A DNA stretch of 64,000 bases, taken from positions 124,001 to 188,000 of the forward strand of contig JASKOT010000023.1 of assembly GCA_032158125.1 (NCBI GenBank), given 5' to 3'. Source of the DNA: Papiliotrema nemorosa. Taxonomy: Eukaryota; Basidiomycota; Tremellomycetes; Tremellales; Rhynchogastremaceae. Shown here piece by piece: positions 1-64,000 of this stretch. Below the pieces are notes generated by a model. That model ran no database searches. It was not told the DNA's origin and saw only the letters and a list, made by a program, of their open reading frames with translations. Position 1 is the first letter of the stretch. Every line of letters begins with the position of its first letter. Both the position numbers and the translations under genes were made by a program.

Positions 1-2156
1 GTCGCTTTGTCCGCTTCATCTCTCGAGATTTAGCGACCCCAAAATCTTCCTCGAATAGATGGTACACCTCTTCCAGCGAAAGGCTACTATTAGCGTCGGC
101 CGAGCCTTCTCATGACTCACCCGGAAGTTTCTGGATACAAGCGATGGCAGAAAACCCATGCGCTCACACAAAAGACCGCATACAACCCGAACGCCCCTGC
201 CGGACTGAGGATCCGCATCAACGTCAAAAAGGTCGCGGCGACAATCATGTTGCACGTCCAATTTGTCGCTGTACAGATAGACGTGCCTACACCTCTGACG
301 TCTAGCCGGAAAAGCTCGCCTTGTTGCCATGGTATATTGCCGAGTCCGGTGGCATACCCTGCGACGTAAAGCAGCATGGACATCACGATTAGAGCGGCGT
401 ATGTGGAAGAGTATTCTGCGCCATCTACTAAGATCCCCCCTGTCGAGATCGTCAAGCCTTTTCAGTCAGCAATGAAGGTGGCGTGTAGGAGTCGTACGTA
501 CGATGGAAGAAGATTGAGGATAAGATCAGAGCAACGACCATCACTGGAAGAGTGTACAGCATGGTCGTCCTCCTTCCCAGCGGATCAACAAACTAGGCTT
601 AGTCAAGCCGCACTCAATGTACAGTAAGATACTCACCCGCAGAGCGACCAATGTAAACGCAAAATTGACACCAGCAATGAGGCATCCAACCAGTGTTGCA
701 TTCTTGAATCCGAGGGCAGCGAATATCGTCGCGCTGTAATACATAAGTGTGTTGAAGCCGCACAATTGCTGAGCGGCTTGCAGACCGCATCCTATGACTA
801 TGGATTAGCGATTGACATCGTCATATACCCACTGAGAGCTCTTCGATTCGCTCCGACACGGTAGAGTGATTGAAGCCTTTCCAGCCAAGGAGTCCGTTGA
901 GTGATCGCTGCACTCTGCTTCACTGCAGACGCCATGACTCGCACCTTCGCCTCTATCTCGTGCTCTGAGGCTTGCGGATAGACTTTTGAGAGCACTTCTT
1001 GAGCTTCTGCGTGCCGAGATTTCATGAGCAGTATCCGAGCTGCAGGCATCAGCCTCTTCAACCATTCAAGGGATCGGTATCACTGACGAGATTCAGGCAA
1101 GCGCGTTAGAGCTAGTAATTGAACAATCGAGGGGAGTGCACCAAGTCCAACCATCCACCTCCATCCTCCTGGGGCGTACTGGAATGTGGCCCCGATCCCT
1201 GAGTGTCAGCTCGCGTAGAGTAGTCGACACTCACCGTATGCGACAAGTTGACCTAGAGTGATGGCGACATTGTTGATGACGACCAGGCGACCTCTGATCT
1301 TGGTCGGAGCCAACTCCCCAATGTATAGAGGTATTATGCAACTGGCGAGACCGACCCCTAGTCCAACGACAAAGCGTCCCCATACCATTGTTGATACGGA
1401 ATGTGCAGCCTGACCGGGTCAGCGATGACACCCCAAATTTTACGACTGCGGGATGTACTGCTTGGAGTAGAGCGCCTATGATGAATACTGCATTGGAGAG
1501 ACCAATGACCGGTTTCCTGCCTGTATAGTCTGATAATGTCCCAGCAGCAAGTCCGCCCAGAAGAGCGCCAAAAGTAGTCGCGGAAGTGATGAGCTCCTGC
1601 ACCTTCAGACCGACGGTCTAGGTAATACACTGAAGAGGAGCTCACCTTCTGCCAATCCGTCAATGTGTTTCCGAGGTCCGTTCCTATAGAGATTAACATC
1701 CCTGATATAACTCCTGTATCATAACCTGATGATGTGAGCTTCCTTCCCTTCCAATCGGCGAGAATCCGGCAACGCACCGAACAACAGCCCAGAGATAGCT
1801 GCAGATCCGACCAAGATCCACACAAATCTCGTAGCAGTTTCTTCTCCAGGTACAACGATGTCTTCGTCATCCACCCCTGAGTTGACCCCGTCCGACGGAT
1901 CTTCCTCATAACCGCCGTTCTCTTCGCCCAGCTCATTTTGAGAGGAAAATCTCGCCCGGTCGGTATGCAATCGATGCAGTGCGTGGTCGAGATCAGAACG
2001 ATGTGATGTATCATATCGGTCTATCATGAGCGGAGTCGATTCTCCTGATGCACTTGGCTCTTGTGGGCCTCCGAAGCTCGATGGACCCGCATCAGGCTGG
2101 GGCATCGATAACAGCGGCTCAGTCGCGTCGTTCTCGCCAGCTTGTGGGGTTGACAT
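1..2156 (-). CDS. myo-inositol transporter, MFS sugar-porter family (3' end cut by window)
   Basis: Proton-coupled myo-inositol uptake at the plasma membrane is the likely role. The ATG at 2156 opens a cytosolic N-terminus of about 120 residues that is Ser/Pro/Asp-rich. A phase-1 intron (about 1726-1777) joins LLFG to [10 protein letters not shown], the TM1 signature of sugar porters. Later exons, split by introns of about 50-100 nt, carry DYTGRKP (loop 2-3), LPESPR (end of the first half), [17 protein letters not shown] (TM7), FVDPLGRR (loop 8-9) and PETSG (end of TM12). The last exon reads [16 protein letters not shown] and leaves the window at base 1 still open. These motifs fit yeast Itr1 and the expanded ITR family of Cryptococcus better than hexose carriers, but substrate is inferred from motifs only. 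The next gene upstream, EMP24, is on the same strand. Confidence 0.85.
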
Positions 2157-2586
2157 GCTTCGCCGAGGCTTCGAGGCGCCTCTCTTAGCATGTATCCATG
2201 TGTCTAAGAAGATCTCCCTGATCTTGAGCGAAGGCGACCAATCTCAAAGCCCTGTATGAACGAGGTGAATGAAGATGAAACGGAGAAACACCGGCGAGTC
2301 GTTTCACGCGATTGCTCGTTTCATCGCGTCCCACTCGACTTTCCTACCATGAAAGGGTCGAAGACTCCAAAGATCGAGGATCCTCAAGCAGGTAGAGGTA
2401 TGCACTTGACACTGCTCGCGGGGCTACCGGCCCAGTTAGGACCTGCTGCTGCAGTGGCTGATATGGTAGTCTCTCTACGTCGTAACGTCTGACAAGGTCC
2501 GCTTCTGCTTTGGAATCATATCGCGTATGCATATACTATGGTCCTCATGAAATCTTTTCGTGATATTTCGTAGAAGTGTAATCTGA
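2157..2586. other. intergenic: EMP24 3' end and transporter promoter
   Basis: No open frame here resembles a protein. The stretch must hold the terminator of EMP24 and the promoter of the inositol transporter, both on the minus strand. I see no distinct regulatory motif. Confidence 0.6.
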
Positions 2587-3518
2587 TCACAGCACCCTCT
2601 TGACCTCGAACCAGGATTTCAGGACGTGAACATTGAGCGCGCAGATGGAGAACACAATGACAGTCTGCACGATAGCCCACCACTTGACTCGCGAGTTCTG
2701 TATATCAAATGAGGTGAGAGATAGATCCGAGCGAGATGGATCATTGAGATAAGGAGATATGGTAAGCTCGATACTTGGGGTCATGGATTGTTGTTGCTCA
2801 CGGTTGATTCGGCCGCTATTTCCATCAGCTCATTTCAGACGGATGGGAAGGGTGTCACTCACTATTACGATGTGTCCTCTCTCTGACTACGAGGTACGCC
2901 TGTTCATCCTTCACCAATTGTAGTCCCGCACTAAGATCCCGGATTTGTTGCTCGACAGGAGCGGTGAACTCGTCGTTTTCCACATACAACACTCCGTGTA
3001 CATTGAAACTGGAGATCAGCATGCTCCCTCGCTTCTTGTATTTGAGATACGTCTATCAGAACTTACCTTAGGACCTTCCTCGAGTAGGAGGACATTTCGT
3101 TGGAGAAGCAATAAGAATACTTTCCGCCTCGTTCGGCCGCCAGTGAGAATGTACCTTGTGACTTTTTGTAATTGCTATACATTGTGTCTCCAGAAGGAGA
3201 CAGTACCTGTGAGTCAGTCGGGACTTTTCCGGTCTAGCGAGCCGGGCAACGAAACAGCTCGGATTCGGAGAGACATACGTAGAAGTCGATGTCAAGGTGT
3301 CCACCACCAATTGTCTCCCCAACCTCGTACGTCACAGTCATCTGCTACTCAGCTTGATGTACTACACACAACAGGCAGCTGCGTACCCTATCTTGAGGCT
3401 GTAGTGTCTCGTAGAAGCATTCTTTCTCTCCTGGATCAATCTCTATCCTATGCGCCGAAGAGAACAGCAGGAAGGAGAGGGTCAACAACAGTATCGGACC
3501 GATGTTGCGCCGCAGCAT
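2587..3518 (-). CDS. EMP24: p24-family COPII cargo receptor, Emp24/TMED2 type
   Basis: Type I membrane protein of COPII/COPI vesicles that sorts cargo such as GPI-anchored proteins from ER to Golgi. The ATG at 3518 starts a signal peptide (MLRRNIGPILLLTLSFLLFS). A GOLD domain follows: CFYETLQPQ, then VGETIGGGHLDIDFY, GTFSLAAERGGKYSYCFSN with the second conserved cysteine, and FNVHGVLYV. A coiled segment (LVKDEQAYLVVRERTHR) leads to one transmembrane helix (WWAIVQTVIVFSICALNVHV) and the short tail LKSWFEVKRVL. Aromatic residues followed by V-rich ends in this tail are typical of the TMED2/Emp24 branch. About five exons are needed. It lies head-to-head with YRB1. Confidence 0.9.
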
Positions 3519-3942
3519 CGTGAGATTCGCTCTAATAGTTGTCGACTCTTTATTTCACACTGCGCTGGGAGCTTGTCCTGTCGGTATCGTATAGCTGCGG
3601 ACGTGGTCTTCAGAGGTTGAAAGTGATCGTCGCGTGGAGGTTGGCGGTTGGGTTTCAGGTCAAGATAGGCGCGTGCAACACAGCGTCATTTCCACCAAGT
3701 AGGCGCGTGCATCGTTGGGTGGAGTCAAAAATCGAGGGAACCACGCGTTTGGAGGACAATCACTGCTCCTCTTACTCGCAACTTTCGCCCTACAGCTTTC
3801 TTCATACCATATCTCCAAAGCTAGTAAGTGTCGACCACGGCATACCGTCAGCGTGCCGCTTAACTTCCGCATCGGAACTACCACATCAAAGCATCTGAGC
3901 ATCTGGAGGGCATCTTGACTAACGCACAGATACCCTTTCGTC
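3519..3942. promoter_or_regulatory. shared divergent promoter of EMP24 and YRB1
   Basis: Only non-coding sequence is seen between the two divergent start codons. The right part appears to hold the YRB1 leader with its own intron (see 3834-3929). Confidence 0.55.
3834..3929 (+). other. probable 5'-UTR intron of YRB1
   Basis: A donor GTAAGTG at 3834, a CTAAC branch-like motif near 3919 and an acceptor CAG at 3927-3929 lie just before the YRB1 start codon at 3943. The spacing matches coding introns in the window. No transcript evidence is available. Confidence 0.5.
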
Positions 3943-4982
3943 ATGGCCGACACTGCTGATCAACACAACGAGGAGACTCACGACCCTCAATTCGAGCCCG
4001 TCATTCGATTGACCGAGCAAGTCGAGGCGAAAACCCACGAGGAGGATGAGGATTCCCTCTTCAAGATGTGAGTGTTCACAGTCCGAGTTAAGGGCGGATG
4101 TAGATGGGACGAAGCAGTCGCTGATTGTTAGGCGGGCCAAGCTGTTCCGATTCGTCAAGGATGACCTCGAGTGGAAAGAGCGAGGAACTGGGGATGTTCG
4201 ATTACTCAAACACAAGGAGACTGGAAAGATTCGTCTAGTCATGCGACGGGACAAGACACTGAAAGTCTGCGCCAACCACATTGGTGAGTCTCATCATTAT
4301 ATCTTCTCAACCTTTCACGCGGTCCCGCCTTGGATAGTAGAAAACTGACCTTCAGTCTCATCCGAGATGAAGCTCTCGCCCAATGTTGGATCTGACCGAT
4401 CGTGGGTTTGGAACGTTGCTGCCGATTACGCCGACGGTACACCTTCCGCTGAGACCCTCGCTATCCGATTCGGAAACTCTGAGAGTGAGCTCTCAGCCGC
4501 TGTCTCTTGCCAGCAAAAGCTCATGTCTAGATGCCAACCTTTTCAAGCAGGCTTTCGAAGACGCCCAAGCTAGCAACGCCAAGTCGGCTGGTGGTGAGGC
4601 CGCTGCTCCCGTTGCGACTGAGGACGCTGCCGCTCCCGAGCCAGTCAACGTGAGCTCCGAAGGCCAGCAGGATCGAAGAGAAGCTGACCATCAGGAGACC
4701 TCGGAGGCCGCTGAGAAGGAGGAGGCAAAGGAGGAGAAGGCTGCCGCGTAAGTCTTCTTCATGCTCTCATCCTCGTTCGCGTTGACACATAGTGCTGTCG
4801 ATGAGGCTCCTTCTACCCACGCCCCTGCTGCCGAGGAGTCTACCGAGACGCCTGCCACCGCTGCAGAGGGTACAACCGAGTCAAAGGACACCTCTGTCCC
4901 CGCTGAGCTCAAGGAGGAGGCTGTCGCTGAGAAGTCGGAGGCCAAGGCTGAAGAGCCCGCCGAGGAGAAGAAGGCCGAGTAA
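3943..4982 (+). CDS. YRB1: Ran-binding protein 1 (RanBP1/Yrb1)
   Basis: Cytosolic co-factor that, with RanGAP, releases exportin-cargo from RanGTP during nuclear transport. The first exon gives an acidic N-terminus ending [21 protein letters not shown]. The Ran-binding domain follows: [59 protein letters not shown], and [12 protein letters not shown] after a small intron (AGA|gtgagc...tctag|AT). The 90-residue tail is rich in Ala and Glu, common but unconserved in fungal RanBP1. Four introns are needed. The stop TAA at 4980-4982 converges on PHB1. Confidence 0.93.
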
Positions 4983-5236
4983 GGGAGGATTGTCCGGTGT
5001 GGGATGATGCGTTCGGGTGGATGACACTATCATGAGCAAGAACTTGTCGATAGCGGAGATGAGTATGGTAGACCGCCAGAAAAATGTTCATGACATGATG
5101 AAGTGATACAACTTTGGCTGCAACACATGATACACGCATTTAGGACTGAAACCACACGAGAGGGTCAATATGAGCGATGCATACAGGACTTATCCCTTCA
5201 CAGCCGAAGACTTCTCCACGATTTGTCTTGTGCCCC

Positions 5237-6532
5237 TTACAATTGCGGTGGGACTTGGAGCAACAAGTTGCCCGAGCTGGATGGGACATACGAGACGTTC
5301 TTTGATTGACTCAATGTAGAAGCTGCTTGTCAGGATTGTAGGGAAGACTTTGAAGAGACGACTCACCAATCTCTCGACTCGCCTCAATCTTCCTAAACTG
5401 CACAAAGGCATCACCAGCCTTGTTGATAGCTGCCGAGATGGTATTAGCAGCCTCGGCTTCTCCCTCTGCTCGAATGACTGCGGCTTGTCGTTCTTGCTCT
5501 GCCTTTTCAACGACGAATTTGGCTCGTTCGGCATCTTGTTGTGCGATTTGTTTCTGTTCAACGGCAGTGGTGAATTCTTTCCCGAATGTCATGTGTGTCT
5601 AAGCATCGGCATTGCATCTACAGAACGTGGAAAGCGCGGGGGAAAGGGACTCACAATAGAGACATCCTCGAGCATGATACCGAACTCTTTGGCTCGGTTA
5701 AGCAGATCGTCCCGGATCCTAGCAGAGACCTGTATGTCAGATCACTCACATCCAGAGCACGAATAATGACTGACAATCTCTCGGTTGGTGATCAGCTCGG
5801 AAGCTGCATGTCAGCTTATACGAGATAACGTGTCGGAAAGCTCACCATCGAATTGAGCGACAGTCGCTTTGAGGACTTCATTACCGATCGAAGGCAAGAC
5901 TCGCTCGTCGTAGCTATACATCAGCCAAGCCGACAAGGTATCAGGTACGCTCCACTCACTCGAGACCCAAGTTTTGGTAAATCTTGGAAAGGTTGTTCAT
6001 GTCTGGTCTGGACATTACACGTAGTGTCAAAGACACCATTTGCATGTCTAATTGTCAGCACCTTCCCTATATATGGATTGAAGCTCTCTCTACCTTTCGA
6101 TCCCGTCGTAGTGGATATATTCTTCATGTCAGTCAAATGACCACAACACTCGACATATGGAAACAGGACATACCCTAGGTTTGATCCTCACATCATACAG
6201 GATAGCTCGTTGGACCCAAGGAACCAAGAAATGCGTTCCCTCACCCGATGCCTAAATTGTCAGCATTTGACATGTCCCCTGGCACATCTAACGCCCAGGG
6301 ATAGATGCAACTGACATTCGGTTTGACACCCGAGAACCGATCGAAAATGACAGCTCGATGTCCACCTGGGACATCGTATAGCGCAGACTGGGCCAACGAA
6401 ACTCCTACGGCACTTGCAACTGCTAGATCAGCCCTGTATCTCCCGATCGAGATTCCGCCAAGATCGAAAAGGAGCGGGAGACACACTGATGATTCTTGAG
6501 GCGTTCTGCCCGAGAGTGTTGAAGAATGCCAT
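5237..6532 (-). CDS. PHB1: prohibitin 1, mitochondrial inner-membrane scaffold
   Basis: Subunit of the ring-shaped PHB1-PHB2 complex of the inner mitochondrial membrane, which stabilises new respiratory subunits and modulates the m-AAA protease. The ATG at 6532 begins [15 protein letters not shown]. The N-terminal membrane segment continues as [20 protein letters not shown]. The SPFH/PHB domain follows: [29 protein letters not shown] (a 28-nt exon), [34 protein letters not shown]. The coiled coil runs through [20 protein letters not shown] and [14 protein letters not shown]. The last exon restores the family C-terminus [14 protein letters not shown]. At least seven introns are present. PHB2, its obligate partner, lies 46 kb away in this window. 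Confidence 0.94.
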
Positions 6533-7084
6533 GGTGGACTACTAGAGGATAGAGGATAGGAAGGTGGTGATCGACTCCCTCGGCAATGGTCGACGAGAGC
6601 AACGCATAATCGAAAGCAAGCTCGGCGGCGAATCCATCGAACGAGTGCATCGTGGGAAACCTGTCCTCGATCTATACAGCGCACAGCGATATTCGAAACC
6701 ACCTGTGCCATGCATGCATGTCCGCCGGGTCAACACTCGCTACTCATGTAGATGCATGCCATGCTCGATTGGAACCACCGGATTGCCTGTAGAGGAGAGA
6801 ACGTGCTCGAAAACCATCTGAAGGCCGAGCCATTCGAGTGGACGGCACACATCCTGTGTCTTTGGTTTTGGGTTACGAGCACGAACCCAGTCGAATACCC
6901 CTCGAAGGGACCTGTTGAACAATGCATCAAGCTATGGACGGAGGTTCACTAACGCACGTTCGTTTGTCGATGATGCTCATCTCCAGGCAAAACTAGATGA
7001 GCTCCAAATGTATCGCTCCCATCATCGCTGTCGCTCACTTCACTCATGATGCCCTCGCCGATAGTTCATTAGACTCGATCTGCA
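6533..7084. promoter_or_regulatory. divergent intergenic region PHB1 / DUF6699 gene
   Basis: Start codons face away from each other. Short open frames exist on both strands but none has family motifs or a supported splice pattern. I see no clear TATA box. Confidence 0.5.
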
Positions 7085-8207
7085 ATGCCAAAGTTCGATC
7101 CGGCAGTCGCTATCGGGTATGCGACATTCGAATCTAGCCTTTTCGCTATGGTCCACTGACAGGACAGACCGTTCAAAGCGGGTCAAGCGGTGAACCTGGT
7201 CCTTTCCCACCTTCACGCAGCAAAACTCAAGACTCCGATCAAGCTGCACCCTCTGCTTGAATGTATGACCTGGGATCCTAGTGAGCGTCTCCATGATAAC
7301 ATTTCCAGACTGGTGACATGACGAGGCTGACGAGCAGAACCATACGGTGTGCGTATCGCGCCGTATTGCGGTTGGAAAGGGGGGGAGTACGCTGACGGCA
7401 GAAATACCTGAGTTGGAATGTAGTGGAATTTCCAGCTATGGCACATATATATATAGACTACGACGAGAGCCCAACTGGTAAGTCCCCCTTACCGGACGAG
7501 ATCTGCGACTCATCAAGCAGAGTGAGATAGGAACAGGAGATCCGAGTCGACCTGACGTTCAGGTTGGTCAAGGAGCGTTGGCAGCCCGCGACACAGCCTC
7601 AAGTGGAAGAACTGCATCTGTTGCATTACGACACAGGATGGTCCATCCATATCGCCAATAGATTAGGGGTCAAGTAAGCCAAAACGTTCCTCGCTTATCG
7701 ATCGTCTGATATGCAGCTTGACAGATGTCTTGACAGGCATCTTTGACTGTGAGCTCATGATCAATCTGGATCGAGCCTCGGCGCATGTGAGCTGACGGCT
7801 GACGAATAGTCTTCGCTTCTCCGTTATACGTCGACGAGCTAGGAGAGATGCATCCGAGGTGAGTATGACGGTTTCGGCTCGTTTTGCTCCAGGTGAGCAC
7901 TGACGACAGAGCCGTGAGGATCATGTGAGATAACTGCGGTTGCATTTTGAATCTACACACTGATGACCCAGGGAGCAGCAATACTTTGAGAAGCGGAACC
8001 AAGGTTCCCAAGACGCATTTGAGGGGTACCGCAAATCCGACGCATTGGTGAGTCAACGTCTCCTGACTTATACGCTGGGTTGTACGAACTGAACTATAGC
8101 TGAATCGGACGTACTTCGATGGAATTCGATGGGATCCGGAAGCTGTACGGCGGAAACTCAACTATGTCGCATCCAACGTTTTCATTCTCAACCTCAACAA
8201 CTGTTAA
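7085..8207 (+). CDS. DUF6699 domain protein, function unknown
   Basis: A basidiomycete family with no assigned function. The spliced reading gives KTPIKLHPLLE, WNVVEFPAMAHIYI, WQPATQPQVEELHLLHYD, GWSIHIANRLGV, LTDVLTGIFD, VDELGEMHPR, and the end motif YFDGIRWDPEA then NVFILNL. This is the DUF6699 order: HPLL, W-D/N-V, ATxPxV, a W-x-I strand, V-x-DVL, and a final YF-G-I-W. About eight introns are required. Two exons are tiny: 7338-7348 (11 nt) and 7910-7924 (15 nt), each with GT/AG borders and frame-preserving phases. The first acceptor is ambiguous by 7 nt (CAG at 7161 or 7167); only the second avoids a stop. The start at 7085 is the first ATG in frame, so a further upstream exon is possible. 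Confidence 0.72.
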
Positions 8208-8530
8208 TTTGATCGACAACGCCGATTCGCCCAGACACCGCACACCATATCTAATCGACCTATTATCCTATGCATATTTCAATCCAGACTGGAAAGTCCT
8301 CACAACACGTCAAACGTCGGTCGGGCCGGGTCTGATGACGGGGCTGGTCGTTCCTAGGCTGAACGACCGTGGAGCCAACGTGCAACATTAGATCTAGATC
8401 TGACGAAGGCTGACCGCGACTGATCTCTGCTCCTCCCGATCCTAACAATGGCATTTCGAACATCCTCTGTAGCTTTCACACGAGCAATTATTCGTCAGGT
8501 CCAGGGATCTGTCGCGTATCGGCGGACAGC
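8208..8530. other. intergenic, DUF6699 gene to GPCR gene
   Basis: The stretch holds the 3' end of one gene and the promoter of the next, both on the plus strand. An ATG at 8449 opens a 42-codon frame out of phase with the receptor; it could act as an upstream ORF, but nothing else supports it. Confidence 0.4.
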
Positions 8531-10741
8531 ATGGCCGGACAATGGCACGAGCACCTTGGCGCTACATTCACTGTAGTCCTCTCGCTGTTCATCATCGTCG
8601 GCACAACATGGATCCTCATCACCACTTCGCTCTCTCTCAAACGACTCGTTAGGGCTCAGAAAGCGGCTGCTTTAGCTAGGCGGGATAGCGCAGAAACAAG
8701 GGGGACAGAGGTGGAAGAGGAAGAATTGAGTAAAGGGGGAGCGAGGAGATTACGCAAGGTCCTGGTAATTTGCTTGATGGGCTCTGATGGGCTTGTTGCG
8801 TGAGTCAATGACCGTGTCTCACCCTTATACTCTTGAACTCTCGTGTGAAAGCTGATGTGAGATTATCCTCGTTGAGTCCTGCTGTACTCGGGATTGTGGG
8901 TGCGCCATTGGTAGATGAAGAATGCGGCCCACCAGGATTCATCCTGGCGACCGCACTATGGTGGTGAGTAGCGCTAGCTGCGACCGGCCCGACTCATGAA
9001 AAGTAGCTGACAATCCAGGCAATACGGCTTCTCCCTGGTAGGTGGCCTACCGATGGGACCGTGCGAAGACTGAATCGCTAGGTCATTGCGATCACGACCT
9101 ATATCGCGCTTCGACATCCTTTGTCGCGTCTCAAGCGGACGGCAGAACAGCGCACAGGCTGGATCGTAGCTCTGATCTTGTTATTAGGATGTGGACAAGC
9201 CATCACCTGGCGTTACGTGCATGGTGTGAGCAGACCTTTCCTTTTCAAATCAACCCGTGTATCTGAGCTGATCAAACAGTTTGAAGCTTGGAAGTGAGTC
9301 ATCAGGCTGTCGTCTTGCTGAGAGAATACCACTGATTCTCTGGCAGAGACTACTGCTTCTACGGTGAGCCAATCGTTCCTTCTGAGACTGCTACTGATTA
9401 TCTAGGTCTACCAACTCACCGCGCTGACGAGCTTATCCAATTTATCCCTCGGCAAGCCACTCTTCACTCCTCCTATAGGCAGCTGATTATCCAGTCTGGT
9501 CAGCTCTCTCCTCATCGCCCTGATCTACCTGCCCCTGATCCACTTTCTCCGACGACCAGACCTCACCGCACTGTACCTGTCCCCTCGACCAGCATCTTTC
9601 ACCTTTTATCCCGACACGACACCTCAACCGGATATTCCTCCTTGGGAGCGACTATCTTTCCCCAATTTCAATGGTCTGGGCCTGTCTTCCTTGGACGAGA
9701 AAGATGATTCGTCACCACACATATCGGGGGGTTTCATTGCCCCCGTCTCGCTAACCACTCCCCTGTTCCCGGCCTTGCCAAAGGCGGTATATCTCGGTCA
9801 ATCGCTTTCGGAGACTGGTTCAACATCTTCTAGTCAGACGTATTCAGCAAAGTTTGACGGGACTATACCCAGAGGAAGCTTGGCGTCAGAGATGACCCTG
9901 GTACCCTCGCTCAAAGTCAGCATACTCAACCACAAGTCGCTCTCTATCGACACGACCGATCTGTATCCCCCTCCGGCTTCTCGGCGCAATTCGACACGAT
10001 CATCCAAATCACCCATTTCACCTAGATTCCTCCGTTTGTCGCCCAACCCAGGATCTAGATGTTCATGTAAAGATACAGAGAAGGAAGATGCATCAGCAGG
10101 AGGAAACGATTTTGCCTCTTTCAGGGGGATGTTGGAGAGTACGCCTTGTCCCAAACATCCGACACTCGAGGGGATGTTGGCCAGGTCAGGAAGTAAAATG
10201 TCTTCCGGGGGAAATGCGAGGCCTGGGACACCTACCAGGGAGAGTATGGCGAGTTTTATGAATCGGCGTACGTCGAGCTTCTTGATTTGGTTCCCCTTGA
10301 CTGTGAGTAATCCTCCCGATCTATGTCATGATTGAGTACTGATCATCTAGCATCTGGTGATATGTGCAGTGACCTTGTGCGTCCCTTGCCTGGTCAGCCC
10401 AGCCCGACCTTGTTTGACTGACTTGCTAGAACTCGATTCGTGTACTTCTGCGTGGAGAAGATCGATGGTAAAGCGATAGAAGCCTTGACCTTGACATCGC
10501 TTCTTTGCCAGGGCGTGGCAGATGTCGTTGTTTTCGGTGAGCACGAGATATCCTCAACTAGAGCAACGGCTAATTAGTATAGGTTTGATCGAGCGAAGGT
10601 CAGTCGTTAGATATCCAATGGACATTAGGTCTGACTGACGCATGCAGAACCCAGCAAAGGTATAGACAAGAAGTCGCAGCTTGTACACCTCGAAGAGGAA
10701 GAGTCAACAGCGTGACTCAGAGGACGGAAGGAGCCACTTGA
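8531..10741 (+). CDS. seven-transmembrane GPCR-like receptor with long third loop
   Basis: A plasma-membrane receptor of the fungal Git3/Gpr/cAMP-receptor-like type is the best reading; ligand unknown. Hydrophobic segments in order: TM1 TVVLSLFIIVGTTWILITT, TM2 near VLVICLMGSDGL, TM3 with SLVIAITTYIAL after a cysteine (ECGPPGF), TM4 GWIVALILLLGCGQAIT, TM5 LVSSLLIALIYLPLIHFL, TM6 FLIWFPLTHLVICAV, TM7 LTSLLCQGVADVVVFGLIE. Loop 3 between TM5 and TM6 is about 260 residues, rich in Ser/Thr/Pro, a likely phosphorylation platform. The extracellular cysteine in DYCFYG could pair with the TM3 cysteine. Exons of 14 nt (9280-9293), 17 nt (9347-9363) and 26 nt (10351-10376) and a GC-AG intron (9452-9494) are needed to keep the frame. 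Length is roughly 550 residues. Confidence 0.68.
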
Positions 10742-10996
10742 GGGTGACTCATCTGTCATTATAACTAGATGTCCTCTTGAGTTGCTATCAAATATAATCT
10801 CAATGTAGCGATTATTGGAACCGTCAGTGACGTGCGTGAGTCACCTCACCAGAATGCTTATAGGGTACAGTACCAGAACAATCAAGGGGAGCTCCTCGTT
10901 GGCGAACTGCAAGGAGATATGCATCGTTTCCTACTCATCTTCAAACTTTCAAGTTATGCGTTCTTGCTTCTTTCTTCTTGCTTCTCCGAAATACCA

Positions 10997-11517
10997 TTAC
11001 TTCTTGGTCTCCTTACCGGCATCTTCGACGGCCTCGGCGGCTGCTTGTCCAGTTCCGCCGATCATGCCCTTATCGGTGAATCTATCATTAGCGCGAAGTC
11101 CCTCATCCAGCAATCCAAGTGACTCACTGTCGACCGATAACGCCGTCCTTTGAGAATGGACCGCCGACTCGAAGATCAGCTTCTTGCCCTCATCGTCCGG
11201 TGTTCAACTCACCAGCGTCAGCTTTAGAACCGACTTTTCCATCGGGGTTGAAATTCTTCCCGATCGATCCGTCGCTCTGCGTATTAGCGCCAACCCAGAT
11301 GCCATCCCACAACATTCGTCTCGACGTGGTACGAGTGAGGCAGTAGACTCACCTTGAGAGCTTGACCGGCTTCTTTGATTGTGTCCCCCACAGACTCTTT
11401 GACCTCCTTGTCCTCCGTCACCCCATTGGCGGTGGTCTTGGGAGGTTGAGTAGCATAAGCCCTCAGAGCAGGGGCAGATCGGAGGGCAGATCGGGTAGAT
11501 CGAGTGATGGAGAACAT
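10997..11517 (-). CDS. small mitochondrial protein with repeated DGxIG motifs, function unknown
   Basis: About 120 residues from four exons. The N-terminus (MFSITRSTRSALRSAPALRAYATQ) is an Arg/Ser/Ala presequence typical of mitochondrial import. A lysine- and glutamate-rich segment follows (EDKEVKESVGDTIKEAGQALK), then a conserved run of glycine motifs: SDGSIGKNFNPDGKVGS, GGPFSKDGVIGRQ, FTDKGMIGGTGQ. This DGxIG / GGPF / GxIGGT series recurs in uncharacterised short proteins of many fungi, to my knowledge without a known role. The three introns sit between the repeats and keep phase exactly. The gene is convergent with the GPCR gene. Confidence 0.75.
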
Positions 11518-12057
11518 TGTGGGTGGTTGAAGGTGGGCTCTTGTGAAGAGTGAAGGTGTAGTGAGAAGATGAATAGCAACTTTTACTAGGGGCAAAATAG
11601 CAGAGAAGGGTCTCCAAGGGGGGGCCATGTCAAAGTGATGACACCCCCCGCTGCAATCGTCATCGATGACCCTCCTTACTCACCCTGCTGCTGCTTCCGA
11701 TGACTCCCATCCCCCTCCCGAGTCATACAATAGTTCCCGATCGATGCACAGGTTGATATACCTTAATCACATGCGCTGCATGCTGTGGGCGAACAAGCGA
11801 TGCCAGCAAGACCATTTCCAGTTGATCTCTCTTGACCTTGAAGATCGACGATCCCGGCTATGACCGAAGAGCCGGTTTTTCGTCTCGAAGCGATTTGCTG
11901 GAATCGCCTCACTTCGTCTCAATCGCAATAGAACCATGTATGCATCGGTCAAAGCCATTAAACCTGTATATCTAGTCTGTCCCGTCTACTCGCATCACAC
12001 ATGCTCATTTTAGGGCCTCAGGATGAATGCTGCTCCTCTCCATTACCCGTTACCATC
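11518..12057. other. intergenic: ERG11 3' end and promoter of small mitochondrial gene
   Basis: Both flanking genes are on the minus strand. Short open frames lack motifs. I see no tRNA or repeat here. Confidence 0.5.
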
Positions 12058-14083
<2,026 letters not shown>

Positions 14084-14564
14084 GTTCAGACTATTCTTCC
14101 ACCAGAGAAGGCCAAATGAACGGTCTCCTGATTCGATCAACCGGCTGGACGTGGGTGAAGAGATGGGCCGACGAAGAGAGTGAGGTGAGGGAAGAAGAGT
14201 GATGGAATGTTGTTTTTGTCGTCCAATCCTCGTTTCATCGTTCCACACTTTTTTGGAACAAGTCCCCCCCAAACGCGTCTCGCGCGGGGGAAGGATGGGC
14301 GGGTGGTGATTACAAAAACCATGGGATCAAGGCTGCCCTGATTACAAAAGTTTCAAACGCTCATTACAAAACCTCTGTTCACCCTTTTCACGTCGCCTGT
14401 TGTTTGGGACACCTGTTGGACACAGCACAGCAACCGCCCCAAGACAAACGCGACGACTGATAGGAGTACGCTTCTTTCGACAGCCATTGACTATTCAGCC
14501 CCTACACAGGGCATCAAGTGAAAGCAAGCGCTTCCTTACCGTGTACAATCAGAGACATTCAACT
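14084..14564. promoter_or_regulatory. ERG11 promoter region
   Basis: This is the divergent region between ERG11 and the first gene of the plus-strand array. Apart from the ATTACAAAA triplet I see no named element; I did not find a convincing SREBP-type ATCACnnGAT site. Confidence 0.5.
14309..14371. repeat. three direct ATTACAAAA repeats upstream of ERG11
   Basis: ATTACAAAA occurs at 14309-14317, 14341-14349 and 14363-14371, about 225-290 bp before the ERG11 start codon. The flanking bases also partly agree (TG or TC before the motif). No factor is known to me for this word. Confidence 0.6.
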
Positions 14565-15181
14565 ATGCGGAGTATGACATTGTCATGCGAATTTGACGAT
14601 GATACTATCCAGCTAATCTCGACTTTGGTCCACTCAAGCCAGTGCAGACCACTGTGGCTAGCGCGAATGGCCCAGAACTGACGGATTGCAGGGTCAAGGC
14701 TGTCCTCAGCGATCTCATTCAGCGGATGAATGAGGCAGAGACATACGCCGGTGAGACGTTGGCGCCAAAGTGATGAGGTTCTGTATCGCTCGAACCCTCT
14801 ACAGGAGAATATACTGGTGGACTGATTCAAGATGTGCCGGAGTGCGAGTGGATGAGGTTAGATGAAGACAGATGCGGCGAACGGATTCTGCGAGAGCGAG
14901 TTCACCTTGAACTGTCAAGGCGCGTCCTACGAATCGATCACCCTCTGGACAGCAAGTATGCAGCTCCTCATCTGCATATTCCAGAAGCCGGATGCGGGAC
15001 ACCTTTCTCCTCCGATCGCTCGTCAGAAGGATCAGCTGCATCGTCATGGCGTTGGCTCCTCCTTTCACGCAAGACAAACTCGGTGCAATATGTCGCTGAC
15101 AAGCTTCTGCTCCGCCAGAGTCCGTATGATCAGGCAAGGATAAGCCATTTCCTTACCTCTTCGCATCGTCACTCATTTTGA
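14565..15181 (+). CDS. doubtful hypothetical gene, possible degenerate array member
   Basis: A coherent spliced frame exists: exon 1 starts at 14565 and contains FDDDTIQLISTLVHSSQ, an intron with a CTGAC branch site ends at 14689-14691, a short second exon reads VKAVLSDLIQRMNEAETYAG, and after a second intron a frame of about 120 codons runs to TGA at 15181. The helix in exon 1 and its length resemble exon 1 of the downstream paralogues (FTPDALGTLVAAMYK in the gene at 18348), but the rest does not align by eye. The first donor is GTGCAG, a weak match. It ends 28 bp before the next gene. It may be a decayed or fast-evolving copy, or not a gene. Confidence 0.35.
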
Positions 15182-15209
15182 GACTGACCGCGACTTCGTC
15201 ACGGCCAAC

Positions 15210-16286
15210 ATGCGACTCTCGCAAATCAGTGAGGATACATATCGCTCTATTGCTTGCAGACTGTATTATAAAGGTAAGTCTGGACAGGGGCCCTTCTTAG
15301 TCTCTACACCCTGTTTCGTATACAATTCCGGCGATGAGGACGTGGTCCGAGTTTGGAGTGCGGAGGCGATACTGATGTACAGTATCTGGCCATGATTATG
15401 GTCATCCCCCGAGTCACACTGTCGCGGACGATTGGTCGGCCATTCTTGGGACAATCAAATCGTATCTCATTCAGCACGAGAAGGTGGGCGGGGGCAAATA
15501 TGAAAATCCAGAGGTTGATCCCCGCAATTCGTCGCATATGGAAGCTTGGATGCATGCGACGATCGCTGCGATGAGAGATCCGAAAGATCCTCAGAGCGAA
15601 ACTTCTTACCATCCATCCATCAAGGCAGCGTCCTGGACGAAATTTCGTTCGCACGATGAAGCGGGTAGTCTCATCGCTGACCAGTCTTTCCGTCAATTGC
15701 TTCTTCAAGACCAAACGAAAGTGGATGGAAGGGAGATCAAAGGTCTCGAGACCTCCATCATGAGAAATAAACACTTCGAGAGTCTCGTCAGACTGGTTGA
15801 TGACGTATATGTCACAGGTAGCGGTGAGTCCTCTTCATACTGGGAGAGGGAACAACGATACCGCGCTGACATCCAGAGCCGAGCGATCTGGTGACCTACT
15901 TTACTCTGGCAGGATTGAGGTACGTTTCGGAAAATCTGGACAGGGATTGGAAAGAGCTTCAACAAGGCACAACTACACTCCAACAACGAATCAAAGGGCT
16001 CGATGCGGACAAGATCCCGAGTCATGCAGCCGAGATCCTACAACAGGCATCCTCATACAGGGCTATCAGACGTCTCGTCGAGACCTACATCGAGCGGGGG
16101 ATGCTTGATATTTGGTCCCTGATGGACCAAAAGACGCATTGGGAGTGGGAACAAGAAGCGGTGGAAAAGCTCGTGAGCACCGAGTGGGCAACTGGCGCTC
16201 TGGAATTGGAAGTAGACAACTTGTTGGCCGAGGTGGATCAGGCTGAGAGCGCTTTATCTGCCAAGGTAGAGTCGACTACTGTATGA
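15210..16286 (+). CDS. tandem-array protein A, family not recognised
   Basis: I do not recognise the family. Exon 1 is MRLSQISEDTYRSIACRLYYK, ending in phase 1 at 15273. After an intron to 15382, exon 2 carries HTVADDWSAILGTIKSYL, NPEVDPRNSSHMEAWMHAT, AMRDPKD, YHPSIK, FRSHDEA and SLVRLVDDVYVTG. A second phase-1 intron leads to exon 3: TYFTLAGLRYVSENLD, YRAIRRLVETYIERGMLDI and a coiled C-terminus ELEVDNLLAEVDQAESALSA. No signal peptide, transmembrane helix or metal motif is seen; it looks helical and soluble. Nearly every block has a counterpart in the next gene (16785), so the two are a recent tandem pair. About 300 residues. Confidence 0.75.
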
Positions 16287-16784
16287 GCGAGTGCATGGGT
16301 GAGAATGGTGGCTGAAGGCTAGGGTCAATCCTCAGCGGCGATAGCGGTGCGTGGGACAATAGATGTACCGTACTCTGGGTACTGTGCGGAAGCTGCGTGC
16401 ATTGATACCGAATGGAAGATGAACTTGTCATCATCAGCTTAGTCTGAAACAATACTGCACGCGCCCCCGTAGTAACCCCACTGAGTACATTCACAGAGTA
16501 TATTGATGTGACTCTCGCTGCACTCACTGTGGCATGTCGGTGAAAACGTTACTGTACTCGTCTCGCAACATGCTTGTCCTTTCTTCCAGACCCCTAATAT
16601 AATCAGCCGACGCCAAACATGTTTGTGATATGACCAACGCCCATCCTTTCGGTCGGAGAGAGTTTGCCTCTCCGTGACCCCAACGATCTGTTCTCGCCTG
16701 GCAGGTTCAGTAGCGATAGAGACGACTTTTCAGCGCAAAGACTTGGTAAAATACTTGCTGTATTTTGCCACATTTGGGTACAGT
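16287..16784. other. intergenic between array genes A and B
   Basis: No gene is seen. An AT-rich CCTAATATAATC near 16592 could be part of the promoter of gene B. Confidence 0.45.
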
Positions 16785-17884
16785 ATGAGAGTTTCTCAAG
16801 TCAGCGATTCAACGTGTCGCTCTGTCGCTTGCAAGCTTTACTTTGAACGTGAGTTCGAATGCAGATTCGAGATCCTCCCTTCTCCGGTTGCGATACGAGA
16901 GACATTCCCAGCCGTCCACGTGGCCTAAGCTGAAATTCGCAGCTTCAGGCTTTGAGCTTGACCCTCCGCCCAGTGATAGCTTTGCGGAAGACTGGTCTGA
17001 CATTATTCGACGAATCAAAACTCAGGTGAGTGCCAACTTGGGACAAGGCGTCTATCAGGATCCGGAGATAGATCCGAGAACGACCGCGCACATGGAATGC
17101 TGGATGAGTGCCACTTCACTAGCGATGAGGGATCCTCAGGACTTCACCGACTATCATCCAGCCATCAAAGATAACATCAAAAGTCGCATGCGAAGCCATG
17201 ATCAGGCTGTTGAATGGTTTCATGATTCTTCGCACAGGAAAATCCTGTGTGAGAACCAGACAGATGTCGACCAAGTTGAGTTGAGTCAGCTGTATCGTAC
17301 AATCTCAAGCAGTGTAAGAGGTGCAGAAATCGTCAATCTCATCGAGCCGATGTACAACATAGACGCCTGTGAGCCTAACCGTTCTTCATCAGATGATGCA
17401 AAGCCGGCGCTGACCACGCCCTCCGTAGTACAATCTTTCACACTGTGGGGTTTGCGTCAGTTCACAGAAGTCATGCGGGACCATCATGACTCGCTTGCAC
17501 AAGGGGCACGTGTGATGCGCGAGGTTTTGCGTGGCTCCAAGACCTCTGCTGGACCTGAAGGATCCGAGCACTGTTCGTCTATCCTGCGAAAGGCCTCTCT
17601 GATGCGCGCAACGAGACGCCTCGTGGAAGAGTACCTTCATAAAGGCATTTATCGATAGTTCCATATTGATGGCGCGCGGAACGCACGACGAAGCGGAAAG
17701 ACTCACTCTTGCTGACATCTTGCATGAGGCGTGGACCGGCATGCCAAGGGAACCATCAGTAGAGTTAGGCATCGAGCTGAAGGATGGTGTGGAAGACCTG
17801 TTGGCTCGTTTGGATTTCGCTGAAAAGGAGCTCGCTTCCACCAAGGGGTCGAGCGCGGAGATTCATGCCGCTACGAAAGGTTGA
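16785..17884 (+). pseudogene. tandem-array protein B, probable frameshift near 17647
   Basis: Close paralogue of the gene at 15210. Exon 1 is MRVSQVSDSTCRSVACKLYFE with a phase-1 end, then FAEDWSDIIRRIKTQV, DPEIDPRTTAHMECWMSAT, AMRDPQD, YHPAIK, MRSHDQA, and after a probable intron QSFTLWGLRQFTEVM and RATRRLVEEYLHKG. In this frame a TAG at 17656-17658 ends the protein. The family C-terminus continues in the next frame from 17648 (FIDSSILMARGTHDEAERL ...) to a stop at 17882-17884, matching gene A (RGMLDIWSLMD) residue for residue in spacing. One extra base near 17646-17648 explains this. It may be a recent pseudogene, a truncated but working protein, or an assembly error. A 14-nt intron is too short to be an alternative. 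Confidence 0.65.
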
Positions 17885-18347
17885 AGTCATAGCGGGGCTC
17901 TTGTGGATGAAAACTGGTAGGCATGCATCCTGTGTGTGTAGTATGCGTATGAGTCTGGATCAGCTTACAGGCCCGGAATGGTATGCCACCCTTAATCGAC
18001 GTACGAATACTGTAAGAGTACTGTAAGAGCCAAAGTGTCTCAGGAAGCGGGTCACTCGCATTCGGTCGTTCCATTCAAGAAGTCGCAGGCCCTCGCATAT
18101 GGCGAGGTGGAACATCTCACGCTGGAGTATCGTCACTTCTCTGTCATATAGCAGTCAATACACCTCACCAGCCCATTGAAAAGGGAGACGTTGCGATACT
18201 TCCCTTGTTGTTATCCTCCTGACGCGGCAAGCGAGTATTGGTGCAGGAGCCATATATCGCTGAGTTCTGTAGCGCCTGCCCTTCACCCACAGGATATCCC
18301 GCCCACTAGACCTCATCACCTCACTTCATAAGCCACATCAGACTTAC
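17885..18347. other. intergenic between array genes B and C
   Basis: Nothing coding is seen. It contains the terminator of B and the promoter of C. Confidence 0.45.
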
Positions 18348-19262
18348 ATGTCGAAGACAACAGAAATCTCGCCCGCCTTTCGATATTCCGAGTTCACACC
18401 CGATGCCTTGGGGACACTTGTGGCTGCCATGTATAAGAGTGAGTCCTCCCAGATGAGATTGCACATGAGGGCATGCATTGATGTATAGAGGGCAAGGACA
18501 CAGTCACCGCCCAAGACATCTCGGAGCACTGGCCTAGAATTCTCCGGAAGTTTGCCGAGGATTCCGCCATGACGGCCTGGTCCCGTAATAACGCAACGCT
18601 AGACCTCAACCGGAGCAGTGTCATTCAAACACTGTCTGCTGCGACTTCAAGGAGTATGGAGTCAGCGGAGACAGAGGGACTGCTGAAGAGTGGCATCATG
18701 TCTCGGCTACTCTCCCACGCTCAAGCCAGACTTTGCAGATCGAAGGTCGTGAGAGATGCTCTTCTGGCAACTCGGGAAACAGCAAGTGCATCGGAACCTT
18801 CCGGTTCTGTCTCTTATGCGGAGAAAGATATCATGGAGCTTTTCGAGGAAGTCTATGGGCCCAATCTCGCCTGTAAGTCGGCTGATACTGTAAGCATCGT
18901 GATGAGCGGTAAGGACGCTGAGCCCAGCTTTCTTTTTCGACGACCCTGAAAAGTTGGAGTACTTGGAAAGCATCGGATATCATACCATGAAGTATCTCAG
19001 GGAGTATACTGACCATGCTTACGAACTGGAGACGGGTAAACCGATGCCCCACCTCGAAGCCGACAGAGTCACACTCCTCTGGAATACCAAAGAGGGCAGA
19101 AGATCTCTTGTCAAGGGTACCCGGAAGATCATGGAAGATCTCATCCGTCATGGCCTTGTTTCTTCAGAGATTCTAAACACATATGGCTCCCACGACGCCG
19201 CCGAAAAGCAAGCATTGGAGTCTCTGGGTCTGTCTGTGACAGGAGTGAATAACGATGTTTGA
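18348..19262 (+). CDS. tandem-array protein C, family not recognised
   Basis: A diverged member of the same family. Exon 1 (MSKTTEISPAFRYSEFTPDA, LGTLVAAMYK) ends in phase 1. Exon 2 begins KGKDTVTAQDISEHWPRIL and ends AEKDIMELFEEVYGPNLA. A third exon reads YLESIGYHTMKYLREYTDHA, LLWNTKEGRRSLVKGTRKIM and SSEILNTYGSHDAAEKQAL. Exon count and intron phases equal those of A and B, and the C-terminal R-x-ME-x(5)-G ... GSHD-AE signature is shared. It pairs most closely with the gene at 19750 (both have LLWNT/TLWNT-EGR and LYGDN/VYGPN). No known domain is evident. The gene appears intact. About 265 residues. Confidence 0.75.
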
Positions 19263-19749
19263 GGCGGTTAGCGAGTATTGTGTACAGCCAGCAGTCCGGC
19301 TATGCAGCGCATGAGGGGCGATGCGACGACTTACTGACGGCTGAGAGGTGATGTGTCATAGGAAGGAAATGGAAAGCGACTTGATATCTCCCTCACGGAC
19401 AGTCCACTCGAAATTTATGAGCGCGACGAGCATAAAGTCTTTCTGTCAGTGAACACATCAGCTCAGCGAAGACTCACTGACCCCAAGGCGAAAGATTGCA
19501 CCCCTTCTCATGAGTGAAACGCGTCAGAAAGTCGCATCGACTCCGCTTGCTTACTCTACTGAATCCTTGTGCTTCGCCTCTGATAAGTCCGGCCCAAGTA
19601 GACTGTTGAAAGGAGCGATTAGTAAACGTATTGTCACCTGAATTATAAAAAGCTTCGCCCCACTCGCATCATCCTTCTCTTTCTCTTTCTACCGAAGTGT
19701 CCTCACAATACACCTTACCTGGTCGACAAGCCCATCAAGATTCTTCGCA
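19263..19749. promoter_or_regulatory. promoter region of array gene D
   Basis: A TATA-like AATTATAAAAA at 19641-19651 lies about 100 bp before the start codon, followed by a CT-rich leader (19676-19690), a common arrangement in fungal promoters. No gene is seen. Confidence 0.5.
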
Positions 19750-20663
19750 ATGACTGACCAGGAAAGCAGAACAGACTCCGACTGCGTGCAGGAGCCCAGG
19801 ATAGTCGAGCTTACTTCCGAGCTTTTGCAGGTCATCACGGCGACCATGTACACTGGTGGGCAGAGATTCGTGGTGAATATCTACCTGCTGACCAAGTAGA
19901 GGGAAGACATGACCTGGAACCGAGCGAGATCTCCGAGAAATGGGATCAACTCTGGTATCATTTTGGGCACGAAGCAGACGCGTTTCGCTCCGCAACCGGA
20001 ACGATGGTGCTTGATATCGCTCGCACCAAATCCATACAGATTCTGAAGGCTGCCGTTGTAAGCATGATGGGCAAGGCTACTGGGCTTGGTCTCTTGACGA
20101 ACGGCGCCAGATCCAAAATGCCGAGTGACAACAGAGCGCGATTCTGTGATTCTTATATGGTCAGGGAGGCTGTGGAGTCGCACTTGAACAGCAAGATGTG
20201 TGATGTGGAAATGCAGGACCCGCCTATGTCTTATCAAAAGAAGAGCCTGTTGGAGCTATACCAGGAGCTTTACGGTGACAATGTGAGAGGTAAGCACAGC
20301 TGAAGCAGCCAAGTGGCGGTGTCTGGCTCATGGCCAGATTATATCAATCAGGCTTCAATGGAGGATTTGGTTCGGAGCGGCTTCAACGAGGACCAAATCT
20401 TCTTTCACTACACGAACGATATTTACCGTGAGCTGACGGGTATGGATCTGGACCTAGACTATGAAGAGACACTGTGGAATACGAGGGAGGGTCGCACAGC
20501 TCTGATGAAAGGCAGTCGGAGGACGATGGAGCATATGGTCACCGATGGCGCTATCAAGCCCGGAGTGGTTGGAAGGCATGGCTCACATGACGAGGCTGAA
20601 AGAGTCGCTTTGCAGACGCTGGGTCTCTTGCCACCCTTCAGCACAGGCGAAATGGTCTTGTGA
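19750..20663 (+). CDS. tandem-array protein D, family not recognised
   Basis: Exon 1 ends VELTSELLQVITATMYT in phase 1. The donor reads GTGGGC, weaker than usual; an unspliced reading stops at once, while splicing to the AG at 19898-19900 gives EGRHDLEPSEISEKWDQLWY, which aligns with gene C (KGKDTVTAQDISEHWPRIL). Exon 2 ends SLLELYQELYGDNVR. After a second intron the frame reads MEDLVRSGFNEDQIFFHYTN, ETLWNTREGRTALMKGSRRT and GVVGRHGSHDEAERVALQ. The C-terminal GSHDEAER-AL-LGL signature is the strongest shared mark of the array. No signal peptide or membrane helix. About 265 residues, apparently intact. Confidence 0.73.
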
Positions 20664-21431
20664 GGTTTGCTCGAGCCGATTTCGTATGCGACAAATTAGC
20701 ATGCATGGTGGACGTGCTGAGCGAGATAACAAGAATGACTTAAAGTGTATATCAAATGCACGTTATCGGAAGACGTGTATTCACGTAGATTCCAGTCGAA
20801 CACTTGTCGAGAGGGTGCATGAGTCGGAACACCATTTTGATTAGCATACTGGGTCCAAACTCGCATAGCAAACCTTGTCATTCCGCAGACGTTGGCGAAC
20901 GGTAACTAGCTGAATTGATGGCGGATGCCGAGATTTGGGTTCGAACTGTCTCACACGGCTGATCTTTGATTCTAAAAGACTCACGCCTCTGAACCTCACA
21001 GGGCCGCCAGCGGTCACAACGGAGGAATGCACGAAATCTTAAGAATCGGGCAAGAGAGCCTTATCCAATATTGTCAATCGAGTCAGACGTTCCAGATTGA
21101 CTGCAGACATGTTTTCAGATGGTTGCATAATATCGTAGCTTTGTACAGTACCACTCATTGTCAAGTCGGGTAGATACAGTATAGTAAGAAGCATATACAT
21201 TCGTCGCGATTGTCGAGGGAGGTCACCGAAAAGTCGTAGGATCGGATACACATGTTGAGGTTGAAGGTGGGGAAAGAAATCTATCTTTTGATTTTTGCTG
21301 TAAGGAAATATGCACGGGAGGAGCAAAGTCCGGGCCTCAAAGAGAGTTGGTGTGGCGCCATTATCGAGAAGGGTTGTCGTCGGCTTGCCGAGGGCGAAGC
21401 ATCACCGTTCATGTTTGCGAAGCAGAATCAT
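20664..21431. other. convergent intergenic region, array gene D to bZIP gene
   Basis: Several short open frames lie on both strands without motifs or splice support. I see no RNA gene or repeat. Confidence 0.5.
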
Positions 21432-22865
21432 CTAGTTGCTCGAAAATTGACCAGTGGTTTTGAGCGCATTGTTTTCCTTTTGGAGCTTGGCAAGAACAAG
21501 GCTCATTTCTGCCAGCTTTTCCGCTTGGATCTCCGCGAGGTGTTCAAGGTCGCCCAAGTGGTTTGCGGCCTACTTGATGTCAGCTTCTCTGCACGTGTGA
21601 AGCAGTGTCCGAGAGCCCACCTCTTTGTTGGAGATCTTTGATCGAGCTCGGAAGGCTCTTTGAGCCAATCGATTCTGTAGTCTTCGTCGCTCTCGTCGGA
21701 AAGCCGGACCGCCAGCCATCAGTCGGTCCAAGTCTTGCAACTCTTTAATCTTTTGCTCCGCACTAACATTGGGACCCTCGGCGGCCATACCTGGGGTCCA
21801 GGTGTGCTTTCGTTTCTGCGCTCGTTTGCCATTCTTCCCCGAGTTGGCCAAGGCCGATTCGGAGGCTCGTCGTCCTCGAGATCTCTTTAAGAGGGGCTCC
21901 GAGTCACTAGGCATAGGCATGGGGGATGCCGAAGTGGAAACGGACTGAAGTGGAGACGGTGGGCATTCTAGCTGAGGGATGTTAGCGTAGATTCTGGGCT
22001 CAGAAGGGTGAACATACAGTAGAATCAACTTCGTTGACTGGTCCGTCGGTGACGCCGTCATGATGCATGCTTAAGTGACCGCTCAGGCAGCCGGGATTGA
22101 TTCCATCGAATGAGGCGTGATTAGGAGGGGTGATCGAAGAAGACGAGCTAGATGAGCCAGAAAGTCCGTAATGCAAACTCGGGTTGTATCCATAGGGATT
22201 GGCCATGGGATCGAATGACGAGCCCAAAGAATTCACGCCTGGAATAGTGAGTACTTGTGCGACCAAAGATGACATTTGAGCTGACCGTATGCAGGGTTCC
22301 ATCCTTGGCTGAATGACATCTGAGGGAATTGTTGGGAAGACTCCTGCGGGTTGTACATCGGTCGAGCGACATCAGAATAGCCGGCCGAAGGGGACAGATC
22401 AATCAGTTGACCGTAAGCAGAGTGATTGCCGAGATACTGAGTGTCTGTCGGTAATTTGGTGTGGGATAGATAGACTGAATTGTTTACATAAGGTGGCGGT
22501 CCTGGGAGATAATGCTCATTGTACTGCTGTCCATACTCGTCGGGGTTCTGGTACCCTTGGGGCGCCATGTCGGACGCTCCATATAGCTGAGTCATAAATG
22601 TATCGTCTTCGGTGTTGGACACTGGCGATCGCAACAATGAACCGACCGAGGAGACGGAAGAAGAACGAGCGGCCGGCTCCAAGCCCGGGTTGGTGTCCTG
22701 AGTGGGAGAGATGGGTGAGTGGGTCGTGTGTACGGGTTGTTTAACGCAGTCGGAAGGTCCAATAGAGAGCAAAGAGAGCATACGCCGGTGATGATCGGCT
22801 TGACAGTGAGCGTAGCTGCTATAGGAAGGACCGTGGGTGATGGTGTCCTGCTTTCCGGTTGTCAT
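21432..22865 (-). CDS. bZIP transcription factor
   Basis: Nuclear DNA-binding regulator. The N-terminal 300 or so residues are Ser/Pro/Tyr/Gln-rich and probably disordered, with a SSSSSSS run. A basic patch LLKRSRGRRASESAL and KRAQKRKHTW may be a nuclear signal. The bZIP basic region is RRRLQNRLAQRAFRARSKI, with the N-x(2)-AQRAF-x-R core of fungal Yap/Pap1-like and related factors. The leucine zipper is completed by a last exon (HLGDLEHLAEIQAEKLAEM, LVLAKLQKENNALK) after an intron, ending at TAG 21432-21434. The frame is open further upstream but has no ATG there, so 22865 is the first possible ATG. Target genes cannot be told. Confidence 0.82.
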
Positions 22866-24906
22866 GAAGCTACAATGCTCGGTGTTGGGAGGATTTGGCT
22901 CGGACAAGGAGAAAGCGCTGGTCGACTTTAAGGAAGGATCGGGATGGTGATTCTAGATGACCTCGGTTTTCTGCTGTTGGTGAATGTGAGGTGCAACGAT
23001 ATGGTCTGAGGGGGTATGAGGTTGGTCGAAAAGCAAGGAGCAAAGAGAAGGATGCGGCGGGTTATAACGAGCTCGGCACGAATGATGGGGGGCAAGTGGC
23101 GTAGCTGTGAGAAAAACGTTGTACTGGAATCGTCTCGATTTCTCAGGGTTCAGTCGTTACCCGTCTAGCTTCCGCGCACCTCTGCCACGACGCCCCTGGG
23201 GCAACACCTATGTCATTCTCAGGGTTTTGCTGGAATCCCCCGGCCCCCTATGTTCCCCCCTTGCTTCTCCCCATCCCCCCTCGCCCCCACCCATTGACGC
23301 TAACGCCTGCGTTTTTTTTTTTTACCTGTTTGGACAATTGGAGCGAATGCGCTCATGGTGGAGTCTTTGGGTCCTTTGCTGGAATCGACTTCATTTGACA
23401 GGACTCGACTCAAGTGCCTGATACTATGACGCCTCCCTCTCGCTGTTCCCTTTCATCCTCTCGGTCATCTGCTTCCGAGGTCAAGAACGAACCCCTCCGG
23501 CAACAAAACCCTTGGGCACGGCTTCGACTTGACCGAACAAGTCCCACCGAGCTCAAAAGGGCAACGACTGTGGGCTCCGGTCTGCTTGATAAGAAGGATA
23601 AGAATTGCGCAAATCCCCCTCATTATACGAGCAACTTGTACGGTTTTGCCATGTCTTTCTCTCTATTCTAGCAAAGCATTACAAGTCTCACACTGTCGTG
23701 GTGAGAACCGCTGACTTGAGAGTAGCTCGGGCAATGGCAAATGATGGGGGTGTCGTCGGTATTCGGCAATCAAGGATGAGGTTTCAGGGTAGGAAGATCA
23801 CCACCAATGACCAACACAAGCGTCGTAGGCGATCCATTGAGTCGTCTAGTTTGAGGCTTTTTTTGAAACGATTACATACTCGTACATCACGGTGTAAACC
23901 TCCCTCTCCAAAAAGCTGATTCGAGACTTTCGGTCGCTAAGTGATTCATCATGGTTCCAGTGGAAATTAGGGACCGCAACATGAACGGCAATCGCGTTCA
24001 ACGTACCTCGCGAGTGGATGAGCCCGCCATATAAGTTCAAGCACTCGCACAATCTGCTCTTGGGGAAAACGTCGGTCATAGGCACTAATTTGTGCAGGTG
24101 GATGACATAGACACCACCGTATCTTCAAAGCGAGTGATATCGCCAAGGAGAGACGCCTCAAGGTGGACATTATTCATAGTTGATCATGTATCGCCAAGAA
24201 GGTAGTCACCCCCCTTATGCCCTTATGGCGTAGGCGTACATACTATCCCGCAGTGGTAAGTGGGATGGCTGTTCCCAGACTAGACATCGCCCGCTCGTCC
24301 CCCGGGCTGGCTTGGGGAGTGAGCGGTACATGACAAGAACACGGATCCATAAAAGCCAAAGTGGAGCGAGCTTCCACTCGCGTTCTGGTAACCAAGGGGT
24401 AGTCACCACCCATGCAGCCTTCGTAACCATTATTATGAGCCAGTTTCAAGACCTCCCAGTCACTTGGTTTACGGTAGATGGGTTGGGCAAAGGTACTGAT
24501 CCACCCGCCTTTACACCAAATCGCTGCTGAGATGAGTCCACCGCGCGCGACGATCAGAGATCAAGCTTCTCGAAGATCACTGCCCGTCGAGCGACGATCA
24601 TTACGGCAGATCTCTGCTCTAAACCACAAGTCATCCCATTTCTCCTGGTCATTGCTTGGTCGCACCCGGCTGTCCTTTGGCCATTTTCATCATGTTACTT
24701 CTACATCCTCAAGTGCAGCTCGTCTTGCCTCCAAATGTGTGTCAGAGGTCGATTGCAGCGCTGCAGGGCATGAGAAATGGTGCTCACGTGATGTAGTCTC
24801 ATCTCGTCTCGGCCCGGCAAGTTCCCGGTAGACATCGTGTCGTCCATCTTGATGGCGATGTTGAATAGATTCGGAATCTCGAGGAGATTCATAGTACTAG
24901 TACAAC
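22866..24906. promoter_or_regulatory. 2-kb divergent region between two transcription-factor genes
   Basis: No supported gene. The left half has a strong pyrimidine bias on the plus strand, including a C-rich tract (23237-23293) and a T12 run (23312-23323). Open frames such as 23414-23671 lack motifs. Long leaders with upstream ORFs for the two regulators would explain the size; this is inference. Confidence 0.5.
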
Positions 24907-27015
24907 ATGGATGAAGAAAGAGCGCCTTCAGATGACGGCGGTTATCGTATGTTGTGCACGCGGTACCGAAAGCTGACCGCCAGGCGCATGTGTGAGTCGG
25001 CCAAGGGTGATCAAGCCTCATCTCATCAGGACACTTGTCGACGACTCAAAGTCCGATGTGTCAATCGAGCTCGACCTCCTTGCAAAAGATGCGAACATTT
25101 GGGAATACTCTGTACGAGCAATTCCATCGGACCAGTCAGGCGTCGTCCTGATCCAGCTAGGTAAGTCTTTCTCAGTATCCGATTCGTTCGCTGATATCGT
25201 CTCCACAGACGGCTGTCTACCGTGGAGGCAGAGATCAGAGGTGTGAACGGGAAGTTGCAGACCATCTTGTCGTCCTTGGACAAGATTGGCTCGAGTTCAG
25301 ACCGGATCACCGACAGAAATCCCATCACCCAAACATCCTTACCCAACATTGCGCCTGAACCACGGGTATCGTTCCTCAATCCATCAACGATCTCACCTAC
25401 TCGAATCGAGATCATCCACCCCATATCTGGCTCGACAACTGCCACGACATCTGGTGCACCAGCCGCGCAGAGCGAGGTGGAAGTGAGTCCCGCGACCGGT
25501 GGTCAAATGGACGAAGAACCAGTGTTGGCGTCCGCGGCGTATTTCCGGAGCTTATTGAGGATTCAGAACGAACGCAACGTAGAGAATGGAACATCGACCT
25601 CGGATCTCAGGCTGGAATGGTGGATGGGTACAGAGGATCTGTCGCTCCAAGAAGTAAACGCCATCGTATCCGACCCTGTTGCACTGGAGATATGCGATCT
25701 CAACACTGCTCAACATCTCTTCGATTTCTACTTTCAACACCTGCAAGCGTATATTCCGATATTTGACCCGACTGTAGATACCTGGTTGAATCTGCGGCAG
25801 CGGAGTCCGTTTGCCATCACGACCATCCTGTTCACCGCTGCCAAAGTGTCCAATGCTGAGGGCTGGTTGGTGAAGCGACTTCGGACTCAAGCATTACGAA
25901 TGGCCAAAACGACCTTGTTCTCACACGTAGCCGATTTGGAGACTGTCCAAGCGTTGATGATCTTGGCTTGCTGGGCTGAACCTTACTGGAGGATGATCCA
26001 TCACGCTATCTCCCTGGCCCTCGAACTCGAATTGTCCGATTGCTTACGGCAAATCCAACATCCTTCGCCGGATCAGGATCATAGACGGATAGCAGCGGGC
26101 GCAAGGGTATGGGTTGCTACGTGTAAACTCGCCTTGGAAGCAGCTACAAATCACTCTCGAATGTCATTCTTCAACGTGACATTGCTCGGTGACAATCTAT
26201 CACTTTTGCTCGACAGTCCTGCCGCATTACCATCCGACGCTCGACTGGTATCATGTTGCGAGTTTCAAATTATCCGCCGACCAGTCGATACCCTCCTTCG
26301 TCAAGCTTCGCCATCCGATCCTCTCCCCTTGAAGGAGATACGTAAATGGTATACCGATGCCGAGCTTTGGCAAAGTAAATGGTCGAGATGGTATCTCCGC
26401 AGAGGGTACACAAAGGACCATTTCTACGTTACTGAACTTGAGACTCAACGATGTTATTCGACAGTCTTTTTCACTTCGTGCTTGTTACGATCTACCAAAG
26501 TGTCTAGAGACGTGGACGAGTTAGATCCGGAACAACAATACTGGTTGCACAGGGGTCTGACGGCTGGAGAAATGGTGATTGCCAGAGTGGCAGAGGGCAA
26601 GGAGATTGAACATCTCCCATATGCCAATCATTACGCCCACGTGTGTCTAGCGGTGACGCTCCAAGTGGTCATTCGACTGGTCAAACTCATGCCGTACGCT
26701 GTGGACCTTCGACAGACAGCTACGAGGATGCAGAAACTGGTAGAGTTTTTGGCTCAATTACCAGGTGTAGGATTTGGGGAAAGCTTGTTCGGTATATTGG
26801 AGCGCGCAAGAGAAGAACACGTCTTGCCCCAACGGTCCAGGGTGGCAAGTCCGAAGAATGGCGTCCAAGAGGCTCTCCCGGTCAATCCGAGCTTTGTCGA
26901 AGGCCTGTTGGCGGATTGGGATATAGCGCAAGGATGGGATATAAACTCTCTACTCGGACTTTTGCCGGATGGACAGGCTGTTCCGCCGATAGAAGACCAT
27001 ACATACTCCATGTGA
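24907..27015 (+). CDS. Zn2Cys6 fungal-type transcription factor with an 8-nt exon in the zinc cluster
   Basis: Nuclear regulator with a binuclear zinc cluster and the fungal-specific middle domain. The zinc cluster is complete only if four exons are joined: 24907-24946, 24984-24991 (8 nt, GCGCATGT), 25030-25160 and 25209-27015. This yields RACDTCRRLKVRC, seven residues, then CKRCEHLGILC, an exact C-x2-C-x6-C-x7-C-x2-C-x6-C. A linker (STVEAEIRGVNGKLQTILSS) may be a coiled-coil dimerisation segment. The middle domain shows LFDFYFQHLQAYIPIFDP and VQALMILACWAEPYW, typical of the family. Total 1986 coding bases, 661 residues. The introns flanking the tiny exon are 37 and 38 nt. Targets are unknown. 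Confidence 0.88.
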
Positions 27016-27154
27016 GCACATTCGAGCCGATTTGGAAAAGGTCTTCGATCAAGTCGCCAGAGATGCATTCCTCTGTTCTATGTAGGTTGCGCTTGATTGT
27101 CGTGAAACTAGTGATACAGGACGATTGGCACGGCACAGACTCTCCAGTCTCCTC

Positions 27155-29780
27155 TCACATTGGCTCCTCTTCTTCGACCTCGTCTTCCAGCTCGTCCTCT
27201 TCCAACTCATCCTCCTCATCCTCCCATCCATCTGCATGTCCATCGTGACCCATATGAGGAGGGGGATGAACTCTCGTTTCACCTTGTACGGGACCGCCAA
27301 CTCGTTCGTACGTTGGCCCATACCCATGAGGTGGCATGCCCGGATGAGGTGAGCCATACCTGCCTGGCGGTGAAGTCCTGTGATACGCGGGACCGAGATT
27401 TGTATCAGGTATAGGATGTCGATGAGATCGCTCGATGGGCCTCGACACCGCGGATCCTCCACCCTGAGGTCCGCTCGATCCTCTGGATGCCTCGCTGGTA
27501 CCCGGCGTGCCGGGTCCGTTTGAACCACCGGGCATAGAATGAACCTTTGCGTGCCGCTTCAAGTTTGATTGAACGGAGAATCTTCTCCGACAGGTAGGTT
27601 CCTCGCAAATGAACGGTCTCTCACCGGTGTCTGATATCAGCGCCACCCCCGGTATCCCGACTAGGTCACTCACGAGAATAGGTATGTATCCTCAATGAAC
27701 TTGGTCGAGAAAAGGTCTTTGCGCAAAATGCACAACTGTACTTTGGGCCTACACCAGGTCCGCCTGAGATGACCGATCCGCCCAGATTCCCTCCCTCGAC
27801 TTCGTCATGATCTCGTTCTGCTTCCACCCGCCTCGCCGCACTTTCTGCTAAGACTTCCATACCGCGCATCGCATTTTGGCCAGACATCTCGACATCGTCC
27901 TCTCGCAAGCCCTGAGCCGATGAACGTTTCTTGCCTCGAAGTGAAGGAGGAGTAAGACTTTCACCGTCTGAGTTGAGCGATACAACCGGGGCAGAAGTAG
28001 GGATGACATTGTCGGCTGAGACTCGTCTGATTGGCCAACCGGTTATCAATGGCGCAGTTGACATAGGTGGAACCGGTTCTGAAGCGGAAGGCTTTTCGAG
28101 CGGAGCAGAGACCTTGCCGTGCATGGGAGGACCCGAGTTGAAATGACCTTGAGCTATGGCGACGTCGTCTCCTGATTTGGCCATGATAAGCTCCGCCAAA
28201 GAAGACCTCCTCATGCCGGACTTTTCACGGCGTTCTGGCGATGGGGGGCGGGTCGCTGCCTGCCTTCGCATGGCATCTGTTTCGTTTTGCAGCCTGTTGT
28301 GGGATAAAAGGGGCGGAAGAGAGGGTCTGGGAGACGACTCGCGGGACATGGCACTTGGTGTGGGGATCGAAGACATTCTTCGGTCAGGCACCGACGCTGG
28401 GGGGCGCATGTCTGTGTGCGAAAGAGGAGAACGTCTATCTTGCCTCTCGCTAGCTGTCAAGTCGGCAAAAGATTGCGCGAGCTGACCACCAATGAGAGAT
28501 GCGCTGCGTGATGGTACAGGAGCTATCTTTCGCTGCTCAAAGGGGAATTCGCCGGGCGGATGTTCGAGGAAAGGCGTGAGAGGAGAGCTAAAGCCGGATC
28601 CGTTGGAGATGGATTGCCTCGACATGGAGGCGGATGCAGATTGTGGTGGATGGAGGAGCGATCTCAAAGCAGTACCTGACGCTGAGCCAGGTGTGGACAA
28701 TGGCGAATTTAGCGTTGGGAACGAAGCGTTCCGACTTTGAGCCTGCCAGCGCAATCTGGCGGATTCTTCGGCATCTCTGTATGCGGGCTGATCGGACCGG
28801 CGACGTTTATCGGCGTGTTCATCCACAAATGGGTGGACGGTAGGGTATGAGTTGGCTCGATGGTTTGCGGGATGTCGAGGTGAAGAAGCTTCGCCGGAAG
28901 ATGAAGAGCTCCGATCGAAGTCTGGAGCCCACCAGCCGCCCAGGTGAGGAAGCTGAAAGACGTCGGATGTCGATGATCGATGCGATGCCAGTGAAGAGTA
29001 GCGAGATGTGCGTGCTGTCGAGGGAGAGGAAGAAGGCGAGTTGGGAACGAGCGAAGGAAGAGAAGGGGAAGCGTAGAGTGAGATGGAGGAAGATGGTGTA
29101 GGAGGTTGCGGGTGTTCTAAAATGTCAACCTAGCTCCCTTGTACCCATTGGTAGCACTCACCCCCTGCAACGCCAAACAACGCTTGAATGCCAGGTAAAC
29201 TGACGTGTTCTGCAATCTCCTTGCCGTCTTCTTCCGCAACTCTACGTAAAGGATGTCGATGACCCAATTCTCCATATCCCTCATCGTCGAGCTCTTCTTC
29301 CCTTCCCATGGGATCGAACCGACTCTGCCTACGACTGGCAGCGAGAGGTAATGGGCTGGGTTTTGTAGGGACGTGCTGGTGGTCGATGGGGGGGTAGCCA
29401 TGTTGCAATCTTGGTGAACGGCTGGAGGATGGGGTGGAAGAGGCAGAAGAGGTCTCGGGTGGACCGACCTTCCACGAAGGTGGATGAGACATTATTGGCC
29501 TGCTGGGTCGAGGCGGACTTGCACCTGTGACTGGGGCAGTCATGGGCAAAGCGAATCGCGCAGTGTTACGCGGTGTGCGTGGTGACTTGAAGCGCAAAGG
29601 ACCAGGACTTTCGCCAGAATGTCCAGCTGTGGAGGTGAAATTTGGCTGTGGGTACTGGGTGGGTGAATCCGGTGATACCATATTTTCATGGTCGCCAGTT
29701 AGAAGAGGCAATGCAGAGGTGAAAGCGAGAGGTGGGGATGGGAGAATGGTATGAGGGGAAGGAGGGTATTGGAAAGCCAT
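27155..29780 (-). CDS. C2H2 zinc-finger transcription factor, two fingers
   Basis: Nuclear regulator of roughly 840 residues. Two long exons encode Ser/Pro/Arg-rich disordered sequence. A third exon completes two tandem fingers near the C-terminus: YSCAFCAKTFSRPSSLRIH (finger 1, its last histidine position across the intron appears as YSDTGERPF, so the usual second His is replaced or shifted) and FICEEPTCRRRFSVQSNLKR with HAKVH (finger 2). The linker TGERPF is canonical. The end is strongly acidic (WEDEEDELEEDELEDEVEEE), which could act as an activation or histone-binding patch. Two introns. ATG at 29780 is preceded by more than 3 kb without genes. Confidence 0.85.
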
Positions 29781-32700
29781 GATTGAGTGGATGGAAAAGC
29801 GTTGTCAGTTTTCGTCAAAGGGATCGAAATCGAATGGATCCGGGTCGAGATGTGAGAGATGGTCGTGTTCGGCGAATGGGGTTACGAGCCAAGCCAAGGT
29901 AGTGTGCGATGGGTGATGATCGATGTGATGCACAGGTGTCGTGTGCGATCAGAGCAGAACGATAGCGCCAATTCGGGAGCGTAGTATCGTCGAGATGTGC
30001 AGGTCAGACGAAGGTGACACCCAAAGGGATCCAAGCGACGACCGGATAGACGGGTAAGAAGGAGAGTTTGGACGGCGATCAAGGATTACCCAACAAGGGA
30101 CATGCAGGGAGACAAGCACAGGGTCGATCACGCATAGATTACCAGGGTGGACATTGACCAGAGTTGTAAGAGGAATGCAGGATGGGTCGAGACCGGGTGA
30201 GATGAGAGTTGTTGATGCAAAGGAAGGGTGTGTGTATAGTGTCGGAGGGTTGCAAAGGAATATAAAGTGATCAGCGGTCGTCCTCTACGGGATGTTGACG
30301 ATTTCTCCGATCAAACAGGGCTCAAAAGGACGGGAAGCAGGTCGATCAAAGGAGAGCAGGGACAACGAGGGGATGAGCGAGGTGTACGAGGCACACGACC
30401 CAGAACATGGTGATGATAGCAATACCACCCACGAGAAGCAGATGAGACGCAAGGGGCAGGCGTGTCGATGAGGGGGAGGTGGTAGCGTGATCACTCCAAT
30501 CCAGTCAAGGCTTCCTTGCATTATTCTCCCATGCACCAATGCGCCTTTGAATGGAACAACCCATATGAAGATCCATGACAAGGGGTTGACACGAAAGCAC
30601 CACTCACGCTTTGATCAATACACCCTGCCCGTTGACACTTTTGTTTCACTGGAATACCAACCCTTCGGGTGTTCAGGTCAGAACTCTCCGATCTCCTGGA
30701 TCCGTGATAGAGTATGAGTATTCCCGCTGTTTCTGCGCACTGTTCACCTCGCTACCGTCGGGATGGCTATCACGATCGTCGTCGAGGTAAATGATACGCG
30801 TAAGAAGATGCTGTGTAATCCCGTTTCCTTTTCGATGGCCGCGGAAATGTGATCGCCCTAGACTAGGGTGATCGTTTGATCGATTGATTATTGATAACGT
30901 CGTGGATCAGTCACTCGAAAGGGCGCTGATGGAGGAGGGCGAGGTCGGGGGACAGTCGTCCTTTTGTCTGGAAAATCCACGGCGTGAACCCTTTCTTTTC
31001 GGCAGGTGGATCTCAACTCCTCTTGCGCCGTCTTGGCCAAGCCAAATACTCCTATCCACTTGTCGATCTCGAACAGAATGAAGATTGTCAAAGGATGGGT
31101 CTAACGTGTGAGACTGAATCCAGCAGATCCAGCGATGATAATAATGACAATGACAGTACAAAGGACGAAGGTGAGCATGAGCAGATGCACAATTCAAACT
31201 TAGCGAATAAGGGAGACAATAACCCCTCGACCCTATCAGTTCTGCCCCTTTGCGCTCTGCAATTTCTCGTTCAGAGTCTATGCCGTGCGGAAAATCCTAT
31301 TGCTCAGGAATACCGCACACGGGGTGGGGCAAAAAGTTTCCAGATCAAGGTATTTCGGGGACAAAAAACAACGGTTCCTCCATTCCCACCTTTTTTATTT
31401 CCCTGTTTAAAAGGTTACTTAGAACGACGCCTCTCGGTCGGTTTACGGCCCACCCTGTGCGGAGCGTAACCAGGGGGCAAGGAGTACGGAGGCTGAAGAA
31501 TTGACTTGTCGATCTCTTTCCTCTTTGAGCGATCGCCCTGCATCGGTTTCATTTTTACGATTCACAAAGGGAGACAGCGCGAGGTATACCAAGGCAGATC
31601 TCCCTACGCATGTCCAGGGGCACACGCTGGTACCCAGCCAAAGTGGCCCTGATGACGACCGCTTGCATACAGAACCCCTTGTTGCTTGGTAGCGAAATTG
31701 ACTGGAAACGCCCTCTGCCACCCTCGTTTATCACAGAGTCGCGGACCCTTCCCTGTAAGACCGACAGAAAGACACGGGTCTCCTGGAAGTGGGAGGGCTT
31801 GGTGATCGACCGCGCACATGGACGCCGCAGAGGGCAAATACAAACGGCGCGCTTGAACAGCAGTACACACTTCGCTATTGTTATTCTTTTGGAAGGAACA
31901 GTTAGTCGACTCGCAGCTCCGGGCAGCTGCGCTCTGTCTTCTGTACAGCATCGTAATTTATCTGGCGCGGCTTATTTCCAACGTCCAAGCCAAATCCTGC
32001 CTTGCCTGTCAAAAGGATGGGCTGAATCCGGCGGCCGGGGTGACTACCATCCCATCCAGTCTCCGCGCAGGAGTCATACGCACATCTGACGATTCACGTT
32101 GTATGGCCGATCAGACGTACAAAGTTTTGCATTCCCCGAAAGAGCACGTCCATCGGGGAATCATCTGGGACCGAGTCGCACCCCCTGGAAACGCCTTCCC
32201 GTCCACAACCGCCACACTGTACGGCACATAGACGGGATCAACCTTCAGCACGCATGCATACATGGATGCTTCCACTTTGGGAGAAGAGTGCGTGAGTTGT
32301 CGACTCCATGAACCACGCGACTTGGGCCCGAATCGGATCTACAACTGGAATCGATCAAACGTCGACATGGACGATCACTGCAGCGATCGACGTTCGGGGG
32401 TATATTATTTATGCTCCGCTGGATCACGGATGTATGTGGATCGTTCTACCTGATCTACACAATCAGCTCCTTGTCGAAAGGCAATCTGAAACCTGAATAG
32501 GTCGTCCCTCTGACCTTCCTGCAGAGTCGCGAGACTCCGGCATTTGATCGACATTCACAGATATCTGGGAGGGCGCCATACAGATCCCTCAAGCCTGCGC
32601 ACCCGATCTTGCGGGGACAGTAGGGGTACAGATAACTCGTCCATGAGTAGAAACAAGCCTGTCATGCTCGTCGTTTACGCTACTGCCGTATGGTTTTCGT

Positions 32701-32967
32701 CTTCTCGTCACCGGTGATTGGGAAGAGTGTATCGTACATCTCGGTTCTCTCGTAATCTCTATCGAGTCTGACCGACGGTACAAGCAAATGTAAATGTCGC
32801 GCGACCAGACAACATGCCTCGAATACGTTGACATGAATGATTTGGGCAACTGCTTGCAGTGGTGTGCATACGAGTATTATACTTGCAGTGATCCTATCGC
32901 CAAACGCGTTCCTGCATGCCTCATACAACTGCAGACGAGACCAAATTCGAGACTTGGAGGGAGATCT
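29781..32967. other. 3.2-kb gene-poor region upstream of the C2H2 factor
   Basis: This is the longest stretch without a recognised gene. Short open frames on both strands (for example 30285-30581 minus, 30984-31469 plus, 31610-32089 plus) show no family motif and no matching splice pattern. It contains a 23-bp near-perfect palindrome at 30851-30873. It may hold a long leader, a non-coding RNA or an unrecognised fast-evolving gene. I cannot tell which. Confidence 0.45.
30851..30873. repeat. 23-bp near-perfect palindrome
   Basis: GATCGCCCTAG and CTAGGGTGATC are inverted copies separated by a single A, with one G-T mismatch. It could be a dimeric protein-binding site or a cruciform; it lies about 1.1 kb upstream of the C2H2 factor start. 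Confidence 0.6.
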
Positions 32968-35688
32968 TCACAGCGTGGCGTGTACCTCGTCTCCTCGGGA
33001 CCCCTGCGCGTGGACATGATCCCTGGCATGCTCTCGAAGACCCTGATGCATTAACAACCCCACATGAGGCGGTTTCCTTTGGCACCCACCTGCTGCGTGT
33101 CAAACATCATGGGACATTGACCGTGTCCAGCGTTCCATTTGCAAACAAAGCCAAGACCGCCCTCCACTTCATCAGAGGCGACATCTCCCCTCGATTGGAC
33201 GACCGCTACTTTGGGCCTGCCCGACGATTGTCCTATGTCCAGCTGAGATTCGCCGGGCATGATTTCCGTTTGTGTGTATCCGTCGGTCGACATATTGTCC
33301 TGCTGATGCAGCTTGGCACCATAGACCAAATCAACCTCGATGGGCGGCTTGATCGATGTCGACCTCGATGGGCTGACGTATCGCGACCCAAGATAGCCCT
33401 CACCACCAGCCAAATCGGCGTCCGTCTCTGCGCCATGCTCGTCATCCGATTCGGTGTCCGAGTCCTCCTCAAAAACGCCCATACGTTTACCTCTCAACAT
33501 CGTGAGCTGCTCCACCAACTCTTCATTTCTCATCTGCAGCGAATCGTAATTCTTCTCCCATATCTCATTGTCCTTCACCAACGCAGCATTCTCAATCTTG
33601 AGCGCGTCAAAAGCTACAGCTTTGGCTCGCACGGTATCGTCCGTCAACCTTGCTTGGTCGAGTAAGAGTTTGGTTTGTTTTCGCAACTTTACGTTCTCCT
33701 CTTCTCGCTTTCGCTGGATCGCTTCGTAGTGCAGGCTCTTTTGTTTGAGTCCTATATCCAGCTGCTTTCTAAGAGTTGCGACCTGCTCTTCCAGCGCATT
33801 TGCCCGTTGAGCATTTTCGACCGCCATCATCGAAGCATTTTGATATTGCCCTTTGAAGAAATCCAGATCGCCCGAGATGCTTTCCTTGGACTTGGTTGCA
33901 TTTTGCAACTTGTCCTCCAAAGCGGTGATGATAGCAGTCATTTCCGTCACTCGATCGATGAGGGATTGAATTCGCTCGTTAGCGTCCTTGCGTTCGCTCG
34001 CCGAGACGGCTGTGACGGTTTTGAACTGCTCGAGATTGCTTTCGAGCTCGGCAACTTGGTTTCCTAGCAGTGCTATTTGGACATCCTTTGCCTCCAGTAT
34101 AGCCTTAAGATCCTGCGATTGGGTGACACGATGAGAAGGCGTGGTCACCGACGTCGCCTTCTTCTCTGCTACTGATATTTCAGGTATAGATTGGGCGACG
34201 AGTTCGGGCTGCACAGTCAGATCCCAGATCTGATCATGAAGGGAAACTCACCGAATGGAATTCCTCGAGATCTGCGTCGTCTGAAGCACCTTGATAAGCA
34301 ATCTGAGCATCGTTGGCAGTATCTTTGGCTTGAGCCGAATCACTATGCGCACTGCTGGTCTGAGACTGAGAATCCATCAACCACACTTCTCCACCGATAA
34401 CCTTTTCCACGAGTCTGACGGGGACTGACTCAGCACTTTCTTGCTGGCCATTTCGTCCGACTGGCGGAACTCCTCTAGGTTTTGTATTTTGAGCTGCTGG
34501 GCTCGGGAACTCTACGATTGGATCCGCTTGAGAGGTCGACACGGATGGGTCAAACTGTGTAGCGTCTGCGGTTTCTCGTCGTGCGTTGGATGATTGCTGA
34601 AAACCCGAAGGAGGAGGTTGCGGAATGGGACCAAGAGTTTTGCCGGATGTTACAGCCTTGGTACGAGGCGGAGTTGTGGTCCTAGGTGTTTGGGAGGAAA
34701 GAGCAATCGTCGAGGGAGATTTTGACGCCTTGGAAGCAGCTGCGCCTCGTACTTCAGCCACGGAGTCATCCTCCGGGGGTTCTGCTGACGTGTCTTGCTC
34801 AAGTTGCTCCGGTCGCAAAGGGGGCACAGGATCAAGATCTGCTGCGATTGGGAAAGCGGTGAGATCGTTCGCATCAGGGGAGGTGGATACAGGGGGAACT
34901 TTTGGAGCCTTTTGTCTTGTCTTCAGAGGAGAATGTGTGGCCGTTGCCTGCTCTGACCGCACCTGCTCGTTTGGGACGGGTGGCTGGGACTCTGAAGGCA
35001 CTGCGGTCGTTGCCTCGATGGGTATCGGCTGATGATCTGATCCTGGGGATCGACGTCGAGAATTGGCGGTATTCCTTAGGTTAGACTTGTTGCCGAGAGC
35101 CTTGATTTTTGGTTGGACGTTTCGGGCCAGCTCCTTGCTTGGAGAGCCGTAGGTACTATTCTCACCTGATGATTAGTCATGTGTCTCGCCCCGTTCCAAA
35201 CAATGACACCGACTGCTTCCTCTCAATCGTTTGTCCGACTTGTTGGTAGCAGCCGAGCTGCCTCTTTTCCGCTTTCTGTCGCTTCTCTCGGGGAGCGGCG
35301 ACGACGCCTTTCTTCCTTCGGCCGTCCTAGCCTGCTTCTTCTTTTTCTTCTCCTCTGCCTGTCTCTTCTTCTCTTCTGCCCCCTTTTTCCTCCCTTCTGC
35401 TTCCTGCCTGGTTACCCGACCCATCAACCCTGGATCCTTCTTCTTGGCCTCCTTCCATTCCTGGATCAAAATGTCCGTACAGCTAGATTTTGCTTCCCAG
35501 GTAGGTTTCCAGTCTTCACCGGTCTGAGGGTCTTTGCCCAGCCATTGAACGAGGTATTCACCCCTCCCATAACGATTGACCCGTTCGTCCAGGATTTGGA
35601 CCGCAGCAAACAGCTCCTCGTCGTCATCGGATGTGGGAACAAACTGCGTCTCGGGAGGCGGGGCTGATTCTTTCTTGCTCTTGGGCAT
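32968..35688 (-). CDS. chromodomain, coiled-coil and C2H2-finger protein
   Basis: Likely chromatin reader in the nucleus. Exon 1 carries a chromodomain (AAVQILDERVNRYGRGEYLV, QWLGKDPQTGEDWKPTWEAK) followed by a highly basic Lys/Glu helix. A long Ser/Pro-rich linker of about 300 residues leads to a coiled coil of about 200 residues (DVQIALLGNQVAELESNLEQ, ALEEQVATLRKQLDIGLKQK). The C-terminus gives CKWNAGHGQCPMMFDTQQ, and after a last intron (acceptor at about 33052) GLREHARDH, which forms one C-x8-C-x12-H-x3-H finger before TGA at 32968. Cryptococcus PRC2 contains a chromodomain protein (Ccc1) that reads H3K27me; this may be its counterpart, but I infer that from architecture only. The exon 1 donor is unclear (GTCGGT or GTCATT near 35205-35215). 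About 860 residues. Confidence 0.75.
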
Positions 35689-35949
35689 GGCAGCAACTCG
35701 ATCGAGGAGAGCAGAGTGACCAAGAAGGGAGACACTGCAAGAGAGAAATCACAACAAGTAAATGTATAATGAGCCTGACATCGGGCTGTCGAAGAGCCAA
35801 AACGGAGGCGGCGGCGCTGAGCGCCGCAGAGTGGGTATATGAGGCTGACACGCAATCCTCTGTCTCTGGTGTTTCAGCTCCTCTACGCCCATTCAACCTT
35901 CCAGTTGTCAACCAGTCTCTCCATCTACACATACTGGGAGCGACCAGCT
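35689..35949. promoter_or_regulatory. divergent promoter, chromodomain gene / GLN4
   Basis: The two start codons are 261 bp apart and face away. No distinctive element is seen. Confidence 0.5.
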
Positions 35950-38798
35950 ATGCCTCCCAAATTCGATCTAAATTCTCCGGAAGTCAAAGAGCTCGTGGAG
36001 CTATTCACCAAAGTCGGCCTCACCTATAAAGCATCCACCGACCTTGTTCGTCAACCCAAATCTGCCACACCGTTCAAAGCGCTCGTAGAAGATTTTCAGC
36101 TAGCCAACGAATCGCACGACGAGAAGACTGCGAGCAATCTTGTCAAGCTCAGTGCTGGCTGTGCGAAGCTTGAACAGGGCGAGAAGGGCTATGCGGTTCA
36201 AAAAATACTGAACGGGGATCTGAAGACGGCTGATCAAGTAGCGGGTGAGCCAGCCAGATTTCTACGGGACCCGGCTCATGATCACAGCCGCAGTCAAATA
36301 CCTGGAGAAGAATCCCGCTGGAACACCCGTCGACGAAGTAGCATTCAATGAAGCGTGTGGAGTTGGTATGTTGGCCTATCCCAAAATGTTAGGCCTCGAC
36401 CTGATGGGCAGGAATCGTGATCACGCTTGCGGAACTGCCGGAACTCATAAGGGCATACATTTCATCCCTTCCTTCAGCGCCTGAGAGCTGGTCAAGCCTA
36501 GGTCCATTGCTCGGTGGGATCAAGAGCAGTGCTTCAAACCTGAAGTATGTTTGATCCATCTGTTCCGATACTTAGCCTGACGCATAGGTGGGCGAATGCT
36601 GTGGAGCTCAAGTCTAGTCTGGAAGCATACTTTACCAGCCTTTTCGGTACCAAAGAGGAAGCCGCAGCCAAGGCACGCGCCGAGGCTGCTTCGACTCCCA
36701 AACCCAAACCGGTCAGAGCCAAACCTGCCTCTTCAGCCATTGCAAGTTCTAGTACCGCCCCTGCTATCCCTACCAACATCTTTCAAGAGGGATTCTTGTC
36801 GGAATTCCACAAACCGGGAGAGAATCCTCAGATTGATCCCAAGTTGAAGGATCAACATCTAGAGTGGACAAAGGGTCAGGTTTACACGCGATTCCCTCCC
36901 GAGCCTAATGGGTACCTGCACATCGGTGAGTCGGTCTGTCTCTGATTCGAGCTGCGGACTGAAGAAATCAGGTCACGTTAAGGCTATCATGATTGATTTT
37001 GGTTACGCGAAATACCATGGCGGAAGGACATACTTGAGGTGAGTTCTGCGAGCGTTGGCCCGCCCAAAACTAACTCGTCCAGATACGACGATACCAACCC
37101 GGAAAAGGAAGAGGGCAGATTCTTCCAGTCCATCTTGGAGACTGTGCGGTGGCTTGGATTTGAGCCGTGGAAAATTACTTATTCATCCGACAACTTTGAC
37201 AAGCTGTACGAGCTCGCGGTGGAATTGATCAAACGAGGAAGGGGATATGTCTGCACATGCGATGGTGCGTCGCGTGGTACATGGAGAGCTCATGCCTAGC
37301 GGAGAAGATCAAGGAAGACCGGGGAGGAGGTAAAGGGAACCCTGTTCCGTGTCCGCATCGAGATAGACCGGTGGAGGAGTCGCTGGTCGAGTTTGAAAAG
37401 ATGAAGAATGGAGACTACCCTGAAAAGACGGCCTGTTTGCGGATGAAGATGGATCTCACCAGTGGCAACCCCTACATGTGGGACACTATCGCCTACCGGG
37501 TCAAGCTGGCTCCCCACCACCGGACAGGCGACAAATGGAGTGAGTGTCGAGTTGGCGGATGGTATCCGAGCTGACATGCAGAAATGTACCCCACATACGA
37601 TTTCACCCATTGTCTCTGTGATTCTTTCGAAAACATCTCTCACTCTCTCTGCACCACGGAATTCATCCCCGCTCGAGAATCGTACGAGTGGTTGTGCGAT
37701 GCTTTGACGGTGTACAAGCCTCGACAGTACGAGTTTGCTCGACTCAATCTGCAAGGCACCTTCTTGTCCAAGCGAAAAATTGCGCGATTGGTGGAAAAGG
37801 GCCACGTCAAGGATTGGGATGACCCACGACTGTACACCATAATCGCCCTGCGTCGACGTGGTATACCGCCTGGAGCACTATTGGCGTTTGTTAGTGAGCT
37901 CGGAGTGACCACTCAGGTGTCGACTACGGAGATCAAGAAGTTTGACAGTGTTATTCGAGGATACCTGGAGGATTCGGCACCGAGGTTGATGATGGTGCTC
38001 AACCCTGTCAAGCTGGTCATTACCAACGTTGCCGATGATTACCGTGTCCCCGTCGAGGTCCCGCTCCACCCCAAGGTTCCAGCTATGGGCACAATTACCA
38101 CGTCGTTCACCAAAGAAGTATATATTGACGCGGAAGATTTCCGAGAGGTCGATTCGGCGGATTACTTTAGGTTGGCGCCTGGAAAATCGGTCGGTCTGTT
38201 TAAAGCGCCCTTCCCCGTCACTTGCACTGGGTTCACCAAAGACCCCACCACTGGGGCTATCACCGAGGTTCAGTGCAAGCTGGAAGACGACGGGTCAGCC
38301 AAGAAGCCCAAAGCGTACATCCAATGGGTCAATGCGCCCGACGCAGTACACATTGACGAGGTCCGGTACTTCCACCCATTGTTCAAGACTGAACCTCCTC
38401 CAGCAGACTTCGAAGGTGACATCGATCCCAATTCCCTCACAGTGTACAAGAGCGCAGTCATTGAGCCTGCTTTCTATTCCGTCGCCAAGAAAGCAATGGG
38501 AGATGCTAAGAAGGATTCGGAGGAGAGAACGAAGAAGGCCAAGGCGGAGATGAGCAAGGATGAGGGATCCAAGGTCGGAGTTGAACATGCGGAAGATGAA
38601 CCAGTCGTAGAGGCTTCTGGATTGGTCGGACCGGAGAATGTTAGGTTCCAGGGTATGCGATTGGCCTACTTTACGCTGGATAGGGAGAGCAAGGTCAAGT
38701 GTCTGGATGAGGAGGGTGTGCAAGGGAAACAAGAGGGAGACAAGATCATTTTGAACAGGATCGTCAGTTTGAAGGAGGATACAGGGAAGAACGCGTAG
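35950..38798 (+). CDS. GLN4: cytosolic glutaminyl-tRNA synthetase
   Basis: Class I synthetase that charges tRNA-Gln. The ATG at 35950 starts the eukaryotic N-terminal helical domain ([20 protein letters not shown] ... [20 protein letters not shown] ... [16 protein letters not shown]). A Pro/Ala/Lys linker follows. The catalytic core has the HIGH motif as [13 protein letters not shown], then [46 protein letters not shown], and the KMSKR equivalent FLSKRKI. The anticodon-binding beta-barrel gives [15 protein letters not shown] near the end. A charged insert ([20 protein letters not shown]) interrupts the barrel. At least eight introns, one inside the HIGH motif. About 830 residues, normal for fungi. 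Confidence 0.95.
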
Positions 38799-39045
38799 GG
38801 TGAACCTAGAGTCTACCTCGATTCAAGTATTCTAGTCAGTAATGGTAACGAATGCCCACGCTCATGCAATTAACGGTTTTTGCATCACTGGACGTGGCCA
38901 AACGATGGACGTAGATGGCAGAATGTTGCAGATCTGTTTGCAGATTCAGGGGTATACGTTTGCATGGCGGGGATACCTTGTAGCACAATACACCGAGATC
39001 GAGAGCATGATACTCATTTAGAGGAAGGCGCCGAAGCTGGACTGC

Positions 39046-41243
39046 TCATCTGCGACCCGCGGCAGCTACTTTCGCCTCCAATTCCTTGAGCCTCTCCGCT
39101 GCTGCAGCTTTCTCATTTGCAGCCTAGGTATCAGCATGGTACGATCTCTTGCGGGATGTGGCTCACCTGTGAGATAGTGATGTATGCTCGAGTGGGTGAA
39201 CCCTCTCCCTTGTTCACCAACCTCTGATCGGACGCCTCATCCCAGTGCTTCTCGTTGTAGTCAAACACATTCCTCATCACGTTCAAAAACTATCGTCAGC
39301 CTTGCACGTCGACTGATGAAACACTCACCCTCTCAGTCTTGCAAAACTTGGGCACCGAGTCGGTAGCCATCAACCTAAAGATGTAGTTTTGGATCCGCTC
39401 GTACATCTTGACCAAGATTTGAAGTTGGCTTGCTTGAGCCGTGTTGGCTGCTGCTATATCTTGATTCTTGTTGTTTTCCTTGTACGCGTTCATTTGGTTG
39501 ATATGGTTGATTAACTCTGCTCGGAGCGCATGATCAATGTTCAACTCGCAAGGCGAGGCGGGCGCCAGATAGGCTGCGATCAGCATGAGCAGAAGCGGCA
39601 GATGAAATGTCTCACTGTTGTAGATGACAAAAGCCATGGCGTTCAGCTCGCTCTGATGCTTCTCCATGGCTTGATGAGACATGGTGCCCTTCTTTCCCGC
39701 CGCGACGGGGAGGGCAGTTGAAGAAGTGGTATTGAATTTCCTCTTGAAATCCTGAGTATCCAACCAAAATGCCAAGTTTTCCTCGCAGAAATTGTCCCGC
39801 AAGAATTCTCGGAACAACGATCGGAGTGCCGGTTCGTCCAGAATCTGCTTGAGACGGGCAGTGTGGCTATCCTTAGCATGCTCAGGCCCCGGAGAGTCTG
39901 ATCGTAGTTTCTCCTGAGCGCCTGCCCGGCTGATGGCGATAGGGGTGGAAGTGACACTGGCGTCATCGGTCGAGTGAGATGTTCGAGGCGCAGGAGATTT
40001 GGTAATGGTGGATGCAGAGTCGGAATGCAAGTTTGCCTTTGAGGGGTTGGTCCTTGGACTGAGACCTGGAATGTCCCATTTCGCAGCGATGAGACCCTCC
40101 TTGGTGATCTTGTATATGGCCTTGCTAGTCGCTCGGAAGTCTGCCTCGGCCTGGGATCAGCAATCATATTATGCTCCAAGCACTCACCATGGCGGCACCG
40201 GCACCACCTCCAGCTCCACCCGCTCTGGCAGTAAAGAGCATGTCGGTGTCCTTGGGTTTGCCCTTGTCCGAGTGTAGGGTGATGAATCCATATCTCACCA
40301 ACTGCGCCAGGACGTCTCCCGCCTCGTCCGGACCTGCCGCAGTGGTGAACTCGCACAACCAGTCGATTGCGCTCCACGCGTGGAAGGTGTAATCGTCCAA
40401 TGGCCCAGAACCTTTTCGTTCCGAGTTGGGAATGGGCGTCTTACGAAGCAGTAATCCTACAGCTCGATCAAACTCGGTACCTGGAGCAATGGCGGATTTG
40501 GCATACCATCGCGAATGGATTTGAGCGGTTATGTCGTCGTCGGAGAGAGCAGTAACATTGGGGGATGTACCGACGATTCGTCTCCAAATGACATTGGTAG
40601 TCGCAGGAGTAAAGATGATATCGTCGTCTGCTGATCGTCGCTCAATGTGTAGCAGCTTCATACACACCGGCTGGTCTGCAAAGAGTTTGACAACGTGATC
40701 TGCCGCGATACCGTTCTTGGTGATGAATCTCTCCAGGACGTGAAGACCCTTGGGAGTGACAATGTATACTCCTCGATCTTTAAAGGCGGTGTTGCCTAGA
40801 TCCGTGGCATTTTCCATCATTCGACCGTCCATGAAATGCTGACAGATGCCTTTAGCCATGTCGCGAGACATGGAAAAGGTGGTAGTAGTGGTAGTGGTGA
40901 TGATTCGTGTGGGGTCTTTTGGGTCGGCAGCTCGGTTGGACTGGGAGAATTTGAGGGAAGCGAGGTTGGAACATGCCTCGTCGCTATTGATCAGCTCCTG
41001 AAGGGGTGTGTATGTCTCTACGTACGTGGTGAAGGAGCTGGGATAGGATTTGAAGAAACTTCGGTGGGTATTCATGGGCATGGAGATGATCAGTGTGCAA
41101 AAGAGATCGATAGAATCCTATCATCAGTGACATTCCAGTTGACCAGTGGCAAGCACGTGTGAATGGGTTGAGAGACTCACCTTGATGAATGGGCGACCTC
41201 TTTTGGTCGTCTTCATCAAGTGGGAATGACCAGGGGGTGACAT
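39046..41243 (-). CDS. RGS protein with two DEP domains (Sst2/FlbA/Crg1 type)
   Basis: GTPase-activating protein that switches off a heterotrimeric G-alpha, typically in pheromone or nutrient signalling. Exon 1 (MSPPGHSHLMKTTKRGRPFI) joins DSIDLFCTLIISMPMNTH. DEP 1: MAKGICQHFMDGRMMENATD, GVYIVTPKGLHVLERF. DEP 2: FHAWSAIDWLCEFTT, DVLAQLVRYGFITLHSDKG. The RGS domain begins LRSLFREFLRDNFCEENLAF with WLDTQDFKRKF, and after a long internal loop ends FLNVMRNVFDYNEKHWDE, supplied by a separate exon. The C-terminus is a short coiled coil (AANEKAAAAERLKELEAKV). The DEP-DEP-RGS order is that of Sst2, FlbA and Cryptococcus Crg1; DEP domains in this group bind receptor tails. About 680 residues. Confidence 0.9.
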
Positions 41244-42172
41244 TGTAAGTCGAGCTGTACTGTGTAGGTTATCGAGGGGTAAGATGAGCCTTTGATATGG
41301 GTTGATGGTGCGTTGATGGGAGAAGAGACGTGGGTACAACAAGCAAAAGCTGCTAGGAGACGCTAGTGCAAATTGCCGAGACTGATTATGAGAGTAGGGG
41401 AATATGGTGGAGTGAAAAGTGGGCTGGACAGCTGGTCTATATGTCAATTTGAGTCGAGGCAGACGGGAGCCAGGGTGATAAGTCGAGAAGAAGAAGATGA
41501 TGGGGATGAGATATGGATGCGACGCAAAGGAGTCGAGGGGGGAAAGAGACGGGATGAGCTGTCAAAGGGGTTCGGCGGGGGGAAAGGGAGGTGTTTCATC
41601 CAGACCATGTCTGCGTCCACTCACTGTGTGTGTATGTCCTCCAGCTGCCGGCCTCAGAATATCCGCAGAGTGACCTTTCCTGTTCAAACTCGATATGACC
41701 AGAGCTTCCCCTTCCCGCTGATGCTGATGTGTCGTGAAAGCTGCCAATCAGCAATCGTTTTGAGAGTCTGCTCCTCAGTGAGAGCTCTGTGCGCATCAAG
41801 ACATGCCCACTCACCGATCAAGTCGGAACGCTTGTTTAGCCCGGCCGAGAGGTGTTCGGATCCCTCTGATGTCCGATGAAGCCTGCTACAGTGAAGAGGT
41901 CGCGTAGGGGTAGAGGAAAGCTGTCGATCAAGATACCAACTCTGTTAACAAGACAAGAACGATGATCTTCATTTTTAGCTTTTCGACATGCACATAGGCT
42001 GATGTCAGATGTCCTTGTCGATGGGACTGATGCATGCAGCATGTCGCAGAGGCGCGATGTACGAGGGGCAAGGAGAACAATAAGGAAGAATGTGAGGACA
42101 GAGTGTTTTGGGCATTTTTGATGTTTCATCGTGCCGATTATGGAAATTGCCCTGAAAAGAGGGGTCGGCCAC
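41244..42172. promoter_or_regulatory. RGS gene promoter and GH31 gene 3' region
   Basis: Both neighbours are on the minus strand. Nearly 930 bp without a supported gene; open frames such as 41373-41879 show no motif. Confidence 0.5.
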
Positions 42173-44826
42173 CTACAATGTCCACTCTATCCCTCTAGCT
42201 TCTCCTGCCTGTCGACTCTTGCCAGCGTTGGAGAGTGTATCCATGCCTACACCATTTCCGACTACAATGACCTCCAACATGGTGTCACCTGGCACACCGT
42301 CTACCTTGGCGCGAATCTTACCGCCCGAAATCGACAGTGTGGCTCTAAGCGTTTCGCCCTTTCCTCGGCAAATTGTGATGATATCGCCTTGCGTGCCGCT
42401 ACCGACGAGAATGGTCAGACCGCTGCTGCTCCAGCTTTGACTTATTCGGTGGTTTCCGTGGGCTATGAGCAGCGCATGACCAGGTCGAAGCAGAACAGGC
42501 AATGTGAGGTATCCGTGAGTCTCGGTGTGCCATCCGGTGGACTTCGACGAGCCGTCAAGAATGTTGACCCAATCACCGCCGGCTTCCGGTACAAAGTACT
42601 CTACAGTGTCTGTGTCGAAGACTGGTGCAACAAGAAGCTTGTCGCCAAACATGTATTGCGTGTCAAGGTTCCAGCAAGTGGGGTCATTCGCAAACTCCAA
42701 GAACATGGCACGCATCAGGGGTGTACCCTTGTCGGCGGCCTCCTGTGATAGATTCAAGTAATAAGGCTCGAGTCGATGCTTGAGCTTGGTGTATTTACTG
42801 AGCACCTGACAAGCTTCTTGCCCAAACAACCAAGGCACCCGGTAAGATCCCGAACCGTGAAGGCGGGAATGTGACGACAGTAGACCGAACGGGACCCATC
42901 GTTTATACACATCGGCTCCCGGAGTGACCATAGAGTGACCTCCAGAAACTCCCTCCGCTTTGAAGCCTCCTATATCGTGCGCCCAGTAAGCGTATCCGGA
43001 GAGCGTGAGGGAAAGTCCACCTCGAAGTGATTCGGCCATTCCGGTGAATTCCGAATCGCAATCTCCTCCCCAGTGTACGGGGAGTCGCTGACCGCCAACC
43101 GTCCCAGATCGCGCAAACAGACAGGCTTGATCTCTTCCTTTGACTCGTGTCAGGACATCCTGGACCGCTTTGTTGTACAGAAACGAGCTGAAATTTAGTG
43201 ATAGGCGATCATACCGGGGTGGACTCACTACTGGTTGCGCATCGCGACGGGATCAGAACCTTCAAAATACTTGACATCGTGCGTCGGGATCTTCTCCCCA
43301 AAATCAGTCTTGAAGCTGTCCACTCCGTCGATCACCAATTGCTCCAGGTAGTCCTGCCACCAAGCAACAGCCTTCGGGTTGGTCATGTCGACGTAGGCCA
43401 TACCCGCTTGCCAATCGTCACATTGGAAGGTGGTCCCGTTAAGTCGTTGCAAGAAATACCCCTTTGCATCCCCTTCTTCGAATATGCGGGATTCTTGCGC
43501 GACGTATGGGTTGATCCACACGCAGACTTTGATCCCTCGCTGATGGATCCGCTCCAGGAAACCTTTTGGGTCGGGGAAATTGATTGGGTCCCATCGGAAA
43601 CTACACCACTCGTGTGGAGGTGACCTGTACTTCAGCCAAGACCCGCGAAGACCTCGTACAACTCACCAGAAACAGTCAAAGTGCCAGACCGACAAGGGAA
43701 TGTCCTCCTTCTCCATCCGGTCGATTTGTGACATGACAGTTTTCTCGTCGTACTGAGTGAGGAAAGACGTAGACAGCCATAAGCCATATGACCAGTCTGG
43801 AGGAATGGGTGGTCGACCCGTCATGGCCGTGTATCGTTCCAAGATCTGCTTGGGAGAAGGACCGGCAATGATGTTGAATCGTATCCTTTCTCCCGCGATG
43901 GTAGTTTGCACTTTGGTCATTCTGTCGGACTGTACCTCAACCGAGAGAGATTCCGTATGGTCGTAGTAGACACCGTAGCCTTTGTTAGTCATGAAGAATG
44001 GAACGTTCTTGTAGCCTGGCTCATCAGCAAGGATCACATGGCCCCGAACAATGAGCGTACCGACACGGGAGCTGGTTCCGCCATCACCATTGGTGACCTC
44101 CACTTGCTGGCCATTCTTGATAAACGGACCAAACCTCTCCCCAAGTCCATGCACCTTTTCGCCCACACCCAGAGAGGTCGATACCGACATGAAGCTCTTT
44201 CGGGACTTGTCTGGTTGTCGATGGTACGGATCCTGTCCCCCCGTCACGCTATACTCCACTTCAAACACATCAGGTCGACAATTCTCGTCCAGGATCCATT
44301 GGAGGGATTCCTGGCCAATGGTAGTCAGCACCTTGCCTGAGGTTGAGTCGAAGAAAGTCGCCTTGAAAGAGGATGGTCGAGTATCAAGGGTCACGCCAAT
44401 ATTTCCAGAAGTGAGCGATGCCCCGACTACATGTCCTTCCTCCACGTCGAGCTCAACGGTCGACGAGGGAGAAGGTGGTGGTCCATCCGGGAACAGTTCG
44501 GGCCGGACCGTCTTGTATGCCGATTTCCCTCGAAAATGATACACGTCAAAGGAGACGACTCCTTCCATGGGTGAAGTGACATTGAGGGTGATGGTAGGTG
44601 GACCGAGGGTACCGCTAGGGTTGACTATCGCTTTGGTATGACATAGAGCTCGAATGAAGGACCCTTCACCGGTCGACGAGAGGGCTTTTCTTTCGGACGA
44701 GGGGACTTTGAGAGGGTGCCAGAATTGAGAATTTGGAGAGATCGAGGTTTCCAGCTTTCCGACTTCTGCTGCAGACTTGATAGTCACGCCTGACTTGCGT
44801 TGCCATACTCCATCTGTGAATCTCAT
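42173..44826 (-). CDS. GH31 alpha-xylosidase-like glycoside hydrolase
   Basis: Retaining glycosidase that likely removes alpha-xylose from xyloglucan-type oligosaccharides. The start is set at the ATG 44826 because MRFTDGVWQRKSGV matches the usual start of YicI-type alpha-xylosidases; the frame is open further upstream only through non-ATG codons. The N-terminal beta domain (VHGLGERFGPFIKNGQ) is followed by the catalytic barrel: PDWSYGLWLSTSF, IPLSVWHFDCFW, GIKVCVWINPYVAQ, and the nucleophile in VDSFKTDFGE. The acid/base aspartate is in VHWGGDCDSEF. HDIGGF and LSSHSRLHGSGSYRVPW are also family marks. No signal peptide is seen, so it may be cytosolic, acting after uptake. Two introns. About 850 residues, normal length. 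It stands in tandem with the GH36-like gene. Confidence 0.9.
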
Positions 44827-45373
44827 CCTGGAAGTGAGGTGTCGGGTCAAGAGTAGAGCGATACTCGCAGCACTCAAGTCAAGCTATCCTTATACCTAGC
44901 CAGCCTCCACCTCGTTCTGCAGCTCGTCATATGCGAGACATACCATAGTGGAGGCGGAGAAGGGGGTCGCTGCATTGACGGTTGAAACGCGCTGAACGGC
45001 GGATTGACGGTGTGTCGGAAACGGGGGCCGTCGATGCCGCTCTCGGCGAGTCGGCGTAGCTGTCTCCGATCCCACTTGCTTCCGCAGGTGGACATGATGT
45101 GGCGGGTAGTCATGGCCAGAGCCAGTCAAATCGCGTTCAGTCCGTCGCGGCTCACCAACGATGGCAGTAGTGGTATCAGGCGTGGTCGGGCTAGACCGCG
45201 GATTGGCAGGTCAATTCTGGCTCGGTGATAACCACTTGTATTCTTCTTGTCTCATGCCTTGGAGGATCACGTACAGTAGGTAGCCTGCATGACTGCATGA
45301 CCTTCTGTGACATTGCAATGCTTACTTAGTGGATCGAGTCTGTTGAGGGATGTGATGATACAACCGTCTACTC
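44827..45373. other. intergenic, GH36-like gene 3' end and GH31 promoter
   Basis: Short open frames on both strands without motifs. No regulatory element is obvious. Confidence 0.45.
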
Positions 45374-47518
45374 TCATGCACCGAAAAATACGATTGCAGC
45401 AGACACCTCGGTCGACTGGAGCGAGATTATTGCCCGACCTTGCTCATCGAACCTGACCTCTACCTGAGACTCATCCCCACAGACCACCTTGTACCGCTTG
45501 CACACCGACTCTGCTCGAGTGATCAGACTACCTCTTGCAGGTAGGATCCCCACATCGTGAGCGCCGCCCCAGAACTTTTCCAACTTGCGTCCGGTAAACA
45601 GCACCACGAGCCCCTCTCCAGAGGCGGGATCCACCTTGTCGTAAGTCTCGATCATCCCTCCAGGTTGCCCGACCCTATATATCCCCACTCGAGTCGAAGC
45701 CTCCCGAACCTTTCTGTAGAGCCCCAAAGCGTAATGGAGCTTTTCCCGTCCCGCGGTCGAGACACCCGCGATATCGCCCCAGATCCCTCCATGGCCCAAG
45801 ACAAGCGAGGCAATGCTGAGTAGCTGGTTATTTGCAGGAGCATCGTCCGGGAGGTAGTGAACCAGGAACAACGTACTTGGAATCCACCGATCATACTCCA
45901 ACCCGGTCCGACATACCCATCCTCGAGCCGGGCCAGGGTGGAAGAACAGGTTGATATTATCATATGTCGTCCCAAACTTCATGCTTTCCCTTCGATGAGC
46001 GATATGTGGGGTGTAGGTACTACGAGCATCGTTCGGAATGTCGTACTCCTGATAGTACGGCCCATTGTTGACCGAAAAGTACTTGCCAACCGACAGAAAC
46101 GCAAGACCGACACATCGAGCCGATTCGGTAACATCAAAATCGACAATCGCATTCGGTATCTCCTCCTGGAGCTTCTCGACAATTCGAGCCATATATATAG
46201 GTTGCAAGAAAGCATATCGATCCGCTCTTTCAGCAGGAGTCATACTCTCATTCCCGTGAGAGTGTCGATGATCGTCACAGCCATATTGTTCGATCGCATC
46301 CCATTTGAAATATGTCACCCCATACTCCTTGGCGCATCGGACGAGCTCTTCCGCAAAGTCATCGGCGTACGAGCTGACCAGGCAACATTCCGCCGATTCT
46401 TCCGTCTCCCATACTTCGCGAGTGGCCAGCGCTTCACCTCGCCACGTCATTCGATTCTGCTCATTCTTCTTGTATAGCGTAGACGAGAGAGCCGCAGTGG
46501 TAGGACCGAACCATAGACCCAGCTCAATCTTATGCGAGTCGAGTTTCGCCTTGATGGGTCCAAGGCCATTCGGGAACCGCTCTCGTGATGGTCTCCAATC
46601 CCCAGTATACTCGAACCATCCCACGTCCAGCACATACGTCTCGATCCCCATCGCTGCAGCAGCCTCAATCTCCTCCAAGATTTGTTTCTCGTTCATTGCC
46701 GTGAGAAACTGCCCGTGTTGCCATGAATGTACTCGTTCTTGGTTGTTCCATGTGTTGTAGAACACTTTTGGACTTCGCGAGGCGGGATGAGGGCAAAACC
46801 GTTCAAGGATGAAAGACCGGTAGACGTGTCTGAGATCATGCATGGTCCCAGGGAGGGAGACAAGCTGCATCCAGACAGTCTCGAAAGGCGTAGAGAGGGA
46901 GTGATTGTTATCGTAAGACCCTTTAAGACCGATGATCGAAACTCGATGTTCTTCCAACTGGAACGATAGGTAGGCGTCGGGCCATTGCGAACCGTGTTCG
47001 TACGCCAGCAGAGTCTGAATGTTTCCCTCGGAAGTTGAATTCGACCAAGTGAGGATGGGACCCATCGCTAGAGTCCTGTTTGTAAAGTCGTGCGGGAGTA
47101 GCTCGACCTCGCTCGGCATGTAACCGTGGTACAGCGAGCTATAGTCTGAGAGTCGGATCTCGGTCGCACTCTGCCCTTCAATTTCCAACCCAGCTAGATC
47201 CAGCACATCTTTGCCCTCTGGACGAGTAAGACGCCCTTGGCCAGAAACGATGTATCTGAAGCGAACGACGGGCGAGTCGGACAGCCGGATAATCAGACTG
47301 AGCTTGAGATTCGCATTCGAGCACTTGCCAGTGTACCTCTTCTCCAAGATGGTCTCGTTGATCTTCGTTTCGGACTCGAGCGCGAGCTTGCCGTAAAGAA
47401 CAGTGACCTGGTTGTCCAGGCAGATCCGAGGTGGGCTGACCGAGACGGAATGATCATCCCCCCCAGTGTATGTCCACAGGCAGTCGGGTGTCCCAGAGAT
47501 TTCGATGCGAGGTTGCAT
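45374..47518 (-). CDS. GH36-like alpha-galactosidase family protein, intronless
   Basis: Likely hydrolase of terminal alpha-galactosides. The start is the ATG at 47518 (MQPRIEISGTPDCLW); the frame is open upstream to a GTG only. An N-terminal beta-sandwich (YHGYMPSEVELLPHDFTNRT) precedes a barrel with FYNTWNNQ, ETYVLDVGWFEYTGDW, GLGPIKAKLDSHKIELGLWF and TYFKWDAIEQYG, whose KWD holds the expected nucleophile. The usual acid/base motif C-x-S-GGGR-x-D is not visible; the matching place reads DFDVTESARCVGLAFLSVG, so substrate or mechanism may differ from classical GH36. No signal peptide. 714 residues from one exon, rare in this intron-rich window. It shares a 454-bp promoter region with the sugar transporter. 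Confidence 0.82.
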   Translation of the reverse strand: MQPRIEISGTPDCLWTYTGGDDHSVSVSPPRICLDNQVTVLYGKLALESETKINETILEKRYTGKCSNANLKLSLIIRLSDSPVVRFRYIVSGQGRLTRPEGKDVLDLAGLEIEGQSATEIRLSDYSSLYHGYMPSEVELLPHDFTNRTLAMGPILTWSNSTSEGNIQTLLAYEHGSQWPDAYLSFQLEEHRVSIIGLKGSYDNNHSLSTPFETVWMQLVSLPGTMHDLRHVYRSFILERFCPHPASRSPKVFYNTWNNQERVHSWQHGQFLTAMNEKQILEEIEAAAAMGIETYVLDVGWFEYTGDWRPSRERFPNGLGPIKAKLDSHKIELGLWFGPTTAALSSTLYKKNEQNRMTWRGEALATREVWETEESAECCLVSSYADDFAEELVRCAKEYGVTYFKWDAIEQYGCDDHRHSHGNESMTPAERADRYAFLQPIYMARIVEKLQEEIPNAIVDFDVTESARCVGLAFLSVGKYFSVNNGPYYQEYDIPNDARSTYTPHIAHRRESMKFGTTYDNINLFFHPGPARGWVCRTGLEYDRWIPSTLFLVHYLPDDAPANNQLLSIASLVLGHGGIWGDIAGVSTAGREKLHYALGLYRKVREASTRVGIYRVGQPGGMIETYDKVDPASGEGLVVLFTGRKLEKFWGGAHDVGILPARGSLITRAESVCKRYKVVCGDESQVEVRFDEQGRAIISLQSTEVSAAIVFFGA

Positions 47519-47972
47519 CGCTTCGAGAATACCGCGAAGAGGTTGAAGAGAATCATCCTCACCTTGTCGCACTCTTCACCTTGTCAAAGGACGGACAATT
47601 CTCCTTGCGTATCGATCGTCGATTTCCAAAGTACAAACCGGACCGCCAGAAACCCGAACGACTAACCGTCCGAAAACGGACACGGCACGCCCCGACGCCG
47701 ACTTTATTTCCCTCTTCGGGGAAAACTATTCGGTGAAAGCTCAATGCGTCCGTTCCCGTGATGTCCACCGTCGTAGCTTGCCAGATCCTTTGAACCCGGA
47801 TTGTTAACGCCTGAGGCGGACCGTCGATGTCGTGGTCACCTGCACAAGTGTTCTGAGTGTGGCGACAGTCTACATAGCCGGGGTCCCGGCATGGGATTCT
47901 CCGACTGAGCACTATATATACGGTCGCCCCGCGTTGAAAACAGGTCAATCACCCCATTCCACACACGTCAAG
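47519..47972. promoter_or_regulatory. divergent promoter of GH36-like gene and sugar transporter
   Basis: It contains GTCCG-AAAA-CGGAC at 47668-47681, a perfect inverted CCG-N4-CGG pair of the kind bound by Zn2Cys6 dimers, and the palindrome GCCGGG-GT-CCCGGC at 47877-47890. A TATA-like ACTATATATA at 47911-47920 lies about 55 bp before the transporter ATG. Co-regulation of the cluster is inferred from this layout. Confidence 0.6.
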
Positions 47973-49858
47973 ATGACTAATCAGGTTGAGAAAGAAGTCC
48001 CAGTTTCGGTCACCGGACCTCCGGCCATGGCCAACGAGCGAGTCTGGCGAGCTCACGAAGCTGCCGAGATTGAAAAATCAATGAAATTCACCGCCGTCGT
48101 CCGCAAATATTGGAAAGCAGTCGCTTGGTCCATGTGCCTCTCCACCGCTCTCATCATGGAGGGTTACGATGTTGGAATCGTGAGTCGAGCCGAAAAACCG
48201 AGTCTCCCTCTCATGTCAGATCAACGCATTCTGGGGAAACGCCGAATTCCTCGGTCGGTTTGGTAAAGAGACAGCCGGCGGGGTCAAGTATATCCCTGCG
48301 AATTGGCAGGCAGCAATCAACAATGCCGGATTAGTCGGTGAAATCGTCGGCTTGGCTATCACTGGTTATACCCAAGACAAAATCGGCGCCAAACGAACAT
48401 ACCTCTTGGGAATGGTACTCATGGCGGCGGCTATTTTCGTCCCAGTCTTTGCTACCAGTCTTGAGATGTTGTTTGCCGGTGAAATCCTTTGTGGGATACC
48501 TTGGGGGATGTTTCGTCAGTCTCCATTGAGAAGTGGTCTTGAGCGTAACTTACGTCCGCAGAAACCCTGACCACCGCTTACGCTGTGGAAATCACTCCAC
48601 TTGCGATCCGAGGTTATCTCGCTTCCTACGTTAACATGTGTTGGGGTATCGGTCTCACTCTCGGTGCGGGTGTTGTTCGAGGCACTCTTGCGATCGATAG
48701 CCAATGGTCATGGCGATTGCCTTACGCCTTGCAGGTGAATCTACCCCCGCCCTCTCGCGCGTGACCCTATCTGACAAGCAGTGGGTTTGGCCTGTCCCTC
48801 TTTTCCTTGCAGTCTGCTTCGCCCCGGAGAGTGGGTCCCTTCACACTATGAGTACTGTGCACGAAAGCTCACCCCCAGGTCCATGGTGGCTCATCCGCAA
48901 AGGTCGAAAAGAAGAGGCGAGAAAATCTCTTCTACGTCTCGCTGCCAACAACTCTTGGACCGAACAATCGCTGGAAGATTACCTTGCTCTGATCGAATAC
49001 ACCAACAACCTGGAGAAACAAGAAGTCGCAGGTGCTACTATCACTGATTGTTTCAAAAAGTCCAACCTACGTCGGACCGAAATTGCCTGTATGGTCTGGT
49101 CGGTGCAATACACTTGCGGTCAACCCATTGTCAACTACACCACCCAGTTCCTTCAAAATGCCGGTCTTGATGAAGACGCCGCTTTCGACGTCAACATTGC
49201 CACCACTGCAATGATCGTGTTCGGTACAATCATTGGATGGCTCATCATGGCCGTTGCAGGTCGTCGACCAATCTATATCTGGGGCTGTGGTCTTATGTCG
49301 ATCAATCTCGGCGTCATTGGTGTACTAGGGTGCATCAAACAGACCTCCAATGTCGCTTGGGGAGTTGGCGCTCTGCTCATTGTCCTCACGTTGATATTCT
49401 CCTGCACAGTAGGACCGGCTTGTTACTCGATTGTCGCAGAGCTTCCTTCGACTCGTGTACGACAACTCACAGTCATTCTGGCTCGTGCAACTTACCTCGT
49501 CTCGGGTGTCGTCATCCAACAGCTCAGCCCTCGGATGCTGGGAGTGGCAGACTGGAACTGGGGAGCCAAAGCGGGATTCTTCTATCTCGGCACCAACGCC
49601 CTATCCTGCGCGTATTGTTACTTCCGACTCCCCGAAAGTAAGGGAAGGACATATGGTCAGCTCGACGTGCTATTCATGCGAGGTGTGTCGGCTCGAAAGT
49701 TTGCCAGTACCAACGTATCCGGTGAGTCCTGGTCGTCAGATGACGGAGAGAGTGGCGGCTGACGGATGTTTGCAGAATTTCAAGAAGCCGAACATGTTCC
49801 TGGTGCAATATTGGATGTGGATGAAAAGCGGGAGGAAGTCAGGGTCGAACACGTATAG
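47973..49858 (+). CDS. MFS sugar transporter, alpha-glucoside/oligosaccharide permease-like
   Basis: Proton-coupled sugar importer of the plasma membrane. The cytosolic N-terminus (MTNQVEKEVPVSVTGP) precedes TM1 LIMEGYDVGIINAFW, then loop 2-3 GYTQDKIGAKRTYLLGM, AVEITPLAIRGYLASYVNMC (loop 4-5), WSWRLPYALQWVWP, and PESPWWLIRKGRKEEA, restored across an intron (GAGA|gtgggt...cccag|GT). PES-PWWL-x-RKGR is typical of fungal maltose/alpha-glucoside permeases. The second half gives SVQYTCGQPIVNYTTQFL, VAGRRPIYIWG and RLPESKGRTYGQLDVLF. A last small exon ends at TAG 49856-49858. About six exons; 545 residues or so. Its place next to GH31 and GH36 genes suggests it brings in their substrate. Confidence 0.9.
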
Positions 49859-50392
49859 ACTTCTACGTACTGTTCAGGCCGACGGCGGTTGAGCTCAAGA
49901 GATTGGGCGAATCTTGAGTGGAGTGTATTGTAGTTGATCCGATGTCGCAGGGTGGGAAACGTCCATTGCTTCTTCATCTTGAGATAAGTGTATGTGTCAA
50001 GAGAATATGAATTTGTGCTTCTCGTGCTGCGCTCTGCTAGACTTATATCATCGCATGTTATACCATTACTAGCTAAAGAAGAAGACTCATAAAGTGTCCG
50101 AAAGCAATGGGTCGTGGACGTGGGGGAGACACCAGTCGTGCTGACCCAAGCGATGCATGCAGGAGCTATGCATCTGTCTCCCTGACCATTGCCGACATAC
50201 CACACCCTCGACCTGCTGGCCTTTCCGATGCAGGACAATCGCATCGGCAGCAGCCACTCGCCCACACTTCAGTCACTCGGATCCGAAACTGTCAACAAAT
50301 CCCATGTCCACCTCACCTCATCTCGCTCGTCTTCCCTTGCAATTCCCTTTCATCCTTGACCTGTCTGATCGCTAGAGGAGTCCATAGACGCA
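49859..50392. other. intergenic, transporter to DUF676 gene
   Basis: Both neighbours are on the plus strand. No motif-bearing frame, RNA or repeat is seen. Confidence 0.45.
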
Positions 50393-52175
50393 ATGCCGGA
50401 GAAACCCCTTCAAGATCTCTTACTTCTAGTCTGGGTTCATGGGTCAGTAGTCGGACGTCCGGATCAATAGTGCTCATAGCCAGGTTCAAAGGGAATGAAG
50501 TCACGTTTGAATCGTTCCCCGATAGTGAGTCTGATCCGTTTCCACATGTTCATACCCCTCACCACCCATGGATCTACGGACTCCGAGACATCAAGAGGAG
50601 AGAGAGCTAACATACTCTAGGATTGAAGCACCTGCTGGAATCTACCCATCCGAGTCTGAGAATCGAATCTAGCGTATTTCCAGCTTACCAGACTCGAGGG
50701 GAACTCGTGAGTGTGATGGAACTTCAATCACCTTTGACATCTCACTTCCGCACCTTGAGTATGACCTGGACCCTTCCATCATTGTCCTCAAAGTATCCTC
50801 CGAAGTCAAATGACTGAGACACCGTAGCACGCAGCGACCTTGGCTTTCGTGGACTGGTTGACCGACCTTGTTGTCAGGCTAGAATGCAATCACGGAGAAG
50901 GCGGAGGAGCGGGCAAAGCCAGGGTCGTACTCATGGGTCATTCGTATGTCTCAAATCAGTGACTGTGGAGTCGTTGACAGTTAGGATGGGAGGATTGTTA
51001 ATCGCGGATGCGGCGAGGGATATCGCGAGGAATACGAGGAAAGATGACCCAATGTGGCCTCATGTCGTAGGAGTTCTTGGTGAGTACATGCCAGAGCGAG
51101 AGTAGTCTTGTAAAGTTACGTAGCTGACCAGCAGCTTTCGATACACCCGTGAGAGCATGACTCTGGAACCATAAACAGCGCTGACCGGCGAAGTATCTAG
51201 GATTGCATCCTGTCAGTTTTACTTCTCGCAAGAGTGCCGAGCTGATGTTTAGCACACCTTTGTACGTCACGGCCTGAGCATCGCCATGGTCAATACTTGC
51301 TAATCATGTGCCAGAAGCACGGTCTGAGCACGGCAGCGTCATACTATGAACAAGCCAAAAGTATAGCTTCAGCAGCAACGATGCTCTCCCCCTTGGCAGT
51401 CGGCTGGGGCGCAAGCAAATGGGGTAACAAGTCCAACTCCAACTCTGCTTCTTCCAACCCCGAGAAACCGAACACGCCGGAAACACCCTCAAGGTCAACC
51501 GCTACCGAGACACCGAGTGCATCAACGAGCAGGTGGGGTATGCCGGCTTTGCCTACGCCCTCGACCAAGGCGCTCTATGGTCTAGGGGCCATGGCTCTAG
51601 GTGCAGCGGCGGTCGGGACCGCATACTATCGCAGAGAGGATTTTTTGAATGGGTGGAAATGGGGATATGAGCATATGACGTTTGTCAAGAATCTATGGGA
51701 CGATGAGGCTCTGAAGGAACGCTTGGAGGATTTACATCGGTTAGGTATGGAGCGCGATCTGTTGTTCTCCAAGTGAGTGATATTCTCCCCGACCCGCCAG
51801 TCGAAATACTGTAGGAAGGACAAGACAAGACGCTGATTGCATAGCTTTTACACTCATCTACCGCCTGCCCCACCCGACAACCTTGTCGCCAGGACATTCT
51901 GTATCCTACCTCCTGTCACCCATCCTCTTTACCCGAAATTCGTTTCCGCAAGCAATACAATAGCAAAGGACGAGGTGTCGGCGCATATGGGAATGTTCAA
52001 CCCGAAGACCAATGATGGGTTTTATGAGCTTGGGCTAGTGGTGGTTAGAGCGATAGCAGAGAGGATAGAAAAGGAAGGAGTGGGCAAAGTGGGCGGAGAG
52101 GCGGAAGAGAAGAAGATGATACAAGGGTGGAGAGAGGAGAAGCAAGGGGGAAAAGTGGTCTGGGTGGAGGAGTAG
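50393..52175 (+). CDS. DUF676 lipase-like alpha/beta hydrolase with a run of microexons
   Basis: Putative serine esterase/lipase. The first exon ends LLLLVWVHG and joins FKGNEVTFESFPD, giving the HGFKGN oxyanion loop of DUF676 proteins. An exon starting HAATLAFVDWLTDLVVRL ends in LMGHS, and the next begins MGGLLIADAARDIAR, so the nucleophile elbow GHSMGG spans an intron. The conserved text AFDTP-YLGLHP-HTF-KHG is then built from exons of 14 nt (51135-51148), 18 nt (51194-51211) and 9 nt (51253-51261), separated by introns of 45, 41 and 53 nt. The rest is SIASAATMLSPLAVGWGASK, a Pro/Ser/Thr linker, a possible membrane helix (GLGAMALGAAAVGTAYY), and a C-terminal domain (FYTHLPPAPPDNLVARTFCI) with a histidine-bearing DEVSAHMGMF. 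Confidence 0.85.
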
Positions 52176-52351
52176 GCAGTGGAACAGTCGCAGGGAGCAT
52201 TATTGTTGGTTTGAAGGTGTGTCTCGAGATTACTTGGATCCTGCTTGTAGCGCCGTGAACTGTTTGTACATCTGAGCGCGTTCTGTCCTTGCCTTGGAAT
52301 AGTGCATCAAATCCAAATCTGTCAACATTACACCGACTCGCCCCGCTCGTT

Positions 52352-53530
52352 TTACTTCTTGGAGTTGGTGCTTTGGATCAAATCGTCCTCGGCAACTGTC
52401 ACGTCAATATCAGAGTCACTTTTCCAAGACACAGGACTCACCATTCAGGAGCAAGCTCTTGGCATCCAGCATGACCTTGTTTCCGCTCTGGCTCAACGTC
52501 GTGGCGATCTCCCTGGCCGCTTCCAACTTTCTCAATTGCAAGAAACCCTTATTACTCCTCACTGCCTCTCCGATCAATTCCGCCGACCTAGCTTCTCCTT
52601 GAGCCCTCACAATGATACTCTGTTTCTCCTGGATAGCTTGGTCGACCAAGAATGCCGCTCGTTGTGCGATTTGTTGGGCGACCTGCTTGGCTTCGACGGC
52701 GTGGGTGAATTCCGGTGAGAATGCAACGTGGGTGATGGATACGTCGTCTAGGATCAAGTTGAATCGACGGGCTCGACGAGTGAGATTATCCCGGACTAGA
52801 CGGGAGACCATCTCTCGTTGAGTGATCAATTGAGATGCGTTGAATTGAGCGACGACGGATTTGAGGACCTCGTTGACGATCGAAGGGAGGACTCGCTCGT
52901 CGTAATCTGTACCGAGTTCTCGGTAGCTGAACGTGAGCTGATGCTATCTGCGAGTGTGGGCGAGCTCACATGGTAGGAAGGTCGTTCACTGATGGTCGAG
53001 ATAGCACACGACAGGTGATGTTCACCTTGACGTCAGCTTCAGTGGACAAGGTGCAACTAGATGCCTACCATCTGCAGATCCTTGGTACCGGTCAACGAGG
53101 CAATGTTCCTTGGCTTTGCTCGGACGTCGTACACGATTGGCTTCTCGAACCAGGGGATCTAGACATGAGCACTAACAAAACTCGGAATGCTCACAATGAG
53201 GTGAGTTCCTTCAGGATAGATATCCGGTCGGACACCTGCCACCCTCGAGTATTTGATCGCTCGATGACCACCGTCCACTGCCGATCAGCTTCGGGCCAAG
53301 ACCAGCAACTCAGACTTACCGTTGAAGAGCGAATAGTTGAGAGCCAATCCACCAGCAGCAAGAGCAATAATCAGCCCTCCACCCGTTGCAGCACCCTTTC
53401 CACCCCCCGGCAACCCTCCAAACGGATTACCGCCCCCTCCCCCTCCCCCTCCCGACTTTCCAGCTTGCATACGAGCCCGATTGAGCTGTTGAGCCAACTT
53501 GGCGAATGCTTCTCCGCCAGATCTGTTCAT
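52352..53530 (-). CDS. PHB2: prohibitin 2, mitochondrial inner-membrane scaffold
   Basis: Partner of PHB1 in the inner-membrane prohibitin ring. The ATG at 53530 starts [20 protein letters not shown], followed by a long glycine linker (positions about 27-45, including a G8 run) and the membrane segment [18 protein letters not shown]. The PHB domain reads [52 protein letters not shown] and [20 protein letters not shown]. The coiled coil continues with [20 protein letters not shown] and [11 protein letters not shown]. The last exon gives [14 protein letters not shown] longer, basic, glycine-rich N-terminus separates PHB2 from PHB1. Five or so introns. Confidence 0.94.
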
Positions 53531-53736
53531 CTCGGCCCGTTGTAATGTGGTGAGTGGTGAAGAAGAGTGATGCCGGATGACTCGTCAGCGAGAGTTGGTG
53601 AATGAAATCGGGTTTCATACCTCGCCGCTCTCTCGATCGAGGCAAGCGGAGTCACGTGATTCAATCTTGGGACATTTCAGTGTTGCTCAACGTTACTGAG
53701 TAATTGCTGCAGCATTGTATTGCTCACCACATAAGC

Positions 53737-55146
53737 ATGTTCAGCATAGCTACGAGACCACCTACTACGGCATTGCGATATGACGAGTCGATACACCCAT
53801 CTTACTCGTATGGAGGGATGGATGTAGACAATGACGATCTGGGTGAAGGGCCTTCCACCACGGGTCCAAAGCGAGTGGTCAGTCCCGGAGAGGCGATTAT
53901 CAACTCAAAGGAATTCATGAGGTGTGCCATATCCATATAAATGCAGGATCTAACTGACATGCAGGGGTCACGGGACGTACGTAGAAGAGGAAATGGTGGT
54001 GTCGTCTGTATCGGGCACAATACAGCGGGTCAACAAGCTCGTCTCTGTCAAGCCTGTCAAATCGAGGTGTGTTTGAGTTACTAAATTCTTCCCCTCCGAT
54101 CAGCCGATGGGCACGATGATCAATTCAAGAGGTAAATCGTGGATTTGAGCTCATGACCCAGATACACACCCGAAGTAGGGGACCTGGTCATTGGACGTAT
54201 TGTCGAAGTCGGCGCTCAACGATGGAGGGTCGATGCGAATGCACGACAAGATGCCGTCCTCATGTTGTCAAGTGTCAACCTACCAGGAGGTGTACAGGTG
54301 AGTTGGCACATCCCGATAAACGTCGATGATTATTCCATGCCATCGATCGGTTGTATCTTGAGCGTTGCTGATGAACAGCGAAGAAAGATCGAGTCGGACG
54401 CTTTGAAGATGCGAGAATTTTTGGCCGAGGGTGATGCACGTATCAACACAACGTCTACCCTACAAGCACTCTACTGACTCGTCTAGCTACTGGTCGCTGA
54501 GGTCCAAGCCTTTTTCGCAGATGGTGCCATGTCCCTACACACCCGTTCACTCAAATACGGCAAGGCAAGTCGACCTGACTTTACGCCTACCCCTCGAACC
54601 TCGAGATAGCTAGCCTTAGCCGCCATATTGGACCCGAGCATGGCGTTGTACTGACTCGCAGCTGCGAAATGGCCAGCTTGTCAATATTCCACCTCACCTT
54701 ATCCGTCGGCTCAAATCCCACTTTTACCACATTCCCCCACCTTGTGGACCTACAGGTGTAGATATCATTCTCGGCCTGAATGGCTACGTCTGGGTCAGTC
54801 TGGGTACAACGCAGGAGAAGCGTGACGGAGGGGAGGGTTTCGACGCTGAAGGTGTCTATTCTGACAAGAATGATGTGAGTAGCCTTGATTCCCAGCTGGG
54901 AATGGCGGGCTGACGTAGTAGGACGTGACACCTGAAGGAAGAGATGCGATCGCCGTGGTAGCTGGGATCATAGAGACGTATGCCAAGTTCAGTATACCCC
55001 TATCGGATACGATAATAGCGGACGGATACGATTGGCTGCAGACCAATGCGAGTGGAGGATCAATGAGCAGCTTGAAAGGAGAGACGGGAAGGCAAATGAT
55101 TGCTGCCGTCGTGGGAGTGGATGTGGAGGATATCAACGCCGAGTGA
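53737..55146 (+). CDS. RRP4: exosome cap subunit Rrp4
   Basis: S1/KH subunit of the RNA exosome cap, needed for 3'-5' RNA processing and decay in nucleus and cytosol. An N-terminal domain carries [20 protein letters not shown] and [16 protein letters not shown]. The S1 domain reads [26 protein letters not shown] and [14 protein letters not shown]. The KH domain gives [40 protein letters not shown] with the GLNGYVWV motif typical of Rrp4/Rrp40. The C-terminal exon contains [18 protein letters not shown]. About eight exons. It sits divergently from PHB2 and convergent with ASF1. Confidence 0.93.
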
Positions 55147-55410
55147 GGTACTCGCACAGCGTGTTGCAGCAGCACGGATTTATCATTGCCGATGCATGAG
55201 AATGGGACATGATATCTAGCCCTTAGTGATACAATGAGATACTCTCACGAATACCCCAACACGATTCTCCGTACTGAAGGGTACCGCCCTTCCTCAACGC
55301 CACTCTGCCGACGCGTCGCCAGCTTGTCCCCTCGAGTTTCCCGGCTTCTCTCATCTTCGCCCCCATGCGACCTGCGCAAAGACATCCTCCATGACCCGAG
55401 CCCTTGCAGC

Positions 55411-56445
55411 CTATGCGGTGATGCCGTCCACATCCATCGCGTCGTTCTGGTTGAAAGCCGGTGATTGGCCGTTTGAATATGATGAACTTTGATCTTGAGA
55501 TTGGTATGGCTGTGTTTGTTGCTGCTGCTTTTGGACTGGTGCGACTTCTGCCGCGCTGAGCATGTAGTTCATTCCTCCTCCAGATGCCACTTCCACAATT
55601 TCTGTCGGTGTCGATCCAAACTCTGATGTCGCTCCCGTGTCCCATGGATTTTGGAACCTGCCATTAGGATGGTTTCACTATTTTCCCGCGGGGCGCGACT
55701 CACCTCGTCACCTTGGGCTTCTCAATCAGAACATTCCTCGACAATTTATCCCATTGAATCTCTGCTGGTGGTTCCTCGGCCATAGCTTGATCCTCGTAAT
55801 ATGTATTGACGTAGTATCCCACCCGGACAAACTCTTTATCTCGATACGATGCGGTGATGATGATGACGGTGACACCGAGGACATCTTCGCTACGATTTGA
55901 GGGTAAACGAGACTTGTCGGGTGCAGGTGCTTCAAACTCGAAAGCGTTTACTCCGGCTGGGATGGGTCCGACTGAGTCTCAGTACATGCGAGCTGTCAAG
56001 GTTGGAAGACCTAGGAAGGAGGAAGGGAGGCAGAGGGAAAATGATCGAGGAATCACCAAACTCACCTTCGCAGGAATCCAACTCTTGGTCGTACTGCTCC
56101 GAATTGGCAGAACCGACGTAGATCAACCTCCACTCGACGTCTGTCTATAAGCTCACGAGGCTCAACGTCTGCGCGCGAGAGCTCACCCTCGGACAGCGGT
56201 GCCATGGCCTCGAATTTGATGCGGAATTTAAAGTCGTCGTCGAATTTGCCCGGGTTATTGAGCAGCTCAATGTTACGTATGTTGACCTGGTATCAGTACA
56301 TGTATATGTGGAGTAGACCCGAAGTCTAGTGACTCATCCAAAGATGAGAGACTCACGATGGACTGTTGGTTTACCAAAGCAAGTTAGGGGAAGACAAGAT
56401 CAGCTTGGATGGCCTTTCCTCGGCAAGAGCAGGTGAGCTCACCAT
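55411..56445 (-). CDS. ASF1: histone chaperone Asf1, with ATG-only first coding exon and 6-nt exon
   Basis: Binds H3-H4 dimers and hands them to CAF-1 and HIRA in chromatin assembly. The conserved start [16 protein letters not shown] is only obtained by joining ATG (56443-56445), a 6-nt exon TCCATC (56357-56362) and an exon starting at 56286; flanking introns are 80 and 70 nt with GTGAGC/CAG and GTGAGT/CAG borders. The immunoglobulin-like core follows: [81 protein letters not shown]. These match the Asf1 core closely, including V-G-S-A and DQELDS. The tail after [11 protein letters not shown] is Gln/Ser-rich, not acidic as in budding yeast. About seven exons. Confidence 0.93.
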
Positions 56446-56871
56446 GGTGAGTGCTGGTACTAGGGGCTGTTTTGTGATAGCGGCTTATTTTTGAATCTAC
56501 CTGGCGAGTCTATATGGTCTGTGCGATGTCGATCTGCGTGCAGGCAATGAGGTGAGGCGAAGTCGTGGTCAATGAACAGGGACAGAAACATCAACACACC
56601 CACCCGTGGACGCGCTTGCTTCCCCGTCCTCGTACGCGTGGACATGGAATCAGTCGCCACCCAGAAACACGTCGGTGGCAAATGGACAGCGACATTTTTT
56701 GATCCCGCTCTTCTTTTTTTTTTTGCCACCCAGGTCTCGCTGGTGCTCCATGCGCGGGGCTATTTCGGGGAATGAGGGAGAATCCTCGCACTCAGTGAAC
56801 AAGATCGTCAGATGGTCCACAGGTCAGTCACCCATGTCTGACTTGGATCACCCTCGATAACATCATCTACA
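56446..56871. promoter_or_regulatory. divergent region ASF1 / membrane-protein gene
   Basis: It includes the ASF1 leader and an uninterrupted T-rich run (near 56711-56721). No gene is supported. Confidence 0.45.
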
Positions 56872-57748
56872 ATGTCACAGACATCCACTGCGACTTCTCC
56901 CTCGCCCTCCGCAACTCAAAATGGCAACAACAGCAACCAGGCCCAACAGACCAACATTCCCACCTCTACCGTTTCCGCCATCGGAGGCGGTTTCATCGCT
57001 TTCGCCATTTCAATCTTGATCACTCTGACGTTCGTACGAATGTTCAGGGTGTACAGGGATGTACGACGCAGACAAAGGAATGGAGAGGATATCCAGTTCA
57101 GTCGAGAGTGGCATAGAGAAGGAGGGTTCTGGGGGTTCTTGACGGGTATGGGGGGAAGGGGCGGTGTGGACGCTCTGGTCGGAGCGGGAGGAAGGAGGGA
57201 TTTGGATATTTGGAGGATATATGAGCAGTATGGATTAGGTCCAGGGAGAAAGAAAGAGGACCTGAAATCGCCGGAACTGTGGGAAGTAGAGGTCCCGACA
57301 AGGGACAAGCAGGGCGTGGACAATGTCGAATGGCAGAGCTTAGAGGTGAGTCAGTAGTGTGGAGAATTGAACGTTGACATTTCAGCCAATGTCGATCTCG
57401 TCCAAGAAAGACGATTCGGAGCCTGACGAGGCGGTATACTCCAAAATCACCATGGCAGTCTTGGTCCTCATGCCGACAAGGCCGGATCGGACGACATTCA
57501 CAGTGGACGATGAAGAGTTCGACGATCTGCCGGAAATTGTCATTGGGACCATGAACATGTTACCGACCATCAGCTCGGACCCTATACCCGCGACAACTGC
57601 ATCCTCCGCCGCTTCTGGGATAGCATCGACAGTGGAAGATGACAAGGGGAAAGCAGGTGAGGAGGCGCAGGTCGAGTATGTTGAGCAGGGTCCAAGGAGA
57701 GCAAAATGGCAGACGCAGAATGGCAAATGGGGTATCGAGGGGTTATGA
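56872..57748 (+). CDS. single-pass membrane protein, unknown function
   Basis: I do not recognise the family. The start at 56872 gives a Ser/Thr/Gln/Asn-rich N-terminal segment of about 38 residues, probably outside the membrane, then one hydrophobic helix (IGGGFIAFAISILITLTFV) followed at once by a very basic patch (YRDVRRRQRNGED), which suggests N-out/C-in topology. A glycine-rich stretch (LTGMGGRGGVDALVGAGGRR) and ELWEVEVPTRDK follow. After one intron at about 57343-57386 the second exon contains MAVLVLMPTRPDR, DDLPEIVIGTMNM and ends WQTQNGKWGIEGL. About 280 residues. The second exon looks conserved in style with a short structured strand region; no enzyme motif is visible. Confidence 0.7.
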
Positions 57749-57890
57749 GAGGAATCTTTAGGACTTGCCGCGTTTCAGCGGAGATACAGCATTATAATCT
57801 CGACATCATATCTTGTACCTCCCCGAATCTTGACTGTTTGCCATTGTAAGCATATGCACAAGTAGTGAACAGCTAGCTTTTGATACCGTA

Positions 57891-58715
57891 TCATGATACC
57901 ACCCCTGTCCAGCCCTTCCACCAGCCTTTTGTCCGTGTCTCTACACCCACATAACTATCCACAGCTGGCCTTACGTCGAGGTAGAAGGCCACATTTCTTG
58001 GATCTTTTGGGTTCGACTTGCCGGTGTAGAAGTCGATGACATATCTCACTTGAGTCCCACAACGATCAATCACCCAGTCGTGCCTGTCAAAGGGCGGTGT
58101 GTATCTACCATAAGCATACGGCCGACCACAAGTCATAGACCCGACTCACCCTAGAGCAACATTTATCCACGCCTTGGGCGTCCGATCTTTCGGCCTCCCG
58201 CTAAAACTTATCAATCTCGGTCCACCGCATTTCTCACTCCCCATCCCGGCTTCCCAGGCTAATATCTCTTCCCAGGCCTTTTCGTTGACAGCATTATGTA
58301 TAGGAACGACAGATTTCATATCTGCCGCTTTGGGCGAATGGTTCTTCCTCTGCATAGCATTGAAAAATTGTCGTTCGGACGGGTACACCCAGTTTTCATG
58401 AGTGTCAAGACCGGGTCCTTCGCTCGAACCTATATGGCTCGAAGTGGCCGATTTGCCTCGTGGAATGGAAGATATCTCTCGATGATCTGTGAGAGAAGAG
58501 TCGGGACGTGAGCGAGAAGAGGATGCGTAGAATGGGTTGGATGAATCGGGCGAGGCGGTCGCCGCGAGCCATTTCGATCGGGCGGTATGGTCCACTGGAC
58601 ATGCGTCGGCATTGGAGGGAATTGGTGGGTGGTCAGGAGGAAGGGTGGTATGAGTGGACGATGATGCTTCAGCGTTGCCTGAAGCCCAGGATGATCCGAT
58701 GTTGAACGACACCAT
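57891..58715 (-). CDS. holocytochrome c synthase (cytochrome c / c1 haem lyase)
   Basis: Enzyme of the mitochondrial intermembrane space that joins haem covalently to apocytochrome c or c1. It shows the haem-regulatory CPV motif (NADACPVDH), a Ser-rich linker, [38 protein letters not shown], and [17 protein letters not shown], which an intron joins to [16 protein letters not shown], the haem-binding histidine region of the family, then [10 protein letters not shown]. The end reads GWWKGW. The start is uncertain: ATG 58715 ([10 protein letters not shown]) or the in-frame ATG 58820, which would add 35 residues. Whether it serves cytochrome c, c1 or both cannot be told; I see only one copy here. 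Confidence 0.9.
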
Positions 58716-59057
58716 GGTTGATGCTTGGTAGATGGACAGAGGACCGGACTTTTGAGATGATCCTCGGAAGGGCGCGGGATCAAAAACAATCTCCAATCGT
58801 CGGATCCGAAGTTGGCCCATGGAGATGTTTCAGCTTGGAGGGTCAAAGTCGAGATGCGAGTGATAGATCACCTAGATCAACCATAAGCGGCAAGATCTTA
58901 TAGCACACCAATGAGCACGGTGACTCGTATGGGGTGGTATCAATAGCCTGTATCTCTCGGCAGAGACCTCGATCTGGCCACGACGAGTCACAGAATCAAC
59001 ATTCAACTTCCCTCCCTGCCCTCCACCCAAGCCCAATCCAATCCGAACGTCCTCAAC

Positions 59058-62000
59058 ATGCTTCGTCCCCGCCCACCGCTAATGCCCGGTCCATCGCATC
59101 CGACTAGACCTCGTGCTGGAGCCACAATGTCAGGTCAACCAGCACCAAGACGCGATCCGGTCGATGAGGGCGCAGCGGCAGGATCCAACTCGGATAGTAT
59201 AACTCTCGGACAGCTCAAAGCCCATACAGAGGAGATGAAGGAGAAACAAAAGGTACACGTAGCCTTTGATCAGCATGGGGCTGACGGTAGACATATCTGT
59301 TTGATTATCGTTATGACGATACGGATACACTGATGAATGAGCTGGAGGAGTTTTACCCCTATGTCGAGATGCCTGCGTTGCAGCAATCCCCACAAAAGTT
59401 CGCAGAGCGATACAAGAAAGGTGCGTCGTCATATTTTAGGAACACTGAAGACTGATGCTCCAGAATGGACAGAATCGACGTCAGCAGAGAGGAAACGGTT
59501 TATCGAATTACAACTTGAATCCCTCGAATCACCCAGACATGATATACGGCGAGCCAGTCAAGAGTCATTACTGTACATTTTGCAGGGTGAGCTCTATCTC
59601 TACATCACCTCGATATGGCTCATTTTTAGGCTGCTTTGGCGAGACTACCAGTCCTGAGATGCAACTGCACTGGGTGATCGACAATGCGAGGATCGTTCGA
59701 TCGGTGGATGGAGTCGCGACTCTGGTAGTAGCCCTCCGTGACGCATTGAGGAGATATCATGATGCTTCGTAAGACTTCGTGAAAGGTCTTGCTGACGTAT
59801 AGCGAAGCGGCAGCAGATCCTCAAGCGGCCTACAATCAAGGTCAAGGTCCGATGCCGGTCGATCCATACGACGATAGAAGCGCGGAATTGATGGACGTCT
59901 TGGCCATGTTGTATTTCATGGTCGAAGTTTTCCGGTCAGACGAAGATTTCGGCGAGGAGCTCAGTGAGTCGCTTGAGTGACAAGCAGCTGATGTCAGTGG
60001 CCATGACTCCACCGCTGCCTATTGTTCTCATGCAGATGATTGCGTCGCTCAAGGACAAGTTGCCGAAAGGTTTCCCGGTCAAAAAGGTCTTGTTGCTCGT
60101 CTGGAAGGTACTACTGGCGTGTTTGGGTGGGATGAAGGAGGTCTCCAAGGCGAAAAACCTAGCAAGGGAGGTCTCTGGCTTACCCACGGTGAAGAAGGGT
60201 GAGTCGGCAGAGGCCGCGTGTGGGTCTCGACTGATATGGTAGACTTCACAAAGTCGTCACCCTACGACATTACATCTTGGAGACGCGATACTTCAATCAA
60301 ATATCCCACCTTTGCGCCTCCACCTTCCACCACCGTATCTATTCCCAATGAAAAGCTCGCCGAAACCCAGGCACCCATACCTGCACGACCAAATTACCAT
60401 TCTACCGATATCCGACCGCCCTCACCCAGAACTATTGTGACCTTTCCGTTACCCGCAACGCCCGCTCCGTCGCCTCCGCCATCACCTGTGCAGAAGCAAA
60501 AGAAGCAGCAATTCCAAACAGACCCTACTAAACCTTTCGTCTTTCCTTACTCCCATGTGAACGGTTCTGGCGGCGCGCATAGCCTAGTACCTTTCGCTAT
60601 AGCAGAAGCTGATAGGCTTTACCATCAACACATATACGTCCCCTTATCACTGTATCAATTATGGCAGACGAGGGAAGAATGTCAAAAAGAGGAACGAGGA
60701 ATGGGCCAGGGAGGGTTGATTGGATTTGAGCGATCCGAATTTGACGAAGAGGAAGAAACGGATCAACAGTTTATGTTGGCGGAATGGAAGTACGAGGCTG
60801 AAGAGATGGAACAAGAAGCGAATGCGAATCGAGAGGGCGTCAAGGCGGCCAAAGAGAAGAGACTCGCGGCAAAAAGGTTACGGCGGGCGGATGCGATCTA
60901 TGTGAGTACGAGGGTGTTCGAGGCTGACTTGGCAGAAGAGCACTTTGCCCATTATGCAAAGCTGTATTGTAGTTTTGCTGAAACTCCTGCTTGCTACGGT
61001 GACGGGTCCACCGATCAATACCGCCAATGTCGACTACACAATGGCCAACCCGGCTTTCACCTCGCCCTCAGCCGAACATCCCGGTGCGTCAAACTATATG
61101 GAGGCCAAAAATCCAGTCTCACCAGCAGACGCACAAGAACGTCCACCTCCGGAACCTGCGCTTCCTCCTCCTTCAAAGGAGGAGATTGATATGAATCGAC
61201 ATCGGGAGATTACCAGTAAAGCGGTCTCTGCTATCCTACTTTTGCTTTTGAAATGGTTCAAAGTGTCGCGTATGTTTCTTTTACTCTACTGAGACCTTGG
61301 CTGATATCAGACGCGATGAAGGGGCAACTCTTTGCTCAACTGTTGTTTGATTCAAACTGCTTACTACTGGTACTCAAGATGTTTGGCTTGAACGACGTCT
61401 ATGTCACTGTACAAGCGAAGAACGAGATTCCAGAGATGAAGTGAGAATCTCAATCCCACAGGATTTAGCTGATGATTCAGCTTCTTCCGATATTGCCAAC
61501 TCAACTGTTCCAAGTCACCTCCTCGACCAGAAGAAGAGGTCTCACCCCTGCTTGCACCAATCAAACCGAAAATGTCCCCGGCGGTAGAAGGTGAACCGGA
61601 AACGGAGATTGTTTCAGAGTACTCTTGGAGAAACTTCTTCTCCGCCATCAACTTTTTGAAAGTGTTGCAAAAGATGACGAAACATCGGATCCATCGAACT
61701 TTTATGCTCACGCAGTACAAGTCTTCGGTAAGTTTAATGACGGGCGCCACGGATGGCTATTGATGCTGCAGCAAATCTTGAAGCGGGTCTTGAGGGTCAA
61801 CCACCCGATGATGCAGCTACAAGCGTTGAAGTTGATCAAGAGCCAGATGCCGCATTGCGGTCGTAAATGGAGATCAAGTGGGTGAACAGGAACGATGCGA
61901 GGAGATTACCTGACATTGACAGTGAACATGAAGGTGATCACCTCCATCTATCTCAACTGCAGACCTGAACTGCGCGACGACTACCTAGGCGGGAACGAGC

Positions 62001-62918
62001 AAGAGCTCGAACCTGAAGAGTCGCACGTGAGTTGCGTTGCGCACGAAAGCTGGATCGCGTCAACTGACGACTCTAGCCTCAAGAGTTGGCCTTGCGGTCT
62101 TTGATCCAGTTTTACAACAAGAGACATTATCCGACCTCTCTTGCTCCGCCACAAGGACATGAATCTCGCCACAACCGTTCCAATTCTATCAACGCCGTGA
62201 CACTGGATGATCCCGCGATACACCACCATCACCAATACCGCCTCCAATCCATGTCGGAACACGACGTCTTTCCACCCCGAAAGACAGACCTCGCCATGCC
62301 GTACAATCCAGACGTTATGATTGAGTTTTGGCTGCACGAATACGAAGATGTCTTGTACGAGGTATTTGGCGATGCAGAAACCCCAGACGAGGGTGATGAT
62401 TATGGAGTGAGAGGTGTGGCGGAGCGGGATGGACCTGCGTGGAAGATGCTGGGTGATCTGATGCGGTCCAGAGGAGGAGCGGATGAGGACGCGATCAGTG
62501 ACTCGGAGAGTGTGGTCACTGTGGGAGAGCTGGGAGAAGATGCCAGGTTGGATACGGAGCAAGGAGGAGAGATCAAGGAGAATCACATGGGGGAGAACAC
62601 GTGGGAGGTAAGTTTGACGTTGCCCTTGCATTGTCTTCTTTGGCTCATGTCCAGCACATGTCACCAAAGACATTGTCACTTTTACCCCGTTCACCGGCTG
62701 AGCGACGACGATCAAGCTCGTCGGGAAGTCCATTGCGACCCATCATGCTGCCTCAATTGGGTTTTGGGGGGTTGACGATATCTGATCCGTTTGATGATCT
62801 GGATGCAGAGGGAGAGGTGGATCTGCGTGGTCCCATGCCAATAGAGAGGGAGACTGGCGATGAGCAAGAGAGGAGTTTTGGTGCTGTCGACGAGGTAGAG
62901 TATGCCTATGGAGAGTAG
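59058..62918 (+). CDS. FAR11: STRIPAK subunit Far11/STRIP1
   Basis: Scaffold subunit of the striatin-interacting phosphatase and kinase complex, which controls cell fusion, polarity and mating arrest in fungi. The N-terminal N1221 domain includes FDYRYDDTDTLMNELEEFYP, GETTSPEMQLHWVIDNARI, LMDVLAMLYFMVEVFRSDE and SSPYDITSWRRDTSIKYPTF. A proline-rich stretch and a charged helix (KEKRLAAKRLRRADAIY) follow. The DUF3402 half has TLPIMQSCIVVLLKLLLATV, FAQLLFDSNCLLLVLKMFGL, INFLKVLQKMTKHRIHRTFM and LYLNCRPELRDDYLG-like text (YLNCRPELRDDYLG). The last part reads FWLHEYEDVLYEVFGD. More than ten introns; about 1,050-1,100 residues, normal for Far11. Stop TAG at 62916-62918. Confidence 0.9.
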
Positions 62919-63253
62919 GATGCTTTTTCCGGATCCGTCGGTGAAATTCGCCGCGCGATGTCCATCGGAGCCGACCGATATCGGGGGAATAGGGGGGGTG
63001 TCATCTCCCAGTCTTGACTCTGTCGTTACCATTCGACTGGAATGTCACTCTGGCGGCGTTTATGCACCTCATGGGTCACGTTCGACTCGCATCAGTATTG
63101 CATCTCATAGTGTTGTCCTTTTGACTGTTGATTATACTGAAAGCGATCCGTTGCTCATATCTAAAAACAGCAGAACGAGCTGTATTATACCTATAGAATC
63201 TATTCTCGAGTCAACGATCACGACTAGAACGATAAAACGACCTTTGATCCCCG
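62919..63253. other. intergenic, FAR11 to MFS gene
   Basis: Both neighbours are on the plus strand. No gene, RNA or repeat is seen. Confidence 0.45.
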
Positions 63254-64000
63254 ATGGAGGCCCCCTTTGCCCATTCATACCCTCGATCGCCATCACCCGC
63301 TCCTCCTATCCCCCTTCCCCGGTCCATCTCACCAACACACGACTCTGATACCATCCGCGATGTGCCTATCCCCTGGCGAGCCTTCTTCCCAATCCTCTTT
63401 TTCTGCTGTGCAGACGCCATGACGTACGCGGTGGTGTTCCCGTTCATAACGGATATGATCACTTCTTTCAACGTTCCGGAAGATAAGATTGGGTTGTATT
63501 CGGGATTCGGAGAAGGGGTGATGATGCTTGTAGAGGCGTGTATGGCTACTACATGGGCTAGGTTGGCAGATAAAAAGGGGAGGAGATGGTGTATGCTATG
63601 GGGGTTCAGCGTCACGGTCGTTGCCATGCCCTTTCTCGGGTTTAGCAAGGCTGTATGGCAGGTTGTCCTTTGTCGAGCGTTGCGTGAGTGTCCACACAGA
63701 ATGGGGATTTTGGTTGGGGAATTGACTTTTAGTCGGGTTAAACTCCACAGGTGTATTGGTCAAGATTTGCGCTACGGAGATTGGACATCCTTCGAATCGT
63801 ACAAGAATGTTCTCGATCCTCTCTCCAGCATTCGGCATTGGGTTTTTGGTCAGTACATTCCTCGGAGGAGAATTGGCCCATCCGTACGGACGTCTACCGT
63901 GGTGGTTGGGCGGAACGGTAGAATTGTATAGAGATCATCCGTTTGTTCTACCGTGTCTTGTCGTTCTCGTCTTGTGAGTTTTAAGCTGGTGTAAGGGGAT
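63254..64000 (+). CDS. MFS transporter, cut by window end
   Basis: Multi-drug or metal-type 12-helix exporter of the major facilitator superfamily. A Pro/Ser-rich N-terminus leads to TM1-2 ([25 protein letters not shown]), then [16 protein letters not shown], the loop 2-3 motif [17 protein letters not shown], and TM4 ([12 protein letters not shown]). After an intron (about 63684-63750) the second exon reads [20 protein letters not shown], a form of the TM5 motif, [20 protein letters not shown], and runs on to about 63975. The E-x-(6)-R-x-(10)-G-x-G-x(4)-FLGG layout recalls the ZIFL/Ycr023c-like transporters of fungi; substrate unknown. The C-terminal half lies outside the window. Confidence 0.8.

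What the first reader, a model, noticed from the sequence alone, without database searches (positions are those of the whole stretch)
24947..25029. 8-nt exon that encodes the first zinc-binding cysteine of a Zn2Cys6 factor
Exon 24984-24991 (GCGCATGT) lies between introns of 37 and 38 nt. Including it gives RACDTCRRLKVRC and an exact C-x2-C-x6-C-x7-C-x2-C-x6-C cluster. Skipping it shifts the frame (8 nt) and removes the DNA-binding domain. Inclusion could thus be an on/off switch for the factor.
Basis: partly seen in the sequence, partly recalled or inferred. Interest (0 to 1): 0.8.

Follow-up and report, generated by a model that had tools for sequence, protein, structure and literature searches.

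The report
8-nt microexon in a zinc-cluster factor
In this fungal gene an exon only eight bases long supplies the first zinc-holding cysteine of a DNA-binding domain; what looks like the same tiny exon turns up in related genes of the genome, so it is probably a real, inherited piece of gene structure, while its use as an on/off switch is untested.

Summary
Exon 24984-24991 (GCGCATGT) lies between GT-AG introns of 37 and 38 nt. Including it gives ...YRACDTCRRLKVRC... and an exact C-x2-C-x6-C-x7-C-x2-C-x6-C cluster. The spliced protein matches Pfam Zn_clus from position 1; the skipped form is 53 aa with no domain. Random genomic stretches put upstream instead never reached the observed score (0 of 4000).

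New here: the same basidiomycete genome holds further Zn2Cys6 genes with an 8-nt exon NN-GCATGT at the same place and phase: L032 and L035 clearly, L031 probably. Their introns mostly no longer align, so the exon looks old and kept. The relative L054 has these residues in one exon.

Best reading: a normally included, inherited microexon, spliced by intron definition, needed to build the zinc cluster. The switch is possible but untested. A glucose-regulated 20-nt microexon in the zinc cluster of Trichoderma Xlr2 is published (PMC11121469), and fungal microexons down to 1 nt are known (PMC12940212): a new member of a known kind. Decisive: RNA-seq or RT-PCR junction counts.

The parts
24907..24946 (+). 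Exon 1: start codon, 13 codons in all, plus one base (MDEERAPSDDGGY + C)
   Evidence: in-frame TAG 24898-24900 just upstream
24947..24983 (+). Intron 1, 37 nt, GTATGT...CGCCAG, branch-like CTGAC at 24973-24977
24984..24991 (+). 8-nt microexon GCGCATGT (end of an Arg codon, Ala, Cys1)
   Evidence: same exon form in L032, L035, probably L031
24992..25029 (+). Intron 2, 38 nt, GTGAGT...CATCAG
25030..25160 (+). Exon 3: remaining five cysteines of the Zn2Cys6 cluster and linker
   Evidence: Zn_clus
25161..25208 (+). Intron 3, 48 nt, GTAAGT...CCACAG, branch-like CTGAT
25209..27015 (+). Exon 4: linker, middle region and C-terminus, stop
   Evidence: 31% identity to a paralog on contig C7
25723..26088 (+). 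Weak Fungal_trans (PF04082) match, residues 232-353
   Evidence: 21.1 bits, below the curated 23

Best explanation
The 8-nt piece is a genuine, inherited coding microexon of a Zn2Cys6 transcription-factor gene in a basidiomycete. Two short introns (37 and 38 nt) are each recognised as a unit (intron definition), so the exon between them need not be long. Removing both joins exon 1 (phase 1) to GC-GCA-TGT and then to GAC-ACT-TGT, and completes the zinc cluster. I infer that inclusion is normal (constitutive or nearly so) and that skipping or retention is a splicing error giving a short dead protein or unstable mRNA. Shown: sequence, phases, motif, products of each form, recurrence of the exon form in the genome. 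Inferred: that splicing happens this way in cells, its efficiency, intron definition, and that Cys1 is a bridging zinc ligand (recalled from GAL4).
For: Exact cluster and 661-aa open model. Zn_clus from profile position 1 at 28.2 bits when spliced, against position 4 onward at 25.2 bits when both introns are kept. 0 of 4000 random-upstream controls reach the window's score. The best-scoring solution in L032 and L035 is also an 8-nt exon NN-GCATGT in the same phase; L031 has the same exon form as its second solution. In 11 of 12 comparisons the four genes' introns align no better than many shuffles, yet exon place, phase and GCATGT persist. The related gene L054 encodes RACDFC in one exon, so the joined residues are the right kind. 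In the window, L032 and L035 the frame leading into the exon is open for only 5, 6 and 5 codons counting Ala-Cys, without Met, so reading through intron 1 is not possible there. The window's introns have consensus-like donors, and introns 1 and 3 have clear branch-like motifs.
Against: No RNA evidence. No orthologue in another species was found (one search scored only the 7992 candidates sharing most words), so conservation rests on paralogs of one genome. In L031 a one-intron model scores higher (5.4 against 5.0) with an 80-codon open frame, though that frame holds no Met. Splice scores are hand-set; with them 4 of 4000 and 1 of 4000 random controls reached the scores of L032 and L035. Intron 2 of the window has only weak branch-like sites, and intron 1 of L031 has none. 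The tree of 56 zinc clusters does not resolve whether the four genes share one origin.
Confidence: 0.74

Rival explanations
1. Regulated switch: inclusion of the 8-nt exon varies with conditions and decides whether a DNA-binding factor is made.
For: Skipping or single-intron retention destroys the domain. A skipped intron would be 83 nt, within the length inferred for other introns here (92 nt in L047). Precedent: Xlr2 20-nt microexon, glucose dependent.
Against: No transcript data either way. The exon length is not a multiple of three, so skipping makes no alternative working protein. Recurrence in several genes is expected from inheritance alone. In Xlr2 no reads joined exons 1 and 3, so even there the off form was not simple skipping.
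Confidence: 0.13
2. Intron retention control: the two introns are retained together under some conditions, giving an in-frame 686-aa protein with a 25-aa insert and a displaced first cysteine.
For: Both introns together are 75 nt and stop-free with the exon, so the frame is kept. More than 11.4% of C. neoformans introns show an intron/exon transcription ratio above 0.05 (passage of PMC3990503).
Against: Not kept in relatives: 88 nt in L031 is out of frame, and L032 and L035 carry stops in frame. A stop-free stretch of 25 codons is not rare by chance.
Confidence: 0.06
3. The microexon is not used; Cys1 comes from another upstream exon, or the gene makes no complete zinc cluster.
For: The solver found one one-intron solution that restores Cys1, through a GC donor (introns up to 140 nt tried).
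Against: That solution scores 2.7 against 5.9 and is not in the frame of the ATG at 24907. Same exon form in other genes.
Confidence: 0.05

Closest known systems
Xlr2 of Trichoderma virens (PMC11121469; abstract, passages and section 2.5 seen)
   Same: Microexon inside the Zn2Cys6 zinc cluster; without it the protein lacks the DNA-binding domain
   Different: 20 nt, encodes PCRRCE with two cysteines, ascomycete, glucose-dependent inclusion shown by RNA-seq and RT-PCR; here 8 nt, one cysteine, basidiomycete, no RNA data, several genes of one genome
CYP621A 1-nt exon of Fusarium and the 8-nt exon of Phanerochaete CYP5141A1 (PMC12940212, passages seen)
   Same: Very small exon inside a conserved motif; first recognised by motif and phase
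   Different: Enzymes, not transcription factors; splicing of the 1-nt exon confirmed by reads
Microexons of the Phanerochaete P450 genes (PMC1184071, passages seen)
   Same: Basidiomycete, frequent small introns, exons encoding 2-10 aa spread over a gene family
   Different: P450 family
9-nt microexon of plant AP2 genes (PMC8831610, passages seen)
   Same: Microexon in the DNA-binding domain of a transcription-factor family, mostly missed in annotation
   Different: Plants, 9 nt (frame kept), other domain

Membership tests
Fungal Zn2Cys6 (Zn_clus, PF00172) factor | Six cysteines in the C-x2-C-x6-C ... C-x2-C-x6-C pattern (general form recalled) and a profile score over cut-off | tested here: met
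   (28.2 bits, cut-off 21), with the 8-nt exon included
Fungal Zn2Cys6 factor with middle homology region | Fungal_trans PF04082 over cut-off | tested here: inconclusive
   21.1 bits, cut-off 23, E 0.00018
Coding microexon | Very short internal exon with plausible GT-AG introns on both sides, needed for the frame and motif | tested here: met
Coding microexon | Seen spliced into mRNA | not testable with these tools
   no transcript data held
Conserved microexon family | Same place and phase in related genes | tested here: met
   L032 and L035 clear, L031 probable; paralogs of one genome only
Xlr2-type switch microexon | Encodes zinc-cluster cysteine(s) | tested here: met
Xlr2-type switch microexon | Condition-dependent inclusion with two isoforms | not testable with these tools
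   needs RNA from several conditions

The most novel reading that the evidence does not exclude
The shared 8-nt exon is a common control point: one splicing factor, perhaps reading the constant GCAUGU inside the exon, sets inclusion in several Zn2Cys6 genes at once and so switches a set of transcription factors together.
Probability: 0.07. Interest if true: 0.8.

Novelty: new member of a known kind. Interest (0 to 1): 0.42.

Why it matters
Gene finders tend to miss exons this small, so such factors would be annotated without their DNA-binding domain; the only match in the predicted-protein collection is this gene's own 502-aa C-terminal piece. The recurrence of one 8-nt exon form in several zinc-cluster genes gives a natural series for asking how splicing handles two introns of 33-51 nt separated by eight bases, and whether inclusion is ever regulated.

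Tried and rejected
Homologue searches with the spliced protein gave only the window's own ORF and, for residues 1-100, none of 110 candidates at E 10, so conservation between species could not be tested. A tree of 56 zinc clusters kept 34 columns and did not resolve the group. GCATGT is 4 of 4 in the microexon genes (L031 included) against 6 of 31 one-frame genes with Ala-Cys there; this is post hoc and few genes, so only a hint. Rfam over 23000-28000 gave nothing at gathering score. Cryptococcus papers PMC8022950, PMC10470540 and PMC3990503 hold the word 'microexon' once each, as a read-mapper setting. The in-frame dual retention looked interesting but is not kept in relatives.

Full report
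What was checked. The gene on the + strand reads exon 1 24907-24946, intron 37 nt, exon 2 24984-24991 (GCGCATGT), intron 38 nt, exon 3 25030-25160, intron 48 nt, exon 4 25209-27015; 1986 nt, 661 aa without an internal stop. Pfam Zn_clus matches residues 14-48 from profile position 1 at 28.2 bits (cut-off 21); Fungal_trans is weak, 21.1 bits below its cut-off of 23. The nearest solved structures by sequence are Ppr1, Lac9 and Gal4, with weak E-values of 0.006, 0.019 and 0.046.

Alternative products. Skipping the exon gives 53 aa without any Pfam match at E 1; retaining intron 1 gives 28 aa; intron 2, 84 aa; both, a 686-aa frame with 25 extra residues before D-T-C; all three introns, 85 aa; intron 3 alone, 60 aa. 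In GAL4 the first cysteine is one of two that bridge both zinc atoms (recalled), which would make this exon essential for the fold.

Is it chance? I replaced the DNA upstream of exon 3 (all but the last 20 bases) by random stretches of fetched loci, 4000 times for each of four genes, and sought microexons of 12 nt or less that restore Cys1. Any solution: 191 (window), 201 (L031), 216 (L032) and 192 (L035) of 4000. A score at least as high as observed: 0, 0, 4 and 1 of 4000. A score of 4.8 or more with exon length 8: 0, 0, 0 and 1 of 4000. The score weights are mine, set by hand from general splice-site knowledge.

The same exon form elsewhere in the genome. The window lies in a 19.2-Mb, 68-contig genome. 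Zn_clus has 70 matched places at E 0.001 and 124 at E 1. I had sequence for 90 of the 124 (70 including the window, 15, 5 short pieces). In 54 of the 85 entries held a C-x2-C-x6-C lies in one frame at the match start; the 54 include L078, where it is the second half of a cluster, and L083, with a stop before it. A splice solver was run on 18 split places: the 8-nt exon is the best solution in the window, L032 and L035, and the second in L031; 11 others (L033, L036, L037, L039-L045, L047) are best explained by one intron; L028, L034 and L046 gave no solution. The remaining places (L071-L090 and entries split elsewhere) I only read by eye and saw no such exon; that reading is not exhaustive, and L088 and L083 stayed unresolved.

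The four exons are GCGCATGT, ATGCATGT (L031), AAGCATGT (L032) and GAGCATGT (L035), giving R-A-C, N-A-C, Q-A-C and R-A-C, entering in phase 1 and leaving in phase 0 after Cys1, with introns 37/38, 37/51, 46/47 and 36/33 nt. In the window, L032 and L035 the frame leading into the exon is open for only 5, 6 and 5 codons, so a longer exon is excluded; in L031 an 80-codon open frame without Met runs upstream and the one-intron model scores slightly higher, 5.4 against 5.0. I count L031 as probable only.

Age. Of 12 intron comparisons among the four genes, in 11 the score is reached by 17 to 200 of 200 shuffles; in one (L031-L032, intron 2) by 3 of 200. The six related zinc clusters share 34-51% identity with the window's. 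So these are not recent copies, yet the exon's place, phase and six of eight bases are kept. L033 and L036 have an intron one base further on and no intron before Cys1 in the best solution; L054, the best match to exon 4 outside the window (31% identity over query residues 26-284), has Cys1 and Cys2 in one exon. Loss or gain of the upstream intron in the group is therefore likely; the tree could not order it.

Mechanism. Under intron definition splicing efficiency depends on the length of the intron and not of the exon (review PMC8624252, passages). That would explain how an 8-nt exon can be included without exon signals. I infer stepwise removal of the two introns. Nothing here measures efficiency or regulation.

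What is known. Xlr2 of Trichoderma virens has a 20-nt microexon encoding two zinc-cluster cysteines, included without glucose (PMC11121469: abstract, passages and section 2.5). A 1-nt exon is supported by reads in Fusarium CYP621A, and an 8-nt exon is mentioned for Phanerochaete (PMC12940212, passages). Phanerochaete P450 genes carry many (PMC1184071, passages). Plant AP2 genes share a 9-nt exon in the DNA-binding domain (PMC8831610, passages). Searches: 'microexon + fungi' (61 papers, 20 listed), 'microexon + Cryptococcus' (10), 'micro-exon + basidiomycete' (2), 'microexon + intron definition + pombe' (2), 'Zn2Cys6 + microexon' (0), 'microexon + zinc cluster' (3), and three mixed searches with 20, 24 and 32 papers of which 12 each were listed. 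In these listings I saw no title or abstract start reporting an 8-nt zinc-cluster exon; only open-licence papers are held, so this is weak evidence of absence.

Organism. A glutaminyl-tRNA synthetase exon in the window (37575-38795) is 56-60% identical to the named Agaricomycetes in the list and up to 90% to unnamed proteins (best 120 of 990 listed). I call it a basidiomycete; Tremellomycetes is a guess from recall.

Verdict. Observation confirmed; switch untested; ordinary in kind, but a neat and recurrent case.

Noticed in passing
window 21573-22070 (-): bZIP-like stretch (RRRLQNRLAQRAFRARSK), weak Pfam bZIP_1 match at 17.4 bits, below cut-off 27.6.
   Followed up: partly
window 27158-29129 (-): C2H2 zinc-finger gene whose two fingers lie in neighbouring open frames (each about 21 bits, below cut-off 25.2); with the bZIP-like and Zn2Cys6 genes this makes three regulator-like genes side by side.
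   Followed up: partly
window 42176-49759: GH31 glycosidase exons, a Melibiase (alpha-galactosidase) exon and a sugar transporter close together, a possible sugar-use cluster about 15 kb from the Zn2Cys6 gene.
   Followed up: no
L036, about G000:C19:24250 (-): Likely GC-AG intron (GCAAGT...CCAG, 47 nt) directly after the Cys1 codon plus one base of another Zn2Cys6 gene.
   Followed up: no
L033 and L036: The intron after Cys1 sits one base further 3' than in the microexon genes, as if the intron had slid by one base.
   Followed up: no
L083, G000:C37:86646-86783: Zinc cluster reading CDSCRTRKIKC with an in-frame TAA directly before Cys1 and no AG there; unresolved.
   Followed up: no
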